Origin: Pirellulales bacterium | GTDB taxonomy: Bacteria; Planctomycetota; Planctomycetia; Pirellulales; JAICIG01 | DNA: 64,000 nt | Assembly: GCA_035533075.1 (NCBI GenBank) | Contig: DATLUO010000121.1 | Location: forward strand, 1-64,000 | Direction of reading: 5' to 3' | Shown: positions 1 to 64,000 of the stretch, piece by piece | Numbering within the stretch: position 1 is the stretch's first letter | How the letters are laid out: the number at the start of each line of letters is the position of its first letter | Notes under the pieces: generated by a model | Seen by the model: only the letters and a program-made list of their open reading frames with translations | What the model was told of the DNA's origin: nothing | The model's database searches: none | Translations under genes and position numbers: made by a program

Positions 1-113
1 CAGGGTAACACTTCCCGTTGGAGTTCTGCCAGCACCTCCTGCCGGAAGTACCTGCCGCTGCGTTGGTTACGTCCTGACGCGGCCCACGCAGGGCGGCGAA
101 AGCTGTTACCCTG
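1..113. repeat. Possible element bounded by 10-bp inverted repeats
   Basis: CAGGGTAACA at 1-10 is exactly complementary to TGTTACCCTG at 104-113. The left arm touches the window edge, so the element may extend further left. No open frame fits inside. It could be a MITE-like unit, the end of a larger insertion sequence or chance. Bases 114-247 hold nothing recognisable apart from the lead-in to the next gene. Confidence 0.25.
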
Positions 114-247
114 AGATTCCTTGATTTGAACCACGCCGAAACTCCGAAATCCTCCTGATCGGCGGCCCTCCGAGTTGGGACGGCCGCGGACGGCTTAACG
201 CCGGAGTCGGCCTGCGCCCCGCGAGCTCAAAGGCCGTCCGCCGCCAC

Positions 248-2380
248 GTGAAAATGCACTTGAAGCTGACTGCGGCCGCCGCCTTGTCCTTCGTCCGTAC
301 GCACAAAGCAAAGTCTTCGTGGGAGGGCGACGTGGTGTGCTTCGAATGGCGGAACCGTAAACTGCGGGTCAATTCCGTCACCGGTCAACTGGTCGGGCAG
401 GTTAGCGAGAAAAGGGGTCTCGCCCAGGCCGATGCCGACACCGGTCAAGTGGCCGAGCAAGTTGCCGGCGAAGACGCCGACGCGGACTCGGAGCATTCCT
501 GGCCGCCGGACATCACTCTGGAGCGGGGCCGCTTCGAGCGCCAATTGGCCGAAATCGAAAAAACCAGCGCCGATTGGCCCAACGCGGCCGACGAGCGGCG
601 GCCGTTGAGCTGCATGGGCGAGTTTATTTGCGAGGAGCTGCAGCGGTTCGACGCCAAATCCAAACGCGGCTATGCGGTCCTTGGCAAGCTTCTCGCACGG
701 GGCCTGCTGCAGCCCTTCGACGAGTTGGTTTGTCAGACGTGCCGCCCGGCGGCGGACGGCTTTATGATTCCGCATCCTTACTTTCACTACAACTTCAACT
801 CGGTTAACGAACTGCTCGCGCTCGGTCCGGTGTTCGCACGGGCCTTTGGCATACGTCTGGGCAACAATCTCTTTTCCGACGAGGGCTGGATGAACGCGTT
901 GTGGCGCAATGGCCTGTTGGTGTTGGCCGACGGGCGGCAGGAGGCAAAAGACGACTTGTCGTGCCTACCGGCCGGCGACGGAGGGGCGATTTGTGCGCTC
1001 GCGGCGGCAGAGGTGTTGCGCGCGGCCGGAGCCGCGCACTTGTCGCCCGTCTGTGCTGGGCGTGGCTTGCGGCGGCTTTCGCCGGCCGCGTTTCGCGACG
1101 ACTGCCGCGACCTGCTGTGCGGCCGCGGCTTTTTGAGCAAGTGTGTGCTGCAAACGGCGGCGGCCATGCGTCAGCTCGACGCCGACGAAATCAAGGCCCT
1201 GGCCGAACTGCTGACGCGGTGCGAGGCGCTCGGCACGGCGCAAGCGGCGATCTTCGAGCAGAGCGCGTCGGCGCTTCGGACCAACCGCGACGACTCGCCG
1301 GCCCAAGCGGCGGGCAGAGCGCTCGACGTTCTGTGGCGCACGGGATTGTCCGCATGGGTCGAACAGCGTTTGCAGGCCCTCGCGTCGCCTCCCGCGCCGG
1401 CCGAAGCTCCGTATACGCATGCCGTGCCAAACACGTTTCCGCCGCACGGTGGTTTTGGACCGCCGCCAGCGGTCCCCGTGCCTACGCCGGCAACCGTGCG
1501 TGGGCCCGCGTCTCCATTTGGACTTCCGCATTACCGACCGGGCTCCATATCAACACCGGCAGAGGAGCACATTCACGCCGCCCCGCCGGAGCAAGCCAAG
1601 TCTCTCAAACACGAAGTTCGCGAGTTGAAATGGCTGGCACGGGCGGTGACCGACCGCTTGGAAAAGCTGGAAGAGCGGTTGCAATCGGAGGGCGGCGAGG
1701 CCATTAACGGCGTCGGCGGCTTACGTCTCCCCAGCGCTTCAGAACGTTACGTGGAGCATGGCAAGGCATCGTCAGATGCGAAAGTGACGCCGCTCAGCGC
1801 CGAAGCACCACCTGATCAACAAACGCAAATCCTTTTTTTTGGCCCAGAGGGAATGACGGTCCACTGGGACGTAACCGCGCCCGGCAAGTTCGACTCGGAG
1901 CCGTTGACCGTGCCGGGGCGGTACAATTTTCCTCGCGCAGCAGCTTATCGGCTGAAGCTATCGCAGATCCCCGGACACGACGGCGCCGAGTTGTACCCGC
2001 ATCTCGAGATCGCTCCCGCCGTTCCGCGCAGCGAGGACTTTCTGAAGCATAATGCGATTTCCCTGGAACTTTCCGAAGAGGAAATCGAACATATCTTGGC
2101 TGGCAAGCCATTCACAAAAGTCATGTGCCTTCCTGACCGCGACGGCGAGGCGGACTCTCTGCCGGGGGTGATAGCGCTCACCAGCATCGGGCTGGGCGCG
2201 GGCGTGGATCCGATCGTCGAGGCGGACAGGCTCGGCGTCATTCTCGCCATTCTCCAGGCAGGAGTGGCGCCGCCGCAGTCTGGCGGCGGGCCAATTTCCA
2301 GCGCAATGCGCACTCCACGGGTCTCGACGCCCACTGATCGTGGTGTGCAAGCCGCCGAGCAAAAAAACGAGAAAGAGTAG
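248..2380 (+). CDS. Large hypothetical protein with C-terminal planctomycete PEGMTVHW-type domain
   Basis: A 710-aa protein with a GTG start (an ATG two codons on is equally possible; no clear ribosome site). Residues 1-400 are mixed and unrecognised. Residues 410-460 are Pro-rich linker and about 480-505 are a short coiled coil. From about 540 to 640 there is a compact domain: FFGPEGMTVHW, a KFDSEPL turn, VPGRYNFP, then ELYPHLEI and KVMCLPD. I recognise this domain from many planctomycete proteins, where it looks like a small beta-sandwich; its function is unknown to me. The same domain ends the BlaR1-like protein of the convergent neighbour at 2390-4255. There is no obvious signal peptide. 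Only 9 bp separate its stop from the stop of the convergent gene. Confidence 0.75.
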   Translation: MKMHLKLTAAAALSFVRTHKAKSSWEGDVVCFEWRNRKLRVNSVTGQLVGQVSEKRGLAQADADTGQVAEQVAGEDADADSEHSWPPDITLERGRFERQLAEIEKTSADWPNAADERRPLSCMGEFICEELQRFDAKSKRGYAVLGKLLARGLLQPFDELVCQTCRPAADGFMIPHPYFHYNFNSVNELLALGPVFARAFGIRLGNNLFSDEGWMNALWRNGLLVLADGRQEAKDDLSCLPAGDGGAICALAAAEVLRAAGAAHLSPVCAGRGLRRLSPAAFRDDCRDLLCGRGFLSKCVLQTAAAMRQLDADEIKALAELLTRCEALGTAQAAIFEQSASALRTNRDDSPAQAAGRALDVLWRTGLSAWVEQRLQALASPPAPAEAPYTHAVPNTFPPHGGFGPPPAVPVPTPATVRGPASPFGLPHYRPGSISTPAEEHIHAAPPEQAKSLKHEVRELKWLARAVTDRLEKLEERLQSEGGEAINGVGGLRLPSASERYVEHGKASSDAKVTPLSAEAPPDQQTQILFFGPEGMTVHWDVTAPGKFDSEPLTVPGRYNFPRAAAYRLKLSQIPGHDGAELYPHLEIAPAVPRSEDFLKHNAISLELSEEEIEHILAGKPFTKVMCLPDRDGEADSLPGVIALTSIGLGAGVDPIVEADRLGVILAILQAGVAPPQSGGGPISSAMRTPRVSTPTDRGVQAAEQKNEKE

Positions 2381-2389
2381 CCGCTCGCC

Positions 2390-4255
2390 TTACCGTGAAC
2401 CTGTCGGATAGGTGAAGTGCAGGGCCGCCAGCACTTGGTGGCGGCGCTCCGTTTGCGCTACCAGGCGGTCGCTGTTGCTAACATCATCCCAGTCGCTGAT
2501 TTCGTCTACACGGGCATCGTCGCCGAGAAACAAGACCTTCGTCATCTGCTGATTGTCGGCGATCTTCTTGACTTCCGCAATGCTGATATCGAAAGCCCTC
2601 GGTTGGTCCGACGCAGTCATCACCTCGAGCGTCGCATTGAGCTTGACGCCGCCGAAACCGCCAAACTGTAGAAAGTAAATACCGCCTTCCAAGAAGTCAT
2701 GGCGCGCGGGACAGACAACCGGCTCCGCGTCGAATTGGCCGTCATTGTCCTCGTCCCATCGGACATCCATCCCCTTCGGCCCGCCGAACGAAACCGGCAC
2801 TTTTCGCAACGGAGGTGGCTGGTCGTGGCCACGATTCTTGGCGCTTTCCAGCCAGGCATCGGCTTCCGCCAAGTAGAACTTCGTAGCGTAGAATTTAGGC
2901 TCTTCGCCCCCTCTGCTGCCCGTGACGTAAAACGCTCTGACTTTCAACATGAGCTGCTTCATGCGTTGCCGATGCGCTCGCAGGGCGGCCAGTTCTTGCG
3001 CATCCGTCTCAGCCAGAGCGCGTTCGGCTTCCAGCCATCGACGCGACCAGACGTAAACGTTCGACATCACCTCGGTGCCCACGTCATAAGACGCCCTGGT
3101 TGCCTCGAACGTCTTTGCCGCGGCCGCCGCCATGCGTTCCAACACCGGGTGATCGACGTTCAGTCTTCCGCGCGTCGCCTCCACCTCCTGGTCGACCGCC
3201 CCCGCCACGCGGGCGCCCAGCCGCCATTCGACGGCGCCGATCAAGGCCAACACACCAACGGAACCGATCAATACGCTCTGTTTCATCGTCGAATCCTCCG
3301 GAATGGCCCCAGTAAGCATGCGTTTAATGCGCGTCGATAGTCGCCTGCCGCCGATCGCTGCGCCCAACGGCGGACGCGGGTCGGCTTGCCCGATCCGCAA
3401 CAAGACGCGCGCGTAGGCCACCGCGTCGCCGGGACCGCGGCGGTACACGGCGTCGTCGCAGGCCCACTCCCCACACTCGTCGAAATTGCGCACCGCCCAC
3501 CAGCAAAACGGATTGAACCAATGCGCCAGTGCCAGACACCGCGCCGCCATCGACCACACGAGATCGCCACGGCCGACATGGGCCAATTCGTGTCGCAAAA
3601 TTGCCCGCCGTTCCTGAGACGAAAGCTCGCGCCAAAGCGCCAGCGGCGCCAGCAGCCGATCTTCGCCCCACACTCGACAGACCAACGGCCCCAGTGCATC
3701 ATTAACGCACAATCGCACGGGGTGTCGGACGGCGCATTCCGCCAGCGCTTCGCGCCATTCGGCCTGCCATTCCTCGGTGAGCGGCAGGCCGAAGGGAAGC
3801 TGACGTACAAAGCGGAGGTAGCCGATCGACCACCAGGCGACGATGGCCACTCCGCCCAGCAGCCAGACCGCCGCCAGCGCAATCGGCCAGCTCAACGCGG
3901 TGCCAGCAATATCGCGCGGTTCGTCTATTTTGACGGGCAAATCGCCGAGCGGCACGGGGTCGCTGCCGATCGCGCTGGGGACAGGGTCGCCGGAGGGCGC
4001 CACCTCGAGAACCTCGCTTGCCGGCGATGGGAACATTTGTCTGGCGAGGGGCGGCGCCTCATACCAAGGAATGGTTACGGTGGCCCTGACAAACAGCCAG
4101 CCGGTCAGCAGCACCATGCACCAAGCGGCCCGATGCACTGCCGGCGAGCGACATCGCAGCCCGCGCAAAAGAAGGAACGCCACGATCGCCGCCACCGCAA
4201 GGCAGACGCTGGTCCGCGCTAACGCATACAGCAGCATGGTGGCAGCTTGATTCAT
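2390..4255 (-). CDS. BlaR1-like M56 family metallopeptidase with C-terminal planctomycete domain
   Basis: 621 aa. N-terminal hydrophobic segments at about 8-30, 40-60 and 125-145 anchor the protein. The zinc-peptidase motif HELAH lies near residue 222, followed by the M56 block HWFNPFCWWAVR and a CDDAVYRR motif; another membrane segment follows at about 325-345. In BlaR1/MecR1 the peptidase cleaves the BlaI repressor after an extracytoplasmic sensor binds ligand. Here the penicillin-binding sensor is absent. A helical region (about 370-480) leads to a domain starting SFGGPKGMDVRW, which matches the C-terminus of the convergent gene. The signal sensed is therefore probably not a beta-lactam (inference). 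It is the second gene of a blaI-blaR1 operon, 13 bp after the repressor. Confidence 0.88.
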   Translation of the reverse strand: MNQAATMLLYALARTSVCLAVAAIVAFLLLRGLRCRSPAVHRAAWCMVLLTGWLFVRATVTIPWYEAPPLARQMFPSPASEVLEVAPSGDPVPSAIGSDPVPLGDLPVKIDEPRDIAGTALSWPIALAAVWLLGGVAIVAWWSIGYLRFVRQLPFGLPLTEEWQAEWREALAECAVRHPVRLCVNDALGPLVCRVWGEDRLLAPLALWRELSSQERRAILRHELAHVGRGDLVWSMAARCLALAHWFNPFCWWAVRNFDECGEWACDDAVYRRGPGDAVAYARVLLRIGQADPRPPLGAAIGGRRLSTRIKRMLTGAIPEDSTMKQSVLIGSVGVLALIGAVEWRLGARVAGAVDQEVEATRGRLNVDHPVLERMAAAAAKTFEATRASYDVGTEVMSNVYVWSRRWLEAERALAETDAQELAALRAHRQRMKQLMLKVRAFYVTGSRGGEEPKFYATKFYLAEADAWLESAKNRGHDQPPPLRKVPVSFGGPKGMDVRWDEDNDGQFDAEPVVCPARHDFLEGGIYFLQFGGFGGVKLNATLEVMTASDQPRAFDISIAEVKKIADNQQMTKVLFLGDDARVDEISDWDDVSNSDRLVAQTERRHQVLAALHFTYPTGSR

Positions 4256-4268
4256 CGTCGCAGGCCCT

Positions 4269-4700
4269 TCATCGTTGCGGCCCTTTATTGCGCGGAGTCA
4301 AGCGGGCCTCGGCTTCGGCGATCAGTTGCTTCAACTCATCGACTTCAGCGGCGGAGAGGGAACGCTGGCGCACCAGGTGCGCCACCAGCGGCACGACGCC
4401 GCCGCTGAACCGTTTCACGAGCAGCTTGAGATCGCCGGCGCACACCTCGTCGCGCGAGACGGCGGCCGCATATCGGGCAGGCCGCTCTTCGCCCCGCGTC
4501 ACCAGTCCTTTTTTCACCAGCCGGTTCAGCCGCGTCTGCACGGTGGTGTAGCCGATCGGCAGCCCCAAGGCCCGATGGGCCTGGGAGAGCGCGACCGCCC
4601 CCTCGCGCCACAGCATTTCCAGCAGTTCCATCTCGGCCGCCGAAAGCCGCGGCACCGCGGCCCGAGGGCCGCGACGGTTTTTCTTTACGACGTTTGTCAT
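4269..4700 (-). CDS. BlaI/MecI-family transcriptional repressor
   Basis: 143 aa. It has a winged-helix domain (LSAAEMELLEMLWREG, then TTVQTRLNRLVKKGLV) and a C-terminal helical dimerisation region (LVKRFSGGVVPLVAHL, then LSAAEVDELKQLI), the standard layout and length for BlaI. It should bind the dyads around its own start codon and repress itself and the downstream M56 peptidase gene. The first five codons (MTNVV) are themselves part of the operator. Release would occur by cleavage by the BlaR1-like partner, or by another signal. Confidence 0.92.
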   Translation of the reverse strand: MTNVVKKNRRGPRAAVPRLSAAEMELLEMLWREGAVALSQAHRALGLPIGYTTVQTRLNRLVKKGLVTRGEERPARYAAAVSRDEVCAGDLKLLVKRFSGGVVPLVAHLVRQRSLSAAEVDELKQLIAEAEARLTPRNKGPQR

Positions 4701-4735
4701 AGTACCGATTCTATGACAAACGTCGTAGTTGTCAA
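4686..4735 (-). promoter_or_regulatory. blaI promoter with two BlaI-type operators; probably leaderless
   Basis: On the minus strand TTGACA (4730-4735), a 16-bp spacer and TAGAAT (4708-4713) form a strong sigma70-type promoter. The -10 ends 7 bp before the ATG, so transcription should begin at or next to the start codon. Two copies of a dyad CTATGACAAACGTCGTA occur as a perfect 17-bp inverted repeat (4686-4702 and 4711-4727, 8-bp spacer). Each half is itself a near-palindrome, TATGAC-N4-GTCGTA, resembling BlaI boxes. One overlaps the spacer and -10, the other the start codon. Confidence 0.8.
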
Positions 4736-4878
4736 GCGTCTTTTTTTGGCCGGGATTCCGTCAAAACGCGAACAGCGAAGTTGTCGGCCCTTCCAACTCC
4801 CAATCGCTCGGCTAGACTATCGAAGCGGCCGGCCTTGTCGCCGAAACTTCTTCCGCGCGGCCGGTGTTCGCGATTGCT

Positions 4879-4907
4879 TTGCCAGTCGACTAGCTTCTGC
4901 ATAGAAT
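4879..4907 (+). promoter_or_regulatory. Promoter of toxin-antitoxin module
   Basis: TTGCCA (4879-4884), a 17-bp spacer and TAGAAT (4902-4907) lie about 50 bp upstream of the toxin start codon at 4958. The hexamers match the sigma70 consensus at 4 to 5 positions each. No clear operator dyad was seen. Confidence 0.6.
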
Positions 4908-4957
4908 AGGGGCGTGCGGAGACCGTCCAAACGTCACGTTCTCGGCCGGGCGATAGC

Positions 4958-5242
4958 ATGCCTTACGAAATCCTGTACTCCGACGAGGCTGTGAAGAAAC
5001 TAAAGGGGCTTCGTGCGTTCGATCGTACGGCGATTCTGGACCAAATTGAGCAAGTGTTGGACACCAATCCAATGCAGGAAAGCAAGGCCCGTGTTAAAAT
5101 GCTCCGCCAACCGGCCCCTACCCAATATCGACTTCGCGTGGGAGAGTTCCACGTGTTTTACGACGTGGTCGGTCAGTCGGTGCATGTTATCGAAATCTTG
5201 AGCAAGGCAGAGACGGCTTCATACCTGGAGGGATTATTGTGA
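4958..5242 (+). CDS. RelE/ParE-superfamily toxin
   Basis: 94 aa, usual length for RelE-like toxins. The fold-typical elements are present: YEILYSDEAVKKLKGL (strand and helix), a basic stretch KARVKMLRQP, then YRLRVGEFHVFYDV, the core beta-hairpin of RelE proteins, and a closing VHVIEILSKAE strand. Members usually cleave ribosome-bound mRNA or poison gyrase; which applies here cannot be told. It comes first in the operon and its stop overlaps the antitoxin start by 4 bp, which is the reverse of the usual antitoxin-first order. Confidence 0.85.
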   Translation: MPYEILYSDEAVKKLKGLRAFDRTAILDQIEQVLDTNPMQESKARVKMLRQPAPTQYRLRVGEFHVFYDVVGQSVHVIEILSKAETASYLEGLL

Positions 5243-5493
5243 CGATGCAAACGATACACGATCTGCGCACGCCGATCGGCGAAATTCTTGACCGGGCCGG
5301 CACCAGTGGCCTTCTCGTGCAGGCTCAAGGCAAGGTGCCTTTCGCACTGATCCCGCTCGACGACGATGTTCTCGATCTCCTCATCGAGCGAAACCCGAAA
5401 TTCATCGAGGAATGCGGGCAGATTCGACAGCGCATGCAGCAGGGTGGCTCGCACACGCAAGACGAGATCAAGGCGATGTTCGGTCGAGCATAG
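5239..5493 (+). CDS. Phd/YefM-like antitoxin
   Basis: 84 aa from GTG at 5239, or 82 aa from ATG at 5245. The N-terminal half (TPIGEILDRAGTSGLLVQAQ, then VPFALIPLDDDVLDLLIE) matches the short DNA-binding fold of prevent-host-death antitoxins, with a charged flexible tail (RQRMQQGGSHTQDEIKAMF) that would wrap the toxin. Overlap of 4 bp with the preceding toxin implies translational coupling. Probably represses the promoter at 4879-4907 together with the toxin. Confidence 0.75.
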   Translation: MTMQTIHDLRTPIGEILDRAGTSGLLVQAQGKVPFALIPLDDDVLDLLIERNPKFIEECGQIRQRMQQGGSHTQDEIKAMFGRA

Positions 5494-5556
5494 TCTCAAG
5501 CGAATAAGCTCGCTGACGATAAGGCGACTCAGGGCCAAGAGGGCCGACGCGGAGAG

Positions 5557-5682
5557 TCAATCGCTCACCCCAGCACTGTTGCTCGCCTTATTCCCCTTCC
5601 CCGCCCTCTTGATTCCAAGCTGTCTTTCCTGCGCGTCGAGGATTGCGTCGTGGCGATCGGCCTGCTTCTCCCAGCGGTCCAT
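5557..5682 (-). CDS. Possible 41-aa peptide or gene tail, unknown
   Basis: A short frame reading MDRWEKQADRHDAILDAQ and ending KASNSAGVSD lies in the otherwise empty stretch 5494-5902. Its composition is that of real helical protein rather than random GC-rich sequence. The frame is open a further 18 codons upstream to a TAG, without a good start. It may be a small gene or the tail of a decayed one. No ribosome site is convincing. The rest of 5494-5902 holds only the hairpin listed next. Confidence 0.2.
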   Translation of the reverse strand: MDRWEKQADRHDAILDAQERQLGIKRAGKGNKASNSAGVSD

Positions 5683-5872
5683 TAATTCGTCATACCTCAA
5701 GCCGGATTGGGCCTCGTCACTCGGCTGTTGTGGCGTTGACTAGCCCACCATCTCGTTCACCATCCGCACAAGGCGGATGGGGTCCGCCCCTCGGTCATCG
5801 ACTGGGACGAACTCAACTTTAGGACACTACCGCCGTTCGCGGGAACGATTGGTGTGCCGGTAGCGACCACGC

Positions 5873-5892
5873 CGGAATTCTCACGAATTCCG
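5873..5892. terminator. Hairpin between convergent genes
   Basis: CGGAATTC, TCAC loop, GAATTCCG: an 8-bp perfect stem lying 10 bp after the stop of the haem protein gene (minus strand) and downstream of the toxin-antitoxin operon (plus strand). There is no T tract. It may be a bidirectional terminator or a dispersed palindrome. Confidence 0.4.
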
Positions 5893-5902
5893 CTACGGTC
5901 GG

Positions 5903-8566
5903 CTACTTGCGGAACATCGCATCCTTCTTGTTTCCCCGCGACAAAAGATATGCCAGCAGGTCGAGCACTTCCTCGTCGTTGAGCGGCTTCAATAGGCCGT
6001 CGGGCATCAGCGAGACCGGCGAAGGCTGCAGCGATTCGATGTTGTCGCGCCGCACCGTCAACGTCTTCGTCGCGTCTTCGGGGTTCGTCACCACGACCAG
6101 CGCGTCGTCGGTTTCCGAAAAAACGCGGCCGCTGACGAGCTGCCCGTCCTTGGTCTCGATCAGCGTGGCCCGGTATTGGTCGCTGATCACCTTGCTCGGC
6201 TCGATCATCGCCTCGCTCAGGTCCTTGACGGTGAACCGGGCCGCCAACTGCGTCAGGTCCGGACCCGTCGCGCCGCCGTCGCCGGCAAAGCGATGGCAGA
6301 TCAGGCATCGCGCGGCCGCGAACATCTTCTTGCCGTTCTCGAAGTCGCGGCCCTTCAGCCCGTGGTCGGCCAGACCGATCAGGTCGGACACGTTGCGGTC
6401 GCGGCCCGGCCCGGCCGGCTTGGGCAATTCCGGCGGCTGATATGGCTTGCGGGCACCGAGGGCCTCCATCGCCAGCCGCTCGCGCTCGCTGGCGTTCTCG
6501 TATGCCTCGCGCTCGATGTTTCGCAAAAAACCCTGGAAGCTCGAACCGCCTTTCCAGGTTCCGGCACGCTCGAACCAGCCGAAGTACGCTTTGCGCTCGG
6601 CCATCGTCCAGCCTTCTTTCATGTTTCGCAAGGCGAAGGCGTAGTGAATTTGCGTCGGGTCGGGATGGTGGGCCAAGATCGATGCGACGGTGCCGCCGTA
6701 ACCTTTGTTCCGTCCGAGGATTGCCCCCAGCTCGGTCGTCTGCGGCTTTGACGGCTGCTCCATAAAAGCCACGCCCTTACCGATGATCGTCGGCGAACGA
6801 AAGTAGACCAGCAGGTCGATCAACTCGCGATTCACCGGGTCGCTGTGAGTAGGGAAGAGCGGATCGAACTTGGCGATCAGCGAAAGCCGCAAGCTCTCGT
6901 CCGGCTCGCCCAGGCGGATGAAGACGAGTTGATACGCCCGTAACAACTCGATCTGCTGCGTTTCGGGCAACGCAGCCAGATCCAGGCGGTCGAGGGCGGC
7001 CAGCAACGGTCCGCGCAGCGATTTGTCGGCTTGCCGGGCCAGGCCGACCGCGCCGGTGATGAGCGCCTCGGCGTTGCTCTCGGCCAGCACGCGGTCTTGC
7101 CAGAGTTTGACGTCCTGGTTCTCCAAGGCGATACGGGCCGCGTAGCGAATGAACCGGTCGGGGTGAGCAAGATGCGGGAAAACGAACTCGATCGCCTGTG
7201 CCGGGTCGTCGGCCTGGCGGTGATAGGCTTCGATTTGGTGCCTCAATTTGCGCATTTCGGCCGAGCGGCTGTCGTGCGAGTCGACCGGGGCGGTCGGCTC
7301 CTGGCCGACGTAGGTCACGCGGAACAACTCCGACTGCGTGTTGCGGCCGCCGGTCGAGAAATAGAGCGCGCCGTCTTTTCCCACGGCCACGTCGGTCAAG
7401 GGGAGCGGAGAGCGGCCCAAAAACTCCTCTTTCACGCCCTGGTAGCTCGATCCCGCTGGTTCGGTGTGGACGGCGTACATGGTGCCGAAAGTCCAGTCGC
7501 AGATGAAAAATGCCCGCTGATACTTGGCGGGAAACTTCGTTCCGTAACCGAAGGCCGCGCCGACGGGCGAACCGGGTCCGATATCGACCACCGCCGGCAG
7601 GCTATCGACGTAATAGGCGGGCCACTTGCCTGTGCCGCTGCGCCAGCCGAACTCGCTGCCGCTGGTGGCATGCGACACGCGAGTGGGGCGATACCAAGGC
7701 GCGCCCATGTCCCACTCCATGTCGGCGTCGTAGACGAAGAGCTCGCCATCGGCGTTGAAGGCCATGTCGTAGGGATTGCGGTAGCCATTGCTGATGATGT
7801 CCCAGATTTTGCCGTCGGCATCGGTTTTCGCCACCCAACCGCCGGGCGCCAGAACGCCCACCCCAAAGCCGCCCGCGTCCCACTGGCGCGGCAAGAGCAG
7901 GTCTTCGCCCCAGTTGGTCGGCGCGCGGCTGCGGTGATCGGCACTGGGCGGCCCGCTGGGATCGAAGGGCGGACGCGTGAAGTTGCCCGCCAGATAATAG
8001 AGCGACTGGCCGTCGGGCGACAGCAGCACGGCGTGCGGGCCATGTTCGCCGCCGCCACGAATTTCCTTGAGTTTCTCGACCTGATCGAACTGGTCGTCGC
8101 CGTTGGTGTCTTTCACTCGATAAAGGCCGCTGCCGCCCGAAAAACCGTTGGCCGAAACATAGAGCGAGTCGAAAGCGTAGACCATGCCCTGGGCCGAGCT
8201 GATCTTGGCATCGAGCCGCTCGACTTTGGTCGGTTCGTGGGAGCCGATCGGCGGCAGGGTGATGCGGCACAGCCCTTTGTCGCCCTGATCGCTGGCGATC
8301 AATCGCCCCCTGTTGTCGAATGCGATCGAGACCCACGAGCCAAGCTCGTCTTTCGGCACCGTGAACAGGTGTTCGATCTGAAAGCCGGGCAAAACGTCGA
8401 AGGGGTGCTCGTCGGCCGGTGCCGATTCATCCGTGGCCTTGCCGCCGGCGGTGGGTGCGATCTTGGGCGGTTCGGTAAAGACCTTTTGCTCGCTGGCGGC
8501 GGTGCCGGCCCGACCCGTGGCGAGCACGGACATCAGGACAAAGTTAAAGGCAAGAATGCGACGCAT
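5903..8566 (-). CDS. Secreted PVC-type haem-binding CxxCH protein with beta-propeller
   Basis: 887 aa from the ATG at 8566, chosen because it opens with a signal peptide (MRRILAFNFVLMSVLATG); the longer open frame adds 26 residues with no signal character. Residues 50-430 form a sorbosone-dehydrogenase-like six-bladed propeller (LPGFQIEHLFTVP, RNPYDMAFNADGELFVYDAD, EFGWRSGTGKWP). A helical repeat region follows, then a c-type cytochrome module near residue 755 with CLICHRFAGDGGATGPDL, and a beta domain (TLIETKDGQLVSGRV). The architecture is characteristic of planctomycetes and verrucomicrobia and is thought to serve periplasmic electron transfer or carbohydrate oxidation; the substrate is unknown. 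It is transcribed alone. Confidence 0.92.
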   Translation of the reverse strand: MRRILAFNFVLMSVLATGRAGTAASEQKVFTEPPKIAPTAGGKATDESAPADEHPFDVLPGFQIEHLFTVPKDELGSWVSIAFDNRGRLIASDQGDKGLCRITLPPIGSHEPTKVERLDAKISSAQGMVYAFDSLYVSANGFSGGSGLYRVKDTNGDDQFDQVEKLKEIRGGGEHGPHAVLLSPDGQSLYYLAGNFTRPPFDPSGPPSADHRSRAPTNWGEDLLLPRQWDAGGFGVGVLAPGGWVAKTDADGKIWDIISNGYRNPYDMAFNADGELFVYDADMEWDMGAPWYRPTRVSHATSGSEFGWRSGTGKWPAYYVDSLPAVVDIGPGSPVGAAFGYGTKFPAKYQRAFFICDWTFGTMYAVHTEPAGSSYQGVKEEFLGRSPLPLTDVAVGKDGALYFSTGGRNTQSELFRVTYVGQEPTAPVDSHDSRSAEMRKLRHQIEAYHRQADDPAQAIEFVFPHLAHPDRFIRYAARIALENQDVKLWQDRVLAESNAEALITGAVGLARQADKSLRGPLLAALDRLDLAALPETQQIELLRAYQLVFIRLGEPDESLRLSLIAKFDPLFPTHSDPVNRELIDLLVYFRSPTIIGKGVAFMEQPSKPQTTELGAILGRNKGYGGTVASILAHHPDPTQIHYAFALRNMKEGWTMAERKAYFGWFERAGTWKGGSSFQGFLRNIEREAYENASERERLAMEALGARKPYQPPELPKPAGPGRDRNVSDLIGLADHGLKGRDFENGKKMFAAARCLICHRFAGDGGATGPDLTQLAARFTVKDLSEAMIEPSKVISDQYRATLIETKDGQLVSGRVFSETDDALVVVTNPEDATKTLTVRRDNIESLQPSPVSLMPDGLLKPLNDEEVLDLLAYLLSRGNKKDAMFRK

Positions 8567-8873
8567 GGGAATCGGTTCTCTGGGTGGGTTCAAGGGGGAG
8601 GGCCGGCGGCGACCGGTCTGGGGCGGGACAACGAATACTCTCACGGTAACTTCTCCGGTGCGCGCTTTCCACTGTCAGTTGCGGCCGACGTGCTGCGCGG
8701 CAGATTGGGCGAAGTGCGCCGGCCGCCTAGGGCGGCAGTCAGCGTGCAACGGATTTGCGGCCGATAACGGCTGTAGCACTCTCGCCGGGCCAGAACCGCT
8801 GCCTGGAGTGGTCGTCGTAAACCTGCACACTCACGACCGTTGATACAAATTAACAGCGCCACGGGAGTAGATC
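8567..8873. other. Divergent intergenic region, no gene seen
   Basis: This 307-bp stretch separates the divergently transcribed haem protein and DUF4214 protein and must carry both promoters. No convincing -35/-10 pair, dyad or small gene was found. Confidence 0.4.
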
Positions 8874-10055
8874 ATGCCACGCTTGGTTTTTTGGCTGTAC
8901 GACGCGTTGGGATTGTCGTCGCCCCATTCGAGCCAAAGGTCGAAGCCGGTCCGGCATAACGGCAAGTCCTCCCGTCGCCGTAACGTGGTAGGGCAAACGA
9001 TATGCGGCGAGCGGCTGGAGCTGCGCTGCGTTCCGTCGGCGACTCCCATCGTCGCCACCGCCATTCCCGTGAGCGGCTTTGAGAACGCCCCGCTCACGAA
9101 CGTTCCCGTGGCCAGCTTTACGCAGGGCGGCGGCACTGCACCAGCCAGCAACTTTGTGGCCACGGTTTTTTGGGGCGACGGCAGTTCGTCGGCCGGCACC
9201 ATCGTCGAGTCGGGCACCAGCTATCTCGTTTACGGATCGCACACCTACACCGACGTCAGCAACGCTCCCATCGTCGTCGGCATCCAAGACGCCACCACGC
9301 CCTCGAACATCGCCTTGGTCACCGACCAGGCCACGATTCTCCCGCTGTTGCCCGACGGCACCCAAGGCACGGCCGACCAACGTTTCGTCTACGAAACGCT
9401 GAAAGACACGTTCCAACGTCCGATTTCGATGGACGAGATCAACTACTGGACCGCCCAGTATGAAAAGAACCACCAGGATCCTCAGACCTTCGCTTACATG
9501 TTGCTGGAGGTGACGCCGCCTTATGAATACGACCTCGACCAGATCGACAGCAGCTTTGAGACTTATCTGCACCGCGCCGCCGACCCCGCGGGCGAAAACT
9601 ACTTCTTGACTCTGAAGCTCAATTCCCAGGGAACGACAAGCGGACCGGGAACCGAGACCCGGACCGCGGCCCTGCTGATCAACTCCGACGAATTCTATGC
9701 CGACGCGGGCGGCACGGTCGACGGATTCATCACCGCCGTGTTCGAAGACGCTCTCAAGCGGGCACCCAGCGCTTCGGATCTCGCGTTCTTCAGCGATCAA
9801 CTGACGCACGGCCTGACGCGCATCGAGTTTGCCACCACGGTGTTGAACAGCTACGAATTCCAGGTGGAGCAGATCAACAGCTTGTTCGAGCGCTATCTTG
9901 GCCGGCCGGCCGATCCGGCCGGGCTGGCCGCGTTCATCAACAACGACGGTCTCGGATATGGAACCACCAGCAACACCGAGACGTTGATCGACACGCCCGA
10001 ATTCTATAATCGGGCCGTCGGCCTGCCGCTGAACACGGTCGAGATCAGGGATTAA
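8874..10055 (+). CDS. Extracellular DUF4214 domain protein
   Basis: 393 aa. Residues 36-55 contain GERLELRCVPSA, a form of the LExR tag that precedes many large exported planctomycete proteins. Next is a short beta-rich segment (about 55-160, VFWGDGSSSAGTIV, YGSHTYTDV) of PKD-like character. Residues 165-385 hold repeated DUF4214 units, recognisable by FVYETLKDTFQRPISMDEIN, FETYLHRAADPAGENYF, FEDALKRAPSASDL and FERYLGRPADPAGLAAF. DUF4214 occurs in exported proteins of bacteria and is sometimes linked to carbohydrate or S-layer association; a specific role is unknown. The gene stands alone and is followed by 530 bp of repeat-rich DNA. Confidence 0.85.
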   Translation: MPRLVFWLYDALGLSSPHSSQRSKPVRHNGKSSRRRNVVGQTICGERLELRCVPSATPIVATAIPVSGFENAPLTNVPVASFTQGGGTAPASNFVATVFWGDGSSSAGTIVESGTSYLVYGSHTYTDVSNAPIVVGIQDATTPSNIALVTDQATILPLLPDGTQGTADQRFVYETLKDTFQRPISMDEINYWTAQYEKNHQDPQTFAYMLLEVTPPYEYDLDQIDSSFETYLHRAADPAGENYFLTLKLNSQGTTSGPGTETRTAALLINSDEFYADAGGTVDGFITAVFEDALKRAPSASDLAFFSDQLTHGLTRIEFATTVLNSYEFQVEQINSLFERYLGRPADPAGLAAFINNDGLGYGTTSNTETLIDTPEFYNRAVGLPLNTVEIRD

Positions 10056-10203
10056 CGTACTCGACGACCTTGAGTGCTCCAGCAATCCCGTAGGGCTCGA
10101 AGAACGAATGCTCGCTCCGCCGTTGCCAACGCTCCCGCGGCAGGGTGCTGCAGCCAGCGCTCGAAGTGCTCAAACACCGACTCGCTCGATTCGGCGGAAC
10201 GGC

Positions 10204-10221
10204 ATCCCGGCGCGCCGGGAT
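10204..10221. repeat. 18-bp perfect palindrome
   Basis: ATCCCGGCGCGCCGGGAT is self-complementary. The inner 16 bp recur at 63494-63509. It lies 150 bp after the DUF4214 gene and could act as a terminator hairpin. The flanking DNA, 10056-10380, shows no gene. Confidence 0.5.
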
Positions 10222-10380
10222 TGCGTGCAGAGGATTGGCCGCGCACCTCGTTGGACGCGACAAACGTGTCGCCCGCGCTCAGGTGAGAACGTGAACCCCC
10301 GCCCGGCCAGCGGGCGGCATCGGCCGGAACAAAACTGACATCAGCACACACTCGTCGGCCGCGAGTTTATGCGCAGGCCA

Positions 10381-10503
10381 GGGTGGGACCAGCGAGCTTG
10401 CGAGCGCCGCCCACCGATTTGAGGCGTCAGGTTTCAGGCATCAGGCGTCAGCACAAACAACCTGACGCCTGACGATGGTGGGCCGGCGCTTGCAAGCTTG
10501 TAT
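10381..10503. repeat. Inverted REP pair enclosing 7-bp tandem units
   Basis: Forward REP unit (GGGTGGGACCAGCGAGCTTG onward) at 10381-10415. Four heptamers follow at 10422-10449 (GGCGTCA, GGTTTCA, GGCATCA, GGCGTCA), then a short spacer, inverted heptamers (TGACGCC type) and a partial inverted REP at 10475-10503. The whole is a nested inverted repeat that can fold into a long cruciform. It is the only recognisable content of 10222-10550. Confidence 0.75.
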
Positions 10504-10587
10504 GTTCTTTTTCACCTAAAGGATACACCGCTGCCCTTGGCTCGTCTTCGTTCTACAATGACCTCTTTGGAATAGAACTGAGCCTAA

Positions 10588-11370
10588 ATGTCCCTCATCA
10601 CTCTGACCACCGACTTCGGCAGCGGCAGCCCCTACGTGGCGGCCATGAAGGGCGTGATCCTGTCGATCGACCCGGACGCGCGGATCGTCGATCTCACGCA
10701 CGCGGTTCCCGCACAAGACGTGCGCCAAGGCGCGTTGGTGTTGGACGAAGTCACGCCCTGGTTTCCGGCCGGCACGGTCCACGTGGCGGTGGTCGATCCG
10801 GGCGTGGGCAGCCAACGGCGGATCGTCTATGCCGAGATCGGCGACCAGCGTTACGTCGCTCCCGACAACGGCCTGCTCGACCGCTTGGCCGCTCGCCGCC
10901 GGGTATGTAAAATAATCGCCGTTGCGGAGCGGGCATTTTGGTTGCCGGCGGTTTCGGCGACGTTCCACGGCCGCGACATCATGGCGCCGGTGGCGGCCCG
11001 CCTGAGTCGGGGCCTGGCCGCGGAGCAACTGGGGCCGCCGATCGAGAAACTGGTTACCCTTACATGGCCGGAGGTTGTCGTTTTGCCTCGTGAAATTCGT
11101 GGTACGGTCCAAAGCATCGACTCATTTGGAAACCTGATTACCGACATCACCGGGCCGATGCTGGCCGACGTGCCGCGCGACGAGAGCGTGCGCATCGCCT
11201 GCGACGAGCACGAGACGCTCGGCATCTACCGCACTTATTCCGACCAGCCTGCGATGACGTTGATGGCACTCGTCGGTTCCAGCGGCCGATTGGAGCTGGC
11301 GATTGTCGAAGACAGCGCCGCAGCCATGCTCGGCATCCGCACCGGCACGCCGGTGGTGGTGAGCTGGTAG
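10588..11370 (+). CDS. S-adenosyl-L-methionine hydrolase (adenosine-forming), DUF62 family
   Basis: 260 aa, full length for the SAM hydroxide adenosyltransferase/chlorinase/fluorinase superfamily. Family motifs are visible: LTTDFGSGSPYV at the N-terminus, VHVAVVDPGVGS, VAPDNGLLD, TFHGRDIMAPVAARL and IDSFGNLITDI in the C-terminal barrel. Known hydrolase members convert SAM to adenosine and methionine in the cytosol; halogenation is unlikely given the ordinary context. A TACAAT -10-like hexamer lies at 10554-10559, with the start 29 bp downstream. Its neighbours are functionally unrelated. Confidence 0.9.
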   Translation: MSLITLTTDFGSGSPYVAAMKGVILSIDPDARIVDLTHAVPAQDVRQGALVLDEVTPWFPAGTVHVAVVDPGVGSQRRIVYAEIGDQRYVAPDNGLLDRLAARRRVCKIIAVAERAFWLPAVSATFHGRDIMAPVAARLSRGLAAEQLGPPIEKLVTLTWPEVVVLPREIRGTVQSIDSFGNLITDITGPMLADVPRDESVRIACDEHETLGIYRTYSDQPAMTLMALVGSSGRLELAIVEDSAAAMLGIRTGTPVVVSW

Positions 11371-11374
11371 GCTG

Positions 11375-11809
11375 TTAATACAGCTCGATCATCTGTTCGC
11401 CGCCGTGCGCCGGATTGCCGATCAGCCGCTGTCCCGCGGGATCGACGACAAAATCGAGCAGCTCGAGCGGCACTTGCCCGATCAGCACCGGGCAAGCGTC
11501 GGCCACCTCAGATACATCAACCGTGCAGTCTCGCCCCTGCACGGTGAGGCGAACGGTGCCGAAGACCTGTACCGTAACGTCGCCCGCAGTCGTCAGCGCG
11601 CGGCGAAAGCGAAGTGGCCGCAGGCCCAATTGTTCTATCAATCGTCTCGGCATCGAGAGCGTGGTGGCGCCCGTGTCGACCAGGGCCTCGGTCACCTCCA
11701 GCGACCGCACCTGATCAGGCCTGACCAGGCCTGTTTCAGCATTATAAAGATCATTGACGTTTTCTATCTTTGCCGGAACGAGCACCTTACCCATCAGCGA
11801 GATCTCCAT
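11375..11809 (-). CDS. Retroviral-type aspartyl protease family protein
   Basis: 144 aa. The catalytic signature EALVDTGATTLSMP is at residues 41-54 (Asp45), followed by LIEQLGLRPLR, a flap-like GDVTVQVFGTVRL and a closing hydrophobic ACPVLIGQVPLELLDFVVDP. This is the single-domain, dimer-forming family common in proteobacteria, cyanobacteria and planctomycetes. The start at 11809 was chosen because a GGAG lies upstream and the family begins here; the frame remains open far upstream across the ABC permease gene, but that is antisense noise. It is convergent with the SAM hydrolase gene, stops 4 bp apart. Confidence 0.85.
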   Translation of the reverse strand: MEISLMGKVLVPAKIENVNDLYNAETGLVRPDQVRSLEVTEALVDTGATTLSMPRRLIEQLGLRPLRFRRALTTAGDVTVQVFGTVRLTVQGRDCTVDVSEVADACPVLIGQVPLELLDFVVDPAGQRLIGNPAHGGEQMIELY

Positions 11810-11944
11810 GGAGGAACTCCAGACTTGTTTCGATAAGATCGGATGCCGCGCTAACGGCCGATCGCAGGCAGAGTGCATTATATCGCCGGCCAAGCCGATT
11901 GACGACGACTTGCGGCGACGCGAAGCGGACCGCGTCAGCCCCGG

Positions 11945-11973
11945 TTTCCTCTTCCCGTCAGACCGCTTATAAT
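11945..11973 (+). promoter_or_regulatory. Promoter of ABC permease gene
   Basis: A perfect TATAAT (11968-11973) with a weak TTTCCT -35 at 17 bp spacing (11945-11950). Predicted start of transcription near 11980, 28 bp before the TTG start codon. Confidence 0.5.
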
Positions 11974-12007
11974 CGCTCTCTTTCGCTGGCTGAACGAGGA
12001 GCGCACA

Positions 12008-13759
12008 TTGCTGATTGGTCCGGTTTTCACGCGCGAAGCGGTCACGGCGCCGCGTCGGGCAAGATTGTATATTGCGCGTGCCGCCTATGGCTCGGCCCTG
12101 CTGGTGCTCGTGACCACCGCCTGGCAGGTGCTGGCCGGCACACAAGAGGTCCGCAATCTCGGCGACTTGGCGCGCTTCGGCGCCACCGTGTTCGCCATTC
12201 TCGCCCCCCTTCAGCTTGCGGTGACCATGTTCTTCGCCGCTCTCTCGGCAGCCAGCGCCGTGGCGGCCGAAAAAGACCGCCAGACACTGACGTTGTTGTT
12301 GCTGACGCACCTCTCCAATGTCGAGCTCGTGCTGGGCAAACTGGCGGCGGCCATGCTCAACGTGGTCACCTTGATCGTCACCGCCCTGCCGCTGTTCATG
12401 CTGCTTACGCTGCTGGGCGGCGTCTCGTTCGAGCAGATCGGCCGCGTGTTCGCCGTGACGCTGGCCAGCGCCGTGGCCGCGGGCAGCCTCGGCTCGACCT
12501 TCGCCCTGTGGCGCGAAAAGACCTTTCAGACCCTGGCGATGACGGCCTTGTCGCTCGTGCTCTGGCTGGCGGCCAGCGAAGTGGCCGTGCAAGCGGCCGC
12601 CGCGAACGACCGGCCCGACCTGGCGGCCCTCGCCGCCGGATTCAGCCCCTGGCGAGCGATGCTCGAAGCGATACGCCCGTACCCGGACACCGTCGAAACG
12701 CTCGGCGCCGTCGGCAATCCGGTCTGGCTCTTCCTGCTGGTGGCCGCCGCCGCGACTATGCTGCTCAATGGGCTGGCGATCTGGCGCGTCCGCAAGTGGA
12801 ATCCGCCGCAAGAGGCCGGCCGCCTGCCCGCCGGCATGAGCGAAGACGACCGGGCACGAGCGGCCGCGCCGGCCAAGGTGGTCAAATCGCGCGAAGTCTG
12901 GGACAACCCCATTCTCTGGCGAGAGGTCTGTACCTGGGCCTACGGGCGAAAGATGCTCATCGTGCGGCTGGCGTACGTCGTTCTGTTCGTGGTGGCGATG
13001 GGAGCACTTTATTCGCTCCTGCACCAGCCGGGCAGAGCCGAGCGCAGCGACCTGGCGGCCGTCGTCGTTCCCTTCCTGGTGCTGAGCCTGGTGTTGCTCA
13101 ATGCCCAGTCGGTCACCGCGTTGACCAGCGAACGCGACGCGCGGGCCCTCGACCTGCTGCTGGTGACCGACCTGACGCCGCAAGAGTTCATTTCCGGCAA
13201 GCTGGGCGGCATCCTTTACAATACGAAGGAGATGGTCGTCTTGCCGCTGGTGCTGTGCGGCTATCTCTGGTCCGGCGACGCCATCTCGCTGGAGAACGTG
13301 ACCTACCTGTCGCTCGGTTGGCTGGTGCTTTGCTTCTTCGCGGCCATGCTCGGCGTTCACGTGGGCATGACGTATGCCAGCTCGCGCGGCGCGATCGCGG
13401 TGAGTCTGGGCACGGTGTTTTTCTTGTTTGTCGGCGTGGCGGTCTGCATGCGGATCATGGTGGCGTTCAGCAGCTCGTTTCAGGTGCAGCTCCAGCCGTT
13501 CTTGGCGTTCATGGTGGGCGGCGGCATCGGCCTTTATGTGGCGTTGGGCATCCGCAATCCCTCGCCTGCGATTCTGGCGGCATCGTTCGGTTGCCCGTTC
13601 GCCATTTTCTATGCGATCACCAGCTTCCTCTTGGGCTACACGTTGGCGGTGTTTTTGGTGCTGTCGTTCATGTTCGGCTTCACGACGGCGGCGATGCTGG
13701 TGCCGGCGCTGTTCGAATTCGACGTGGCCACCGGCCGCACGCTGGGCGGAGAAGAGTAG
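12008..13759 (+). CDS. ABC-2 type transporter permease, two fused halves
   Basis: 583 aa from a TTG start preceded by GAGGAG. About twelve hydrophobic segments fall into two groups: residues 20-270, and 320-580 after a hydrophilic linker rich in charged residues (RKWNPPQEAGRLPAG to KVVKSREVW). Each half carries the ABC-2 pattern in which a membrane helix is followed by a cytoplasmic EKDRQTLTLLLLTHLS or SERDARALDLLLVTDL motif. Members export lipids, drugs or polysaccharide, or serve gliding and cell-surface functions. No ATP-binding subunit is encoded nearby, so the partner ATPase must lie elsewhere. The substrate is unknown. Confidence 0.85.
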   Translation: MLIGPVFTREAVTAPRRARLYIARAAYGSALLVLVTTAWQVLAGTQEVRNLGDLARFGATVFAILAPLQLAVTMFFAALSAASAVAAEKDRQTLTLLLLTHLSNVELVLGKLAAAMLNVVTLIVTALPLFMLLTLLGGVSFEQIGRVFAVTLASAVAAGSLGSTFALWREKTFQTLAMTALSLVLWLAASEVAVQAAAANDRPDLAALAAGFSPWRAMLEAIRPYPDTVETLGAVGNPVWLFLLVAAAATMLLNGLAIWRVRKWNPPQEAGRLPAGMSEDDRARAAAPAKVVKSREVWDNPILWREVCTWAYGRKMLIVRLAYVVLFVVAMGALYSLLHQPGRAERSDLAAVVVPFLVLSLVLLNAQSVTALTSERDARALDLLLVTDLTPQEFISGKLGGILYNTKEMVVLPLVLCGYLWSGDAISLENVTYLSLGWLVLCFFAAMLGVHVGMTYASSRGAIAVSLGTVFFLFVGVAVCMRIMVAFSSSFQVQLQPFLAFMVGGGIGLYVALGIRNPSPAILAASFGCPFAIFYAITSFLLGYTLAVFLVLSFMFGFTTAAMLVPALFEFDVATGRTLGGEE

Positions 13760-13880
13760 CCCTGCGGCATCCGCCGAGGCCCGGCCATTAACAACGGCAC
13801 GGCCAGCGGAGCGCTGAACCTCAGTGGCAATGCTTCCCTGAGTTTTGCCGCGGGCTTAGGAACGTCCTGTTGCCTGGCCT

Positions 13881-13947
13881 AACGCCCAACGCCCAACGCC
13901 TAAACATGGTGGGCCGGCGCTCGCAGGCTCGCTCGCTCCCACACTAC
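13881..13947. repeat. Three 7-bp units plus inverted REP unit
   Basis: AACGCCC, AACGCCC, AACGCCT at 13881-13901, immediately followed by a REP unit in inverted orientation (13906-13947) with a few changes. It sits between the convergent permease and secreted-protein genes, where it could serve as a terminator. Confidence 0.65.
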
Positions 13948-13967
13948 GTCCCGACGCCGCTCGAAGC

Positions 13968-14618
13968 TTAGCGACGATCGGAGTTCACCGGCGGAACAGA
14001 GGCGGCTTTCACGCCGGCGCCGTTGGGAACGCGAGCGATGTTACGAGGACGATTGGCATCCAACTGCCGCACACCGCCCACTTCCAGCGACGACGTCGAA
14101 GATGTGAGGGCCGGGGCCGGATTGGCCGCCACCGTCGGCGCCTGAGAACTCACAAGCTGGCGGCTCACCAGCACGTCATGGTCGACGAGGCGCTGCGTGG
14201 TAACGGGCACGCGCACCGTGCGCGTGACCGGTACGAGGTTCCGTTGCGTCACCGGCACTTTGACCACTTCGGTGCGGGCCTCCAAGAAGGTGCGGGGCAC
14301 CAGGCGCTGCGCCAAATACGGCTGCGCAAAGGGATTGAAGCGGTTGACCCAATACGATTCCCAGCGATATTCCGTCACCGGAGCATAATACGTCCGGTAG
14401 GTGTCGCACACCTGCACGTCGTAGTGTTCTTGGTAAGACGTCTGCTGCTGGTCGACGCACTGCGTCTCCGACACGGGGTAACGGACCGTGCGATGGACCT
14501 CGCGCCATTGCTGGCCGCCGGGATCAACCACGTCGCGCACCTCGTCGGCCGCCGACAGTCGCACCGTAAACAAGACGATCGGTAGAATGGCCTGGGCCAA
14601 ATTGTCTCGCAGCATCAT
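13968..14618 (-). CDS. Secreted hypothetical protein with PVT/RWESYW repeats
   Basis: 216 aa with a probable signal peptide (LAQAILPIVLFTVRLSAADE). The mature part has low-complexity beta-prone repeats: TYYAPVTEYRWESYWVNRF, PYLAQRLVPRTFLEAR, then VVKVPVTQRNLVPVTRTV. Similar Tyr/Val/Thr-rich secreted proteins recur in planctomycete genomes and may belong to the envelope; the function is unknown. The C-terminal 70 residues are Ala/Ser/Pro-rich and probably disordered. Confidence 0.7.
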   Translation of the reverse strand: MMLRDNLAQAILPIVLFTVRLSAADEVRDVVDPGGQQWREVHRTVRYPVSETQCVDQQQTSYQEHYDVQVCDTYRTYYAPVTEYRWESYWVNRFNPFAQPYLAQRLVPRTFLEARTEVVKVPVTQRNLVPVTRTVRVPVTTQRLVDHDVLVSRQLVSSQAPTVAANPAPALTSSTSSLEVGGVRQLDANRPRNIARVPNGAGVKAASVPPVNSDRR

Positions 14619-14750
14619 GCTGACTGGCTCCCTTTCCGTGGAATTTGGGCGCGCCGCGCCCCTGGCCTTAAATCGGCAACTTGCCTATAAAGACCTTAAT
14701 CGGAATCGTTTTTTCCGCGGGAGAAGAATGGGAAAGCTGGGAAACCGAAC

Positions 14751-15017
14751 ATGATCAGCAAGGAGTTGCTCGACATTCTGGTTTGTCCCGAGCTGCGCAC
14801 GCCGTTGAGTCTGGCCGACGAGCGACTGCTGGCGACGCTGAACCGGGCCGTGGCCGAAAGGCGGTTGAAAAACCGTGCGGGCGAGACCGTCGAAAGACCG
14901 CTCGACGGCGGACTGGTGCGCGACGACGGGGCCGTGGTTTACCCGGTGGTCGACGGCATCCCCATCATGCTCGTCGACGAAGCCATTCCGCTCGAACAGG
15001 TGCGGGCACAACCATGA
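14751..15017 (+). CDS. Trm112-family small protein
   Basis: 88 aa with the Trm112 core: ISKELLDILVCPELRTPLSL, then VVYPVVDGIPIMLVDEAIPL. The usual second cysteine of the CxxC zinc site is replaced (CPELR), so metal binding through this site is doubtful. In bacteria such proteins are small companions of methyltransferases or lipid-A-related enzymes; the partner is not visible here. Its stop overlaps the next start (ATGA), so it is coupled to the HIT gene. Confidence 0.8.
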   Translation: MISKELLDILVCPELRTPLSLADERLLATLNRAVAERRLKNRAGETVERPLDGGLVRDDGAVVYPVVDGIPIMLVDEAIPLEQVRAQP

Positions 15018-15358
15018 GCGCCAAGACGATTTTCCAGCGGATTATCGACCGAGAGGTTCCCGCCGACATCGTCTATGAAGACGATGCGTGTCTGGCTTTC
15101 CGCGACATTGCGCCGCAGGCGCCGACGCACGTTCTGCTGATTCCCAAGAAGCCCATCGCGTCGTTCGACGAACTGACCGACGCCGACGGGCCGCTCTTGG
15201 GGCACATGCTGCTGGTGATCGGCAAGTTGGCCGGCGATCTGGCGCTTGAGGGCGGCTACCGCGTCGTGGCCAACTGTGGACCCGCCGCCGGTCAATCGGT
15301 CGATCACCTGCACTTTCACCTGTTGGGCGGCCGGCCGCTGAGCTGGCCACCGGGATGA
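15014..15358 (+). CDS. HIT-family (HINT-like) nucleotide hydrolase
   Basis: 114 aa, full length for HINT. Motifs: TIFQRIIDREVPADIVYEDD at the N-terminus, HVLLIPKKPI, and the histidine triad SVDHLHFHLLGGRPLSWPPG at the C-terminus. HINT enzymes hydrolyse AMP-N linkages such as adenosine phosphoramidate in the cytosol. The ATG overlaps the stop of the Trm112-like gene by 4 bp, and this start matches the conserved family N-terminus. Confidence 0.93.
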   Translation: MSAKTIFQRIIDREVPADIVYEDDACLAFRDIAPQAPTHVLLIPKKPIASFDELTDADGPLLGHMLLVIGKLAGDLALEGGYRVVANCGPAAGQSVDHLHFHLLGGRPLSWPPG

Positions 15359-15363
15359 CGCGC

Positions 15364-16212
15364 CTATTCCGGCTCATCGGCGATCACCGCCGCAACGAGC
15401 GCACGCACGCCGGGCGTCAAGTGGAACCACTCGCCGCCGAGGTGAAAGTTCGCCAGCCGGCGATGCAACGAGGCCTCGCGGGCCCGGCCGCCGGCGACCC
15501 TGCCCAGAAGCCTCAGCGGCCCTGGAAACGACGCCGCAAGCTGGCCGAAACGTTTGCCGACGTCGCGCGACACCCCGATCTTGACGCGATCGGCGCCCAC
15601 CGCCTCGACAAAGTAGACCTCGTCGGACGTGCCGCCGCATTCGCCGGCGTCGAGCAGCAGGTCGGTCGCCAGGGCGTTGATCCGCTCGGCCAACCCCGCC
15701 GCGTGGGCGCCGGCGGCCAGCCCGGCCACGGCGCCGGCGAGCTTGCGCAAGCGGCGGGCGGCGACGAACGACAACCGGCGACGCGCCGCCGGGTCGTCCG
15801 CCGACCCGGCGGGCGTACCGGCGAGGGCGGGCGCGCCCTCCGCCGCGGCGGACGGCTCCGTGAACACCACGCCGCGGATGGCGCGCAACAGCGCCGTCTG
15901 CGACCGATGCGACACGCGTGTCGCATCGATGCCGCTGGCGGGCAAGTGCCGCGCGACGCGCATATAGCGCTGCGCCGTGCGGACCGAGCCCTCGAAATTG
16001 TTCCGCAACCAGCGGAGCCAGCCCCCTTCTTCGCACAGATCGCGCGCCTGGACCAGCGCGTGCCCGGCCGCCACGACGTGCGCCATCGCGGCGCCGGCCG
16101 CCGCCACCGCCCAGCGGTGGCTTTGGTTGGCGGATTTCGCCAGCAGCGCCAGCGTGGTTCGCCGGTCGTCGGCCATCTGCGTCAGCCAGTTGGTGGCAGC
16201 CTTATTCGTCAT
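15364..16212 (-). CDS. DUF3102-like protein with C-terminal T5orf172 (GIY-YIG-like) domain
   Basis: 282 aa from the ATG at 16212. Residues about 25-95 contain AGHALVQARDLCEEGGW and TAQRYMRVARHLP, the DUF3102 pattern (a helical, DNA-binding-like domain in plasmid and phage proteins). Residues about 195-275 read DEVYFVEAVGADRVKIGVS, LRLLGRVAGG and HRRLANFHLGGEWFHL, the T5orf172/Mug113 branch of the GIY-YIG nuclease superfamily. A regulatory or nuclease role in a mobile or defence unit is plausible but unproven. It overlaps the upstream gene by 11 bp and shares its N-terminal domain, so the pair probably arose by duplication. Confidence 0.75.
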   Translation of the reverse strand: MTNKAATNWLTQMADDRRTTLALLAKSANQSHRWAVAAAGAAMAHVVAAGHALVQARDLCEEGGWLRWLRNNFEGSVRTAQRYMRVARHLPASGIDATRVSHRSQTALLRAIRGVVFTEPSAAAEGAPALAGTPAGSADDPAARRRLSFVAARRLRKLAGAVAGLAAGAHAAGLAERINALATDLLLDAGECGGTSDEVYFVEAVGADRVKIGVSRDVGKRFGQLAASFPGPLRLLGRVAGGRAREASLHRRLANFHLGGEWFHLTPGVRALVAAVIADEPE

Positions 16213-17005
16213 GGCCGGCCTCGCTTTCCGTTGGTGGTGTAGGCGTCTCGCCTGCAAGTCGGTACTTCAATCTGCTTTTGGCGGCCGTTGCCCCTCCGCG
16301 GGCGGGCACCGGTCGCTCGACGACAAACGTCCATTGGCCGGCGGCCTGCAGCGCCTCGGCCTCGTCGATCTCCTTGTCGAGCATCGTCTGCAGCCGCGAT
16401 GCCGCGCTGTGGACGGTCGCCGCCTCTTGGACCAGGCCATAGCCGTGGGCGACCAGATCGCTCATCATCGCGTCGAGGGAGTTGACCAGGCGCAGGGCCT
16501 CGCGGACGAACGTGCCCGAGGCCCGCCACACGGGACCGGTGCGCCGGCGCTTGCCGCCCGCACTTGCGCCGCGCGCGGCCGGAGCGGCGACGGCACTTTG
16601 GCTGCGCGCAGCCAAACTGGCCGCGTCCGGCTCCGGTTCGTCCGTCTGAACGATCGCCGCAAGTGCTTTCACGGCCTGCCGTTGCGACGAAAAGCCCTGG
16701 GGGTGCTGTGCGGTCAGCCGCGACCAGTTGCGGGCGAGCTGCATGTAGGTGCGCGCGGTCCGCGGCGACAGCCGCTGGTCTTCGTTCTGTTGGAAGTGCA
16801 ATTCGAAGAAGCCCTCCCACTGGCCGTACTCGCAGAGGTCGTAGGCTTTGACGAGCGCCTGGCCCGACTTGACGGCATGTTGCACGGCGTTCATGGCGTC
16901 CCGCTCGGCCCGCTGATGTTCGCGCAGCGCTTGCCGCGCGAGCTTGTGCGCCGCTTCCGGGAACTGGGTGGGATCGACTGGAACTTTCGCAATTTCACCT
17001 GACAT
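16202..17005 (-). CDS. DUF3102-like hypothetical protein
   Basis: 267 aa with the same helical domain as its downstream neighbour: SGQALVKAYDLCEYGQWEGF, then SPRTARTYMQLARNW at about residues 48-95. The middle is Ala-rich linker (residues 135-165). A second helical part (FVREALRLVNSLDAMMSDLV, DEAEALQAAG) ends in a short beta segment. There is an AAGGAG ribosome site. It is first in a two-gene operon driven by the promoter at 17046-17073. Related proteins are seen in plasmids and phages; the exact function is unknown. Confidence 0.65.
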   Translation of the reverse strand: MSGEIAKVPVDPTQFPEAAHKLARQALREHQRAERDAMNAVQHAVKSGQALVKAYDLCEYGQWEGFFELHFQQNEDQRLSPRTARTYMQLARNWSRLTAQHPQGFSSQRQAVKALAAIVQTDEPEPDAASLAARSQSAVAAPAARGASAGGKRRRTGPVWRASGTFVREALRLVNSLDAMMSDLVAHGYGLVQEAATVHSAASRLQTMLDKEIDEAEALQAAGQWTFVVERPVPARGGATAAKSRLKYRLAGETPTPPTESEAGHDE

Positions 17006-17045
17006 CGTTGAAACTCCTTAAAGAGAAAAGTGGCATATGCACGTA

Positions 17046-17073
17046 ACTGTACATAGAAGTTCCATGATGTCAA
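17046..17073 (-). promoter_or_regulatory. Promoter of the DUF3102 operon
   Basis: Minus-strand TTGACA (17068-17073), a 16-bp spacer and TACAGT (17046-17051). The predicted start near 17040 leaves a 35-base leader containing AAGGAG. A GCATATGC palindrome follows the start point and may be an operator. The near-perfect -35 is unusual among this window's housekeeping genes. The rest of 17006-17266 is empty. Confidence 0.55.
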
Positions 17074-17266
17074 TAGGCTGTTGAAAAAATTTTAATCCAT
17101 GACATTCATTGGCGGGAACCACTGCTCGTTTTCTTTTCCCCTGCCGGCAATACGGCGCGGCGGGGCCGAAAAATTCCACAATTCTTGGGCCTGGGCGGGA
17201 AAGTTGTCGCTGCGACCGGCCACGATTGGGGCGCGCGCCGAGGGCACTGTCGGGCCCGGTGATTCT

Positions 17267-17297
17267 GGCGGTGAAATGGTAAGCTATTGTCTTGCGA
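17267..17297 (+). repeat. 31-bp direct repeat, copy 1
   Basis: GGCGGTGAAATGGTAAGCTA followed by TTGTCTTGCGA. It recurs with three differences at 17705-17735. Each copy lies 30-60 bp upstream of a gene start and contains an extended -10-like TGGTAAGCT, so it may be a duplicated promoter. Confidence 0.55.
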
Positions 17298-17326
17298 CCG
17301 CCCGCGATCCTGGGAACCCAAAGCCT

Positions 17327-17794
17327 ATGGCAGACAATCGAGTGCTCATCAACATCGATCAAATCGAGCCGTTGATCCTCGACATTCGAGGTCAGAAGGT
17401 CTTGCTGGACAAGGACTTGGCGGCCTTGTACGGGGTTCCGACGCGGCGACTCAACGAGCAGGTCCGGCGCAACCGAAACCGGTTTCCGGATGATTTCATG
17501 TTTCAGTTGACCAAAGAGGAGCTTGAGAATTGGAAGTCGCAAATTGCGACATCCAATTCCGCCGTGCGAATGGGGCTACGCCCCAAAAGCCGAAACGACG
17601 CATCGGCTTCGCCAGCAACGAACCGACGGAGTCAGACGGGGTCACCGCTAAATCCGTTCAATGCCGCATCTCGCCCAGCGGCGCGGCCGGCACCTACGTC
17701 GGGCGGAGGTGAAATGGTATGCTATGGTCTTGCGATATCCCCGGCCTTTTTACGCGGGAGGGTGTTATGGTCTCGAAGCGAGTACAAGTGCTGA
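17327..17794 (+). pseudogene. Truncated ORF6N (KilA-N-like) domain gene
   Basis: The first 83 codons match the ORF6N domain: IEPLILDIRGQKVLLDKDLA, LYGVPTRRLNEQVRRN, FPDDFMFQLTKEELENWKSQ, then ATSNSAVRMGLRPKS. Intact members continue with a conserved PYAFTE-type segment and a second helical half. Here the reading frame instead runs into unrelated Ser/Pro/Arg-rich sequence and stops at 17794. ORF6N proteins are phage and mobile-element regulators. The fragment lies between two copies of a 31-bp direct repeat. Confidence 0.75.
17705..17735 (+). repeat. 31-bp direct repeat, copy 2
   Basis: GGAGGTGAAATGGTATGCTA followed by TGGTCTTGCGA. TGGTATGCT resembles an extended -10 element 30 bp upstream of the next start codon at 17767. 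Confidence 0.55.
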
Positions 17795-18183
17795 TCGTGG
17801 TGGGGTTGTTGCTGGCGAGCGCGGCATGGAGGGCGGCGCCGGGGAAAGGGGTCGCCAAGGCGATCGACGATGCCAAGGTGAAGGTGGCCGCCAATGTGTA
17901 CGCGCAGATGTCGATGCGCAGGAGCAACAACGAGCAGTACGACATCGAAGACTTGGCGCTTTGGTCGCGGCATCTTTTCGATGCCGAGCTCGATGTGGCG
18001 GAGGACGACAACGAGCGGTTGGCCGTCTACGAGGCGCAACTGAAGCGGACCGCCGAACTGGCCAGGACGGCCCGGGCCTTTGCCGCCAACGGTCAGGCGC
18101 CGGAATCGGAAGCGTTGGCCGCCGAGTATTATCGTCTGGAGGCCGAATCGCAATTGGCCAAGGCCAAGGCGGGGTTGCGCTGA
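17767..18183 (+). CDS. Membrane-anchored or secreted helical hypothetical protein
   Basis: 138 aa from the ATG at 17767, chosen for its GGGAGGG ribosome site and because it opens with a hydrophobic export segment (MVSKRVQVLIVVGLLLASA). The mature part is almost entirely charged helix (DAELDVAEDDNERLAVYEAQ, then LAAEYYRLEAESQLAKAKAG), a coiled coil. No family was recognised. Similar short coiled-coil exported proteins are common in planctomycetes. The upstream 31-bp repeat probably contains its promoter. Confidence 0.6.
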   Translation: MVSKRVQVLIVVGLLLASAAWRAAPGKGVAKAIDDAKVKVAANVYAQMSMRRSNNEQYDIEDLALWSRHLFDAELDVAEDDNERLAVYEAQLKRTAELARTARAFAANGQAPESEALAAEYYRLEAESQLAKAKAGLR

Positions 18184-18207
18184 GCAGGCGCGAGTGATAC
18201 GACTACG

Positions 18208-18864
18208 TCATTGCTTGCGCGCGAAAACGTGCGTCGTCCATTCATCCCAGTCGGCTCCCGCGGGAGCGTCGGCGTCGCACGTTGCCGGCGATCCGCCTTC
18301 GGCAGGCAACGGCGACGAGAGAAAGTCGGGGTCGTTCAAGTCCGGCAGGCCGTCCTTCATCTTGACTTCGAGATAGAGCAAGCCATCGTCGAGCTTCAGG
18401 CGGGCATAGCACTTGCTCATATCGCCCGGGTCATATCGGTCTTCGTGGTGCCAGGCTTTGCCGCAAATCTTGCCGTCGTGTTCGTGCATACCGAAGAACC
18501 GGTACTCGGAGCCGTCCTTCCCCACGGCTTCGTTGCCCGTAATGGTCATCTCGGACAACATGCCGCCGAATTGCGGGTTCTGTGCATAGAACGCGCGGAT
18601 GGCCCCAATCTGCTCATCGCTGGCTCCGGCGGCTTGGTGAGCTTCGAGCGTCTTGTCGAGGTCCAGCACCCAGGTGCCCGCAAATGGCGATAGCAATGCG
18701 CTCTGGCCCGGCGGGCCAAAGGGTCCCTCGCCAGGCGCCGCGCCGCCGGGGCCGCCGCCAAGCTGAGGGCCGTTGGCGCCGCAACCGGCTTCCACAAGCA
18801 GCGGTAGGTAGATCGCGACGACTCGTCGAATAGTCCACGCCGACGATTTCGCCGTCTTTCTCAC
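18208..18864 (-). CDS. Lipoprotein, unknown function
   Basis: 218 aa from a GTG at 18864, preferred because GGAGG lies 6 bases upstream and it places a signal peptide ahead of the lipobox LVEAGC. After a Gly/Pro-rich linker the mature domain begins SPFAGTWVLDLDKTLEAHQA, followed by TITGNEAVGKDGSEYRFFG and LEVKMKDGLPDLNDPDFLS. The FAGTW/LD pattern resembles planctomycete lipoproteins of lipocalin-like fold; the ligand is unknown. It is convergent with the preceding helical gene, stops 24 bp apart. Confidence 0.7.
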   Translation of the reverse strand: MRKTAKSSAWTIRRVVAIYLPLLVEAGCGANGPQLGGGPGGAAPGEGPFGPPGQSALLSPFAGTWVLDLDKTLEAHQAAGASDEQIGAIRAFYAQNPQFGGMLSEMTITGNEAVGKDGSEYRFFGMHEHDGKICGKAWHHEDRYDPGDMSKCYARLKLDDGLLYLEVKMKDGLPDLNDPDFLSSPLPAEGGSPATCDADAPAGADWDEWTTHVFARKQ

Positions 18865-19121
18865 GGTAATCCTCCACGTTTTCAAGGTCGAGCCAATAGC
18901 AACGCCACGAAATGGCCAGCCCACGATGAACGGAAACCGTCGCATCACAGGGCGAAGTTTACCGCGCGTGGCGGCCGATTAGCCAGCCGGCTGCGATTTC
19001 TTGGGCAGCCGCTCGATTTTCCCGCGCAAATGGGCTTTTTTGGGCAAAGCCCCAACACCGTCAGGACCGCCGCGGATCTGCCCGGTAGACCGCGCTTGGG
19101 CTGCTGAGCGAGCACGCGGGC

Positions 19122-19220
19122 TCACGCGATGATCTCTTTCATCGGCTCGCCGTAATCAATCTCCAGCCGCTTGTGGCCCGGCACTTCCAGCCGCCGGGCG
19201 TCGAGACCGAGCTGCGGGGC
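19122..19220 (-). pseudogene. C-terminal remnant resembling a DUF1501 protein
   Basis: The minus-strand frame reads [19 protein letters not shown], then [12 protein letters not shown] and a stop. This resembles the closing segment of DUF1501 secreted proteins of planctomycetes. The rest of the gene is missing: the fragment abuts the stop codon of the toxin-antitoxin module immediately upstream (19228). The remainder of 18865-19121 shows nothing. Confidence 0.45.
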
Positions 19221-19227
19221 GGAGCGA

Positions 19228-19551
19228 TTAACCGCCGTCGATGCTCTTCGGGCGGCGCTTCGCTTTCACTTTCCTACTAGCTTTCGCATTTCGGTCTTGG
19301 CCGAATTCTTTCCACAATTCGTCACGCGATATCCCTCGGCCCTCGCGGATGGACTGCCGTGACTTGGCGAGAATCGCTTGCAATCGCGGTGAGTTTGCCA
19401 TTAAGACCCGCTCGATCTCATCGTCGTCCTCGATTCCCACTAGGACGGCGACTGGCTTGCCATTGCGTGTCACTACGACTGGCGCGGATTCACAGGCCTT
19501 AACGAATGCGCTAAATTGCGACTTCACCTCGCCCATCGAAGCAGTCTTCAT
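19228..19551 (-). CDS. Phd/YefM-family antitoxin
   Basis: 107 aa. The N-terminus [20 protein letters not shown], then [19 protein letters not shown] is the canonical Phd/YefM DNA-binding fold, and the C-terminal half ([20 protein letters not shown]) is the flexible toxin-binding tail, ending in a basic stretch. Its ATG overlaps the stop of the upstream toxin gene by 4 bp. Confidence 0.88.
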
Positions 19552-19868
19552 AGTTCAATCTCCTCTCCGCCAACGATTAGGCGATTTCTCCGTTTCTCGC
19601 CAATGGCCAAAACGTGGACCGTGCGCTCTTCCTCATCGACGCCGTAAAGCACACGGAAACGGTTTTGCGGTCCAAGGCGAATTTCCCAGTGCGCCGAAAA
19701 TGCTGCCGGGGTCCGCAAGGGTTTGCGATTCCGGGTTTCGACATTCGGTTCGAATTCGAGTTGTTCATCGATCGTCTGTAAGATCAGCGCGTGATACTTG
19801 GCATCGATGGCCTTGAGATGCGCGCGGATCTCATGGCCAAATTTCAACTCATAAGGCGGCTTCGCCAT
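19548..19868 (-). CDS. RelE/ParE-superfamily toxin
   Basis: 106 aa. Core features: YELKFGHEIRAHLKAIDAKY at the N-terminus, the basic RNRKPLRTPAAF segment, WEIRLGPQNRFRVLYGVDEE (the RelE beta-hairpin) and VHVLAIGEKRRNRLIVGGEE at the end. Again the toxin precedes its antitoxin and overlaps it by 4 bp, as in the module at 4958-5493, although the protein sequences are only distantly alike. The 98 bp upstream, to the sulfatase stop, must contain the promoter. Confidence 0.85.
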   Translation of the reverse strand: MAKPPYELKFGHEIRAHLKAIDAKYHALILQTIDEQLEFEPNVETRNRKPLRTPAAFSAHWEIRLGPQNRFRVLYGVDEEERTVHVLAIGEKRRNRLIVGGEEIEL

Positions 19869-19966
19869 ACTCTATTGATTCTGGCTGTAACTCGCCGTTC
19901 GTCAAGGCTGGCATCTCCCCCATGACAGGCGAAACAGCGTTCTTTAAGTAGGGTGCATAATCCGCT

Positions 19967-21409
19967 CTAACCGTTTTGCTTGCCGACACCGTCAGAGCCG
20001 CTACGGAGCTGCCCGGCAGGGCGACGATTTTTGCCTTTCTGCCCGGTGGCCGTGTCGCCCAGATCGTCGCGCGCCCGGTCGGCCAACGCCTTCAGCCGGC
20101 GGACTTCTTCGGGATGCTCGGCAGCGACGTTCTTGGTTTCGCCCGGATCGCTCTCAAGGTCGAACAACGACAGCTCGATGCGTCGCTGCTCGTACTTCGC
20201 GGGCAGGCCGCCGTGGCCGCCGCCGGCCGCAAGACTGCGGTAGGCGTGAGGCAGGTGCAGCTTCCAGCGACCGCTGCGGACGCCTTGTAGCTCGCCGCCC
20301 CAGTAGAAATAGAGCGCGTCGTGCGGACTCTTGGCGCCGGGCTGTGCCGAAATCAGCGGCCAGATGTCCAAGCCATCGATGATGCGATCGTCGGGTACGC
20401 TCGCGCCGGCCAGCCGGGCCAGCGTGGGCAGCAGGTCGATGGTCATGGCCGGTTCGCGGCAAACGGTGCCGGCGGGAATCTTGCCCGGCCACCGCATCAA
20501 GCACGGCTCGCGCACGCCGCCGTCGAACGAGGTGCCTTTGCCCTCGCGCAAGGGGCCGGCCGAACCGGCATGGTCGCCGTAGCTCAGCCACGGGCCGTTG
20601 TCGGACGTGAAGATCACCAGCGTCCGCTCGTCGAGTTTCAGACGCGCCAGCGTTTCCAGCACCCGCCCCACCGACCAGTCGACCTCCTCGATCACGTCGC
20701 CAAACAGCCCGCGCGGCGTCTTGCCGCGGAACTTGTCGGAAACGAAGAGCGGCACGTGCGGCATGTTGTGAGCCAGGTAGACGAAGAACGGCCGCTCGCG
20801 ATGCCGCTCGATAAAGCGCACCGCGTGCTCGGCGTACCAGGTGGTGAGCCGGCTCTGGTCGGGATTGAGCTCGATCGGCTTTTCGCCTTCGATGAGCGGC
20901 AGGTCGGGGAAGGCCCTCGTTTCGGGATGCTTGGGCCACATATCGTTCGAGTAGGGCAGCCCGAAGTATTCGTCAAAGCCGTGCCGCGTGGGCAGAAACT
21001 GCGGATGATGGCCGAGATGCCACTTGCCGTAGATGGCCGTCGCGTAGCCGCGGCCCTTGAGCAGCTCGGCCAGGGTCGTCTCGTCGTCGTTGATGCCGTG
21101 CCGGTCTTTCGGCCCCAGCGCGCCAAGGATGCCGACGCGGTTCGAGTAGCAGCCGGTCAACAGCGCCGCCCGCGATGCCGAGCAGACCGCCTGAGCCACA
21201 TAGAAATCGGTGAAGCGAACGCCTTCTTTTGCCAGCCGGTCGAGGTTGGGCGTGCGGTAGCCTTGTGCCCCATAACAACCGAGGTCGCCGTAGCCAAGAT
21301 CGTCGGCGAAGACGAGCACGATATTGGGCGGCGCCGCGTCGTCGGCAAACGCCGGCACGCACCAAAAGACAACGGCCGTAAACGCGGCGATCGCATGGAT
21401 CATCGTCAT
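19967..21409 (-). CDS. Secreted sulfatase (arylsulfatase A-like), Cys-type
   Basis: 480 aa, with a signal peptide ([18 protein letters not shown]) and a GGAGGTGACCT ribosome site before ATG 21409. Metal site [19 protein letters not shown] at residues 29-47. The active-site signature is [11 protein letters not shown] with Cys76, expected to be converted to formylglycine; position +2 is Ala rather than the commoner Pro, which anaerobic and aerobic maturases can tolerate. Other family motifs: [36 protein letters not shown] and [13 protein letters not shown]. It probably desulfates polysaccharide in the periplasm or outside the cell. No maturase gene is in the window. Confidence 0.95.
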
Positions 21410-21509
21410 TAGGTCACCTCCGCTGGCTGGGTTGGATATTCGCTGGGGACGTATAGCGATTCATCTCTGATTGCCGCCTATACTTCAGGCGGCCGAGAAT
21501 GAAACATTC

Positions 21510-21584
21510 GCGGTGGCTGGGGCAGAGCTTGGCCAGGTGGAAGGTGGCACGATGTTCGTCTCGGCGGCCAAGCGATGCCCCGGT
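21510..21584. repeat. Dispersed repeat with GGTGGCTGGGGCAGAGC and GATGCCCCGGT ends
   Basis: GCGGTGGCTGGGGCAGAGC (21510-21528) and GCGATGCCCCGGT (21572-21584) also occur, in the same order and at similar distance, at 48087-48157. It lies between the sulfatase start and the small membrane protein. Confidence 0.55.
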
Positions 21585-21595
21585 TGGGTAATGGC

Positions 21596-21760
21596 CTATT
21601 CCTGTGTGGCTGGCGCACTGAGGTCATGTATCACAACGCCCTCGGCCCACCCATCAGCTGTCATCGTTCGCTTTTGCCAGGATGCGCCGGTAAAGAACGC
21701 AGCCACGACGAGCATGGCCACGAACAACCACTTCAAGCTGAACTGAAAACGGCTGCGCAT
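21596..21760 (-). CDS. Small single-pass membrane protein (54 aa)
   Basis: MRSRFQFSLKWLFVAMLVVA, then AFFTGASWQKR, then a 20-residue polar tail ending APATQE. The RFQFSLKxLxVxMLVVAxFF opening is a recurring start of small membrane proteins in planctomycetes, which supports it as a real gene in spite of its length. The function is unknown. Its start lies 46 bp from the divergent tRNA-like gene. Confidence 0.55.
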   Translation of the reverse strand: MRSRFQFSLKWLFVAMLVVAAFFTGASWQKRTMTADGWAEGVVIHDLSAPATQE

Positions 21761-21805
21761 GAGGGTATTATCCAGCTTTGCCCTGTCGGCTACAATGTCG
21801 GCATT

Positions 21806-21916
21806 GCCCCTGTGGTGGAACTAGGCAGACACGCTGGGCTGATTGCGGCTTTCTCGCGAGAGCCTCAATCAGCCCCAGTGCCGCAAGGCGTGCGGGTTCG
21901 ATTCCCGCCGGGGGTA
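21806..21916 (+). tRNA. tRNA-Leu-like sequence with a 35-nt hairpin in place of the anticodon loop
   Basis: Acceptor GCCCCTG pairs with CGGGGGT (21909-21915), giving the G1-U72 pair of tRNA-Leu(UAA). The Leu D-arm (GTG, loop with AGGCAGA, CAC), class II variable arm (GCC, GCAA, GGC) and T-arm (GCGGG, TTCGATT, CCCGC) are all intact, as is the anticodon stem CTGGG/CCCAG. The anticodon loop, however, is 35 nt (21839-21873) and forms its own hairpin (CTGATTG/CAATCAG plus an inner GGCT/AGCC). No 7-nt loop with a Leu anticodon can be made by simple excision. TACAAT (21791-21796) sits 9 bp upstream as a -10. No CCA is encoded. It may be an interrupted pseudo-tRNA or an unusual functional RNA. Confidence 0.6.
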
Positions 21917-21917
21917 C

Positions 21918-22397
21918 TCAAAGCCTTATTCCAGCCTCCGCCAGAAAGTCTATGGGGCTGGCCCACCCGACTTTGAGCGCGTTGCAGACGTCTGGTATTT
22001 TGGGCGGCTTGCTGGCCCGTCGATTGGGCGCCGACACTTCGTCTGTCACAACGATTGCGCCACGCGACATGGCTTCGGCGATAACCCAGGGGTCCGAGGC
22101 ATTCGCGTGGCCACTTTCAGCCGCGAAATTCGGGAAGTGGCCCATTATGTGTTGCATGTTCGCTATGACCTGATCGTCTGGCTCGAAAAAGAACTGCTTT
22201 CGTTGCGTTGCCCAGACGAGCAGAGGGTCTCGTTGCTTCTTTAGGTCGTCAAACACTTCTCTGCACGAGAAGACATTTCCAGCATAAAGAAGCTTGTCAA
22301 TTTCTTCCCAAAGCGTCGGGAATACGTCTCTCCGGTAGCGCTTCCACCAGCCGTTGTTCAGAAAGCTCGTGTCTAAGCAGAATAGCGTCGCAATCAC
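21918..22397 (-). CDS. DUF4411 family PIN-like protein
   Basis: 159 aa. LFCLDTSFLNNGWWKRY at the N-terminus supplies the first PIN acidic residue. FPTLWEEIDKLLYAGNVFSC, a conserved REVFDDLKKQRDPL, SDPWVIAEAMSRGAIVVTDE (central acidic residues) and KIPDVCNALKVGWASPIDFL follow, matching DUF4411. PIN folds are usually RNases and typically toxins. The start overlaps the stop of the ImmA/IrrE gene by 4 bp, so the two are co-translated. The stop codon begins 2 bases after the end of the tRNA-like sequence on the other strand. Base composition is clearly lower in GC than its neighbours. Confidence 0.88.
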   Translation of the reverse strand: MIATLFCLDTSFLNNGWWKRYRRDVFPTLWEEIDKLLYAGNVFSCREVFDDLKKQRDPLLVWATQRKQFFFEPDDQVIANMQHIMGHFPNFAAESGHANASDPWVIAEAMSRGAIVVTDEVSAPNRRASKPPKIPDVCNALKVGWASPIDFLAEAGIRL

Positions 22398-23569
22398 GAC
22401 ATGCCGCTCTCCTCCGATTGCATCTGCACCGGATAAAGAGAATGCACCATCGGTGCGAGATGTTTGAGGGGCATGTTCAAAAGTGTCGTAACCTGACCGC
22501 CGTGAATCTCTCCAGAATCAAAAGCCGAAACAACCAGCCGCGCGAAAGACGGACCGGAACGAGACAGTACAAGCCGGTATTGTGGGATGGGCCTGTCGCT
22601 TGATTCTGCGGCCTCAGCCTCTGGTTTTGGGTGAAACATCGCCCACCTGTTTGAAAGCCAGTCATTATCGGCCATCCCAAGTTCGGCCAGCCGTATTGCC
22701 ATGACAGCTCGGCTAACCCTATAGCGATTTGCGAATTGCGATACAACGCTCTCCTCATTGTTCTCCCAGTTATTCGGCACCCGAATAACAATGTCGTCGC
22801 TTGGAATTAGAACCTCCGCCGCAACTTTATTGCAGAACCGTTCGACGTTAGATTGTGGGGCAAGCGCCGAAGTAATGGCGTCCCCGGTGGTAATCGCCGA
22901 TTCTCCCAGCGCAATATGCACTACCTCATGGATCAAGGTGAAACACTTGGCCGTGTTGGCATCGCGACTATTGATAAGGGCAACGGGTGCGTAATCGTCG
23001 GCGATAGCGCAGCCGCTTATCTCATTAGCTCGATTGGACTGAAACACGAAAACGCCAATCTGCTCACAAGCATCACGCCACATCGTAAACGCTTCGAGTT
23101 CATCGCGGCAACCAAATTGTCGCTCTAAACTGACCCCTAGTAGCGCACGCAACTTTACGCCAACATCCTTGGTGCTATCCGACACCTTGACCGAGCGAAC
23201 AACATCGCACTTTGGTGAATCCGAATCGCGCAGATATTCCGAAGCCCACTGCTGCCGTTCCTTAGCGGCCCGGATGGCATAGAGGAGAGCAGGCGAGAAG
23301 CGACGGCTAGCGTCACGTCGAATCCGAAAGTCGCGGACGTTGAATTCTTTGGGAGGTGCCGGCAAGTAAAAGACCATCAGCGGTCTTCTGTATCTCTTAG
23401 CCAGCTTTCGCAGCCTAGGGAGGGACGGACTTTCTTTTCCTGATTCCCAGTCAAGAATGTCCTGCTCGGAAAAGCTCTCGAATTTTGCGACCGCCTCGAC
23501 GGAATACCCAGCCCTCTCCCTCGCCCATTTGATCATCCGAGGCGTTGCGTTGGAAGAAACTCGTGGCAT
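22394..23569 (-). CDS. XRE-type regulator fused to ImmA/IrrE metallopeptidase
   Basis: 391 aa. Residues 10-65 form a helix-turn-helix (MIKWARERAGYSVEAVAKFE, ILDWESGKESPSLPRLRKLA). Residues 150-300 form the ImmA/IrrE zinc peptidase with IHEVVHIALGESA (His214, Glu215, His218) and ERFCNKVAAEVLIP. In phage and ICE systems such proteins cleave a repressor; paired with DUF4411 they behave like a toxin-antitoxin or stress-responsive unit in many genomes. It is first gene of the operon, driven by the consensus promoter at 23651-23690, which it probably represses itself (inference from the overlapping dyad). Confidence 0.9.
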   Translation of the reverse strand: MPRVSSNATPRMIKWARERAGYSVEAVAKFESFSEQDILDWESGKESPSLPRLRKLAKRYRRPLMVFYLPAPPKEFNVRDFRIRRDASRRFSPALLYAIRAAKERQQWASEYLRDSDSPKCDVVRSVKVSDSTKDVGVKLRALLGVSLERQFGCRDELEAFTMWRDACEQIGVFVFQSNRANEISGCAIADDYAPVALINSRDANTAKCFTLIHEVVHIALGESAITTGDAITSALAPQSNVERFCNKVAAEVLIPSDDIVIRVPNNWENNEESVVSQFANRYRVSRAVMAIRLAELGMADNDWLSNRWAMFHPKPEAEAAESSDRPIPQYRLVLSRSGPSFARLVVSAFDSGEIHGGQVTTLLNMPLKHLAPMVHSLYPVQMQSEESGMS

Positions 23570-23650
23570 ATTCGGCGAACCCCAACACCAAGAAGGCCAT
23601 CCTTACCTTATTTATCAGCGTTTCGGCAACAGCCTCCTTAAACGGCTTCA

Positions 23651-23690
23651 ATTATAGGGCGCAAGTGCAACGATGTCAACAAGTTGCGCC
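23651..23690 (-). promoter_or_regulatory. Perfect-consensus promoter with overlapping operator for the ImmA/IrrE operon
   Basis: On the minus strand TTGACA (23674-23679), 17 bp and TATAAT (23651-23656) match the sigma70 consensus at all 12 positions. A 7-bp dyad GGCGCAA/TTGCGCC (23658-23664, 23684-23690) brackets the -35 and spacer. The expected transcript has a leader of about 75 bases. Confidence 0.8.
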
Positions 23691-23725
23691 TTCTTTTTTT
23701 ACGATACCAAGGCCGCCTCCATTTC

Positions 23726-23814
23726 GGAGAGCGATCCGCGCCTTGGCGGCGCAGGCGACTTATAACCGCCCGCAGGGGCGCTTTTGCGCTGGGTTCGATT
23801 CCCCCCTCTCTCCG
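23726..23814 (+). tRNA. Aberrant class II tRNA-like sequence, anticodon-like UAU
   Basis: GGAGAGCG pairs with CTCTCTCC (23806-23813) as an 8-bp acceptor with one C-T mismatch. The D-arm is a 5-bp stem GCGCC/GGCGC with a 5-nt loop. The anticodon arm is GGCGA, CTTATAA, CCGCC with an A-C mismatch at the closing pair. The variable arm is GCGC, TTTT, GCGC. The T-loop TTCGATT has only three stable pairs (GGG/CCC), and the discriminator is G. This is Ser- or Sec-like in layout and resembles published allo-tRNAs with shifted acceptor/T-stem lengths, but the anticodon would be UAU. Decay of a tRNA-Ser is the alternative. The rest of 23570-23911 is empty. Confidence 0.45.
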
Positions 23815-23911
23815 CTAGTCCCGCCTGGACTCGCGTTTAGATGCCTTCGTCAGCCGCTCCCGAATCCACGTGCATGGTATGCCTTTCGGTTTGGGCCGCG
23901 TGAAGTATAGC

Positions 23912-25000
23912 TTAGCGGCGAACGCGCCCGGAGGCGATGCCCGACATCAACGTTGTGACCTCCGGCAGGCTGACGTAACTGAAATCGCCCTTGATCGAGT
24001 GCTTCAAGCAGCTCGCGGCGACGGCGAACTGCAAGGCTTGTTGCGGGGCCGCGAATTCGGTGGAGTGCAGGGCGTAGAGCAGTCCGGCTGCGAATGCGTC
24101 GCCCGCCCCGACACGATCGACGATGTCGCGAATCTCATAAGGCCGATAGCCGCCGTCGGCGTCGAGGGGGGCAAAGCAGGCGCGGTCGGCCGGCACGTCG
24201 AACAACATGGCGCCCCAATTGTTGTGATCGGCCGAGATGCTCTCGCGAAGCGTGATCGCCACCTGCGAAAGACTGGGAAACTGCCTGGCAATTTCGCGGG
24301 CCACCTGCTCGTAGGCGGCCGGGTTGACGCGGCCCGCTTCCACCGAGGCGCCCGCGGCGTGGATGCCGAGCACGTCGCCGGCGTCTTCCTCGTTGGCCAC
24401 GAGCAGCTTGACGTGCGGCAAGATTTGCGTCATGCACTCATGGGCAAGCTGCCGGGCATTGAAGCCCGGCTTCCAGCGCCAAAGCTTGTTGCGAAAGTTG
24501 AGATCGCACGACACGTGGATGCCGCGGTGGTGGGCCTTCCGGACCAGTTCCAGCGTCGCCAAATAAGCGTTCTCGCTCAGCGACGGGGTGATGCCCGTGA
24601 CGTGGACCCACGTGGCGCCTTCGAGCGCGCGCTCGAAATCGTATTCCTGGGCCGCGGCCAGACTGATGGCGCTGTGATCGCGATCGTACACCACGAGCGA
24701 GCTGCGCTGGTTGGCGCCGGTCTCGACGAAAAAGACGCCCAGCCGTCCGACCTCGCGGCGCACGATCAAGTCGGTATCGACGCCCAAGCCGCGCAACACG
24801 GCCGCCAGCGCCTCGCCGATCGGGTTCGAGGGCAGCGCCGTGACGTAGCGGCAGCGTTGGCCCCACATGGCCAAGGCGGCACAGACGTTGGCTTCCGCGC
24901 CGGCAAAGGTCGCGTCGAGCCGGCCCGGCAAAACCTGCCGGAACCGCAAATGGCCCTCGGGCGCCAAGCGCAACATGATTTCGCCGAATGCCAAGAACAT
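23912..25000 (-). CDS. PfkB-family sugar kinase (2-keto-3-deoxygluconate kinase-like)
   Basis: 362 aa from ATG 25000 (GGCGGAG ribosome site). The longer open frame upstream is translated repeat DNA and was rejected. The N-terminus FLAFGEIMLRLAPEGHLRFR, the glycine-rich FAGAEANVCAALAMWG, the central SCDLNFRNKLWR and the PfkB signature VDRVGAGDAFAAGLLYAL with the catalytic Asp are all present. This type phosphorylates KDG or a related ketose or acid in the cytosol. Downstream of it on the same strand is nothing related; upstream is an MFS transporter that may import the substrate. Confidence 0.9.
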   Translation of the reverse strand: MFLAFGEIMLRLAPEGHLRFRQVLPGRLDATFAGAEANVCAALAMWGQRCRYVTALPSNPIGEALAAVLRGLGVDTDLIVRREVGRLGVFFVETGANQRSSLVVYDRDHSAISLAAAQEYDFERALEGATWVHVTGITPSLSENAYLATLELVRKAHHRGIHVSCDLNFRNKLWRWKPGFNARQLAHECMTQILPHVKLLVANEEDAGDVLGIHAAGASVEAGRVNPAAYEQVAREIARQFPSLSQVAITLRESISADHNNWGAMLFDVPADRACFAPLDADGGYRPYEIRDIVDRVGAGDAFAAGLLYALHSTEFAAPQQALQFAVAASCLKHSIKGDFSYVSLPEVTTLMSGIASGRVRR

Positions 25001-25027
25001 GGTTTCTCCGCCTGTGTTTCGTTTCTT

Positions 25028-25146
25028 GTAGGGTGGAAAAAGCGAGCTTGCGAGCGCCGGCCGACCATCGCCGCGATTTTGGATTTTCGATTTTGGATTC
25101 CAGCAATCGAAAATCCAAAATCCAAAATCCAAAATCGTGGTGGGCT
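25028..25146. repeat. REP unit plus 7-bp GATTTTG array, inverted cassette
   Basis: REP unit at 25028-25067. Heptamers GATTTTG, GATTTTC, GATTTTG follow at 25075-25095, then a short core and the complementary array CGAAAAT, CCAAAAT three times at 25108-25135, and a remnant GTGGTGGGC of the closing REP. Same design as 26696-26831. It lies between the kinase start and the transporter stop. Confidence 0.8.
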
Positions 25147-25163
25147 TCATTCACGTTGGTTCC

Positions 25164-26639
25164 TCATTGCGGCAGTTCGCGTCCCTTCGTCTCAGGAGCG
25201 ATCAAAAGTACGGCGATGCCGATCAAGAACAGCCCGCTCAGCCACAAGCAGGCGTCCTCCATCGACATGTTCCAGTGGTGCTGCATCCAGCCGTTGGCGA
25301 CCAACATCGGCCCGGCCAGCAGGCGTGCGACGTTGAAACAAAAACCGCCGCCCGTGCCGCGCAACCGCGTGGGATAAAGCTCCGGAAAGTAAATCGCAAA
25401 CCCCGCATGCATGCCCAACGTCAAAAAGCCGAAGCCGCCCAACAGCACGATCTGCAGCAAGTCCGACCACTGCGTCCAGCCCAGGGGCAAGCCAAACACG
25501 AGCGCCGTGCTGGCCACGCCGCCAAGCTGAAAGAACAAAAACGCCGGCCGCCGCCCGAACCTTTCGCAAAGCGGCCCGAACGAGAGCAGCCCCAGTCCGC
25601 CGCCCGTCGTCACGATCAGCATGCCCAGCATCTCCCAGCTTTTCATTTGTGAACTGTAGGAGCCGAGCAAAAAGTTACGGTCCTTCTCGGCGATCTTGCG
25701 AAGCGCCTCTTCGGTTTCTTCGTCGGTTTCGACGACCGACGCGGACTGTTTGCCCGACCAGTATTCCCAAGCGCTCACCGGCACATGGCTCGGATTGCCG
25801 GCCACCATCTGCGCCAGGTAAGCGTGCTCGCGGTCGCGTTTCAACACTTCCTTGCCGTAAATATGGATGCCCCAGAACGTGGCCAGACCGACTGTGGCCA
25901 GGCCGACGCCGACGAGCGTGCGCCGCCAACGGCCTTCCACAAAAAGTTCTCGAAAGCGTCCCAGCCGCTGGCCCAGCCCCGCGGCGGCGGCCTCACGGGC
26001 GTGCTGCCAACTCTCCGGTTCGTGCAAGCTCCAGCGGATCCAAAGCGTGAGCAGCGCGGGAGCGGCGCCGACGCCGAATCCCCACCGCCAGCCGATGTTT
26101 GGGTTGCCGACGAGCCATTGTCCGGCGGCGATGGCCATGTAGGTGCCCAACACGCTGGAGGCGTGAAAGATGCCCAGCGATCGTGCCCGTGCCGCCTTGG
26201 GAAAGACCTCGGCCACCAGCGCGCTGGCCACCGCCCACTCGCCGCCCACGCCCATGGCCACCACAAATCGCAGCCCTGCCAACTCCCACCAGGTACGCGC
26301 GAAGGCCGAGACGGACGTAAACAGCGAGTAGACGAGGATCGTATAGATCATCGTCTTGGTCCGCCCGATGCGGTCGCTGAGCATGCCGAAGGCCACGCCG
26401 CCCACGGCCCCGCCCAGAAGAAAGGCGGCGAAGGTCAGATTCGCGAAGTAAGCAATCGTCTGCCGCGGGGTATCTTTCGGCAACAGTTCGGGCATCGCCT
26501 CGTTCATGCTGGCGACGAAGATCTGCCCTTCGAAGACGTCGAACACCCAGCCGAGCGAAGCGATCGCCAGCGCCAGCCATTGATAGCGGCTGACTTCGGC
26601 ATACCAGGGTGTGTTGTCGAGAGGCCGTTCCACGGGCAC
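25164..26639 (-). CDS. MFS transporter, aromatic-acid/sugar:H+ symporter type
   Basis: 491 aa if started at the GTG at 26639 (another GTG lies two codons on). Frames further upstream are translated REP DNA. Twelve membrane helices; the MFS signature GMLSDRIGRTKTMIYTILVY follows helix 2, a GLRFVVAMGVGGEWAVAS motif marks helix 4, and CERFGRRPAFLFFQLG is the repeat in the second half; the C-terminus LLIAPETKGRELPQ is typical. A large insert (about residues 235-330, charged) lies between helices 7 and 8. It is likely to import an organic acid or sugar acid for the PfkB kinase encoded 160 bp downstream (inference). Confidence 0.88.
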   Translation of the reverse strand: MPVERPLDNTPWYAEVSRYQWLALAIASLGWVFDVFEGQIFVASMNEAMPELLPKDTPRQTIAYFANLTFAAFLLGGAVGGVAFGMLSDRIGRTKTMIYTILVYSLFTSVSAFARTWWELAGLRFVVAMGVGGEWAVASALVAEVFPKAARARSLGIFHASSVLGTYMAIAAGQWLVGNPNIGWRWGFGVGAAPALLTLWIRWSLHEPESWQHAREAAAAGLGQRLGRFRELFVEGRWRRTLVGVGLATVGLATFWGIHIYGKEVLKRDREHAYLAQMVAGNPSHVPVSAWEYWSGKQSASVVETDEETEEALRKIAEKDRNFLLGSYSSQMKSWEMLGMLIVTTGGGLGLLSFGPLCERFGRRPAFLFFQLGGVASTALVFGLPLGWTQWSDLLQIVLLGGFGFLTLGMHAGFAIYFPELYPTRLRGTGGGFCFNVARLLAGPMLVANGWMQHHWNMSMEDACLWLSGLFLIGIAVLLIAPETKGRELPQ

Positions 26640-26695
26640 GATTGTGCCACTAAGCGCGTGGCGTTGGCAAGTGGCTGCGAACTTTCCGCTGCGAC

Positions 26696-26831
26696 GTAGG
26701 GTGGGACCAGCGAGCTTGCGAGCGCCGGCCCACCATCGCCGCAATTCTGGATTTTGGATTACGTCAATCGAAAATGCAAAATCCAAAATCGTGGTGGGCC
26801 GGCGCTCGCAAGCTCGCTGGTCCCACCCTAC
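26696..26831. repeat. Complete inverted REP cassette with 7-bp units inside
   Basis: Forward REP 26696-26736, heptamers of the GGATTTT type, a core GTCAAT, complementary heptamers (CGAAAAT, GCAAAAT, CCAAAAT), then the inverted REP 26791-26831. The two REP copies are nearly perfect complements, so the 136-bp unit can extrude as one long hairpin. It lies upstream of the transporter gene. Confidence 0.85.
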
Positions 26832-26917
26832 ACGCTGCCGTGCAGAATCAGCAGAGCGGGATGCCAACACTTCCGGCCAACGGCGTTCCGCTTGTGGAGC
26901 AAGCGGGCTGCTTCCCT

Positions 26918-26938
26918 CCCGCTTGCGGAGCAAGCGGG
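26918..26938 (-). terminator. Strong hairpin after DUF1598 gene
   Basis: CCCGCTTGC, GGA, GCAAGCGGG: a 9-bp perfect stem, 5 bp beyond the stop codon. No T tract. The CAAGCGGGCT part is repeated at 26890-26900, so a dispersed palindrome is possible. Confidence 0.4.
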
Positions 26939-26942
26939 CTAC

Positions 26943-28703
26943 TTAGTCCCACCACCAGGCCGACCGCTGCAGCTTCTCCGGAGCCGATCGCTGCTGCTGG
27001 CTGCCAAGCTCGCCCTGCCGGTCCGTGACGATCGCGTCGGGCACCACCAGCGACCGGCAATTGACCGTCACGCCGCCACTGATGGCCGCCAGAATATCCA
27101 CGCGATTCCCGCGATTCACAGCGCGGTGGTTCAGCACGGTGTCGACTTCGCGCGGCGCCGGTCCGTGGGCCACGGCGTATTGGTTGGGGTCGCCCAGCGA
27201 AAGGAGATGCCAACCGATGCGGTCGGCAAGGGCCTCCGACCGCAACAGCGAGGCGGTCAATGCCAGATCGAAAATGTTCTGCAGGTCGGCATACACCGGG
27301 TACTTCTTTGCCAGGGCCTCGAAGTGCTTGGTGAAGCGGTGAGCGAACTCCGCGTTGAGCGGGTCGGACTGGCCGGTGTGGACCTGCTGGCCCGTGGCCG
27401 TGAGCAGCTCGTTTTCGCTGAGCACTTTCACGCCCTGCCCGCGAAGCTCGAACACGTTTCGATCGGCATTCGTCGCCAGCGCTTCATAGTTGACGGTAAA
27501 CCACCAGCGCAGCACGTCGAGCGACTGGGCCCCTTTGCCGGCCGATTTCAGCATGTCGAGATAGCTGGGCACGTCGACCGTGCCTTCTTCCAGTCCGATG
27601 CCGACCAGTTTCATGCGATAATCGGCCTCCACGATGGCCTGCGCCACGCGGGTGCGCGGGTCGATGCCGAAGACTTCGACTTTCTGCCGGCCGAGTTGGC
27701 CGCGCAGCTCGGCCAGCCATTTTCCTCTCGTGCCCGGCTTGAGCGGCTTGCCGCTCGACGCCTGCAAAAACGCCTTGGCCTTCGCCAGCCCTTCCGCGGT
27801 GGGCGTGATGGAGCAGCCGAATTCGCCGTCGCGCGAGTTGAGCACGTGCCGCAAGATGACGACCAGGTCGTCCAACTGCACGACCGGCCGCCCGCCGTCG
27901 GCGCCGACCAGCCGGTTCTCGCGGTCGAGCGTCCAATCACCGGCCGGCCCGGCCAACACCAGGTCGCCCGTATCGGGATAGACAAGCACATAGCGGATGC
28001 GTTGCAGTCCGGCGAGCACTTGCATCTCTTCGTCGAGCGGCTGCCCTGCCGCCAGCCGCAACTGAATCTCGCGTTCCAGCCGCGGCAGCGAGATTTTTCG
28101 CAGCGGCGACGACTGGCGGACGCGGCCGTCGGCAGCCGCATGGGCCACGCTTTGCCGCAACTGGTTCAGCCGGTTGCCGCCGTCCTTGTCGACCACGGGG
28201 TGGACCACGCCGAGAGCATCGACGTAAACGCCGTTGCGATATTCCTTGATGGCGCCGGGACCGCCGACTTCGTCCCAGGTGGTCGGCGCGACGGTGGACG
28301 TAATGAGTTCGATCAGCGAGCTGAAGTCGGCGCCCGCTGCGCCGCCGCGTGCCGCTGGCGGCGGTGACGATGATTCGGTCAGCGTCTGGCGGCGGAGCAC
28401 GTCGTCGCGCATCGAACCGGCCGTGGCCAACGCGGCGCGTGGTTCGCCCGCCGCCGCCTGTGCTCTGGCGATGGCGCCCAGCCGCGCATCGCGCTGCGCC
28501 GGCGGTGCCTGTTCGGCCCGGCTCAGGGCGGGCGCGAACTCGCCGCTGGCAAGCTGTTCGGCCAAGAGCGCGTCGTCGCCCGGCGCAGGATCGGCCGAAG
28601 CCGGCAAGCTTGCCAGCGCGACGCCGCAAACCACCAGGGCCAGTGCCATACCAACACGCCGCCACGCCGAATGTCGGCGACCGTCAAGCCATCTGCGTGC
28701 CAT
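26943..28703 (-). CDS. Secreted DUF1598 domain protein
   Basis: 586 aa with an N-terminal signal (MALALVVCGVALASLPASA, after a basic start). Residues 40-115 are a helical repeat resembling tetratricopeptide units. The DUF1598 body from about 190 contains ISLPRLEREIQLRLAAGQPL, YPDTGDLVLAGPAGDW, FGCSITPTAEGLAKAKAFLQ, RMKLVGIGLEEGTVDVPSYL and WWFTVNYEALATNADRNVFE. The family is essentially restricted to planctomycetes and has no known activity; export to the periplasm or surface is likely. It ends in a Trp-rich tail (WWWD). Confidence 0.9.
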   Translation of the reverse strand: MARRWLDGRRHSAWRRVGMALALVVCGVALASLPASADPAPGDDALLAEQLASGEFAPALSRAEQAPPAQRDARLGAIARAQAAAGEPRAALATAGSMRDDVLRRQTLTESSSPPPAARGGAAGADFSSLIELITSTVAPTTWDEVGGPGAIKEYRNGVYVDALGVVHPVVDKDGGNRLNQLRQSVAHAAADGRVRQSSPLRKISLPRLEREIQLRLAAGQPLDEEMQVLAGLQRIRYVLVYPDTGDLVLAGPAGDWTLDRENRLVGADGGRPVVQLDDLVVILRHVLNSRDGEFGCSITPTAEGLAKAKAFLQASSGKPLKPGTRGKWLAELRGQLGRQKVEVFGIDPRTRVAQAIVEADYRMKLVGIGLEEGTVDVPSYLDMLKSAGKGAQSLDVLRWWFTVNYEALATNADRNVFELRGQGVKVLSENELLTATGQQVHTGQSDPLNAEFAHRFTKHFEALAKKYPVYADLQNIFDLALTASLLRSEALADRIGWHLLSLGDPNQYAVAHGPAPREVDTVLNHRAVNRGNRVDILAAISGGVTVNCRSLVVPDAIVTDRQGELGSQQQRSAPEKLQRSAWWWD

Positions 28704-28828
28704 AAACTCGACTCCTTGCTCTTCTCTGATTCTGCCAAGTAAGTAACATGCCTGACTATAGATTCCAAGATGGCGGTCGCGAAGTCAAGAAAATTCACCG
28801 ATTCGCCCGGATTGCCCTTCCAGCCAAA

Positions 28829-29917
28829 ATGACGCCCCGGCGTGCCCGACAGCTTCATGCCCGACGTTGCCTCGCCTGCGCGGCGCTGCTGTTTGCCGCC
28901 GGTCAGGCGGCACTGGCGGTCGGCATCGAGGGTTGGCTGCCCGAGCTTCGCGACCCATTATACGGCCAAAAACTGGGGCAATTAAGGGATCGGCTGCCCC
29001 GGCACGACGCCGCGGACGGGCTGCTGGTGATGCTCGGCAGCTCGCGGACGGTACACGGGTACGATGCCGGCGTCTACGAGGCTTGTGTGCGCAGCGGCGG
29101 CCTGGCGGCGACCGTTTACAACTTCGGCATTCCGGGCGGCGGTCCGCTGACGGAGTTGATTGCACTGCGAAGGCTGCTGAAAGAGGGGATTCGTCCCGAT
29201 GCGGTGCTGATTGAAGTGCTGCCCGCCTTGCTCGTTGACGAGGCCATGCGTCAGGAGGCCACGCATTACCCGGCCGCGCGGCTTTGGCACGACGAACTCC
29301 CGCTCGTCGAGCGTTTTGCCGGCCGCACGGACGATTCCCGCGGCCTGCGGACCGACTGGTTTGTGAGCTTGTGCGCGCCGGCCTACGCGCATCGTTTGCC
29401 GATCAAGCGCCGCTACTGGTCCGATCTCTTGCCGCGCGAGGGGCACGAGCACTTGTTCGCGCCCTTCGACGCGCACGGTTGGGCGGCCATCCCCGACGCG
29501 GTGCGGACGCCGGAGGCGGTTCAACGTGGCGTCGAGCTGGCCCGGCAGTCCTACGCGGAATGTTTGGGCGGATTGAGGGTCGGTTTGCTGGCGCGAGAGG
29601 CGATCGACGAGCTACTCGGCCTGTGCCGCGAGAACCAGATTGTCGCCACGCTGGTGGTGATGCCGGAAGGTCCGCGCTTCCGGCAGTGGTACTCGGCGGA
29701 GGCATCGGAAGAGGCCGACCGATATTTGAGCGAGCTTGCCGATCGTCACGGTGTGGCACTGGTCGATGCGCGGGCGTGGTGCGGCGAAGAAGCGTTTCTC
29801 GACTCGCATCATTTGCTGTGCAGCGGCGCGACGGCATTCAGCCGAAGATTGGCGCAGAACACCCTGCCGGTCGCCCATCAGCGTGTCGCTCGTGTGCCTC
29901 GCGGAAAGACGCCCTGA
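28829..29917 (+). CDS. SGNH-hydrolase-like / DUF1574-type protein
   Basis: 362 aa from ATG 28829, preferred because the next residues form a basic N-terminus and membrane segment (CLACAALLFAAGQAALAVGI); an ATG at 28748 would add 27 residues. Motifs: VMLGSSRTVHGYDAGVYE (the GxSR serine block), VYNFGIPGGGPLTELIALRR, LLKEGIRPDAVLIEVLPALL and a C-terminal FLDSHHLLCSGATAFSR supplying the D-x-x-H pair. Related proteins act on or beside exopolysaccharide O-acetylation, anchored on the periplasmic side. Activity is inferred from the motifs only. It is divergent from the DUF1598 gene. Confidence 0.8.
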   Translation: MTPRRARQLHARRCLACAALLFAAGQAALAVGIEGWLPELRDPLYGQKLGQLRDRLPRHDAADGLLVMLGSSRTVHGYDAGVYEACVRSGGLAATVYNFGIPGGGPLTELIALRRLLKEGIRPDAVLIEVLPALLVDEAMRQEATHYPAARLWHDELPLVERFAGRTDDSRGLRTDWFVSLCAPAYAHRLPIKRRYWSDLLPREGHEHLFAPFDAHGWAAIPDAVRTPEAVQRGVELARQSYAECLGGLRVGLLAREAIDELLGLCRENQIVATLVVMPEGPRFRQWYSAEASEEADRYLSELADRHGVALVDARAWCGEEAFLDSHHLLCSGATAFSRRLAQNTLPVAHQRVARVPRGKTP

Positions 29918-29930
29918 CCGGAGGCCACGT

Positions 29931-30239
29931 TCATGGACGGCCATCGGGCGGACCGAAGCGGCCTGGTCCGCCGGGCGGAGGCCCACCAGGTGGCGGGCCG
30001 CCGGGGCCACGATCGCGCATCTGGCTCACACGCTGAAGCTGCTCTTCCGTCAAAATCTTCGCCAGCCGCGCGTCGACGTCGGCCTGCAGCTTCTCAAGTT
30101 GGGCCCGTTGTCGGCGAGTTAATTTAAGCTCGTCCTGCACGAATCGCGGCAGCACTTCTCCGGGGCGCGGACGTCCGCCCGGCGGCCCTGGCGGTGGACC
30201 GAAGCCTCCGCCGTCCGGTCCATCCGGCGGCGGTCCGCC
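29931..30239 (-). pseudogene. C-terminal remnant of a Gly/Pro-rich secreted helical protein
   Basis: The minus-strand frame gives PPPDGPDGGGFGPPPGPPGG, then RPGEVLPRFVQDELKLTRRQ, AQLEKLQADVDARLAKILT, EEQLQRVSQMRDRGPGG. This helical pattern flanked by Gly/Pro repeats is the C-terminal end of a common planctomycete exported protein. The signal peptide and N-terminus are missing: at about 30240 the sequence switches to pglX coding DNA on the opposite strand. The frame stays open further only as antisense of pglX. Confidence 0.7.
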
Positions 30240-31451
30240 TGCGACAATCTCTTCGGCCTGGAGATCGATCCGCGCTGCACGCAAATCGCCGCCTTCGCCT
30301 TGGCACTGGCCGCCTGGAAATTCCCCGGCGGAGACGGACAGCCGCTTGGTTATCGCGCCTTGCCGCCGTTGAACATCGCCTGCACCGGCATCGGCCCCGC
30401 CGCCGGCGAAGACGAGTGGCTGAAGCTTGCGGAACAATCTGGGAGGGGAATGACCGCGTTATCGCGCGAACCGATCCTGGCGGGTTTGCGACATCTCTAC
30501 GCTCTCTTTTGTTATCCGCATGGACTTCCCACGCCGCATTCGGACGACCCGACGCAGTGGTTTTTCAAGGGAGATATCGCGACGAGCACCGAGGCATTCC
30601 AGGTGTCGGTGGCGCGGCTGTTGGGGTATCGCTGGCCGGAACAGGCCGACACGTGCGACGCGATCGACGCCTTGGCGGACCGCGACGGAATCGTCTGTTT
30701 ATCCAGTGTCCGCGGCGAACCGGGCGCCGCTCAGCGGCTTTTGGAGGTCTTGCAAGCGGCGTATGGAGGGCGGTGGTCGAACGCACTACTGCACGACTTG
30801 CTGGCCGCCGCGGAACAAAAGGCGGCCGCCACCCTGGACGACTGGCTCCGCAATTCGTTCTTCGAGCAGCATTGCAAGCTGTTTCACCAGCGGCCTTTCC
30901 TCTGGCACCTCTGGGACGGCCGCAAAGACGGTTTCTCGGCGCTCGTCAACTATCACAAGCTCGACCACAAGGCGCTGGAGAACCTCACCTACTCTTATCT
31001 TCAGGATTGGATCACCGCCCAGGCCGGCGACGCAAAGCAGAACAAGACCGGCGCCGATCTGCGACTGAAAGCCGCGCAGGACTTGCAGCAGAAGCTCAAG
31101 TTGATTCTGGCCGGCGAGCCGCCTTATGACATCTTCGTGCGCTGGAAAGCGCTCGCCGAGCAAGCCATCGGCTGGCACCCGGACCTGAACGACGGCGTGC
31201 GGATGAACATCCGCCCGTTCGTGGCGGCCGATATTCTCCGCAAGAAGCCGAACATCAAATGGGGCAAAGACCGCGGCAAAGAGCCCGAGCGCGATCGAGA
31301 CGAATACCCCTGGTTCTGGCAGGACGACGAACCCGTTGGCGACCGCGTGAACGATGTTCACCTGACGAACGCCGAAAAACAGGCGGCCCGTGAGCGAAAG
31401 TCCGCCGACGAATCACGTGCCACGGATGAAACACGGATGGAACACGGATGA
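30240..31451 (+). pseudogene. pglX: pglX, BREX adenine methyltransferase, N-terminus deleted
   Basis: Coding similarity begins abruptly at CDNLFGLEIDPRCTQIAAFA, the middle of the PglX methyltransferase region, and continues in frame for about 400 codons: WKFPGGDGQPLGYRALPPLN, YSYLQDWITAQAGD, NIRPFVAADILRKKPNIKWG, RDRDEYPWFW and GDRVNDVHLTNAEKQAARE. Missing are the N-terminal domain, the SAM-binding motif and the NPPY catalytic loop, so it cannot methylate DNA. The last nine codons before the stop lie in a dispersed repeat (31419-31503). Full BREX PglX proteins are about 1100-1200 aa. A TTG at 30300 could start a fragment. Confidence 0.85.
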
Positions 31452-31503
31452 AAGACAAAGTTGAGCCGTCCGTAGCCCGGAACGGGCGTCATTCGATAGC
31501 CCA
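31419..31503. repeat. CCACGGATGAAACACGGAT-family repeat, copy A
   Basis: GCCACGGATGAAACACGGAT onward at 31419-31450, then CCGTAGCCCGGAACGGGCGT onward to 31503. The same two blocks occur in inverted orientation at 34805-34903. It overlaps the 3' end of pglX. The following 31504-31620 holds related palindromic fragments (AGCCCTGAAAGGGCGTCATT) and no gene. Confidence 0.75.
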
Positions 31504-31644
31504 GGGTGCAGCGCAGCGGAACCCTGGGTAGGCGAGTGAATCAATATACCGTAGCCCTGAAAGGGCGTCATTCCCCGGTGGCGGCAAGAGGCGGGCGACG
31601 CGGAGACGGTTGCTGCGCGAAGCGGGGGATATAATGGAAGACAA

Positions 31645-31914
31645 GTGTCCTGGAGGCCGTCGATTTGGCGGTCCGAGCCGCGAGCGGCAATCATCGCGGG
31701 ATCCCATTCGCCGTACCTCTTAGACTGGCTGAATGCGGATGAGATCCGCCTGATGACGATTGGACCGAACAGCTATGCGACGTGTGGAAAACTGACCGAT
31801 CATCCGCAATTCGACAAGTGGAAGGACGAGATGGCCCCGGGCGAACTGTGGAGCATGTTTGGCGAGAAGTGGCTCGCGGGAGCTGGAAATTCGAACCTGG
31901 AGGACTGGCAATGA
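31645..31914 (+). pseudogene. Tail of an AAA/ABC-type ATPase
   Basis: The frame contains IIAGSHSPYLLDWLNADEIR, the conserved (T/S)HSP switch region of overcoming-lysogenization-defect and AAA_21-type ATPases, then LTDHPQFDKWKDEMAPGELW and GEKWLAG. Everything upstream, including both Walker motifs, is absent. Just before the match the preceding helix (LEAVDLAVRAASG) reads in another frame, so at least one frameshift lies near 31685. Position between pglX and pglZ suggests an accessory ATPase of this BREX variant. Its stop overlaps the next start (ATGA). Confidence 0.65.
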
Positions 31915-32366
31915 CCATCAGCCGCAAGGACGATTGGATTCAACTCGCCGAACTGGACGAACAGGACCAGATTCGGTTCACCGAGGAGTTTCGGTCTCTG
32001 ATGGGCGATCTCGGCTGGGAGGCGAAGGCCTTTGTCGGACACCTGCTGGGACTGTGGTATGACCCGTTCGAGCATCTGCTCGACTATGGCAGCGGCGAGG
32101 CAAAGTATTCTCGCGATCAGCCGGGACAGTTCGACCGCAATGGGCTGGACGAGGCGCAAGACGTCGTGGAGTATTGGGCGGCGGACTGGAGCAACAATGG
32201 CAACCACCACGATCCTTCTCACCTGGCGGGTACGGGCCTGGGACTGGGCGTGGACTGGTATCGCGACGTGTTGCGGGCCAAGCTCGTTTCGCTGCGCCTG
32301 CCCGCGCGCTTGCTGTCGGAGTACAAGGCGAAGTTGATCGCGCGCCTGGACGAGGATGCTTCATGA
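31911..32366 (+). CDS. Hypothetical protein of the BREX locus
   Basis: 151 aa, acidic, no recognised family. It has DDWIQLAELDEQDQIRFTEE, GDLGWEAKAFVGHLLGLWYD, GLDEAQDVVEYWAADW and a C-terminal helix ARLLSEYKAKLIARLDED. It is tightly placed: its ATG overlaps the ATPase remnant's stop by 4 bp and its own stop overlaps the pglZ start by 4 bp. It is therefore a regular member of this BREX operon rather than an insertion. It appears intact, without breaks. Confidence 0.65.
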   Translation: MTISRKDDWIQLAELDEQDQIRFTEEFRSLMGDLGWEAKAFVGHLLGLWYDPFEHLLDYGSGEAKYSRDQPGQFDRNGLDEAQDVVEYWAADWSNNGNHHDPSHLAGTGLGLGVDWYRDVLRAKLVSLRLPARLLSEYKAKLIARLDEDAS

Positions 32367-34788
32367 CCGTTTTCGATTCGCTGCTGACCGCGCTGGAGAG
32401 GGCGGCTGACCATAACCGCGATGATGCGGTTGCGCCCGCGGCCGTCCTTTGGCCCGATGAAAAGAGAGAATGGGAGCGGCTCGTGCCGCGGCTGCGTGTT
32501 CTGGTGCCGCACTTCCTCGTGCTCGGTCAGTACGAGCTTGCCAGCCGCACCGGCCCGGCGATCTGGCTGCGCTGCGTGCTCGCAGGGAAAGTGCCGGCAG
32601 TCACTTGGCAATCCGGTACGGTGCCAATTATCTACTTGCCCGGCGTCAGTCGCGCCACGCTACGGGCGACGGAGGATTGCCCGAACGAATTGAAGCCTCT
32701 CGCCGAACTTCAATATCGGGGCGTGTTCTGGTCGCAATCCAACGGCAAAGACTGGACGATCACCGCTTATCTGCAAACGAACCACGGCGGGTTGCAACTG
32801 AAGATCGCCAAAGATCAGGCGACGGCCAGCGCCACACGCCGCGCCCTGGAAAAGCTGATGGAGTTGCCGGTGGCGGAGTTGCGGGCAAAGTCGGCCAGTG
32901 GCGAGCTTAACAGCCATTACTTCCACCTCCTTATCAGCGACGACCCGGTGGACGACCTGCTTTCGTGGCTCGCCGATCGCGAGGCCGCTCGCCAGCGGAT
33001 GGAGCACGACCGCTGGGAAGCCCTCTGCAGCGACTGCCTAAAGAACTACGGCTTCGACCCGAAGAGCGACGGGCCGCTTGTCGGCGCCGAACATCTTGGC
33101 CTTCAAACAAAAACCGCTTGGAAAACAGCCTGGAACCGGTTCGCCTCTGCGCCGAGCCGATACTCTGGCCTTATCGAGCAGCTTCGCCGCGCCAAGCCGA
33201 AAGAAAAGGGCGGGCCGCTGTTCAATCAGCCCGAAGAATTCTGGCCGCAAGACAACGAAGCGGCGGAAGCCGATTTGCGGGAAGGTCTGAGACAGATTGG
33301 TGAGCCACGGATGAAACACGGATTAAACACGGATAAAGAAATAAAGGAAGGAGGCGGCTCTACCTCCGATCCGTGTTTCATCCGTTTTTCATCCGTGGCC
33401 GAGGCCCGTAAGCGGTTGCACGAGTTGGAAGAACGTCACAAGCAGCGACGAGGGTGGGTCTGGGCGCGGATGAAACTTGCGCCGCTCGCCGATGCCTTGG
33501 AGCACTTGGCCAAGCTTGCCGAATCCACTCGCACACCGCTCGCAGGCGCGACCATCGGCGACATGGCGAGGCTTTACACTGAAGCGGGCTGGCGTGCTGA
33601 CGCGGCAGCCTTGGATGCCGTGGCCGCCGTATCGAGCGCCCCGGACCGCGATGTGGTGTCTGCCGCCGTGGCCCAAGTCTATTCGCCGTGGCTGCGTGAT
33701 GCCGCCGAGCTCTTTCAAGAGCGGGCCATGCACGAGCCGTTGCCGGGACGTACTTTCGCCCGTCTGTCGGAAGTGCCCAGCGGAACCTGCCTGCTCTTCG
33801 CGGACGGCTTGCGTTATGACCTCGCCCAGAAGGTCAAGGCAGCACTCGAAGCCAAGCAGATCGTCGTGCAACTAAAGCATCAGTTCGTCGCGCTCCCCTC
33901 CGTGACGCCGACCGCGAAGCCAGCCGTTTCACCCGTGGCCGATAAGTTGACGGGCACCGCGGCAGGCGAAGAATTCCGCCCTTGCCTGGCCGCGGATCAA
34001 AAAGAGCTGACGATCGAGCGATTCCGCAATCTGCTGGCAGCCGACGGCTATCAAGTCCTTGGCGTCAGCGACCATGGCGAACCAGCGGGCCGGGCCTGGA
34101 CCGAGTTCGGTGACGTCGACAAGACGGGCCACGAGAAAGGCGTCGGCCTGGCACGCCGCATCCCTGAACTGGTCGCCAGCCTGGTGGAGCGAGTCGAGTC
34201 GCTGCTCTCCGCGGGATGGCGCGAGGTTCGCATTGTGACCGACCACGGTTGGTTGCTGGTGCCCAAGGGCCTGCCCAAGACCGATCTGCCAAAATACCTC
34301 ACGGCGACTCGCTGGGGGCGGTGCGCCGTGGTGAAACCCGCGGCAACGGTCGATCTACCCTGCTTTGCCTGGTTCTGGTCGGACGACGTGCGAATCGCCT
34401 GTCCGCCTGGGATCGACAGCTTCATCGCCGGCAAGGAATACGGCCACGGCGGGTTGAGCTTGCAGGAATGCTGGTGCCGCAGCTTACGATTCAGGCTGGA
34501 ACGCAGCCGACAGTTTCTGCGAGAATCGAGTCGTTCAAATGGGCGGGTTTACGGTGTCGAGTCAGGGTGGAAGGGGGCTTTGAGAACTGCAAGGTAGATC
34601 TGCGCGACAAAGCCGCTGACGCCGCGACCTCGCTCGTGGGCGACGCAAAGCCGGTCGGAAAGGATGGAACCGTGTCTCTTGTGGTGAAGCCCGAGATGGA
34701 TTCCCGCGAGGGAACGCCAACCCATTTGGTCTTGCTCGACCCGGCCGGCAACGTCATTGAAAAGAATCCGGTGACGGTGGGAGGTTGA
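32363..34788 (+). pseudogene. pglZ: pglZ, BREX alkaline-phosphatase-like protein, frameshifted
   Basis: The start at 32363 (MTVFDSLLTALERAADHNRD) overlaps the preceding gene by 4 bp. The PglZ core is present: LLFADGLRYDLAQKVKAAL near residue 478, VLGVSDHGEPAGRAW and VRIVTDHGWLLVPKGLPK near 623, the metal-binding motifs of the phosphatase fold. After GGLSLQEC (34469-34471) one base appears lost: the frame now runs to a stop at 34595-34597, while the family-like sequence VPQLTIQAGTQPTVSARIES continues in another frame to 34788. A 96-bp repeat is inserted in frame at 33304-33399. Either a genuine pseudogene or, for the single base, a sequencing error. Confidence 0.85.
33304..33399. repeat. 96-bp palindromic repeat inserted in frame in pglZ, copy B
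   Basis: It opens GCCACGGATGAAACACGGAT and closes ATCCGTTTTTCATCCGTGGC, an imperfect inverted repeat. At exactly 32 codons it keeps the pglZ frame open and adds a stretch reading EPRMKHGLNTDKEIKEGGG and on to DPCFIRFSSV, unlike the surrounding protein. It belongs to the same family as copies A (31419) and C (34805). Confidence 0.8.
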
Positions 34789-34804
34789 CTTGAAAGACTT
34801 GGAA

Positions 34805-34903
34805 GCCACGGATGGGCTATCGAATGACGCCCGTTCCGGGCTACGGTTCCTTGAACCAACTCTTTTCCTTGATCCGTGTTTCATCCGTGTTTCATCCGTG
34901 GCC
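34805..34903. repeat. CCACGGATGAAACACGGAT-family repeat, copy C (inverted)
   Basis: Bounded by GCCACGGATG (34805) and CATCCGTGGCC (to 34903). Inside, GGGCTATCGAATGACGCCCG onward is the reverse complement of the second block of copy A. It fills the gap between pglZ and brxL and ends 6 bp before the brxL start codon. Confidence 0.8.
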
Positions 34904-34908
34904 GAAAA

Positions 34909-36960
34909 ATGACGATGGAATTAGACGAACTCGACCGGATCGCCGCCGACGCGTTCGATGGCTACATCGTCCGCAAAGACCTGGTGCGGAAGTTCGCGCG
35001 CCAATACCCGGTGCCAACTTACGTCTGCGAATTCCTGCTGGGTCGCTACTGCGCCAGCACGGACGAGCAGGAAATCCAGGAGGGACTGGGCATCGTCGAA
35101 CGGCAACTGCGCGACCGGGCCGTGCGTAGCGGCGAAGAAGAACTGTTCAAAGCGCGTGCCCGTGAGACAGGCTCGGTCAAGTTGATCGACATCATCTCGA
35201 CGCGGCTCGACGCCAAGACCGACTCTTACGTGGCGAGCCTCCCCAGCCTGCAATTGAAAGACGTCGCCATTGAAGACAAGCTCGTCCGCGACCACGAACG
35301 CATGCTGACCGGCGGCTTTTATGCCGAGGTCGACCTGAGCTACGACGCAGTGATCGCGCAGGAGAAGAACGGCCGGCCCTTCTCGGTGGCGGCTCTACGA
35401 CCGATCCAGCTTTCCAAGCGCGATGTGCTGGACGTGCTTTATCTGGGCAGGAAGAGCTTCGACGTAGGCGGCTGGAAGAATTTTCTGCTCCGTAGCGTCG
35501 GCCTGGAACCGACGAGCATGAGCGAGCGCAACCGCGATGTAATGCTTCTCCGCATGGTTCCCTTCGTCGAGAACAACCACAACCTGGTCGAGCTTGGCCC
35601 AAGAGGCACGGGCAAATCGCACCTCTACCAGCAGATTTCGCCTTACGCCCATCTCGTCTCGGGTGGCAAGGCCACGGTCGCCCGGATGTTCGTGAACAAC
35701 GCCACCGGCCAGCGGGGGCTTGTTTGCCTTTACGATGTCGTCTGCTTCGACGAAATCTCCGGCGTGTCGTTCGACCAGAAAGACGGCGTGAACATCATGA
35801 AGGGGTACATGGAGTCCGGCGAGTTCAGCCGGGGCAAGGAGAGCATCCGGGCGTATGGCAGCGTCGTGATGGTCGGCAACTTCGAGGTCGATGTTCAGCA
35901 CCAGCAGCGCATCGGCCACCTCTTCGGCCCCATGCCGCCCGAGATGCGCAACGATACCGCTCTCATGGACCGCATCCATTGCTATCTACCCGGTTGGGAC
36001 GTGCCGAAGATCAGCGAAGCGATCAAAACGAACCACTTCGGCCTGGTGTCGGACTTCGTCAGCGAGTGCTGGACGCGGCTTCGCTCGCACAACCGCATTT
36101 CGGCGCTGCAAGGCCGGCTGACATTCGGCGGGGCGCTCAGCGGGCGCGACCAGAGCGCCGTCGTAAAGACGATCAGCGGACTTTTGAAGCTGACGTACCC
36201 TTCTCCTGACGAGCCGGTGCCGGACGAAGACCTGGAATGGGCGGTGCGGCTCGCCCTGGAGTGCCGGCGGCGCGTGAAGGAACAGCAAAAAAGAATCGGC
36301 TCGGCCGAGTTCCGGAACACTCAGTTCAGCTACACGCTGGGCAAGGATGGCGTGGAGAAGTTCGTCGTCACGCCGGAGTTGCAAAGCGAAGACCATGTCG
36401 GGCACGACCCGCTGCCCGCCGGGCAAGTCTGGTCGGTCAGTCCCGGCGACCAGGACGAGGGCTCTGGCCTGTATCGCATTGAAGTCACCGAGGGGCCAGG
36501 CGGCGGAGTCAGGGTTTTGAACCGCCCGGCTCCTGCCGCGTTCTCCGAGTCGGTCAAGTATGCCGAAGCGAACCTTTATTCACGGGCCGCGGAATTGGTC
36601 GGCGACCGCAACCCGCGCGAACACGAATTCTCGATTCAGCTTCGGGCGTTTGACGCTAGCAAAGGCGGCCGCTCACTTGGCGTGGCTGCCCTATTGGCCA
36701 TGTGCAGCGCGCTCATCAACCGCAGCCTGCGGGGCGGGCTGGTCGTGGTTGGGGGCCTGAATCTGGGCGGCTCCGTTGATCTGTTGCACAACGCCATCGA
36801 CGTGGTGGAACTTGCCGTCGAGAAAGGGGCCGGCATCGTCCTGATGCCGGTCTCGGCCCGAAAGCAACTCTTCGACCTTTCCGACGACATGGCCACCAAG
36901 GTCAACGTCCTGTTCTACGGCGACGTGCGCGAGGCGTTCATCAAGGCGATCGCTGATTAG
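34909..36960 (+). CDS. brxL: BrxL, Lon-related BREX protein
   Basis: 683 aa from ATG 34909 (a second ATG at 34915 is equally good). The N-terminal region (FDGYIVRKDLVRKFARQYP) precedes the AAA+ core: Walker A LGPRGTGKSHLY near residue 232, VVCFDEISGVSFDQKDGVNI (Walker B) and VMVGNFEVDVQHQQRIGHLF. The C-terminal Lon-like domain has FDASKGGRSLGVAALLAMCS, LVVVGGLNLGGSVDLLHNAI and VLMPVSARKQLFDL. BrxL forms ring complexes on DNA and is needed for defence in type I BREX systems. The gene is complete, although its partners pglX and pglZ are broken and brxA, brxB and brxC are absent. Confidence 0.93.
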   Translation: MTMELDELDRIAADAFDGYIVRKDLVRKFARQYPVPTYVCEFLLGRYCASTDEQEIQEGLGIVERQLRDRAVRSGEEELFKARARETGSVKLIDIISTRLDAKTDSYVASLPSLQLKDVAIEDKLVRDHERMLTGGFYAEVDLSYDAVIAQEKNGRPFSVAALRPIQLSKRDVLDVLYLGRKSFDVGGWKNFLLRSVGLEPTSMSERNRDVMLLRMVPFVENNHNLVELGPRGTGKSHLYQQISPYAHLVSGGKATVARMFVNNATGQRGLVCLYDVVCFDEISGVSFDQKDGVNIMKGYMESGEFSRGKESIRAYGSVVMVGNFEVDVQHQQRIGHLFGPMPPEMRNDTALMDRIHCYLPGWDVPKISEAIKTNHFGLVSDFVSECWTRLRSHNRISALQGRLTFGGALSGRDQSAVVKTISGLLKLTYPSPDEPVPDEDLEWAVRLALECRRRVKEQQKRIGSAEFRNTQFSYTLGKDGVEKFVVTPELQSEDHVGHDPLPAGQVWSVSPGDQDEGSGLYRIEVTEGPGGGVRVLNRPAPAAFSESVKYAEANLYSRAAELVGDRNPREHEFSIQLRAFDASKGGRSLGVAALLAMCSALINRSLRGGLVVVGGLNLGGSVDLLHNAIDVVELAVEKGAGIVLMPVSARKQLFDLSDDMATKVNVLFYGDVREAFIKAIAD

Positions 36961-37063
36961 CGTGGTGCGGGACGGTCATGGCCGACGATCTCTTGCCGTC
37001 CACGAGGTTCAGCGATGAGATCGCGAGCAGCCCTAAAATTCCCGCCGGGCCGCGGGGCCTTCC

Positions 37064-37092
37064 TTGACCGCCGCGTCGGACTGGCACAAAAT
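37064..37092 (+). promoter_or_regulatory. Promoter of the WXG100/FtsK cluster
   Basis: TTGACC (37064-37069), 17 bp and CAAAAT (37087-37092). Expected start near 37099, 32 bp before the ATG, with CGGAG as ribosome site. It makes the cluster a transcription unit separate from brxL. Confidence 0.6.
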
Positions 37093-37130
37093 GAAGGCGT
37101 CCGTTCCCTCTCTTCTATTACGGAGCTCCC

Positions 37131-37403
37131 ATGTCGCAAGCAATTGTCGATCCAACCGAATTGCGCCGCTTCGCCCATGCCCTCAAAGTCTTCAACGGCG
37201 ATCTGCAAAACCGTATGCAGGTGCTGCACGGGCAACTCGGCGCCCTAAGCCAAACCTGGCGTGACCAGGAAAACCTGAAGTTCTCCGCCGAATTCGAAAC
37301 CACGATGGTCGCCATCGCCCGGTTCGTCGAAGCCAGCAACGAACATATCCCCTTCCTGCTCCGAAAGGCCGAACGCGTCGAAGAATATCTGACGCAGAGA
37401 TAG
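37131..37403 (+). CDS. WXG100-like small helical protein
   Basis: 90 aa, the size of ESAT-6/WXG100 proteins. It is predicted to be two helices (about 6-38 and 50-88) separated by a turn with LSQTWRDQENLKFSAEFETT; Trp is followed by R-D rather than x-G. WXG100 proteins form hairpin dimers that are exported by, or structurally part of, type VII secretion systems whose motor is an FtsK/SpoIIIE ATPase. Such an ATPase is encoded three genes downstream. It is first gene after the promoter at 37064-37092. The assignment rests on length, fold pattern and context. Confidence 0.65.
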   Translation: MSQAIVDPTELRRFAHALKVFNGDLQNRMQVLHGQLGALSQTWRDQENLKFSAEFETTMVAIARFVEASNEHIPFLLRKAERVEEYLTQR

Positions 37404-37597
37404 TGGTTAGTGGGTAGTGGGTAGTGGGTAGTAGCATTTGGCACAACAACTCCGCCGACCGCTACCCGCTCGCCATGCTACCCTCAACCACGAACCACGA
37501 ACCACGAACCACGAACCACTAACCCCCAACCACGAACCACTAACCACTAACCACTAACCACTAACCACTAACCACTAACCACTAACCACTAACCACT
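37402..37597. repeat. 7-bp tandem arrays in inverted orientation
   Basis: Left array AGTGGTT, then AGTGGGT three times at 37402-37429. Right array of 16 heptamers at 37486-37597: AACCACG four times, AACCACT, AACCCCC, AACCACG, then AACCACT nine times. The left is roughly complementary to the right, so a long hairpin can form. The right array ends one base before the next start codon, leaving no ribosome site. Confidence 0.9.
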
Positions 37598-37598
37598 A

Positions 37599-38147
37599 AT
37601 GAATGGTGCAGCCAGCGTACATTCCATCCCCATGTTGCGGGACTTCCGGGCGGCCTTGGCGAATTACGCCGACGAAGCCAGGGAGTCGCAGGCCGTCAAC
37701 GATATGTCGGTGCGGCGGGGCATCGATTGGTTCCAAAACGATCTGCTCAAACAGTGGCAGAGCGAACTGCGGAAGCGCGAAGAGGCCGTCACCGATGCCC
37801 GTGGCGAATACGAACGCTGCCGCATGCAGTCGTTCGGCGATCGCGTGCCCGACTGCACCGATCAAAAGGTCGCCCTGAAGAAAGCCCAACTGCGGCTGGA
37901 AGAGGCCCAAGATAAGTTGAAGGCCGTGAAGAAGTGGAGCCGGGTGCTCGAAGAGGAAATGCAAGACTATCAAGGACAATCGCAGCAGCTCGCCGACATG
38001 CTGGCCGGCGAAATGCCCAAAGCAATGGCCGAGATGGACCGCTTGCTGAGCGCCCTGGAAGCCTACATCGGCGTGGCCGCACCCATGGCCAGTTCGGAAG
38101 TGTCGATGACCAACGAGCCGCCGCAATCGACGGAAGGGGCGAAGTAG
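37599..38147 (+). CDS. Coiled-coil protein of the FtsK cluster
   Basis: 182 aa. A helical N-terminus (MLRDFRAALANYADEARESQ, then GIDWFQNDLLKQWQSELRK) is followed by a long coiled coil (about 65-150: EEAVTDARGEYERCRMQSFG, VALKKAQLRLEEAQDKLKAV, KMAEMDRLL-like helices) and a polar tail. No family was recognised, but length and helix pattern suit a larger WXG/LXG-type partner. The ATG at 37599 directly follows the heptamer array, so copy-number change in the array could alter translation. Confidence 0.6.
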   Translation: MNGAASVHSIPMLRDFRAALANYADEARESQAVNDMSVRRGIDWFQNDLLKQWQSELRKREEAVTDARGEYERCRMQSFGDRVPDCTDQKVALKKAQLRLEEAQDKLKAVKKWSRVLEEEMQDYQGQSQQLADMLAGEMPKAMAEMDRLLSALEAYIGVAAPMASSEVSMTNEPPQSTEGAK

Positions 38148-38187
38148 GCGAGGGAGTGAGGGAGTGCGGGAGAGACGGGGGAATTTC

Positions 38188-38391
38188 AAATTGCAAATTG
38201 CGAATTGCAAATTGGCAATCGAACGCCGAACAGCAAACGACCAAGGCCCAAGTTGGAAAGGCGTCAGGCGTCAGGCGTCAGGCGTCAGGCGTCAGGCAAA
38301 CGTCAATTCGAGTATTTCTGAACCCTGAACCCTGAACCCTGAACCCTTTGATGGTGGGCCGGCGCTCGCAAGCTCGCTGGTCCCACCCTAC
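38188..38391. repeat. Three different 7-bp arrays followed by an inverted REP unit
   Basis: AAATTGC-type four units (38188-38215), GGCGTCA five units (38260-38294), GAACCCT four units (38320-38347), then a REP unit at 38351-38391. It fills most of the gap between the coiled-coil gene and the 73-aa gene. Confidence 0.88.
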
Positions 38392-38413
38392 CGCATAGAA
38401 AAGGAGACCAACC

Positions 38414-38635
38414 ATGAAACCGGGCGACCTGGCGGCCGGCGCGGGACGTTTGCAAGACGCCACCAAAACCGTCCGCTTGCACTGGGAAGAAACCAAGGAG
38501 GTGTGGAACGACGCCCGACGGGTCGACTTCGACACCAAGTATATGGAGCCCATCGAGCCGCAAGTGCGGATGACGCTCGACAAGCTGCGGCGGCTGTCGC
38601 AGGTGTTTCATCAGGCTTGCCAGGAATGCACGTAA
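38414..38635 (+). CDS. 73-aa helical protein, WXG-like
   Basis: MKPGDLAAGAGRLQDATKTV, then HWEETKEVWNDARRVDFDTK, then a helix ending LSQVFHQACQECT. A GGAG ribosome site is present. The Trp-containing turn (VWNDARRVDF) and the two-helix size parallel the WXG100-like gene at 37131. Its stop codon is immediately followed by the ATG of the FtsK-type ATPase, so it is probably translated in concert with it. No database family comes to mind. Confidence 0.6.
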   Translation: MKPGDLAAGAGRLQDATKTVRLHWEETKEVWNDARRVDFDTKYMEPIEPQVRMTLDKLRRLSQVFHQACQECT

Positions 38636-41600
38636 ATGGAATCTGAATTGATCCAACGCCAGCGGCAAATGCTGGCCGACGCCGCCCGACTCGTGGCCGA
38701 GCTGGCCGACAACCGCACCGAAACGCAACTCGAAGCCAAACTGGCCGCCTCGGAAGAAGAGCACCAGCGGGCTCGCCAGGCAATCGAGGCCCAGCGCAAG
38801 GCGGAGTTGGATGCGGCCGAAGCGGAATACCAGTCGGAACGCGACCGCCTGACCGCCGCCGCACAGAAGGCGATCGGCGAGATCGAATCGGCCTACCGCC
38901 AGACCAGCGAAACGGCCACCGCCGAATGGCAGCAAGAGCAGACCGAGGCCGAGCGGATCAAGGAAGACTCTCATTTCGAGATGACCGGCGTCCACGAGGC
39001 CGGCAAGAACAACCTCAAAGCCAAGTACGGCGATCTGGAAAACGGCACCGATTCGACCGCCATCGGCATCGAGTCGCGGCGCAAAGAAGTGAAGCAGCTT
39101 CTCGCGGTCCACGGGCAAGAGGGCCTGACCGAGCAGCCGGGCCAGCCCCTCGGCCAGTTGCCCGCCAACGTCAATCCGCAGCAGGCGATCGAAGAAGCCT
39201 TCAAGGTGGCCGACGCCAAGATGGCAGAGCTGCGGGCGGTGAAGAAGCCCAAGGCCGTCATGGCACTGGTGATCTTCTTCGTGGTCGCAGCGGCGGTGGC
39301 GGCGGGTGTGGGCGTGGCGACCAAATGGAATCCGCTGATGATGGGCGGCGCCGGCACGGTCGCCGGGCTGGTGATCGCGCTGATCACGTTCGTCGCCATG
39401 CGCTCCAGCGTGCAGGGCCGCGTGGTGGCCGCGTATCAACCGCTGGCCTACGCGCTCGATTATGCCGATCTGGCCCGCAAGCGGTGGCAGCAGATCGCCG
39501 GCGAGACCTATCGCCGCGAAAGCACCGCGCTCGATCAGCGGCGGCAGCGCGACGACGCCAAGGCCGAGGAACTCTGCCGCACGCGCGTCGACAAGGCGGT
39601 CAAGCAGCGCGACGAGCTGATCGCCAAGGCCCAGCGGCGGTACGACAAGCAGATGGCCGAAGTGACGCAGCGCCGCGACGCCGCCCTGGAAAAGATCGAA
39701 AGCGGGATCAAACGCCGCCGCAAGGAGATACCCGCCAAGTTCGACGAGCAACTGCACGCGCTCGGGGAGAATCATCGTCATGCGACGCAAGAGTGCCGCA
39801 AGACGATCGAGAACACCAAGCAGCGCCGGCTGGACCGCTGGCACGAGGGCGTGGCCCGGCTGCAAAGCGAAGCGGCCGACGTCAACGCGCAGTGCGGCGA
39901 GCTGTTTCCCGATTGGCAGTTCATTGTTTCGCCGGAATGGAAGGCTCCCACCAAGCTGCCGCCGGTCGTTCGGCTCGGCCAGTGGCAAGCGGCTCCGGAG
40001 CAGTTCGACGACAAGCCGCGGGTCGAAGACGACTCGGCGCCCGTGCTCGACGATCTGAGCGCCCACCGGAAAAAGGAGGAGGCCGACGGCAGCGGCGGTC
40101 TGCGTTTGCCGGTGCTCAAGCAGCCGGCGCTGGTCACGTTTCCCGATCACAGCTCGATGCTGTTCAAGGGACAGGGCAAGGCGCGGGACGAGGCGATCGG
40201 CATCATGCAGGCGGCCATGTTGCGGCTGGCGACGACGATTCCGCCCGGCAAGGCGCGGTTCGTGGTGGTCGATCCGATCGGCCTGGGTCAGAATTTCGCG
40301 GCCTTCATGCATCTGGGCGATTTCGACGAGCAGTTGATCGGCGCCCGAATCTGGACCGAGTCGAGCCAAATCGAGCAGCGGCTGGCCGACCTGACCGAGC
40401 AGATGGAGGTGGTGATCCAAAAGTATCTCCGCAACGAGTTCGAGACGATCGAGGCTTATAACGAAGCGGCGGGCGAAGTGGCCGAGCCGTTCCGCTTTCT
40501 GGTGATCGCCAATTTTCCGGCCAACTTCAGCGAGGCGGCCTGCCGGCGGTTGTTGAGCATCGTCTCCAGTGGAGCGCGGTGCGGCGTCCACACGCTGATC
40601 AGCGTCGATACCAAGCTGCAATTGCCGCAGGGCTTCAAGCTGCCCGACCTGGAGCAGCACTGTACGAACTTCGTCTGGCAAGACGACCGCTACGTGTGGA
40701 AAGAACCGGAGTTCGGGCGGCTGTCCTTGACGCTCGATCGGGCGCCGCCGGGCGACGTGTTCACCGACGTGGTCCGCCGCGTGGGCGACGCGGCCAAGAA
40801 CGCCAGCCGCGTCGAGGTGCCCTTCGCGGTCATCGCCCCCAAGGACGACGAATGGTGGAAAGCCACCACCAACAGGGGCATTCGCGTGGCGCTCGGTCCG
40901 GCCGGCGCCACCAAGCATCAGTTCCTGGAACTGGGCCGCGGCACGGCACAGCACGTGCTCGTCGCCGGCAAGACCGGATCGGGCAAATCGACCTTGTTGC
41001 ACACGCTGATCACCAACCTGGCGCTCACCTACAGCCCCGAGGAGTTGGAGCTGTACCTGATCGACTTCAAGAAGGGCGTCGAGTTCAAGACCTACGCCAC
41101 CTACCGGCTGCCGCACGCGCGGGTCGTGTCGGTGGAGAGCGACCGCGAGTTCGGTCTGAGCGTGCTGCAACGGCTCGACGTCGAGTTGCGCGTGCGTGGC
41201 GAGAAGTTCCGCGACGCCGGCGCCCAGGACGTGGCCGGCTATCGCCGCAACACCGGGCAGCAACTTTCGCGTATTTTGCTGATCATCGACGAGTTTCAGG
41301 AGTTCTTCGTCGAAGACGACAAGCTGGCCCAGGAAGTGGGCCTGTTGTTCGACCGCCTGGTGCGTCAGGGCCGTGCCTTCGGCATGCACGTGCTGCTCGG
41401 TTCGCAGACGTTGGGCGGGGCCTATTCGCTGGCCCGCACCACGTTGGGCCAGATGGGCGTGCGCATCGCATTGCAGTGCAGCGACGCCGACGCGCATTTG
41501 ATTCTCAGCGAAGAGAACCAGGCCGCACGGCTGCTGTCGCGTCCCGGCGAGGCGATCTACAACGACGCGGGCGGCTTGCCCGACGCCAACCATCCCTTCC

Positions 41601-42796
41601 AGGTGGCGTATTTGCCGGATGAAGACAAGGAGCGTTGGCACGAGCGGATTCGGGCTTTTGTGCGCCAAGAGCGCGACGGCACGCAGTATCCGCTGATCGT
41701 GTTCGAAGGCAACGTGCCCGGCCAGCTCGATAAGAATCTCGCGCTCGACGAGTTGCTGCGTGCGCCGAGTTGGCCGCTCGATTCGAAGATGCCGGCCACG
41801 GCCTGGCTGGGCGATCCGGTGGCGATCAAGGAGCCGACGGCGGCTGTGCTGCGGCGGCAGAGCGGGCAAAACCTGCTGCTGATTGGCCAGAACGACATGC
41901 AGGCCCTGGCCATTCTGGCCGCCGCTCAGATCAGCCTGGCGGCGCAATTTCCGCCGGCTTCGGGCGAACAGCCGGGCACGCGGTTCTTCGTGCTCGACGG
42001 CACTCCGCCCGAACACGCCAACGCGGGCACCTTCGAGCGGGTGGCCAAGGCCCTGCCGCACGAGACGCGCCTGGGCATGCAGCGCGACACGGTGGCGATC
42101 GTCAAGCAGGTGGCCGAAGAGGTTGCCCGACGCCAGCAAGAGAACCTGACCGATCTGCCGGCCTGGTATTTGATCGTCCACGACTTGCAGCGTTTCCGCG
42201 AGCTGCGTAAGAAGGAAGACGATTTCGGTTTTTCGCGGGGCGAAGAGCAGACGCCTTCGCAGCAGCTTGTGTCGATCATGCGCGAGGGGCCGAACTTGGG
42301 CATTCACGTGCTGGCCTGGTGCGACGGCGTGACGAACATGCAGCGCACCTTCGACCGGCAGGCGCTGCGCGAAGTCGAGCTGCGGGTGCTGTTCCAGATG
42401 AGTCCGAACGATTCCAGCGCGCTGATCGATTCGCCGGTCGCCAGCCGTCTGGGCGAGCAGCGGGCGTTGTTCCACAGCGAAGAGCTGGGCAAGCTCGAAA
42501 AGTTCCGGCCTTATGAGTTGCCGCCGGCCGAGTGGCTCGACTGGGTCGGCCAGCAGTTCCGTTCACGTCCGCTGGCTCCGGTGGTTCCAGCGGCAACCGC
42601 CGGGGCCGACGGCGACAGCCAGCCGCCGGTGACTGCCGTTCCCCTCGGTGCGAACGGCGATTCCGCGGCCGCAGCCGCACCGGCGGCCGTTCAACCCAAC
42701 GGCGATGCCAAGCCGAACGGCGACGGGCATGCCGCGGGGGAAGAGCGCGAAGCGGTGTTGGAGCGAAGCTCAGATGAGCCGGAAGCGGTGGGGTGA
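38636..42796 (+). CDS. Membrane-anchored FtsK/SpoIIIE-type ATPase (EccC/EssC-like)
   Basis: 1386 aa. Residues 1-110 are coiled coil. Two membrane helices lie at about 207-227 (VMALVIFFVVAAAVAAGVGV) and 234-256. A second coiled coil runs about 280-420. Three ATPase-like domains follow: the first at about 490-700 lacks a Walker A; the second has HVLVAGKTGSGKSTLLHTLI near 777 and ILLIIDEFQEFF near 880 (complete Walker A and B) plus LIDFKKGVEF; the third, from about 1077 (NLLLIGQNDMQALAIL), has a degenerate Walker A. The tail (1310-1386) is Ala/Pro/Gly-rich. Two helices followed by three FtsK domains is the layout of type VII motors EccC and EssC, although those keep their first domains active. 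Confidence 0.85.
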   Translation: MESELIQRQRQMLADAARLVAELADNRTETQLEAKLAASEEEHQRARQAIEAQRKAELDAAEAEYQSERDRLTAAAQKAIGEIESAYRQTSETATAEWQQEQTEAERIKEDSHFEMTGVHEAGKNNLKAKYGDLENGTDSTAIGIESRRKEVKQLLAVHGQEGLTEQPGQPLGQLPANVNPQQAIEEAFKVADAKMAELRAVKKPKAVMALVIFFVVAAAVAAGVGVATKWNPLMMGGAGTVAGLVIALITFVAMRSSVQGRVVAAYQPLAYALDYADLARKRWQQIAGETYRRESTALDQRRQRDDAKAEELCRTRVDKAVKQRDELIAKAQRRYDKQMAEVTQRRDAALEKIESGIKRRRKEIPAKFDEQLHALGENHRHATQECRKTIENTKQRRLDRWHEGVARLQSEAADVNAQCGELFPDWQFIVSPEWKAPTKLPPVVRLGQWQAAPEQFDDKPRVEDDSAPVLDDLSAHRKKEEADGSGGLRLPVLKQPALVTFPDHSSMLFKGQGKARDEAIGIMQAAMLRLATTIPPGKARFVVVDPIGLGQNFAAFMHLGDFDEQLIGARIWTESSQIEQRLADLTEQMEVVIQKYLRNEFETIEAYNEAAGEVAEPFRFLVIANFPANFSEAACRRLLSIVSSGARCGVHTLISVDTKLQLPQGFKLPDLEQHCTNFVWQDDRYVWKEPEFGRLSLTLDRAPPGDVFTDVVRRVGDAAKNASRVEVPFAVIAPKDDEWWKATTNRGIRVALGPAGATKHQFLELGRGTAQHVLVAGKTGSGKSTLLHTLITNLALTYSPEELELYLIDFKKGVEFKTYATYRLPHARVVSVESDREFGLSVLQRLDVELRVRGEKFRDAGAQDVAGYRRNTGQQLSRILLIIDEFQEFFVEDDKLAQEVGLLFDRLVRQGRAFGMHVLLGSQTLGGAYSLARTTLGQMGVRIALQCSDADAHLILSEENQAARLLSRPGEAIYNDAGGLPDANHPFQVAYLPDEDKERWHERIRAFVRQERDGTQYPLIVFEGNVPGQLDKNLALDELLRAPSWPLDSKMPATAWLGDPVAIKEPTAAVLRRQSGQNLLLIGQNDMQALAILAAAQISLAAQFPPASGEQPGTRFFVLDGTPPEHANAGTFERVAKALPHETRLGMQRDTVAIVKQVAEEVARRQQENLTDLPAWYLIVHDLQRFRELRKKEDDFGFSRGEEQTPSQQLVSIMREGPNLGIHVLAWCDGVTNMQRTFDRQALREVELRVLFQMSPNDSSALIDSPVASRLGEQRALFHSEELGKLEKFRPYELPPAEWLDWVGQQFRSRPLAPVVPAATAGADGDSQPPVTAVPLGANGDSAAAAAPAAVQPNGDAKPNGDGHAAGEEREAVLERSSDEPEAVG

Positions 42797-42808
42797 AGGC
42801 GACGTTAT

Positions 42809-43390
42809 ATGGTAAAGCATCGCGCGACAGCGGCTAAGCGAGGATTCCTTCGGCTTCCCGTCGTCTCCGCTGGCGCAGAGCATCTCGTCATGGGCTATCT
42901 AATGCGCCGCAACATCCTCGCGTATAAAGCGCCTCCAAATAATGAGGGCTATGATCTGATCTGCATCCACCCGGATCCGCGCCATCGGCCGTCAAGGACC
43001 GAGCTGCCCCAGGTTCGCGTTCAAGTCAAGAGCCGCTATGCCACTGACTGCGATCGAGGATTTCCTGTCAAAGAGACCAGCTTCGACGCTTTCGATTTTG
43101 TCGTCGTGGCCTTCTTGAACATTGGCAAGTTTGGCGGAGCGTACAATGGCACGGAGGGGGCCAAAGAACCCGATTTCTACACGCTTTCGCAGGATTTCAT
43201 ACGGCGGCATCATGACGCCACGTCGTCATGGCAAAAGGTGAGGCTCCGCAAGGCCGAGATCGAAGCGTTCAAGAACGAGGCAGGATTTGAATTAATCGCG
43301 GAAAAGCTGGGGATATCCAAGCCGACGAAGGCGCGCGGCATAATGGCCGTCGGTCGCCGACGAATCGCAGAAAGGAATGGCCATGATTGA
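42809..43390 (+). CDS. PD-(D/E)XK-like nuclease-fold protein
   Basis: 193 aa, starting 12 bp after the ATPase stop. The pattern SAGAEHLVMGYLMRRNILAY, then NNEGYDLICIHP and QVRVQVKSRYATD gives the helix, the Asp and the Q-x-K of the PD-(D/E)XK fold; the catalytic acidic residue before the Lys is Gln, so it may bind rather than cut nucleic acid. DFVVVAFLNIGKF follows as a core strand. The C-terminus is basic. A role as cargo, immunity or unrelated restriction-like protein cannot be separated from sequence alone. Confidence 0.55.
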   Translation: MVKHRATAAKRGFLRLPVVSAGAEHLVMGYLMRRNILAYKAPPNNEGYDLICIHPDPRHRPSRTELPQVRVQVKSRYATDCDRGFPVKETSFDAFDFVVVAFLNIGKFGGAYNGTEGAKEPDFYTLSQDFIRRHHDATSSWQKVRLRKAEIEAFKNEAGFELIAEKLGISKPTKARGIMAVGRRRIAERNGHD

Positions 43391-43625
43391 TGCCGTCACC
43401 CAAAAGCGGCTTTGCGTATCGACCGAGGGCGCTTTTGCTCCTTTTGTAGTTGTGCCGCTCAACCAGCTAGACACGGTCCTTGCCGCCCTTGACGCGAACA
43501 AGCTTTCCTATCGGCTCGACGACGAAGTAATGTCGGTCGATGGAAAGCCGGAAGTTGCTTTCGTCAACCTTGAGCGCGGCAGTGATCCCGTGAGCGTTCA
43601 GCGGATATTAGACAACATTCCGTAA
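43377..43625 (+). CDS. 82-aa hypothetical protein
   Basis: It starts inside the preceding gene (14-bp overlap; ATG at 43377 or 43383). It reads VTQKRLCVSTEGAFAPFVVV, PLNQLDTVLAALDANKLSYR, then LDDEVMSVDGKPEVAFVNLE, and ends in a helix QRILDNIP. It looks like a compact alpha/beta domain. No family was recognised. The overlap argues for co-expression with the nuclease-like gene. Confidence 0.55.
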   Translation: MAMIDAVTQKRLCVSTEGAFAPFVVVPLNQLDTVLAALDANKLSYRLDDEVMSVDGKPEVAFVNLERGSDPVSVQRILDNIP

Positions 43626-43657
43626 GGGATGAGATGAGGTTGCGGAAATCGTAAGGC

Positions 43658-43894
43658 ATGGCACGCAGTCCAGATGACCTTCCCGCGACGGGAACGCCAG
43701 GTTCAACAGGAGAGAAACGGGACGCAAACGGCAACGTCATCCAGCGGCGTTTTTACGGTCTTGACGGTCGCGCCGTCAAAAACATCGACTATGGCCACGA
43801 CCACATCGGGGCGGGCGATCCGCACGCTCACGACTGGGACTGGTCGAAGAAACCGGCGAGACGGCCAGCACGAGCATTGAGGCCAGGAGAATAG
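43658..43894 (+). CDS. 78-aa protein resembling a polymorphic-toxin C-terminal domain
   Basis: Residues 15-65 read GSTGEKRDANGNVIQRRFYG, then LDGRAVKNIDYGHDHIGAGD, then PHAHDWDWSKKP. The RxYGxDGRAxxxIDYxHxH...PHxHxW pattern resembles small domains found at the tips of Rhs and WXG-type polymorphic toxins (I recall a type 24 family; not verified). It stands alone here, with only an ungapped 14-residue lead. An AAGG ribosome site is present. It lies 1 bp upstream of a candidate immunity gene. Confidence 0.5.
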   Translation: MARSPDDLPATGTPGSTGEKRDANGNVIQRRFYGLDGRAVKNIDYGHDHIGAGDPHAHDWDWSKKPARRPARALRPGE

Positions 43895-43895
43895 T

Positions 43896-44393
43896 ATGAG
43901 CACAGCCTCGCAGTACACCGCTGGTTGGATTGGCACAACCATCCACAATTTCTTGTCGGACCTTGAACCCGCGACGGCGATCGCCTATGCGCTGATTACT
44001 TGCCTGGACAGTTCTGTTGATCTGGCGCCCGTCGTCGAGCGCAACGCCGCGCTGCGTGAGCTGCGGAAGCGCGGCGAGTTGCACCTGCTGGGCAAAGGGT
44101 TCTTCTTGAAGACGCGCGGTCTCCTCAAGCTCAATCGAGAATCAAGATTGTTTTTCGGCTTCGATGAGCTTTGGCTGTGTTCGCGGGCGCCTGTGGCTCC
44201 GAAGCCGGACGACCTCTTTATCACCGGTCCCGACCGGATTTCCGATCAGGCATTAGATCGTCTATCTTTGTGGATGCCGCACAACCACTGCTCTCTCGCG
44301 CTTGGTGACGGAACGGGCATGAACTTCTGTGCCAAGCTAACCGGCATAGCCAAATACGTCGTCGAGGCGCTGACCGAATCAGCGACTCGATAA
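43896..44393 (+). CDS. Hypothetical protein, possible immunity partner
   Basis: 165 aa: YTAGWIGTTIHNFLSDLEPA, then TAIAYALITCLDSSVDLAPV, ERNAALRELRKRGELHLLGK, and a C-terminal LWMPHNHCSLALGDGTGMNF. It is soluble, mixed alpha/beta, with no recognised family. Position one base after the toxin-tip-like gene is that of an immunity protein. Its TAA stop lies at the edge of a REP unit (44393). Confidence 0.5.
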   Translation: MSTASQYTAGWIGTTIHNFLSDLEPATAIAYALITCLDSSVDLAPVVERNAALRELRKRGELHLLGKGFFLKTRGLLKLNRESRLFFGFDELWLCSRAPVAPKPDDLFITGPDRISDQALDRLSLWMPHNHCSLALGDGTGMNFCAKLTGIAKYVVEALTESATR

Positions 44394-44474
44394 CCAGCGA
44401 GCCTGCGAGCGCCGGCCATCGGCGCGACTCAATGGTGGGCCGGCGCTCGTAAGCCCGCTCGCTTCCACCCTACG
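44393..44474. repeat. Inverted pair of REP units, degenerate
   Basis: A shortened forward REP (ACCAGCGAGCCTGCGAGCGC onward, 44393-44417) and an inverted REP (44431-44474) with several changes. It probably forms a hairpin at the end of the cluster. Confidence 0.7.
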
Positions 44475-44549
44475 ATTTAGCCGTCTCGAATCCCCGGCAG
44501 AGGCGGCCGGAATAGCCCTTTGCAACCAACTGGTTTCCGCAGAGAATAA

Positions 44550-45281
44550 ATGAGGCTCTCCTTGATTCTCAGCCCCCTCACAATGGCACGGGAAGAATTC
44601 ATCCAAAATCTGCGACACACGTTGTCGCTTGCGGCCCCGTCGGTCGAGGCCGATACCGCGCACTTGAATGCCGCCGAACGAGCCCGGATGATTTTTAGCG
44701 CGGACGAATGGCTCAAGCCGGAAAGCGTCGAGGGCTTCAGCGTCGACGACTTCGCGGGGCTCGATGCATCGTCACGAAAACGGCTCGTTGCGGCCGTGAA
44801 GGGGTTCGCTGCGATGGCGGCTGCCGTGAACGGCGCTGCGGACGGCGCAGCGAATCAGGCTCAAGACGCTTGGGACAAGCTGCAGGAGATCATTGAAATC
44901 ATTCGGCCTTCGGTGCAGGCCGAATGGTCCGCCCAAGTCGAGTCGCTCGTCAACCAGGCGGCCGACTGGTGCCAGCAGCGCGAGTGGATTGCCAAGACCA
45001 AGAAAAAACACCTTAAAGACAAATTGATCGGCGAATACGACCTTCCGCAGCTTCACTTTTATGATGGAGAAAACCACCTCCTTTTGGATCCGATCGCTCG
45101 TTTCGCGCCAGGCACTTCGGGGCTGGTCGACTTGGCGCTGTTGCCCGTATTTGATTCGATGATGGTGGCACGGATCGGCGGAGATTGGTACATTCGCCCG
45201 GATTACGGTCAGGGCCGCCGCCGGAAGTGGTCTGAGGCCTCGTTCGTCGACGCTGTCCAGCGTCTAAGTACGCGCGAATGA
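44550..45281 (+). CDS. Hypothetical protein
   Basis: 243 aa (an ATG at 44583 would remove 11 residues). A helical N-terminal half (EEFIQNLRHTLSLAAPSVEA, VKGFAAMAAAVNGAADGAAN) is followed by ADWCQQREWIAKTKKKHLKD and a C-terminal beta region (LPQLHFYDGENHLLLDPIAR, MVARIGGDWYIRPDYG). No family was recognised. It is not clearly part of the FtsK cluster because a REP pair and 150 bp separate them, and it precedes sugar genes 47 bp away. Confidence 0.6.
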   Translation: MRLSLILSPLTMAREEFIQNLRHTLSLAAPSVEADTAHLNAAERARMIFSADEWLKPESVEGFSVDDFAGLDASSRKRLVAAVKGFAAMAAAVNGAADGAANQAQDAWDKLQEIIEIIRPSVQAEWSAQVESLVNQAADWCQQREWIAKTKKKHLKDKLIGEYDLPQLHFYDGENHLLLDPIARFAPGTSGLVDLALLPVFDSMMVARIGGDWYIRPDYGQGRRRKWSEASFVDAVQRLSTRE

Positions 45282-45327
45282 AGCAATTGATTCGCACCTC
45301 AGTTGGCTTCCCCTGGATTGGTAACCC

Positions 45328-45774
45328 ATGCTCAAACACCAGCTCCTGCATCCCCAAATCAACGAAGTGCTCGGCCGGGCGGGGCACCATGCCAAGGTGC
45401 TCATCGCCGACGGCAACTATCCGGCCTCGACCAAACGCGGTCCCAACGCCGAACTGGTTTGCCTTAACCTCATGCCCGGCGTGGTGAACTGCACGCAAGT
45501 GCTGAAGGCGATTCTTTCGGCGGTGCCGATCGACGGCGTCAACACCATGATGTACACGCCCGACGATCCGTATACGCTGGACCGCGACCCGCCGGTCTGG
45601 GACGAATATCGCGAAGTGATTCGGGCGGCCGGCTTGAACGTGAGCCTGGAACCGATCGCCAAGTGGGATTTTTACGAGGCCGTCGAGACGCCCGACCATG
45701 TTCTCACGATCCAGACCGCCGATCAGCAGCGATTTGCCAACCTGCTGCTGTCGATCGGCGTGCGGATGGAATGA
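45328..45774 (+). CDS. RbsD/FucU-family sugar mutarotase
   Basis: 148 aa, family length. LKHQLLHPQINEVLGRAGHH (catalytic His region), KVLIADGNYPAS, VVNCTQVLKAILSAVPID and FYEAVETPDHVLTIQTAD are the conserved blocks of FucU-type proteins, which interconvert anomers of fucose or ribose in the cytosol. It is followed after 9 bp by an amidohydrolase of the fuconolactonase group, so the pair probably serves L-fucose or related deoxysugar breakdown, consistent with a polysaccharide-degrading planctomycete. Confidence 0.9.
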   Translation: MLKHQLLHPQINEVLGRAGHHAKVLIADGNYPASTKRGPNAELVCLNLMPGVVNCTQVLKAILSAVPIDGVNTMMYTPDDPYTLDRDPPVWDEYREVIRAAGLNVSLEPIAKWDFYEAVETPDHVLTIQTADQQRFANLLLSIGVRME

Positions 45775-45783
45775 CAAGGCACT

Positions 45784-46635
45784 ATGCCACCTACCATCGA
45801 CGCGCATCAGCACTTTTGGCGGCTCGACCAGCCGGCGCCATTCAACTACACCTGGCTCAATGCGCCGCGGAACGCCGCCATCCGCCGCGACTTTTTGCCC
45901 GAACAGCTTGAACCGCAGTTGCGGGCCGCGGGCATCGACAAGTCGATCTTGGTGCAGACGCAACATAATCTGGCCGAGAACCGCTGGGCGCTGGGGCTGG
46001 CCGAACGGCACGAGTTTATCGCGGGCGTCGTCGGCTGGATCGACTTGGCCAGCGACGACTGCGAACGGCAGTTGCGCGAATTCGAAGACCACCCCAAGTT
46101 CGTCGGCGTCCGCCATGTCACGCAGGACGAACCCGACGACGATTTCATCGTTCGCGAAGACGTGCTGCGCGGACTGAAAGTGCTGGAGCAGCGCGCAGTG
46201 CCGTTCGATTTGCTGTTTTACGTCAAGCACCTGCGGCATGTGCCGGCGCTGGCCACGCACGCGCCGGAGCTGGCGATGGCGATCGACCATCTCTCGAAGC
46301 CGCACATCAAAGACCGCCGCACCGACGATTGGCTGCCGAGTTTCAAGGCGGCCGCGAAGTTTCCCAACGTTTACTGCAAGCTCTCCGGCATGATTACGGA
46401 GGCCGATTGGCGGCGTTGGACGGCCGATGATCTGAAGCCCTACGTCCAGGCCGCGTTGGAGCTGTTCGGCCCGGAGCGGCTGATGTTCGGATCCGATTGG
46501 CCGGTCTGCGAGCTGGCCGGCACGTATCAGCAAGTATTCGAGGCCCTCAACGAAGCGCTGGGGCCGTTGAGCGCGCACGAGCGACAGGCCATCTTCGGCG
46601 GCACCGCGGGTTGCTTTTATCAATTGCCGCGTTGA
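45784..46635 (+). CDS. Amidohydrolase 2 family, L-fuconolactonase-like
   Basis: 283 aa. The metal-binding start TIDAHQHFWRLDQPAPFNYT, AGIDKSILVQTQHNLAENRW, GVVGWIDLASDDCERQLREF, AIDHLSKPHIKDR, VYCKLSGMITEADW and RLMFGSDWPVCELAGTYQQ are typical of the lactonase/2-pyrone-dicarboxylate lactonase branch. It would open a sugar lactone in the cytosol. It forms an operon with the upstream mutarotase gene, with a 9-bp gap. The REP pair at 46678 follows its stop. Confidence 0.9.
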   Translation: MPPTIDAHQHFWRLDQPAPFNYTWLNAPRNAAIRRDFLPEQLEPQLRAAGIDKSILVQTQHNLAENRWALGLAERHEFIAGVVGWIDLASDDCERQLREFEDHPKFVGVRHVTQDEPDDDFIVREDVLRGLKVLEQRAVPFDLLFYVKHLRHVPALATHAPELAMAIDHLSKPHIKDRRTDDWLPSFKAAAKFPNVYCKLSGMITEADWRRWTADDLKPYVQAALELFGPERLMFGSDWPVCELAGTYQQVFEALNEALGPLSAHERQAIFGGTAGCFYQLPR

Positions 46636-46677
46636 CACCTGGACATCCTGGGCCGGCGCTTGACCGCTGCAACGAAC

Positions 46678-46773
46678 GTAAGGTGGGACCAGCGAGCTTG
46701 CGAGCGCCGGCCCACCGATAGCGACGTCGTTTACGGTGGGCCGGCGCTCGCAAGCTCGCTGGTCCCACCCTAC
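46678..46773. repeat. Inverted REP pair between convergent genes
   Basis: Forward REP 46678-46716 and inverted REP 46735-46773, nearly perfect complements with an 18-bp core. The outer CTA of the inverted unit (46770-46772) is the TAG stop codon of the lipid kinase gene. A likely bidirectional terminator. Confidence 0.85.
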
Positions 46774-47705
46774 GACGGAGGGCAGCCGCACGACATTTGC
46801 GGCACGACCACGCGCAGGGCACTTGGCGCGACCTCAATCACGACCGGGGCAAAGTCGGCCGCTTCGCCGTCGATTTCCATCGGCACCGGACCGGTCGAGG
46901 TGAGCGCGATCCGCCGAGCGCGGCCATAACGCACGTCGCCGCGCTGGCGGTGCCGTTTCAGCCATACGCTCAGGGCGTATTTCATCAGCGGCAGGTTGCC
47001 GGGCTTCTCGAAGACGATCCAGTCGAGCACGCCGTCGTGCGGGTTGGCGTCGTAGGCCAGCGGCAAGCGGTTGGCATACTGCGGCATGTTGAACACCATG
47101 CACAAAGCACCGCGCATGCTCTGGCCATCGGCGTCCACATCGAACAAGGGATAGCGATAACGCCAGGCGGAGGCCAACATGGGGGCCGCATAGCTCACGC
47201 TGCGCACGCGGCGCAGGCCCGCCTCGTGCTGCCGCCAGTGGGCCAGCCGGTGGGCGGCGTCGCCGTCGAAGCCGGCGCTGGCCACGATGGCAAACAGCCG
47301 GTCTCCCGCCCGGCCCAGGTCCATCGTCCGCGTGCGGCCCGCGGCCAGCACCGCCGCGGCGTGCGCCGGCTCAGAACAGCAGCCGAATTGCCGTGAAAAC
47401 AGGTTCTCGTTGCCCAAAGGAAAGTGGAACACCGGCAGCCGGTTTTGCAGGTTGATCACGCGGTTCAGCGTGCCGTCGCCGCCGGCGGCCACGACTGCCC
47501 GGTATCGCTCGGCAGCCAAGGGGTCGGTGCCCACCTCGGCCAGTTCGCCAAGCTCCCAAACGATGCGCGGTTCGAGCTGCCGCTCGATCAGCGCGGCCGA
47601 CAATGCGGCAACGCAAGTGCGGTTTTCCTTCGCACCGCTATAGGGATTGGCCACGATGATGACGCCGGGAGGCAATGGGCCTTGGTCGTGGGGAGCGTCA
47701 CTCAT
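46770..47705 (-). CDS. Diacylglycerol kinase-family lipid kinase
   Basis: 311 aa from ATG 47705; the open frame upstream lacks family character. VIIVANPYSGAKENR at the N-terminus, the catalytic-domain signature VVAAGGDGTLNRVINL, FHFPLGNENLFSRQFG and IVASAGFDGDAAHRL, and the C-terminal beta-sandwich ending PMEIDGEAADFAPVVIEVAP are diagnostic. Family members phosphorylate diacylglycerol, sphingosine or ceramide-like lipids. The stop codon is provided by a REP repeat, so the last residues (MSCGCPPS) may be recent. Confidence 0.9.
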   Translation of the reverse strand: MSDAPHDQGPLPPGVIIVANPYSGAKENRTCVAALSAALIERQLEPRIVWELGELAEVGTDPLAAERYRAVVAAGGDGTLNRVINLQNRLPVFHFPLGNENLFSRQFGCCSEPAHAAAVLAAGRTRTMDLGRAGDRLFAIVASAGFDGDAAHRLAHWRQHEAGLRRVRSVSYAAPMLASAWRYRYPLFDVDADGQSMRGALCMVFNMPQYANRLPLAYDANPHDGVLDWIVFEKPGNLPLMKYALSVWLKRHRQRGDVRYGRARRIALTSTGPVPMEIDGEAADFAPVVIEVAPSALRVVVPQMSCGCPPS

Positions 47706-48086
47706 GCAAAGTCGCGACGGAACGAGTGTCGAGTGAAACTTAAAATTCGGTCCGCGGCGATCGAGAACAACCCGGCCCGCCGCCAATCATCCAAGTTTAC
47801 CGAGCGTCAGGCGGGCCTGGCAGCCGTGCCACGGTGCGCGGCGTGCCAGAGTCGTTTGCCCGTGGCTCTACAATCCAATTGGGTGTGGCGAAGACGCTGG
47901 TCGAACGCGACCAGCCGAGCCGGAGGTGGGCGAGGACCGGAGCCGCACAATGGGTCCGACGGCTTTGGGAATCTCGCAGCCTAGTGGTCGGGGGTCGAGT
48001 CCAATCGACGCCCACGTCCTCCAACCGTGGGCGACCCCGGCCCCGGCATTCATACATACTGCACGCGGTGGTCGTTGAAACAAATA

Positions 48087-48179
48087 GCGGTGGCTGGGGC
48101 AGAGCCGCGCGATGGACCAGTTCCCCTGTTAGCGCTCTGCCGCGGCGATGCCCCGGTAGCGCCACCACCGGGGCATCGC
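48087..48179. repeat. Dispersed repeat ending in a strong hairpin
   Basis: GCGGTGGCTGGGGCAGAGC (48087-48105) repeats 21510-21528. GCGATGCCCCGGT (48145-48157) pairs perfectly with ACCGGGGCATCGC (48167-48179), a 13-bp stem with a 9-nt loop about 95 bp past the isomerase stop on the minus strand. The rest of the 567-bp gap 47706-48272 shows no gene. Confidence 0.65.
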
Positions 48180-48272
48180 TGGCCGACGTAGCGTTTTTGA
48201 TGATTGCCGGGTCGTTCTCGGCCAGCTTCTGCCCGGGCCACCGAAAATGTCTCATTGCCGAGCGCGTGCAAT

Positions 48273-49094
48273 CTAACCCATGCTCGCCTGGCCCAGGATT
48301 TTGCGTAAGCAAGTCATGCCGATCTCGCCGAATTGCCGGGCCGGCACTTGCCAAATCTGCGGGTTCATCAGCTCCAACGAGACGTAGCCGTCGTAGCCGA
48401 TCGTCCGCAGCGCGTCGAGGACCGGCTGCAACTGATAGTCGCCGTCGCCGGGCAAAATGCGGTCGGCGTCGCCGGCGAACTCGCGCGGCGTGCCGGCGAT
48501 GTCGCAAAGCTGCACGTGGAACAGGTTTTCGCGCGTCAGATAAGCGAGGTCTTCCGCCTTGCTGGGGCCGGCATAGTAATGAAACACGTCGAAGCAGAGA
48601 CCGAGATGCGGCGAACCGGTTTCGTTGACCAGTGCCGCCGCCGTCTGCAGGTTGTTGCCGAAAGTGGCCGACGCTTGGAATTCCAGCGCCAGCCGGACGC
48701 CTTGCTCGCCTGCCCGGACGGCAGCCTGAGTGAGCGATGCCTGCACGCGCTCGAGGTCTTGCTGGGCGAGCGGCCCCATCACATCGCAGGCCACCACCAG
48801 CGTGCCGATTTCGAGCTTTCGCAAGAGCGTCAATCGCCTGGAAAAATGCTCCCAATGCTCGCGACGGGCATCACCCTGACTGACGAGCAGCCCGCCTTGA
48901 AAGCTGGCCACCGGCGCGGCCATCTGCTGCTCGTCGAGCAAGCGTCGCACGTCATCGAGCGAGTGCGTTTCCAGGTAGGTTTCCAGCTTTCCCAGCCAGA
49001 TTTCCACCGCCCGGCAGGCGCCGGCCGCGTAGTCTTCGATGTCCTTGTCGAAGGGCGAGTTGAGCGAACAGACCTGGCTGATGGCGGGCTTCAT
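48273..49094 (-). CDS. Sugar phosphate isomerase/epimerase-family TIM barrel
   Basis: 273 aa. It has barrel elements AISQVCSLNSPFDKDIEDYA, AVEIWLGKLETYLETH, GTLVVACDVMG, GVRLALEFQASATFGNNLQT, HLGLCFDVFHYYAGPSKAED, NLFHVQLCDIAGTPRE and GYDGYVSLELMNPQIW, with the metal-ligand Glu, Asp and His residues of the xylose-isomerase-like/AP endonuclease 2 superfamily. The substrate is unknown. Its start lies directly after a GGATTTT-type heptamer array, leaving no visible ribosome site. Confidence 0.85.
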   Translation of the reverse strand: MKPAISQVCSLNSPFDKDIEDYAAGACRAVEIWLGKLETYLETHSLDDVRRLLDEQQMAAPVASFQGGLLVSQGDARREHWEHFSRRLTLLRKLEIGTLVVACDVMGPLAQQDLERVQASLTQAAVRAGEQGVRLALEFQASATFGNNLQTAAALVNETGSPHLGLCFDVFHYYAGPSKAEDLAYLTRENLFHVQLCDIAGTPREFAGDADRILPGDGDYQLQPVLDALRTIGYDGYVSLELMNPQIWQVPARQFGEIGMTCLRKILGQASMG

Positions 49095-49096
49095 GG

Positions 49097-49225
49097 GGAA
49101 TTTTGGATTTTGGATTTTGGATTTGAGATTTCACGAGTAATGCTTCCGCCTCAATCCAAAATCCAAAATCCAAAATTGCCGGAATGGTGGGCCGGCGCTC
49201 GCAAGCTCGCTGGCCCCACCCTACG
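49097..49225. repeat. 7-bp GGATTTT arrays plus inverted REP
   Basis: Units of GGATTTT type at 49097-49131, a 20-bp core, the complementary AAATCCA array at about 49152-49178, then an inverted REP at 49182-49225. It spans the gap between the isomerase start and the aroH stop. The REP's CTA (49221-49223) is the aroH stop codon. Confidence 0.85.
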
Positions 49226-49682
49226 TTTTGGCCCTCAGTTTCTCCTGGGCCGCCAGCTCGGCCTCGATCCAGGCTTCCAGCTCGTCCCAATCGACGGGCG
49301 GCAGACGGCAGAGGTCGGGCCGCAATTTGGCCGCGCCGCGAATGTAGACGTGCTGGATTTCGGCCAGTGACTTCGATGTGTTCCAGTGAATCAAAATCCG
49401 CACGCACCGCGGCAGCGAGCCGGGCACGCTGATCTCGTGCGTACACAACAGGGGCACATCGAGCCAGCCAAGCTGCCGCGCGGCCAGGGCCGGAAACTCG
49501 GCGTCCAGGTCCGTCGTGGTCGTGAAGATGGCGCTGGCCACGTCTTCATGCTCGATCCCGTTCAAGCGGACCATCAACGTCCAAAGCTGCTGCGTGGCCT
49601 TCAGCAGCTCTTCGCGCGTATTGTGCTCGACGGTCGTCGCGCCGCGCACCCCACGACAGCGGATACGTCGGTCATCGCTCAT
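49221..49682 (-). CDS. aroH: Chorismate mutase, AroH type
   Basis: 153 aa. [20 protein letters not shown] and [20 protein letters not shown] match the conserved N-terminus of monofunctional AroH, followed by [55 protein letters not shown] and [16 protein letters not shown]. It converts chorismate to prephenate for phenylalanine and tyrosine. The usual length is about 120 aa; here a 30-residue C-terminal extension ([19 protein letters not shown]) runs into the REP repeat that supplies the stop. The start overlaps the upstream gene's stop by 11 bp. Confidence 0.92.
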
Positions 49683-50889
49683 TCCAGTAGATCTTGATGT
49701 TGTGCGACTGCCGCCCGACCGCCACGATGTCGTTGCGGCCGTCGCCGTTGAAATCGGCCACGGTCAGGTCTTCGATATTGACACCGCCCTGGTCGACAAG
49801 CTGCCGCTGCCAACGCTGGCCCCGCTCCTGCGGATCGTAAATCCGCAAGCCGCAACGCACCGAATCGCTCTTGTCGTCGCGCACGCCGACGATCAGCTCG
49901 TCGTCAACGTCGTCGTCCAGGTTGGCGCACCAGACCGCGTGGCCCCACTTCAAATCGGAATCGAGCACGTTGCGGTCCCAGAGCGGCTGGGCGGCGTCCT
50001 TCGGCCGGGTATAGACAACGACCTGGAAGCCGTGCCAAGGCTCGATGGTGGCGATGTAGTCGCTGCCGCCGGCGATGCGGCCATGTTTGATCTCGCTGGC
50101 GCCGCGGGCTTCGGGGTTGTCTTGGTTCCCCGCTCCAATCGGCCGGCTCTTCCACGTGCCATCAGCCTTGCGCTTCAAGAGCGTGACGCCCTCGAAACTG
50201 GCCATGAGAATATCGGTCTGCCCGTCGCGGTCGAGATCGGTGGGCCAGAGATTGTGCGCCACGTGCAGCTCCTCATTGATCACCTGCGGCTGCCAGGCAT
50301 CGTGGACCGGATCGGCCGGAATCTTATACGCCAAGAGTCGCAAAGGCGTCTCCATCCACAGCGGCTTGGTGGAGTTGCGGCCCATCATCGGCGCGACGAG
50401 CAACTCTTTGCGGCCGTCGCCGTCGAGATCGGCCCAGCGCATGCGGTGCGTGGTCGGTTGTTCGCCGATGGGGTGTACTTGCCAGCGGCCGTCGGCGGAA
50501 GTGCCGCGCGAAATCCACTGGATGGTGCCGCCCGTGCGCGTGTCGATCGGCCGCCAGTCGGCGCCCAGAGCGAAGTCGATTTGGCCGTCGCCGTCGATGT
50601 CGTAGGGTGCGATGCAGACGTTGTCGCGCTTGGTCTGATCTTGAATGAGCGTGTGGACTTTCCACGACGGGTTTTCCAGCCATAGGACGCGGTTGGTATC
50701 GACCACGACGATGTCGGTGCGGCCGTCGGCGTTCATATCGACCACCGTCACCGCATAGCCGACCTCCAGCCGTTCCGGAAGCTGCTCGGCCCGCAAGCGT
50801 ATTTCAGCGGCTGCGCTGACTGCGGTTAGAAAAACGCCGCCGATCAGCGCAACCGCGGAGCACGCCGTCCGCCATTTCTCATCCCTCAT
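49672..50889 (-). CDS. Secreted FG-GAP/VCBS repeat protein
   Basis: 405 aa with a signal peptide ([20 protein letters not shown]). At least five FG-GAP-type units: [91 protein letters not shown] and [17 protein letters not shown], forming a calcium-binding beta-propeller. The ligand is unknown; family members bind or monitor extracellular polymers. The start codon is inside a 7-bp repeat (ATGAGGG), one of several in-tandem ATGs. Confidence 0.88.
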
Positions 50890-50910
50890 CTCTCATCCCT
50901 CATCTCTCAT
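50876..50910. repeat. Five 7-bp units at a gene junction, each containing ATG
   Basis: Plus-strand units TTCTCAT, CCCTCAT, CTCTCAT, CCCTCAT, CTCTCAT; on the coding (minus) strand each reads ATGAGRR. The array spans from the stop codon of the PQQ-like gene into the first codons of the FG-GAP gene and offers several alternative starts and GAGG-type ribosome sites. Confidence 0.88.
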
Positions 50911-52184
50911 CATTTCTCGACCACATACAGTGCTTCGAACGTGCGGATATAAATACGCCCTCCCGAGACCGCCAGCGACGACGAAATCGGCTCCTGCATG
51001 TCGTTCGACGCCAGAATCTCGAACTTGGGGCCGGCCTTCACCACGGTGATTACGCCGCCGCGGGCAGTCAAGTAGATATTACCGTCGGCGTAGAGCGGCG
51101 ATGCCCGATAACGGTCGGAATGCGCCCGTTCCTGGTAAATCTCCTTGCCGCTTTTGGCGTCCATGCAGATCAGCACGCCGTTCTCGCGGCAGAGATAGAC
51201 CAGGCCATCCACGACCAGCGGCGAGGGTACGTCGGGCGTGTTCTGCGCCCGCACCCAACGATGGCCCTTGGACGAATCGGAAATGTCGCCCTGAGCGTCG
51301 GGCCGCAGTCCGAGCACGGGGCCGTTCTTGGCGGAGGGCACCACAATCAGGCCCGGCACCGCCACCGGCGAGGCCACGAAACGCAACGTGGGGTTGTACG
51401 TGCCCTTCGGGTTCAGTCCGCCACAGCGCCACAATTCGCGGCCGTCGTCCAGGCTATGTGCCACGATGTAGTCGCAGCCGTGCGAGAGCAAAAATGCCCG
51501 TTGCTCGTCGCGGTAAAGCACGGGCGAGGCATACGAGTGTTCGCACTCGGAGTGGGCATCGCTCCGGCGTTCGTGCCTCCAGATTTCTTTGCCCGTTGAT
51601 TTATCGAGGGCCACGACCAGCGCCGCCTTGCTGTGCAGCAATTGCAGGTAGAGCCGGTCGCCGTCGAGCACGGGCGTGCTGGTCAGGCCAAAGGCGATGT
51701 CGAACTTGCCAAAAACCTGCTGCAGGTCTTCCTTCCAGACTTCCTTGCCGGAAAAATCATAGCAGCCAAGCACGCCGTTGGCGAAAAACACCCATACGTG
51801 CTCACCGTCGGTGACGGGCGAGGGCGAGGCCGAGTTCCCTTCGTCGCCGCGGACGGTGCGGTCGCCACTGGTGACCGTTTGCCGCCAGCGTTCGGTGCCA
51901 TCGGTGCCGACACACAACAGCAGCAAATCGCCGTTGGGCGTGGCACTGGTGACGAAGATCGAGTCGTCCCAGACGATCGGCGTAGCGCCCGCCGGGCCCG
52001 GCAAGGGCAACCGCCAGGCGATGTTTTCGGTCTTGCTCCAGTTGACGGGCAAATCGCTTTCATGGCTGATGCCGTCGTTCTTCGGGCCGCGCCACTGCGG
52101 CCAGTTTTCGGCCGAGGCGGCCGTGGCCGTCAGCACGCACGTCAGTGCCAGTAGCAACTTCTTCACGGTGATGGTTCTCCGCAT
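50910..52184 (-). CDS. Secreted PQQ-like beta-propeller protein
   Basis: 424 aa, signal peptide KKLLLALTCVLTATAASAEN; a GTG at codon 7 is an alternative start. Propeller blades are marked by NWPQWRGPKNDGISHESDLP (a common planctomycete opening), WRLPLPGPAGATPIVWDDSI, GVLGCYDFSGKEVWKEDL, VALDKSTGKEIWRHERR and VLICMDAKSGKEIYQER. It resembles PQQ-binding-like or BamB-type propellers but without a dehydrogenase active site visible. Probably a periplasmic binding or scaffold protein. It is first in an operon with the FG-GAP protein and AroH. Confidence 0.88.
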   Translation of the reverse strand: MRRTITVKKLLLALTCVLTATAASAENWPQWRGPKNDGISHESDLPVNWSKTENIAWRLPLPGPAGATPIVWDDSIFVTSATPNGDLLLLCVGTDGTERWRQTVTSGDRTVRGDEGNSASPSPVTDGEHVWVFFANGVLGCYDFSGKEVWKEDLQQVFGKFDIAFGLTSTPVLDGDRLYLQLLHSKAALVVALDKSTGKEIWRHERRSDAHSECEHSYASPVLYRDEQRAFLLSHGCDYIVAHSLDDGRELWRCGGLNPKGTYNPTLRFVASPVAVPGLIVVPSAKNGPVLGLRPDAQGDISDSSKGHRWVRAQNTPDVPSPLVVDGLVYLCRENGVLICMDAKSGKEIYQERAHSDRYRASPLYADGNIYLTARGGVITVVKAGPKFEILASNDMQEPISSSLAVSGGRIYIRTFEALYVVEK

Positions 52185-52413
52185 CGAGGTTTTCGCCTGC
52201 CAATATCCGGGTCCGAATCATGGTTTAATGTGGCGGAACGGACTAGGGAGGTCAAGAAGGGCAGGTGCAATACACCCAGGCCACGGATCGGTCTTTCAGA
52301 ACGCGCAGCGCGCTGCGCGGAGACCGTCAAGCCGCCTATAATCAAGCAGCAGGTGAATCATCGCCACCTTGCGCCGCACGCGAAACACCCGCGCTAACTT
52401 TGGATTCCGCTTG

Positions 52414-55011
52414 ATGTCCGTTATTGAAACTGCCTCGAACGTTCGTCCCGGTGATGACCAATCGCTGGCGGATGCCGATGAGTTCATCCGGCTGCGAGGT
52501 GTGCGGGTCCATAACCTGCAAAACGTCGACCTCGATCTGCCGCGCGGACAGCTCGTGGTCATCACCGGGCCCAGCGGATCGGGTAAAAGCTCGCTGGCCT
52601 TCGATACGTTGTTCGCCGAGGGCCAGCGGCAATATATCGAGACGCTTTCAACCTACGCCCGGCAGTTCTTGCATCAACTCGAGCGGCCCGACGTCGATCT
52701 GATTGAGGGCCTGCAACCGACCATTTCCATTGACCAGCGTGGCGGCAGCGGGAACCCACGCAGCACCGTAGCCACCGTCACGGAGATTTATGATTATCTG
52801 CGGCTGCTGATGGCCCGGCTAGGCGAAGTGTTGTGCTACCGGTGCGGCGCGCCCATCCGTCAGCAGACGCCGGAGCAGATTGCCGACGATCTCGCCGGTC
52901 TCGCCGAGGGAACGAAGTTGATCTTGTTGGCGCCGCTCGTGCGCGGCCGCAAAGGCAAACATCAGGAAGTGTTCGAGGCGGTACGCAAGGCGGGCCTGGT
53001 CCGCGTGCGCGTGGATGGCACCGTTTACGATCTGGACGCGATCGGCGAGCTTGCCCCGCGGCGCAATCACACCATCGAAGCCGTGGTCGACCGGATCGTC
53101 GTCCGCCCCGGCGTGCGGCCACGGCTGGCCGAGTCGCTGGCCCTGGCGCTCAAACATGCTGAAGGGCTGGTGGCCGCCGCCATTCTGCCGCCGGGCGGCG
53201 ATGCGAACGAGGGTTGGGAAGAGCGGCGTTACAGCACCGAGTATTCTTGCCCGAATTGCCGGCTGAACTACGACGAGATCGAACCGCGAACGTTCAGCTT
53301 CAATAGTCCCTACGGCGCTTGCCCGGCGTGCCAGGGACTGGGCGTGGTGGGACTCGATGAAAGCGGCGAGCCGCTTGCCGACGGGCAGCAGGTTTGTGCT
53401 GAATGCCAGGGCGCTCGCTTGCGGCCCGAGGCACGCAGCGTGAAGCTGGCAGGCCGCGCCATCCAGGAGATCACCGCGCTGCCGGTCGCAGCCGCCAGAG
53501 AGTTTTTCGCCGGCATCGCCTTGGGGCGGGCCCAGGAAGCGATCGGCCGGCCGCTGTTGCGAGAGATCAACTCTCGGCTGGCGTTCATCGACCAGGTCGG
53601 CCTCGGCTATCTCACGCTGGCACGAGCGGCCGACACGCTCAGCGGCGGCGAATCGCAGCGGATCCGGCTCGCCACGGGCATCGGCTCCGGCCTGGTGGGC
53701 GTCTGCTACATTCTCGACGAGCCGTCGATCGGTCTGCACCCGCGCGACAATCAGCGGCTGATCGACGCCTTGCGTAATTTGCAGCAGCAAGGCAACAGCG
53801 TGCTGGTGGTCGAGCACGACGAGGCGATCATGCGCCAGGCCGACCAGATCGTCGATCTGGGGCCGGGCGCCGGGCGGCACGGCGGCCGCATCGTGGCCCA
53901 AGGCCCGCCCGACGAAATCTGCCGCCACCCGCAGTCGCTTACGGGCAAGTATCTTTCAGGCGACGAAAGGATCGCGGTTCCCACCGAGCGGCGCGCCGTC
54001 AACGTGCGCAAGGCGCTCGTCGTCGAGGGCGCGACCGGCAATAACCTGAAGAGCGTCACGGCGGCGTTTCCGCTCTCGGCGTTGGTGTGTGTGACCGGCG
54101 TGAGCGGTTCGGGCAAGAGTACGCTCGTGCTCGACACGCTGGCCCGCGCCGTGACGCGGCGATTGAGCGGCGAAGGGCCGCAGCCGGCGCCGCACACGGC
54201 CCTGCGCGGCCTGAAGCAGATCGACAAACTGGTCGAGGTCGATCAGTCGCCGATCGGCCGCACGCCGCGGAGCAACCCGGCGACCTATGTCGGGGCGTTC
54301 GACGAAATCCGCCGCGTGTTTGCCACCACACGCGAAGCCCGGCTGCGCGGCTACAAGGCCAGCCGGTTCAGCTTCAACGTCAAGGGCGGCCGTTGCGAAA
54401 CGTGCCAGGGCCAGGGCCTGCGGAAGATCGAGATGAACTTCTTGCCCGACTTGTACGTGGCGTGTTCCGAATGCGACGGCCGGCAATTCAACCCGGCCAC
54501 GCTGGAGGTGCGGTATCGCGGCCTGTCGATCGCCGACGTGCTGCGGCTGCGGATCGACGAGGCCCTCGACTTCTTCCAGAACTTTCCGGGCCTCCGCCGC
54601 TCGCTGGCCGGGCTGGCCGAGGTCGGCCTGGGCTACCTGACGCTGGGCCAATCGTCGACCACGTTGTCGGGCGGCGAGGCGCAGCGGATCAAGCTGGCCG
54701 CGCAGCTCAGCCGCGTCGACACCGGCAAGACGCTCTATATTCTCGACGAGCCGACCACCGGGCTGCACTTCGACGATGTTCGCCGCCTGCTGGCCGTGCT
54801 CGGCCGGCTTGTTGACCTGGGCAACACGGTGATCGTGATCGAGCACCATCTCGACGTGATGAAGTCGGCCGACTGGATCATCGACCTTGGCCCGGAGGGA
54901 GGCGAGGCCGGCGGGCAGATTGTGGCGGCCGGAACACCGGAGCAAGTGGCGGCGGTGGAGGGGAACGTGACGGGGCGGTATCTGCGTGGCGTCTTGGAGG
55001 ACAACGGGTGA
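52414..55011 (+). CDS. uvrA: Excinuclease ABC subunit UvrA
   Basis: 865 aa from ATG 52414. N-terminal ATPase: VVITGPSGSGKSSLAFDTLF, IEGLQPTISIDQRGGSGNPR, zinc finger CPNCRLNYDEIEPRTFSFNS through CPAC, signature LSGGESQRIRLATGIGSGLV. C-terminal ATPase: VTGVSGSGKSTLVLDTLA, SPIGRTPRSNPATYVGAFDE, CETCQGQGLRKIEMNFLPDL, LSGGEAQRIKLAAQLSRVDT. UvrA recognises damaged DNA and loads UvrB in nucleotide excision repair. It is about 75 residues shorter than E. coli UvrA, mainly at the C-terminus and in the insertion domain. A second, class II paralogue elsewhere cannot be excluded. Confidence 0.93.
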   Translation: MSVIETASNVRPGDDQSLADADEFIRLRGVRVHNLQNVDLDLPRGQLVVITGPSGSGKSSLAFDTLFAEGQRQYIETLSTYARQFLHQLERPDVDLIEGLQPTISIDQRGGSGNPRSTVATVTEIYDYLRLLMARLGEVLCYRCGAPIRQQTPEQIADDLAGLAEGTKLILLAPLVRGRKGKHQEVFEAVRKAGLVRVRVDGTVYDLDAIGELAPRRNHTIEAVVDRIVVRPGVRPRLAESLALALKHAEGLVAAAILPPGGDANEGWEERRYSTEYSCPNCRLNYDEIEPRTFSFNSPYGACPACQGLGVVGLDESGEPLADGQQVCAECQGARLRPEARSVKLAGRAIQEITALPVAAAREFFAGIALGRAQEAIGRPLLREINSRLAFIDQVGLGYLTLARAADTLSGGESQRIRLATGIGSGLVGVCYILDEPSIGLHPRDNQRLIDALRNLQQQGNSVLVVEHDEAIMRQADQIVDLGPGAGRHGGRIVAQGPPDEICRHPQSLTGKYLSGDERIAVPTERRAVNVRKALVVEGATGNNLKSVTAAFPLSALVCVTGVSGSGKSTLVLDTLARAVTRRLSGEGPQPAPHTALRGLKQIDKLVEVDQSPIGRTPRSNPATYVGAFDEIRRVFATTREARLRGYKASRFSFNVKGGRCETCQGQGLRKIEMNFLPDLYVACSECDGRQFNPATLEVRYRGLSIADVLRLRIDEALDFFQNFPGLRRSLAGLAEVGLGYLTLGQSSTTLSGGEAQRIKLAAQLSRVDTGKTLYILDEPTTGLHFDDVRRLLAVLGRLVDLGNTVIVIEHHLDVMKSADWIIDLGPEGGEAGGQIVAAGTPEQVAAVEGNVTGRYLRGVLEDNG

Positions 55012-55092
55012 GCGAAGTCGGCGTGTATGAAGTCAGCCGCTTGCCCTGATCGGCATTTGACATCCGCAGACTCGACGCCTACGCTGATTTAC

Positions 55093-55452
55093 ATGGAGAT
55101 GGCTTCGCTCAACGTCGACTTACCCGAACCGCTGAAAGTGTTTGTCGAAATCGAGGCCGAGGAAAGTGGATACGCCACGGCGAGCGATTACATTCGTGCT
55201 TTGATTTGCGAGGCGGAACACCGCAAGTCCGAGCAAGCAGTCGAAGCCCTGCTGCTGGATGGCCTCGATCCGAGTGATCGTGGCGAAATGAGCGACGCCG
55301 AATGGCAGTCGCGCAAGCAACAACACCGCGCTCAGCGGTTGGAAGCGCTACGGCGGGAAATTGGCGCCGGACTGGATGACGCCGCACGGGGAAGAGAATA
55401 CTCGGCCGATGAAGTCTTCAAGCGACTGGAAGCGCGCACCGACGAGCCCTGA
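55093..55452 (+). CDS. ParD-like antitoxin
   Basis: 119 aa from ATG 55093 (ATG 55099 possible). It opens with a ribbon-helix-helix: ASLNVDLPEPLKVFVEIEAE, then GYATASDYIRALICEAEHRK. A long charged C-terminal tail (RAQRLEALRREIGAGLDDAA, then YSADEVFKRLEAR) would bind the toxin. The usual ParD is about 80-95 aa; the tail is longer here, with a 20-residue insert (LLLDGLDPSDRGEMSD). It is followed 11 bp later by a ParE-like toxin gene in normal antitoxin-first order. Confidence 0.88.
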   Translation: MEMASLNVDLPEPLKVFVEIEAEESGYATASDYIRALICEAEHRKSEQAVEALLLDGLDPSDRGEMSDAEWQSRKQQHRAQRLEALRREIGAGLDDAARGREYSADEVFKRLEARTDEP

Positions 55453-55463
55453 ACCGGCGAGCA

Positions 55464-55739
55464 ATGGCGAAAACCGTTGTTGTTACCGAGCAAGCGCTGC
55501 GCGACTTGGAGGAAATCCACGACTACATCGCTCGTGACAAGCCACTCGCGGCGAAGAAGCTCATCAAGCAGCTTCAACGTAAGTTTCAAACGCTCGCGAC
55601 GTTTCCGGAGCTTGGCGCATCTTGCGATCAAATCCAAACAGGATTACGCAGCCACGCCGCTGGAAGCTACGTCATCTTTTTTGAGCCGATTACGGCAGGC
55701 ATCCGAGTCGTGAGAGTGGCTCACGGCCGGCGCAGTTAG
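55464..55739 (+). CDS. ParE-like toxin
   Basis: 91 aa: TVVVTEQALRDLEEIHDYIA, RDKPLAAKKLIKQLQRKFQT, LATFPELGASCDQIQTGLRS, then YVIFFEPITAGIRVVRVAHG. These match the ParE/RelE toxin fold with its N-terminal helical hairpin. ParE toxins inhibit DNA gyrase. It is coupled with the upstream ParD-like gene. Confidence 0.9.
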   Translation: MAKTVVVTEQALRDLEEIHDYIARDKPLAAKKLIKQLQRKFQTLATFPELGASCDQIQTGLRSHAAGSYVIFFEPITAGIRVVRVAHGRRS

Positions 55740-55844
55740 CCCCGCGGCATCGTCGACCGCGGCGATTGAGACAACTCGGCTTGTGCAAATGGCAGCCGCT
55801 TAGGATAACTGTCTGGAAATACGCGGCGCGACACGGAGGTTTGT

Positions 55845-55923
55845 GGGAACGCCCTCCGTGGCGTGCCCTCTTTGAGCAAGCGACGTCAACCCTGATTCGC
55901 GGAACACCACAGAGGGCGTTCCC
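55845..55923. repeat. 17-bp inverted repeat upstream of gcvPA
   Basis: GGGAACGCCCTCCGTGG (55845-55861) and CCACAGAGGGCGTTCCC (55907-55923) are complementary except for one position, with a 45-bp spacer. It ends 18 bp before the gcvPA start and may be a dispersed repeat or affect expression. Otherwise 55740-55940 is empty. Confidence 0.6.
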
Positions 55924-55940
55924 TACAGCAGCCGACTTCC

Positions 55941-57278
55941 ATGCCTTATTTACCCAACACCGCCGACGATCAGCGGCTGATGCTCGAAGCGATCGGCCTG
56001 AAAACGATCGACGAACTGTTCGAAATGGTGCCGGCCGAGCTGCGGCTGGACCGCCCGTTGGACCTTCCTCCGGCCCTCTCGGAAATCGAGTTGACGCAGC
56101 ACGTCGGCCGGCTGGCGGGCAAAAACGTCGCCGCCGGCCAGCGGGTCTGCTTTCTCGGCGGCGGGAGCTACGACCATTTCATACCGGCGGCGGTCGACGC
56201 GCTGGCCTCGCGCGGTGAATACTACACTTCGTACACGCCTTACCAGGCCGAGGCGAGCCAAGGCAATCTGCAGGCGTTTTTCGAATACCAGACGCTGATC
56301 ACGCGACTGACCGGCATGGACGTCTCGAACGCCAGCCTCTACGACGGCGGCAGCGCCGCGGCCGAAGCGGTGTTGATGTGCCTGGCCGCCACCGGCCGCC
56401 GCGGACGCGTTGTCACCGCCGCCAGCGTCCACCCGGAATACCGGCAGATTCTTCACACTTATCTCGACAACCTCGGCGTCGAGCTGGTGACCGTCGCGAC
56501 TCCGCACGGAACGCTCGCAGCCGACGACCTGCTGTCGGCCGTCAACGACGAGACGGCCTGCGTGCTGGCGCAGCAACCGAATTTCTTTGGCTGTCTGGAA
56601 GAAGCCGAGTCGCTGGGCAAGATCGCGCACCAGGCGGGGGCCAGGTTTGTGGTTTCGGCCGACCCGATCAGCCTGGGCATTTTGAAACGGCCGGGCGACT
56701 ACGGGGCCGACATCGTGGTGGCCGAAGGGCAGTCGCTGGGCAATCCGATGGCTTTTGGAGGGCCGTATCTGGGCATCATGGCCTGCCGCGAAGACCTGGT
56801 GCGGCGGATGCCGGGACGCATCACCGGGCAAACGACCGACCGCAACGGCCGCCGCTGCTGGGTGCTGACGCTGCAAACGCGCGAGCAACACATTCGCCGC
56901 GAGAAGGCGACGAGCAACATCTGCACCAACCAGGGGCTGTACGCCCTGCGCGCCACGATCTATCTGTCGCTGATGGGTCCGCAGGGGCTGCGCGAGGTGG
57001 CCGAGCTTTGCTTGCAAAAGAGTCGCTACGCACGTGATCGGCTGACGTCGGGCGGCCGCTTGTCGTTGGCCTTCGACCGGCCCACATTCAAGGAGTTTGT
57101 GGTCCGCGACGGCGATCGGCAAGTCGAGCGGCTGATCGACCAGGCCGGCGCGGCCGGATTCTTTGCCGGCATCCCGTTGGCACGTTGGTATCCGGAACTC
57201 GCCGAATGCTTTTTGGTGACGGTCACGGAGAAGAGGAGGAAGGAGGAAATCGCGGGACTCGTCGGTGCATTGACGTGA
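55941..57278 (+). CDS. gcvPA: Glycine dehydrogenase (decarboxylating) subunit 1
   Basis: 445 aa, normal for the split P-protein alpha subunit. YLPNTADDQRLMLEAIGLKT, FLGGGSYDHFIPAAVDALAS, YTSYTPYQAEASQGNLQAFF, ASLYDGGSAAAEAVLMCLAA, VLAQQPNFFGCLEEAESLGK, EGQSLGNPMAFGGPYLGIMA and REQHIRREKATSNICTNQGL are all conserved. It acts with GcvPB, a PLP enzyme, to decarboxylate glycine in the glycine cleavage system. Normally gcvPB follows at once; here a two-gene insert of about 1.1 kb separates them. Confidence 0.96.
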   Translation: MPYLPNTADDQRLMLEAIGLKTIDELFEMVPAELRLDRPLDLPPALSEIELTQHVGRLAGKNVAAGQRVCFLGGGSYDHFIPAAVDALASRGEYYTSYTPYQAEASQGNLQAFFEYQTLITRLTGMDVSNASLYDGGSAAAEAVLMCLAATGRRGRVVTAASVHPEYRQILHTYLDNLGVELVTVATPHGTLAADDLLSAVNDETACVLAQQPNFFGCLEEAESLGKIAHQAGARFVVSADPISLGILKRPGDYGADIVVAEGQSLGNPMAFGGPYLGIMACREDLVRRMPGRITGQTTDRNGRRCWVLTLQTREQHIRREKATSNICTNQGLYALRATIYLSLMGPQGLREVAELCLQKSRYARDRLTSGGRLSLAFDRPTFKEFVVRDGDRQVERLIDQAGAAGFFAGIPLARWYPELAECFLVTVTEKRRKEEIAGLVGALT

Positions 57279-57297
57279 CGGCGCGGAGGTAACAATC

Positions 57298-57804
57298 ATG
57301 CCGAAGCCGATTTTGGGCCGCTTGCGGCCGAACAGCGTAGAAGAGTTCCGCGCCGCTGCGCTCGTTCGGTACGTCGAAGCAGAGCGACTTGCGAATGCCG
57401 GGTACGGCACGGGCGCCATTTATCTCTGGGGCTATGCGGCGGAGATGACTCTCAAGGCCGCATACTTTTCACTCGTCGGGTTCGGCCTGCGGCAATCGAT
57501 CGGTATCGCAGATTTGCGAGTCGCGGTCGAAAGAACGGCTCCGGCAGTCGGTCTGCAATGGCCGGCAGCCGGAAAACTGCACAAGGTGGAGTATTGGGCC
57601 CGCTTGCTCGCAGCTGATCGGCGAAGTTATGGAGCCAGCTATGCTGATCCCCAATTCGAGCAATCTATGATTTCTCGAGCGCGATGCGTCTATGATCGCT
57701 GGCGGGAGACTTTGCGGTATCATAAGAATCGGGCCTACGAACACGAGGTCCGTCAGGTTTATGCCGCGACACGCTGGCTGTTGGATCACTCGTTAGTTTT
57801 ATAG
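57298..57804 (+). CDS. HEPN-like hypothetical protein
   Basis: 168 aa, helical. FRAAALVRYVEAERLANAGY, then AIYLWGYAAEMTLKAAYFSL is the helix-loop-helix seen in HEPN-type domains. The C-terminal RWRETLRYHKNRAYEHEV contains W...LRY and basic residues, but a clear RX4-6H RNase motif was not assigned. HEPN proteins often act as toxin or antitoxin with a nucleotidyltransferase; the partner gene at 57829 lacks that motif. It is 19 bp after gcvPA. Confidence 0.55.
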   Translation: MPKPILGRLRPNSVEEFRAAALVRYVEAERLANAGYGTGAIYLWGYAAEMTLKAAYFSLVGFGLRQSIGIADLRVAVERTAPAVGLQWPAAGKLHKVEYWARLLAADRRSYGASYADPQFEQSMISRARCVYDRWRETLRYHKNRAYEHEVRQVYAATRWLLDHSLVL

Positions 57805-57828
57805 CTCTCTCCCGATCGAAGTGTGCGC

Positions 57829-58362
57829 ATGCCGAGAAAAATAAGTAATCCCTCTCCTCGAAAACCAGCCTCCGATGAACTCATCACGGCGTTGATCGCA
57901 GAACTGCGGGAGCCTCGTGAGATCGGTCAGCCGATGATCCTGGAACGCCACATGGAGCTGGCCGACGCGGTACATGTCTATGTTATTTGGGACCGTTTCG
58001 CCGACATTCCCGGCGACCAGCGCGTGGCGACCATCCTCCGGGCCTACGAGCAATGCATGGGCGAGGAGTTCCGCAAACGGATCACGCTGGCAACCGGTGC
58101 GACGGTGCCCGAAGCGGGCGATCTTGAACTGCTGCCGTTCGAGGTCGTCTCCGCGCTGCGAAAGCCTGACCCCAACCTCGTCGATGGCTGTCGCGAAGCG
58201 ATGCTCGCGGAAGGCGCATCCGTTCTTCGCAACCCAGAGCGCCCCGAGCTGCGATTTGAGACGCTGGACGACGCGACGGCGGCCATCGAGCGGCTAGAGC
58301 AACGAGTACCCGGCACTCGCTGGGTCGTCGTACAAGCCGTCACCCACGACTATTCTACGTAG
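57829..58362 (+). CDS. Hypothetical protein in the gcvP insert
   Basis: 177 aa from ATG 57829 (a GTG at 57823 is possible). It has KPASDELITALIAELREPRE, then MELADAVHVYVIWDRFADIP, GDQRVATILRAYEQCMGEEF, LLPFEVVSALRKPD and a C-terminal beta element WVVVQAVTHDYST. It looks like a compact alpha/beta regulator with a conserved WDRF core. No family was assigned. It lies 24 bp after the HEPN-like gene and 8 bp before gcvPB, so the pair is neatly nested in the gcv operon. Confidence 0.55.
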   Translation: MPRKISNPSPRKPASDELITALIAELREPREIGQPMILERHMELADAVHVYVIWDRFADIPGDQRVATILRAYEQCMGEEFRKRITLATGATVPEAGDLELLPFEVVSALRKPDPNLVDGCREAMLAEGASVLRNPERPELRFETLDDATAAIERLEQRVPGTRWVVVQAVTHDYST

Positions 58363-58370
58363 AGCAAGCC

Positions 58371-59816
<1,446 letters not shown>

Positions 59817-59896
59817 GACTTTGCCATCGAACCGGGCCAAATTGCGGCGAGCGAAAAGAGCATGATCGGGGCGAGCTGGCAGCTCAACGGCTAGAA

Positions 59897-59925
59897 TTGC
59901 TTCCTTCGGTTTCCAGGCGTAGAAT
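59897..59925 (+). promoter_or_regulatory. Promoter of the islet after gcvPB
   Basis: TTGCTT (59897-59902), 17 bp, TAGAAT (59920-59925). The expected start is about 8 bp before the ATG at 59940, so the leader is very short. Confidence 0.5.
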
Positions 59926-59939
59926 CGAGTTGGATTTGT

Positions 59940-60494
59940 ATGGCCCGCAAAATGGAGTTGACTGTGAAGCGAGTGCGACTCACCATAGGCTCGAACCCCA
60001 CCGACCCCATGGACGACTGGCGTTACGCCGCGCGCGTGCGTTACGATCTTTGGGCGCATTCGCCAATAAGGATTGATGAGGAAAGTGAACCTCGCAGGAC
60101 CAGGCCGCATGGTGCGAATAGACATGCCGATCGAGAAGTCTATTTTGACGTCGGGACCGAGAGCATCGAAGAACTCGACCGCGCTTTACGGGATCTGGGA
60201 CATGCTGAGCGAGTCAAGATAGCTGTCGTCGAGGAAGGCGAGGCATGCCAGAATTGCGGGAGAATTCAAACCGTGCTGCCGACGATTTGCCCCTCTTGCG
60301 GGCACCGCGATATCGATCCCTGCCCGCATTGTGGCGACGAGGTGCCACGACAAGAATACGAAAAGATATCCGGCGATCTCTTCCGGTGCCCGCGTTGCGG
60401 CAGCCAAGTTCGCCTGCAACTCAATCCCGACTTGCTAAACGCCAATCTCTCCTTGAACGAGCCCGTCGTCGTCGTGAGCACCGTTGGGGCCTGA
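59940..60494 (+). CDS. Zinc-ribbon hypothetical protein
   Basis: 184 aa. The N-terminal half is alpha/beta and unrecognised (MELTVKRVRLTIGSNPTDPM, EVYFDVGTESIEELDRALRD). Residues 104-160 carry six CxxC-type knuckles: CQNCGRIQ, CPSCGHRD, CPHCGDE and CPRCGSQV, probably two zinc ribbons. It is likely to bind nucleic acid or protein. It is the first gene of a 1.1-kb islet enclosed by the gcvPB duplication. Confidence 0.65.
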   Translation: MARKMELTVKRVRLTIGSNPTDPMDDWRYAARVRYDLWAHSPIRIDEESEPRRTRPHGANRHADREVYFDVGTESIEELDRALRDLGHAERVKIAVVEEGEACQNCGRIQTVLPTICPSCGHRDIDPCPHCGDEVPRQEYEKISGDLFRCPRCGSQVRLQLNPDLLNANLSLNEPVVVVSTVGA

Positions 60495-60500
60495 GTTACG

Positions 60501-60823
60501 ATGCGAATCGACGACCATGGCCACATTGTCGTCTCTCCGCGGGAAATCTGCGATGCCCTGGACGCACCAGCTCGGCTCATCAATCATTTCCTGATACCGG
60601 GAACGATCTCCCAGAGATCGCATGCGTCGTCGAGCACAATGTCCGTCTCGAGTCACTTCCAGTTGAGGACTGCTGTGGCGTGGGCAGACGAATTGACGCA
60701 TTTATCTATCGCGATTGGTGGAGCCTGTATTCGCGGTGGGAGTTCGATCTGCGCGAATTGAAGCGGGCTATTGCCGGGGGGTTGCAGAGAGGAGGCGACA
60801 TTCCCCGTCCGTTTGACGCGTGA
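60501..60823 (+). pseudogene. Probable frameshifted small gene, unknown
   Basis: The frame from ATG 60501 gives MRIDDHGHIVVSPREICDAL, DAPARLINHFL and then low-quality Ser/Gln-rich sequence. Another frame from about 60590 gives the protein-like NDLPEIACVVEHNVRLESLP, IDAFIYRDWWSLYSRWEFDL, RELKRAIAGG to a stop at 60823. A single-base frameshift near 60590 would join them into a protein of about 107 aa. Alternatively both are chance frames. Confidence 0.4.
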
Positions 60824-60851
60824 CGGTGAACGACGTGCCGCGAATTCGACC

Positions 60852-60974
60852 GACGCGCTGTTGAAAATCGCCGAAGAATCGCCTGAGCTGCTGCACGCCG
60901 CCCCGCACTCGACCGCCGTCAGCCGGCCGGACGAAGTGAAGGCGGCCCGCAGCCCGGTGTTGAAAGCGGAGTAG
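60852..60974 (+). pseudogene. Duplicated 3' end of gcvPB
   Basis: Codes for TDALLKIAEESPELLHAAPH, then STAVSRPDEVKAARSPVLKA and a stop, matching the last 39 codons of gcvPB (59697-59813). Outside the 65-bp identical block the DNA differs at third positions (for example CTG/TTG, AAG/AAA) and the last residues differ (LKAE versus LNS). It is followed by a T-tract terminator-like sequence, suggesting this is the original gcvPB end. Confidence 0.85.
60876..60940 (+). repeat. 65-bp perfect direct repeat, downstream copy
   Basis: Identical to 59721-59785. The two copies enclose 1,090 bp with two small genes and their promoter. Confidence 0.9.
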
Positions 60975-60994
60975 CCGCCGCGGCGATTTTTTTT
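60974..60994 (+). terminator. GC dyad followed by eight T
   Basis: GCCGCCGCGGCGA then TTTTTTTT, just after the duplicated gcvPB stop codon. The dyad (CGCCGCGGCG) is short and lacks a loop, so strength is uncertain, but a T8 run is rare in this window. Confidence 0.45.
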
Positions 60995-61141
60995 GGAACA
61001 ATTTCAGCCCGTCGTGCGTCATAGTAACGGGCACACGCGCTGCGAGCGCATCCCTGCCGCCGTATTTGAGGGTCCAAGCCGCAAGCGAGGACGCTTACGC
61101 TACGAGTACAGCCATACCAACGCTTTTTTGGAGGCACCGCC

Positions 61142-63493
61142 ATGTTTAACCGTGCGTCACGTCGCTTGTCGAGGCCGTTTTTCATTCTGGGCGCTTTGCT
61201 GGCCATGCTGTCGGCCGTGCCCGCCCAGGCCCAGGGGCTGCTCATCAACATCGAGCCGACGCAGCACGTGCGTCTGCCCAGACCCTACGTGGTGGTCGCC
61301 CCACGGCCCGTGCCGCCTCCGTCGAGCTACAAAATCCACGAAATCGACGTCCACGTGAAGCTGCTGGAGCAAGTTGCCCGTGTGCAGGTCTCGCAGTCGT
61401 TTATGAACACCGGCAGCACGCAAATGGAAGTCTGCTTTATGTTTCCGTTGCCCTACGACGGAGCCATCGACCAGCTCACGCTGCTGGTCGACGGCAAGGA
61501 GTTTCCCGCGCGGCTGCTGCCCAAGGACGAGGCCCGCAAAACCTATGCGGAGATCGTCCGCAAGAACCGCGACCCGGCACTGTTGGAATGGGTGGGGACG
61601 GGCATGTTCCAGACGAGCGTCTTTCCCGTTCCGCCCGGTGCCGAGCGGAAGGTCACGCTGCGTTATTCCCAGCTTTGCCGCAAAAACCACGGCCTGACCG
61701 ACTTCCTGTTCCCACTTTCGACGGCCAAGTACACCTCCCACCCGGTCGAAAAGCTGAAGATCGAGGTGGCCATCGAGAGCAAGGGCGAAATCAAGAACGT
61801 CTACAGCCCCACACACACGGTCGAGCTGAAACGCGACGCCCATAACGCCACCGTTATTTATAAGAGCGAGAATCTCGTGCCGAGCAGCGATTTTCGGCTG
61901 TTGTACGACGTCGAGTCGGGCAAGCTGGGCACGAGCGTGCTCAGCTACAAGCCACAGTCCGGCGAGGACGGTTACTTTCTGCTTTTGACCACACCGGCCA
62001 TCGAGCGGGCCGGCGAGCAGCCGAAGAAAACCGTGGTGTTCGTCGTCGATCGTTCGGGCAGCATGACCGGCCCGAAGATCGAGCAGGCCAAGGGAGCGTT
62101 GAAGTTCGTGCTGAACAACCTTCGCGAGGGCGACCTGTTCAATATCATCGCCTACGATAACGCCGTCGAGTCGTTTCGGCCGGAGCTGCAAAGGTTCAAC
62201 GACGAAGCGCGTAAGGCGGCATTGGGCTTCGTCGAGGGAATCTACGCCGGCGGCAGCACCAATATCGACGGAGCTTTGGCCGTCGCCCTGGGGGAATTGG
62301 CGGATTCGTCGCGGCCCAGCTATGTGCTGTTTTTGACCGATGGTCTGCCGACCGCCGGCGACGTGAATGAGCAGAAGATCGTGGCCAATTCGCAGGCCAA
62401 CAACCATGTGCGGGCCAGGGTCGTGGCCTTCGGCGTGGGTTACGACGTCAACAGCCGGCTGCTGGACAAGCTGGTGCGGCAGAACTTCGGGCAAAGCGAA
62501 TACGTGTTGCCCGACGAGAACATCGAGGAGCGCGTCAGCCGCCTCTATCAAAAGATCGAGGCCCCCGTGATGACCGACGTGGCGATCAAGTTCGCGGTCG
62601 ACGCGCTGCCCACCGAGGCGGGCGAAGCGGTGAACCGGCTCTATCCCAAGCAAGTGGTCGATCTGTTCGCGGGCGAGCAGCTTGTGCTGGTCGGACGTTA
62701 TAAAAAGCCGGGCACGGCAAAAGTGACCATCACGGGGAATGTGTCGGGGCGGCAGCAAAGTTTCGATTTTCCGGCCGACCTGGTGGCCGAGAGCAAAGAC
62801 GAGACGTTCGCGTTCATCGAACGGCTGTGGGCCGTGCGCCGCGTGGGCGAGATCATCGACGAGCTCGACCTGAAGGGGAACAACGACGAGCTGGTGAAGG
62901 AACTGGTGACCCTCTCGACGCGACACGGTATCTTGACGCCCTATACATCGTTTTTGACCGACGAGACCGTGCAATTGCAAGCGCTCATGCAGAACGCGTC
63001 GACGGCCGGTGATCGACTCAGCCTGCTCCGCGAAACGCAGGGCGCCGGCGCGTTCCGTCAGCGCGCGATCAAGGGCGGCTTGCAACGGGCGGAAAACGCC
63101 GATAGTGCCCGGCGACTCAACGAACGGGCGGCGGAGTTCCGCTACGGCGGCGCGAGTCTTTCCAGCGCGGCGGGCCCGGCGTCGGGTGGACGCGCCGGCC
63201 TGGCCAAACTGCCGGTTGGTGCTCCGGTGGCCGCTGGCAAACCGGCGGCCGGCCAGCCCGAACTGGTGCGCAACATCGGCAACAAGGCGTTTTATCGCCG
63301 TGGCAAGCGTTGGGTCGATGGCACGGTGACGGACGAGCAAGACAAGAACGCCCGGCGCGTGGCCCAGTTCAGCGAGGAATATTTCAAGCTGGCCGACCGA
63401 TATGGCCGCAAGCTGTCGCAATATCTGGTGTTCGACGAAGCGGTGTTGCTCGAGCTCGACGGTGCGGCCTATCTCATCGAGCCGGTCGACTAA
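61142..63493 (+). CDS. Secreted VIT and von Willebrand A domain protein
   Basis: 783 aa with a signal peptide (RPFFILGALLAMLSAVPAQA) and a GGAGG ribosome site. The VIT domain spans about 60-190 (IHEIDVHVKLLEQVARVQVS, SFMNTGSTQMEVCFMFPLPY, KTYAEIVRKNRDPALLEWVG). The vWA domain spans about 295-470 with an intact MIDAS motif: VVFVVDRSGSMTGPKIEQAK near 303, GGSTNIDGALAVAL and LFLTDGLPTAGD. The C-terminal region has a long linker (630-720, Ala/Gly-rich) and a terminal alpha/beta part. Family members resemble inter-alpha-trypsin inhibitor heavy chains and mediate adhesion or complex assembly outside the cell. It is transcribed alone. Confidence 0.92.
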   Translation: MFNRASRRLSRPFFILGALLAMLSAVPAQAQGLLINIEPTQHVRLPRPYVVVAPRPVPPPSSYKIHEIDVHVKLLEQVARVQVSQSFMNTGSTQMEVCFMFPLPYDGAIDQLTLLVDGKEFPARLLPKDEARKTYAEIVRKNRDPALLEWVGTGMFQTSVFPVPPGAERKVTLRYSQLCRKNHGLTDFLFPLSTAKYTSHPVEKLKIEVAIESKGEIKNVYSPTHTVELKRDAHNATVIYKSENLVPSSDFRLLYDVESGKLGTSVLSYKPQSGEDGYFLLLTTPAIERAGEQPKKTVVFVVDRSGSMTGPKIEQAKGALKFVLNNLREGDLFNIIAYDNAVESFRPELQRFNDEARKAALGFVEGIYAGGSTNIDGALAVALGELADSSRPSYVLFLTDGLPTAGDVNEQKIVANSQANNHVRARVVAFGVGYDVNSRLLDKLVRQNFGQSEYVLPDENIEERVSRLYQKIEAPVMTDVAIKFAVDALPTEAGEAVNRLYPKQVVDLFAGEQLVLVGRYKKPGTAKVTITGNVSGRQQSFDFPADLVAESKDETFAFIERLWAVRRVGEIIDELDLKGNNDELVKELVTLSTRHGILTPYTSFLTDETVQLQALMQNASTAGDRLSLLRETQGAGAFRQRAIKGGLQRAENADSARRLNERAAEFRYGGASLSSAAGPASGGRAGLAKLPVGAPVAAGKPAAGQPELVRNIGNKAFYRRGKRWVDGTVTDEQDKNARRVAQFSEEYFKLADRYGRKLSQYLVFDEAVLLELDGAAYLIEPVD

Positions 63494-63509
63494 TCCCGGC
63501 GCGCCGGGA
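63494..63509. terminator. 16-bp palindrome between convergent genes
   Basis: TCCCGGCGCGCCGGGA starts at the base after the vWA gene's stop codon and is self-complementary. It recurs within 10204-10221. It may act as a bidirectional terminator. Confidence 0.5.
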
Positions 63510-63540
63510 CTTGCTCCGCAAGCGGAACGGTGGATGCACC

Positions 63541-64000
63541 CTACAGATACATCCCCAAGAACCCGCCACGGCCCTCGGTCTCGGCCTGCAGCCGGTCGAT
63601 GCGCTGCCGCGTTTGCTCGAGATCGCCGGCAGCGATGTAGCGATCGAACTCGACCGCCACGCTGTGCGGCACCGTCTCCTTGAACCACTCGACAATGGGC
63701 TCCGTCAGCCAATCGCACGTCTCCCGGACCAATTCAACCTCAAGGTAGCACCGCTCGGTCTGCTGGTCGGTCTCTTCGGTCACGACGGTCCCTTCGAAGC
63801 GAAATTCGAGCGTGCCCAATTCGGCACGGTTCGTCAGGTGGAAGGTACAGGAGGCGTTGTACAGATAATAGGTATTGTGGGAGCCGTGGGCTTCAATCGC
63901 CTTGAGCACCCTTTCGCACCGTGCCCGAAAGCCCGGCGAGGCGTCGATCGGCACGTCCAACCGGCCCACCGACCGCAAGGGCAGGCAATCGAAGATGATC
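63541..64000 (-). CDS. Conserved planctomycete hypothetical protein, N-terminus outside the window
   Basis: The frame runs off the right edge: upstream of a TTG at 63978 it remains open and reads IIFDCLPLRSVGRLDVPIDA, so the true start is probably a few codons beyond 64000. Further features are SPGFRARCERVLKAIEAHGS, NTYYLYNASCTFHLTNRAEL, GTLEFRFEGTVVTEETDQQT and a helical end FDRYIAAGDLEQTRQRIDRL, GGFLGMYL. I recognise it as a family widespread in planctomycetes, of unknown function and about 150 aa long. Confidence 0.75.
   Translation of the reverse strand, partial: IIFDCLPLRSVGRLDVPIDASPGFRARCERVLKAIEAHGSHNTYYLYNASCTFHLTNRAELGTLEFRFEGTVVTEETDQQTERCYLEVELVRETCDWLTEPIVEWFKETVPHSVAVEFDRYIAAGDLEQTRQRIDRLQAETEGRGGFLGMYL

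Follow-up and report, generated by a model that had tools for sequence, protein, structure and literature searches.

A stretch of 64,000 nucleotides from a Pirellulales bacterium, referred to here as the window, contains a tRNA-Leu gene in which a long hairpin occupies the place of the anticodon loop. Judged from its sequence, this element is a genuine hairpin-armed, non-decoding derivative of tRNA-Leu. It is a class II tRNA-Leu cloverleaf at 21806-21916 of the forward strand. The coordinates and the anatomy given in the first-pass annotation were correct; every cloverleaf arm is intact, including G1-U72 and the variable arm, and a structured 35-nt insert stands where the loop should be. The parts of the element are:

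21791-21796, forward strand: -10-like box TACAAT, ending 9 nt before the tRNA 5' end, with no convincing -35 box
21806-21812, forward strand: 5' strand of the acceptor stem, GCCCCTG, pairing with 21909-21915, with the wobbles G1-U72 and U6-G67 (from the sequence and the Rfam alignment)
21815-21832, forward strand: D arm, stem GTG/CAC, with U11-A24, where the compared host tRNA-Leu genes have C11-G24
21834-21838, forward strand: 5' strand of the anticodon stem, CTGGG
21839-21873, forward strand: 35 nt replacing the 7-nt anticodon loop, forming together with 21838 two helices, with a C-U mismatch and a TCGC loop
21874-21878, forward strand: 3' strand of the anticodon stem, CCCAG
21879-21891, forward strand: class II variable arm, T-GCC-GCAA-GGC-GT, its core that of tRNA-Leu(UAG) of two relatives (G001 and G024)
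21892-21908, forward strand: T arm, GCGGG-TTCGATT-CCCGC
21909-21916, forward strand: 3' strand of the acceptor stem and discriminator A73, with no encoded CCA, followed by CT

The Rfam tRNA model, RF00005, aligns to 21806-21916 of the forward strand over its full length with no broken stem pair. The score is 39.7 bits against a cut-off of 29 (E 5.2e-7, from a 501-base search), and the anticodon loop carries a 31-nt insert in the alignment. By comparison, the host's six normal tRNA-Leu genes score 51.7-59.7 bits. The element was missed in whole-window searches by ARAGORN without introns and by Rfam with fast filters. With introns allowed, ARAGORN called Cys(GCA) with a 28-nt intron at this position; that identity is an artefact of the program's intron rule and is meaningless. 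The stems, the conserved loop bases and tertiary invariants, the long variable arm, A73, and the promoter and trailer context are all those of a bacterial class II tRNA-Leu. What differs is the 35-nt hairpin where a 7-nt loop with a Leu anticodon belongs. The RNA would be unable to decode because its anticodon loop became a hairpin of about 19 bp stacked on the anticodon stem.

The hairpin reads GCTGATTG-C-GGCTTTC-TCGC-GAGAGCC-T-CAATCAGC. Its two helices are 21838-21845/21866-21873 and 21847-21853/21858-21864. It is flush with the anticodon stem and continuous apart from one bulged C, and there is no unpaired remnant of the old loop. Its irregularities are one mismatch (C-U), one G-U pair, and one bulge. 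The arm has a folding energy of -30.4 kcal/mol, with a z of -5.4 against shuffled loops, and whole-RNA folding gives a z of -3.6. The insert described in the first-pass annotation is a near-perfect hairpin. A dispersed palindromic repeat inserted into a tRNA gene was considered and ruled out, since no other copy covering the palindromic insert was found in the organism's own genome (E<=10). Plain palindrome insertions also look different. In the one at L106, a Bacteroidota genome, CTCAAAA is still visible, whereas the window hairpin leaves no part of the loop.

The upstream box noted earlier also held up under comparison. TACAAT has a best-hexamer score of 4.2 (p ~0.017 against shuffled upstream DNA) and, set against the -10 boxes of 40 tRNA genes of the host, is among the best. 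Its spacing is the same as that of the host tRNA-Met (TAAAAT) and tRNA-Val (TATATT) genes. At the other end, CT rather than CCA follows the discriminator in at least 45 of 88 host tRNA genes, in arrays and singletons alike, as counted with a crude boundary finder. The CT after A73 of the element also overlaps the complement of the stop codon of the neighboring toxin gene.

The cloverleaf body evolved under pairing selection, as its changes keep the pairs. Of 40 stem positions, 10 are not the same as in the host's closest tRNA-Leu (CAA). They make up five double-sided pair changes, and no pair is broken, where random changes would be expected to break about seven. The body thus has a long history of such selection, but this does not date the hairpin, and the pair-preserving changes may predate it. 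A DNA similarity search of 39 relatives gave no copy of the element; its matches there were of the 3' half only, to normal tRNA-Leu(UAG). It was also absent from 396 other sampled genomes of the order in a spacing-pattern scan, most matches of which were other tRNAs with a chance AGAC upstream or tmRNA 3' ends. A homologue of the insert was not found in about 85,000 species genomes (strict pattern), in IMG/VR, or in viral contigs. Close relatives holding only decayed copies had been proposed as grounds for rejecting the element; none of the relatives yielded a copy, decayed or intact. Searches by DNA similarity for a phage or plasmid origin gave no match, and no attachment-site duplication, in the form of a second copy of the tRNA 3' end, was found within the window.

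Whether the element could still serve in decoding was explored by excision. All splits yielding a loop of 7 nt were tried, and none of the products had a Leu anticodon, as the first-pass annotation had stated. The anticodons read by eye in the products were GAU, GAA, GCA, and UCA. Other tRNA-Leu genes, which it had been suggested should be looked for, are present and normal elsewhere in the 8.5-Mb, 99% complete genome. They are CAA, UAA, UAG, CAG, and two GAG, so that all five isoacceptors are represented and the element is dispensable for decoding. Given both results, it is, as far as its sequence indicates, non-decoding for leucine, neither needed nor usable whether spliced or not.

These results also bear on the possibility, raised earlier, of a novel mini-intron, in which the extra 28 nt would be removed after transcription to give a mature tRNA. 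Phage tRNA-Leu genes with inserts of 21-36 nt do exist in which removal gives CTTAAAA, and a gene for RtcB RNA ligase is present in the genome. However, the possible products here would read Ile, Phe, Cys, or UGA, every Leu isoacceptor is already available, and the insert is unlike the phage inserts that restore CTTAAAA. Bacteria are not known to have a splicing endonuclease for such introns. In the excision test, no product combined a 7-nt loop, U33, and a Leu anticodon, as a short intron of this sort would require. Group I introns fare no better. The element resembles the tRNA-Leu(UAA) group I introns in having its insert at the same place, the tRNA-Leu anticodon loop, but those introns have about 200 nt or more and a ribozyme core, a size far above 28 nt, and a Leu-restoring excision is lacking here. 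No Rfam intron match to the element was found at E up to 10. A mini-intron is therefore disfavoured and seems very improbable.

When about 85,000 species genomes and IMG/VR were scanned by pattern, other tRNA-Leu genes with structured inserts in the anticodon loop came to light. They fall into two groups. In one, excision restores a Leu loop. This group includes two Planctomycetota loci (L119 and L123), L134, and phage loci L182, L184, L186, L190, L200, L203, L378, and L432. In the other, as in the window, no excision does so. It contains L125 from Amylibacter, the viral contig L211, L148 and L178 from Chloroflexi, and the prophage contig L367. These five share with the window element a long hairpin that continues the anticodon stem; their arms have no sequence homology to the window arm. 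Homology does link the arms of L148 and L178 to each other, with 25 of 39 positions identical (p ~0.001 against hairpin-preserving shuffles), and such a gene is present in 2 of 197 genomes of their order. A perfect TATAAT box precedes L178 by 11 nt. A normal tRNA-Leu(UAG) was not found by pattern in the host genomes of L148, L178, and L108. From these comparisons, the window element appears to belong to a rare but recurrent kind, and not to a sequence family.

The phage genes (L186, L190, L200, L203, L378, L432, L482, and L484) are similar in having a structured insert of 21-36 nt in an otherwise intact tRNA-Leu. They differ in that excision restores CTTAAAA, and in several stretches UAA would otherwise be missing; neither holds for the window element. 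Five genes on phage contigs, L432:5454-5572(+), L378:6617-6733(+), L484:12721-12841(-), L482 from about 10530(+), and L486 near 5771(+), have different bodies and a near-invariant insert of 32-35 nt, CTT[CTACGGAACATCTGCT-N3..5-GCGGGTGTTCAAA]AAAA, which varies only at the hairpin tip. Its excision restores CTTAAAA (UAA). L378 and L432 carry many tRNAs, and UAA is the Leu isoacceptor that they otherwise lack. The shared insert had no match among phage records and matched no Rfam family except tRNA. Its appearance is that of a mini-intron or a structured insert that has been conserved. The viral contigs L186, L190, and L200 have tRNA-Leu(UAA) genes with 26-nt inserts, and the flanking helix covaries across the three (CTTAACGG/CCGTTAA, CTTACGG/CCGTAA, and CTTAACAC/GTGTTAA). 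The two Planctomycetota MAGs L119 and L123 have a tRNA-Leu in common; its 26-nt insert is nearly the same in both, the differences being almost confined to the tip and upper stem of the hairpin. Excision there leaves a CAA or UAA loop, and a normal UAA gene is also present in the L119 genome. In the Bacteroidota MAGs L106 and L175, a duplicate tRNA-Leu(CAA) has a CCTGCC...GGCAGG palindrome within its anticodon loop; in the L175 genome an intact copy of the gene lies about 370 bases upstream. Relaxed scans gave many further viral matches whose identity as tRNA-Leu could not be established. In the open-licence literature, no account was found of anticodon-loop inserts this short in tRNAs of bacteria or phages.

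A tRNA-mimicking RNA of a known type, such as a Y RNA (YrlA type), can be set aside for practical purposes. There is a weak Rfam match to the Deinococcus Y RNA, but its 25.4 bits are far under the cut-off of 80 and are explained by the T arm. The ends of the element form a normal acceptor stem, and the genome has no Ro60 (TROVE) gene.

The element adjoins a toxin-antitoxin locus:

21918-22397, reverse strand: VapC52-like PIN-fold toxin (DUF4411); it and the tRNA-like gene lie tail to tail, 1 nt apart
22394-23569, reverse strand: HTH and IrrE/M78 peptidase antitoxin, VapB52-like

Both proteins match PDB 9vzy (E 2e-23 for the toxin and E 4e-29 for its partner), an entry whose depositors name a DUF4411 family protein and an HTH protein. 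By sequence, this is a toxin and antitoxin pair with the architecture of the Mycobacterium tuberculosis VapBC52. In M. tuberculosis, the toxin VapC52 cleaves tRNAs of both host and phage in the anticodon loop or the variable loop, and its antitoxin cleaves itself with single-stranded DNA (PMC13273310). The surrounding region, 17099-23569, is a mobile or toxin-antitoxin patch with an ORF6N protein, a Phd/YefM and ParE-like pair, and the VapBC52-like pair around a sulfatase gene. If the RNA has a use, the most plausible one would be to serve a nuclease of anticodon loops, for example the abutting toxin, as a putative substrate or decoy, although we hold this to be rather unlikely. Just as doubtful is the fuller proposal that the hairpin of this tRNA-Leu turned non-decoding RNA is a putative decoy or regulator for an adjacent tRNA-cleaving, VapC52-like phage-defence toxin, and that the hairpin-armed tRNA-Leu genes elsewhere are of the same functional kind.

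The hairpin-armed L178 gene is also tail to tail with an adjoining PIN-domain gene, which belongs to a different PIN family from that in the window. PIN genes are scarce, with 39 in the window's genome and 4 in that of L178. The chance of a PIN gene lying beside one of about six other cases was estimated, after the window had been seen, at a few percent. An RNA acting as decoy or antidote to a VapC-type toxin should show conserved linkage with the toxin gene, and such linkage was not found. In three relatives, the flanks covered around the DUF4411 gene contain no tRNA-like gene, and the flanking genes examined at L108, L125, L148, L211, and L367 yielded no PIN domain. For these reasons, the putative decoy role is a lead rather than a finding.

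The element could possibly be kept as a structured RNA for some use, and this is the reading that we tentatively prefer. It would have originated from a tRNA-Leu whose anticodon loop became a hairpin of about 19 bp, giving a tRNA-shaped, non-decoding RNA. It would be transcribed from its own promoter, trimmed at its ends as a tRNA is, and not spliced, and it would persist as a structured RNA and not as a dying gene. In favor of this are the complete tRNA match, the pair-preserving stems, a promoter among the best of the host's tRNA genes, the A73-CT trailer, the hairpin flush with its stem, and the similar genes in other phyla and in phages. Against it, the element is a singleton with no homologous insert in genome or viral collections, its loss would be tolerated with all Leu isoacceptors present, and no tRNA adjoins the same toxin in three relatives.

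It is also quite conceivable that the gene is a dead relic. A redundant tRNA-Leu, possibly acquired horizontally, would have been disabled recently by a short quasi-palindrome that replaced its anticodon loop, and the cloverleaf would be intact only because the event was recent. The single copy without an orthologue and the full normal Leu set fit such a history, as do the plain palindromes in duplicate tRNA-Leu genes elsewhere (L106, and L175 beside its intact twin). A relic would be unremarkable, because degenerate tRNA clusters are common in Planctomycetes (PMC4807772). The element resembles these in being an odd tRNA gene in a planctomycete-like genome, but it is solitary, outside any array, and its cloverleaf is undegraded. 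Dense divergent tRNA arrays, some of whose genes have unusually long variable regions, are found on other contigs (C52, C74, C1, C216, and C135 of G000; L043-L047), beside the normal chromosomal set. The unbroken stem pairs, the good promoter, the absence of a loop remnant, and a palindrome without a second copy in the genome speak against a relic. The hairpin has a mismatch, a G-U pair, and a bulge. Had it been perfect at the start and drifted afterwards, some damage to the body should have come with this, and the body is undamaged; a hairpin that was imperfect from the start is just as compatible with a recent death of the gene. Since the starting state of the hairpin decides the fit, the two readings were scored almost equally. 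The earlier suggestions of a disrupted gene and of a tRNA-derived regulatory RNA thus both stand, the latter favored by the compensatory evolution of the body and the good promoter and countered by the singleton status.

Real and clean, the element represents a kind that recurs, yet it is itself a singleton. As a relic, it would be a minor curiosity. The phage tRNA-Leu genes with short conserved inserts in the anticodon loop would be of wider interest if they are spliced. In the laboratory, a "tRNA scaffold" is a tRNA with a foreign hairpin replacing its anticodon. If the RNA from the window is made and is stable, it would be a natural counterpart of this scaffold, and tRNA bodies would be reused beyond decoding.

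Follow-up and report, generated by a model that had tools for sequence, protein, structure and literature searches.

The tRNA-like RNA and its neighbours in the window

The window, which is the whole 64,000-nucleotide stretch of DNA analysed here, carries on its forward strand a tRNA-like RNA with two cargo genes on its 5' side and the remnant of a ribbon-helix-helix (RHH) gene directly against its 3' end. The features at this locus are as follows.

21587–21610, + strand: candidate degenerate left terminal inverted repeat (TIR), GGTAATGGCCTATTCCTGTGTGGC; tentative, at 17/24 matches to the consensus of complete elements against 16 for the best of 100 shuffles
21806–21916, + strand: tRNA-Leu-like gene (Rfam tRNA model, 39.7 bits; no ARAGORN call)
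21918–22397, − strand: DUF4411 protein, cargo partner of the XRE/ImmA gene (Pfam, 128.5 bits)
22394–23569, − strand: XRE plus ImmA/IrrE-type (Peptidase_M78) cargo gene (Pfam; in PADLOC, weak similarity to the RmrA/CapP defence models)
23726–23814, + strand: tRNA-like RNA of the allo-tRNA-UAU type, with Ser-type acceptor, G73, 3-bp T-stem and variable arm (covariance model R1, 85.5 bits; covariation in 58 copies)
23759–23765, + strand: anticodon loop CUUAUAA with the anticodon UAU at 23761–23763, which would read AUA (direct reading; loops of 58 copies)
23815–23871, − strand: stub of the RHH gene, its C-terminal end TWIRERLTKASKRESRRD, comprising the last ~18 codons and a TAG stop that abuts the discriminator base of the RNA

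Read directly, the RNA has an acceptor of six pairs (GGAGAG/CTCTCC), beyond which a C.U mismatch precedes one G-C pair. The D-stem (GCGCC/GGCGC) has 5 bp and closes a 5-nt loop (UUGGC). In the anticodon stem four pairs are accompanied by one A.C mismatch, the variable arm is short (GCGC-UUUU-GCGC), and the 3-bp T-stem (GGG/CCC) closes the loop UUCGAUU. The discriminator is G73. The original prediction had placed an RNA with these features at 23726–23814, and both the direct reading and the covariation of 58 copies confirm it; the UAU anticodon that it named is likewise read directly and lies in a loop that is nearly fixed in the family. Compared to the family norm, the window copy has the A.C in its anticodon stem, an A at position 9 and an extra C in the 3' strand of the acceptor/T branch. 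In allo-tRNAs this branch amounts to 12 bp, divided 8/4 or 9/3. The family consensus here is 9/3, with pair 7 unpaired in 39 of the 58 copies; in the window copy, the extra C and A9 leave eight positions with one mismatch plus three T pairs.

The folding energy of the RNA is ordinary (z = −0.84; 37 of 200 shuffles are as low), and because this is no better than chance, folding energy alone is uninformative on whether the RNA is real. ARAGORN calls no tRNA here. The covariance search with a tRNA-Sec model that had been proposed as a check does return a match (RF01852), at 28.4 bits, which falls under the cut-off of 47. The RNA shares its overall cloverleaf with tRNA-Sec, but that identity is ruled out by this score and by an anticodon that is UAU rather than UCA; the host genome's own tRNA-Sec scores 62.2 bits with Rfam. 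Ser-type features (long variable arm, G73, Ser-type acceptor) and a non-Ser anticodon, UAU, are both present, as in allo-tRNAs. The host tRNA-Ser(GCU), which we recovered through the tRNA-Sec family search after a dedicated tRNA-Ser pattern had matched nothing, has the same first six acceptor pairs and the same G73. The earlier description of an allo-tRNA-like or tRNA-Sec-like RNA of Ser type holds. Judged from its sequence and that of its relatives, the RNA is real and belongs to the published allo-tRNA-UAU group, and its Ser-like acceptor, G73 and variable arm suggest that it would be charged with Ser.

The tRNA-Leu-like gene has the tentative left TIR on one side and the DUF4411 gene on the other. 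Owing to an insert, its anticodon arm forms a long hairpin that lacks a normal anticodon loop, and its relatives mostly match in the 3' part only, as in ordinary tRNA-Leu.

An RNA family carried by IS1-family transposons

A second copy of the RNA in the window's genome is 88% identical at the DNA level, and DNA matches occur in 15 of 57 relatives. With the covariance model R1, built from 19 copies, the number in the window's genome rises to four. R1 matches at E ≤ 1e-4 are found in 36 of the 196 genomes of the order; those of at least 50 bits amount to 50 copies in 28 of the 196. We excluded matches of ~40 bits, which are probably ordinary tRNAs, judged as a group rather than singly. The working set comprises 58 distinct copies, namely these 50 plus eight from named contigs, one of the latter at 43.4 bits. 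A pattern scan of genome contigs gave 27 loci, of which L054, L059, L065, L068, L069 and L071 fail the covariance model and are probably due to chance. L139 was left out as off-family, and L132 (the same as L119) and L141 (the same as L023) were each counted once. Members outside the order are few: a scan of the phylum finds the RNA in 3 of 294 genomes, the window's own being counted among the three, and the RNA-bearing hosts found are mainly Pirellulales-type planctomycetes. One copy (L061, JAKOVF010000285.1; 97.1 bits), accompanied by a transposase, comes from a metagenome-assembled genome labelled Chloroflexota, which could reflect cross-phylum transfer or mis-binning.

Across the 58 copies, 91.1% of cells are paired, and two-sided changes occur at 17 of the 22 pairs. 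None of 500 shuffles reaches the observed value on any of five measures, and slid controls pair at 39–65%. The 58-copy alignment was fitted to the model; as an independent check, RNAalifold run on the unfitted 19-row alignment recovers the acceptor end and the D, anticodon and T stems. With two poor pairs omitted, G.U cells outnumber A.C cells by 75 to 13, which places the functional RNA on the + strand of the window and rules out an RNA on the opposite strand. Of the 58 anticodon loops, 25 read CTTATAA and nearly all the rest are close to it. The anticodon is UAU in each of the 27 copies whose transposase is intact; UGU, UUU and AAU loops are confined to copies that lack an intact transposase. 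No promoter is conserved upstream of the RNA among the copies.

Among the 52 T arms of standard length, 38 have T-A as the 54-58 pair, 10 have A-T and 4 have A-A. In the 10, both partners of the U-A pair have changed together to A-U, and the UUCGAUU-type loop has become AUCGUAA (for example L123, L102, L103 and L112), an unusual change of a normally fixed tertiary pair.

The tRNA-like RNA is a fixed part of an IS1-family transposon. The order within the element is left inverted repeat, variable TA/defence cargo, RNA, convergent RHH gene, divergent transposase and right repeat. An IS1-type transposase, or at least a piece of one, lies downstream on the same strand in 39 of the 58 copies and starts ~450–500 nt from the 5' end of the RNA; the other 19 include contig ends (in two, the right flank is 423 and 946 nt) and true relics, among them the window copy. 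Among 39 genomes without the RNA, the transposase is present in three, one of them being the truncated L129. Both transposases that we scanned exceed the cut-off of the IS1 Pfam model PF03400, one at 45.4 bits and one just (25.5 against 24.1). For the latter, the best solved match of the predicted structure (mean pLDDT 80.7) in a fold search is the ISCth4 transposase.

TIRs together with an exact 8-bp duplication were found in 24 of the 58 copies, compared to 1–5 copies when the duplication test was shifted. IS1 elements make target duplications of 8–9 bp. We removed one of the 24 (L113) for its poor TIR; the 23 complete elements measure 2361–5203 bp, and most of their ends start with GGTAGTG or GGTACTG. 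An attC- or att-like recombination site, a candidate raised by the sharp 5' border of the RNA, was dropped once TIRs and target duplications had been found far from the RNA. The window's genome itself holds a complete 5.2-kb element (L119, G000:C212) with identical 24-nt ends and the target duplication CAGCTTAG; its cargo is Vsr, a C5 methyltransferase and a GmrSD-type protein, and its transposase is split over two overlapping frames. At another locus (L039), two RNA copies in the same orientation (7033–7122 and 12045–12133) lie 5 kb apart, each with its own transposase, and represent neighbouring elements of different sub-lineages. A search by T-loop pattern found no second tRNA-like gene in other elements.

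The small convergent gene ends tail-to-tail with the RNA at the discriminator base, its stop lying within 0–6 nt in most copies. Its product matches RHH_1 (Pfam) in two relatives; a third has no Pfam match. Judging from its position, the RHH protein is probably a transcriptional repressor of the divergent transposase.

The cargo between the left repeat and the RNA varies by element and occurs on either strand. TA, abortive-infection, restriction or candidate-defence families, or the HTH half of such a pair, are present in 15 of the 23 complete elements: HigB, PemK/MazF, PIN, DUF5615, AIPR, AAA_21, XRE/ImmA, methyltransferases with Vsr and GmrSD, PDC-M04A and HTH_3. The scanned ORFs of the other eight contain no recognised TA or defence family. 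On alphaproteobacterial plasmids, relatives that lack the RNA are annotated as IS1 family transposase, and some also lie beside HTH or TA-type genes, so the cargo habit can do without the RNA. Some elements have an additional HARE-HTH gene at the far left. A gene just inside the left repeat recurs in L102, L103, L110, L116, L039 and L125, and its copies end alike (...RGCR..., ...DG.GRW). Its members include a HARE-HTH protein and one with no Pfam match, and it may belong to the core of a sub-lineage as an additional gene.

The original prediction missed that the RNA is a component of a TA/defence-carrying IS1-family transposon and that the window copy is a relic of one. Here the cargo and the RNA have been kept, including the DUF4411 protein, which we take to be a PIN-like toxin candidate. 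The RHH gene is reduced to a stub and the transposase is gone, with none within 6 kb of the RNA; of the two TIRs of a complete transposon, only the tentative, degenerate left one is recognisable. The relic's RNA still scores as given above with R1. Since it has no transposase, there is nothing for this copy to regulate in cis.

AUA codons in the transposase

In the 27 intact transposases, 66 of the 73 in-frame AUA codons (counted without the first two codons of each gene) fall within alignment columns 238–284, a stretch of 41–44 codons just before the catalytic Glu that holds 1–4 AUA per element. This corresponds to 66 in 1126 codons, compared to 7 in 7470 elsewhere (Fisher test on Ile codons, p = 9e-36; the stretch was picked after the data had been seen, and only the small later set described below is a fresh test). 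Within the stretch, AUA occurs 66 times in frame and 8 and 5 times in the other two frames. GC3 is about equal inside and outside (0.67 and 0.69), and other A-ending codons are not generally raised. One alignment column has AUA in 17 sequences and AUG in 10, never AUU or AUC. Two lineages place AUA differently (...YSPxxIIG... and ...GI...TICTSH...); this, together with enrichment in frame 0 only, weakens a fixed DNA motif as the cause.

AUA is present in the stretch in all 34 RNA-bearing elements in which it is readable: the 27 intact ones plus seven later ones not used to find the pattern (L144, L134, L119, L025, L023, L050 and L104). Short fragments such as L036, L055, L051 and L121 were left out. 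None of the 15 RNA-less relatives has it (L130, L131, L133, L135–L138, L140 and L148–L154, with L138, L140 and L154 read only in part). Counting against the link, two truncated transposase relics with no RNA detected nearby (L129 and L142) do have AUA in the stretch, and one AUA remains in the partly readable stretch of L024, whose RNA has the anticodon UGU. On the transposase tree, presence of the RNA changes three times, two of the changes being forced by strongly supported branches, and the RNA-less L130 and L131 are nested in a clade of mostly RNA-bearing sequences. A single common ancestor therefore does not account for the tie between AUA and RNA.

Host genes next to complete elements use AUA at 2.23 per 1000, which makes it their second-rarest codon. 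The cargo genes are richer in it than the host genes, at 10.3 per 1000, which also counts against the codon link. Since TilS is present in the host, AUA should be read there as Ile. The original prediction held that the RNA, if active, would misread Ile codons as Ser and be expected to be regulated or toxic. Given that AUA is rare in host genes and concentrated in the element's transposase, toxicity to the cell is not the preferred interpretation, and the RNA is more likely to act on its own element.

Possible roles of the RNA

The RNA is the tRNA-like component of its IS1-family element, and we consider it probable that in intact elements it acts as a private AUA-reading tRNA, most likely one that would decode the element's own transposase mRNA. 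That the AUA codons are in frame and the UAU loop is conserved suggests decoding on the ribosome, where the RNA would compete at the AUA stretch with the host's lysidine tRNA-Ile(AUA). Ser at AUA would yield an inactive transposase, and with more copies of the element the dosage of the RNA would rise, resulting in self-restraint, while the RHH protein would repress the intergenic region shared with the divergent transposase. The likeliest sign of the effect is negative, with the RNA restraining transposition: the RNA is Ser-like, and since relatives mostly have hydrophobic residues where AUA occurs, Ser should harm the enzyme. Counting against this sign, RNA-less relatives have C-T, C-C, V-V or V-T at columns 261/262, and Ser there would not be absurd. 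Private decoding of this kind suggests a new mode of self-control by a mobile element. A more tentative extension, which we would put somewhat short of even, is a self-recoding transposon family in which a private Ser-type tRNA is combined with its codon in the catalytic region and the activity of the transposase is set by tRNA dosage, that is copy number.

The effect could also have the opposite sign, though this is doubtful. An active transposase would then require the RNA, either because AUA stands for Ser or because no other tRNA reads it efficiently, and transposition would be limited to settings in which the tRNA is expressed. That RNA and AUA stretch are kept together in 34/34 readable elements fits this, as do the RNA-less relatives of group A, whose Cys and Thr at two AUA columns are near Ser. 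However, the other main AUA column is Ile or Val in relatives, the host's TilS should give Ile at AUA, and a switch to a Ser codon would free the element. It seems improbable that the AUA cluster is a mere translational pause, for example for cis-binding of the nascent transposase, with the RNA acting elsewhere. The rarity of AUA in the host and the location of all AUA sites in the last part of the RNase-H-like domain agree with a pause, but the stretch is not enriched in other A-ending or rare codons, RNA-less relatives lack AUA, and the RNA carries the matching anticodon.

We give still less weight to the idea that the RNA serves the cargo, as toxin, decoy or target in adjacent TA modules. 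TA- or defence-type genes do adjoin the RNA in many copies, and a TA link is raised as a hypothesis in the accessible text of the review PMC7609411. The cargo changes family and strand while the RNA stays constant (methyltransferases, AIPR and GmrSD are among the families), 8 of the 23 complete elements have no such family in the ORFs scanned, and TA-type genes near RNA-less relatives manage without it. Finally, a decayed tRNA-Ser or a chance cloverleaf can hardly be the answer, even with the mismatches of the window copy, its ordinary folding energy and the first six acceptor pairs shared with the host tRNA-Ser(GCU): compensatory changes in 58 copies and the nearly fixed UAU loop refute it for the family. 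The original prediction had named a better fit to a decayed tRNA-Ser as what would speak against it, and family covariation excludes this, though the window copy itself may still be decaying.

Phage-encoded tRNAs that match phage codon use are a comparable case, in that a codon rare in the host is served by a tRNA which the mobile element itself supplies; unlike phages, the transposon carries one non-canonical Ser-type tRNA, and the codon is clustered in one stretch of one gene. With other IS1-family insertion sequences the elements share a DDE transposase, TIRs and the 8-bp target duplication, but they differ in having a single-ORF transposase of ~315–347 aa, an extra RHH gene, the tRNA-like RNA, and a length of 2.4–5.2 kb with cargo. 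TA pairs inside Tn3-family transposons are known (PMC7157771) and resemble the cargo here in being integral and exchangeable at a fixed place in the transposition module; the transposase there belongs to another family, and the accessible text of that paper mentions no tRNA-like RNA or codon link.

The UAU group of allo-tRNAs (Mukai et al. 2017, via PMC7609411) has the same Ser-type features and anticodon, together with a Sec-like long acceptor branch that the RNA here may share, and likewise comes from soil and sediment bacteria. The accessible text of PMC7609411 ranks UAU among the commonest allo-tRNA anticodons and its group as the most abundant in metagenomes from soil and sediment. It also describes a UAU pseudogene that shares sequence with a transposon-related ORF by overlap, and a suspected link to transposable elements or TA systems. 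The same text states that the UAU RNAs tested did not work in E. coli translation, which counts against decoding. Beyond what is reported there, the carrier here is an IS1-family element with TIRs and target duplications; the order of its genes is fixed, and its transposase contains the matching AUA codons. A literature search in which subscription papers were largely absent found no report of the element or of the codon link. What is new here is the RNA as a fixed part of an IS1-family transposon, with the matching codon clustered in the transposase.

UAU allo-tRNAs have so far been published without an explanation, and the transposon and its codon cluster make them a testable system. The codon link predicts which protein, which codons and which residues are affected. 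It also predicts that an allo-tRNA with a different anticodon may belong to an element in which the corresponding codon is clustered in the transposase. If the link is true, a tRNA/codon checkpoint joins the known controls of transposases, namely frameshifting, antisense RNA and repressors. Self-recoding, if it occurs, would mean that a tRNA exerts feedback on transposition and that the meaning of a codon changes locally, for this element alone.
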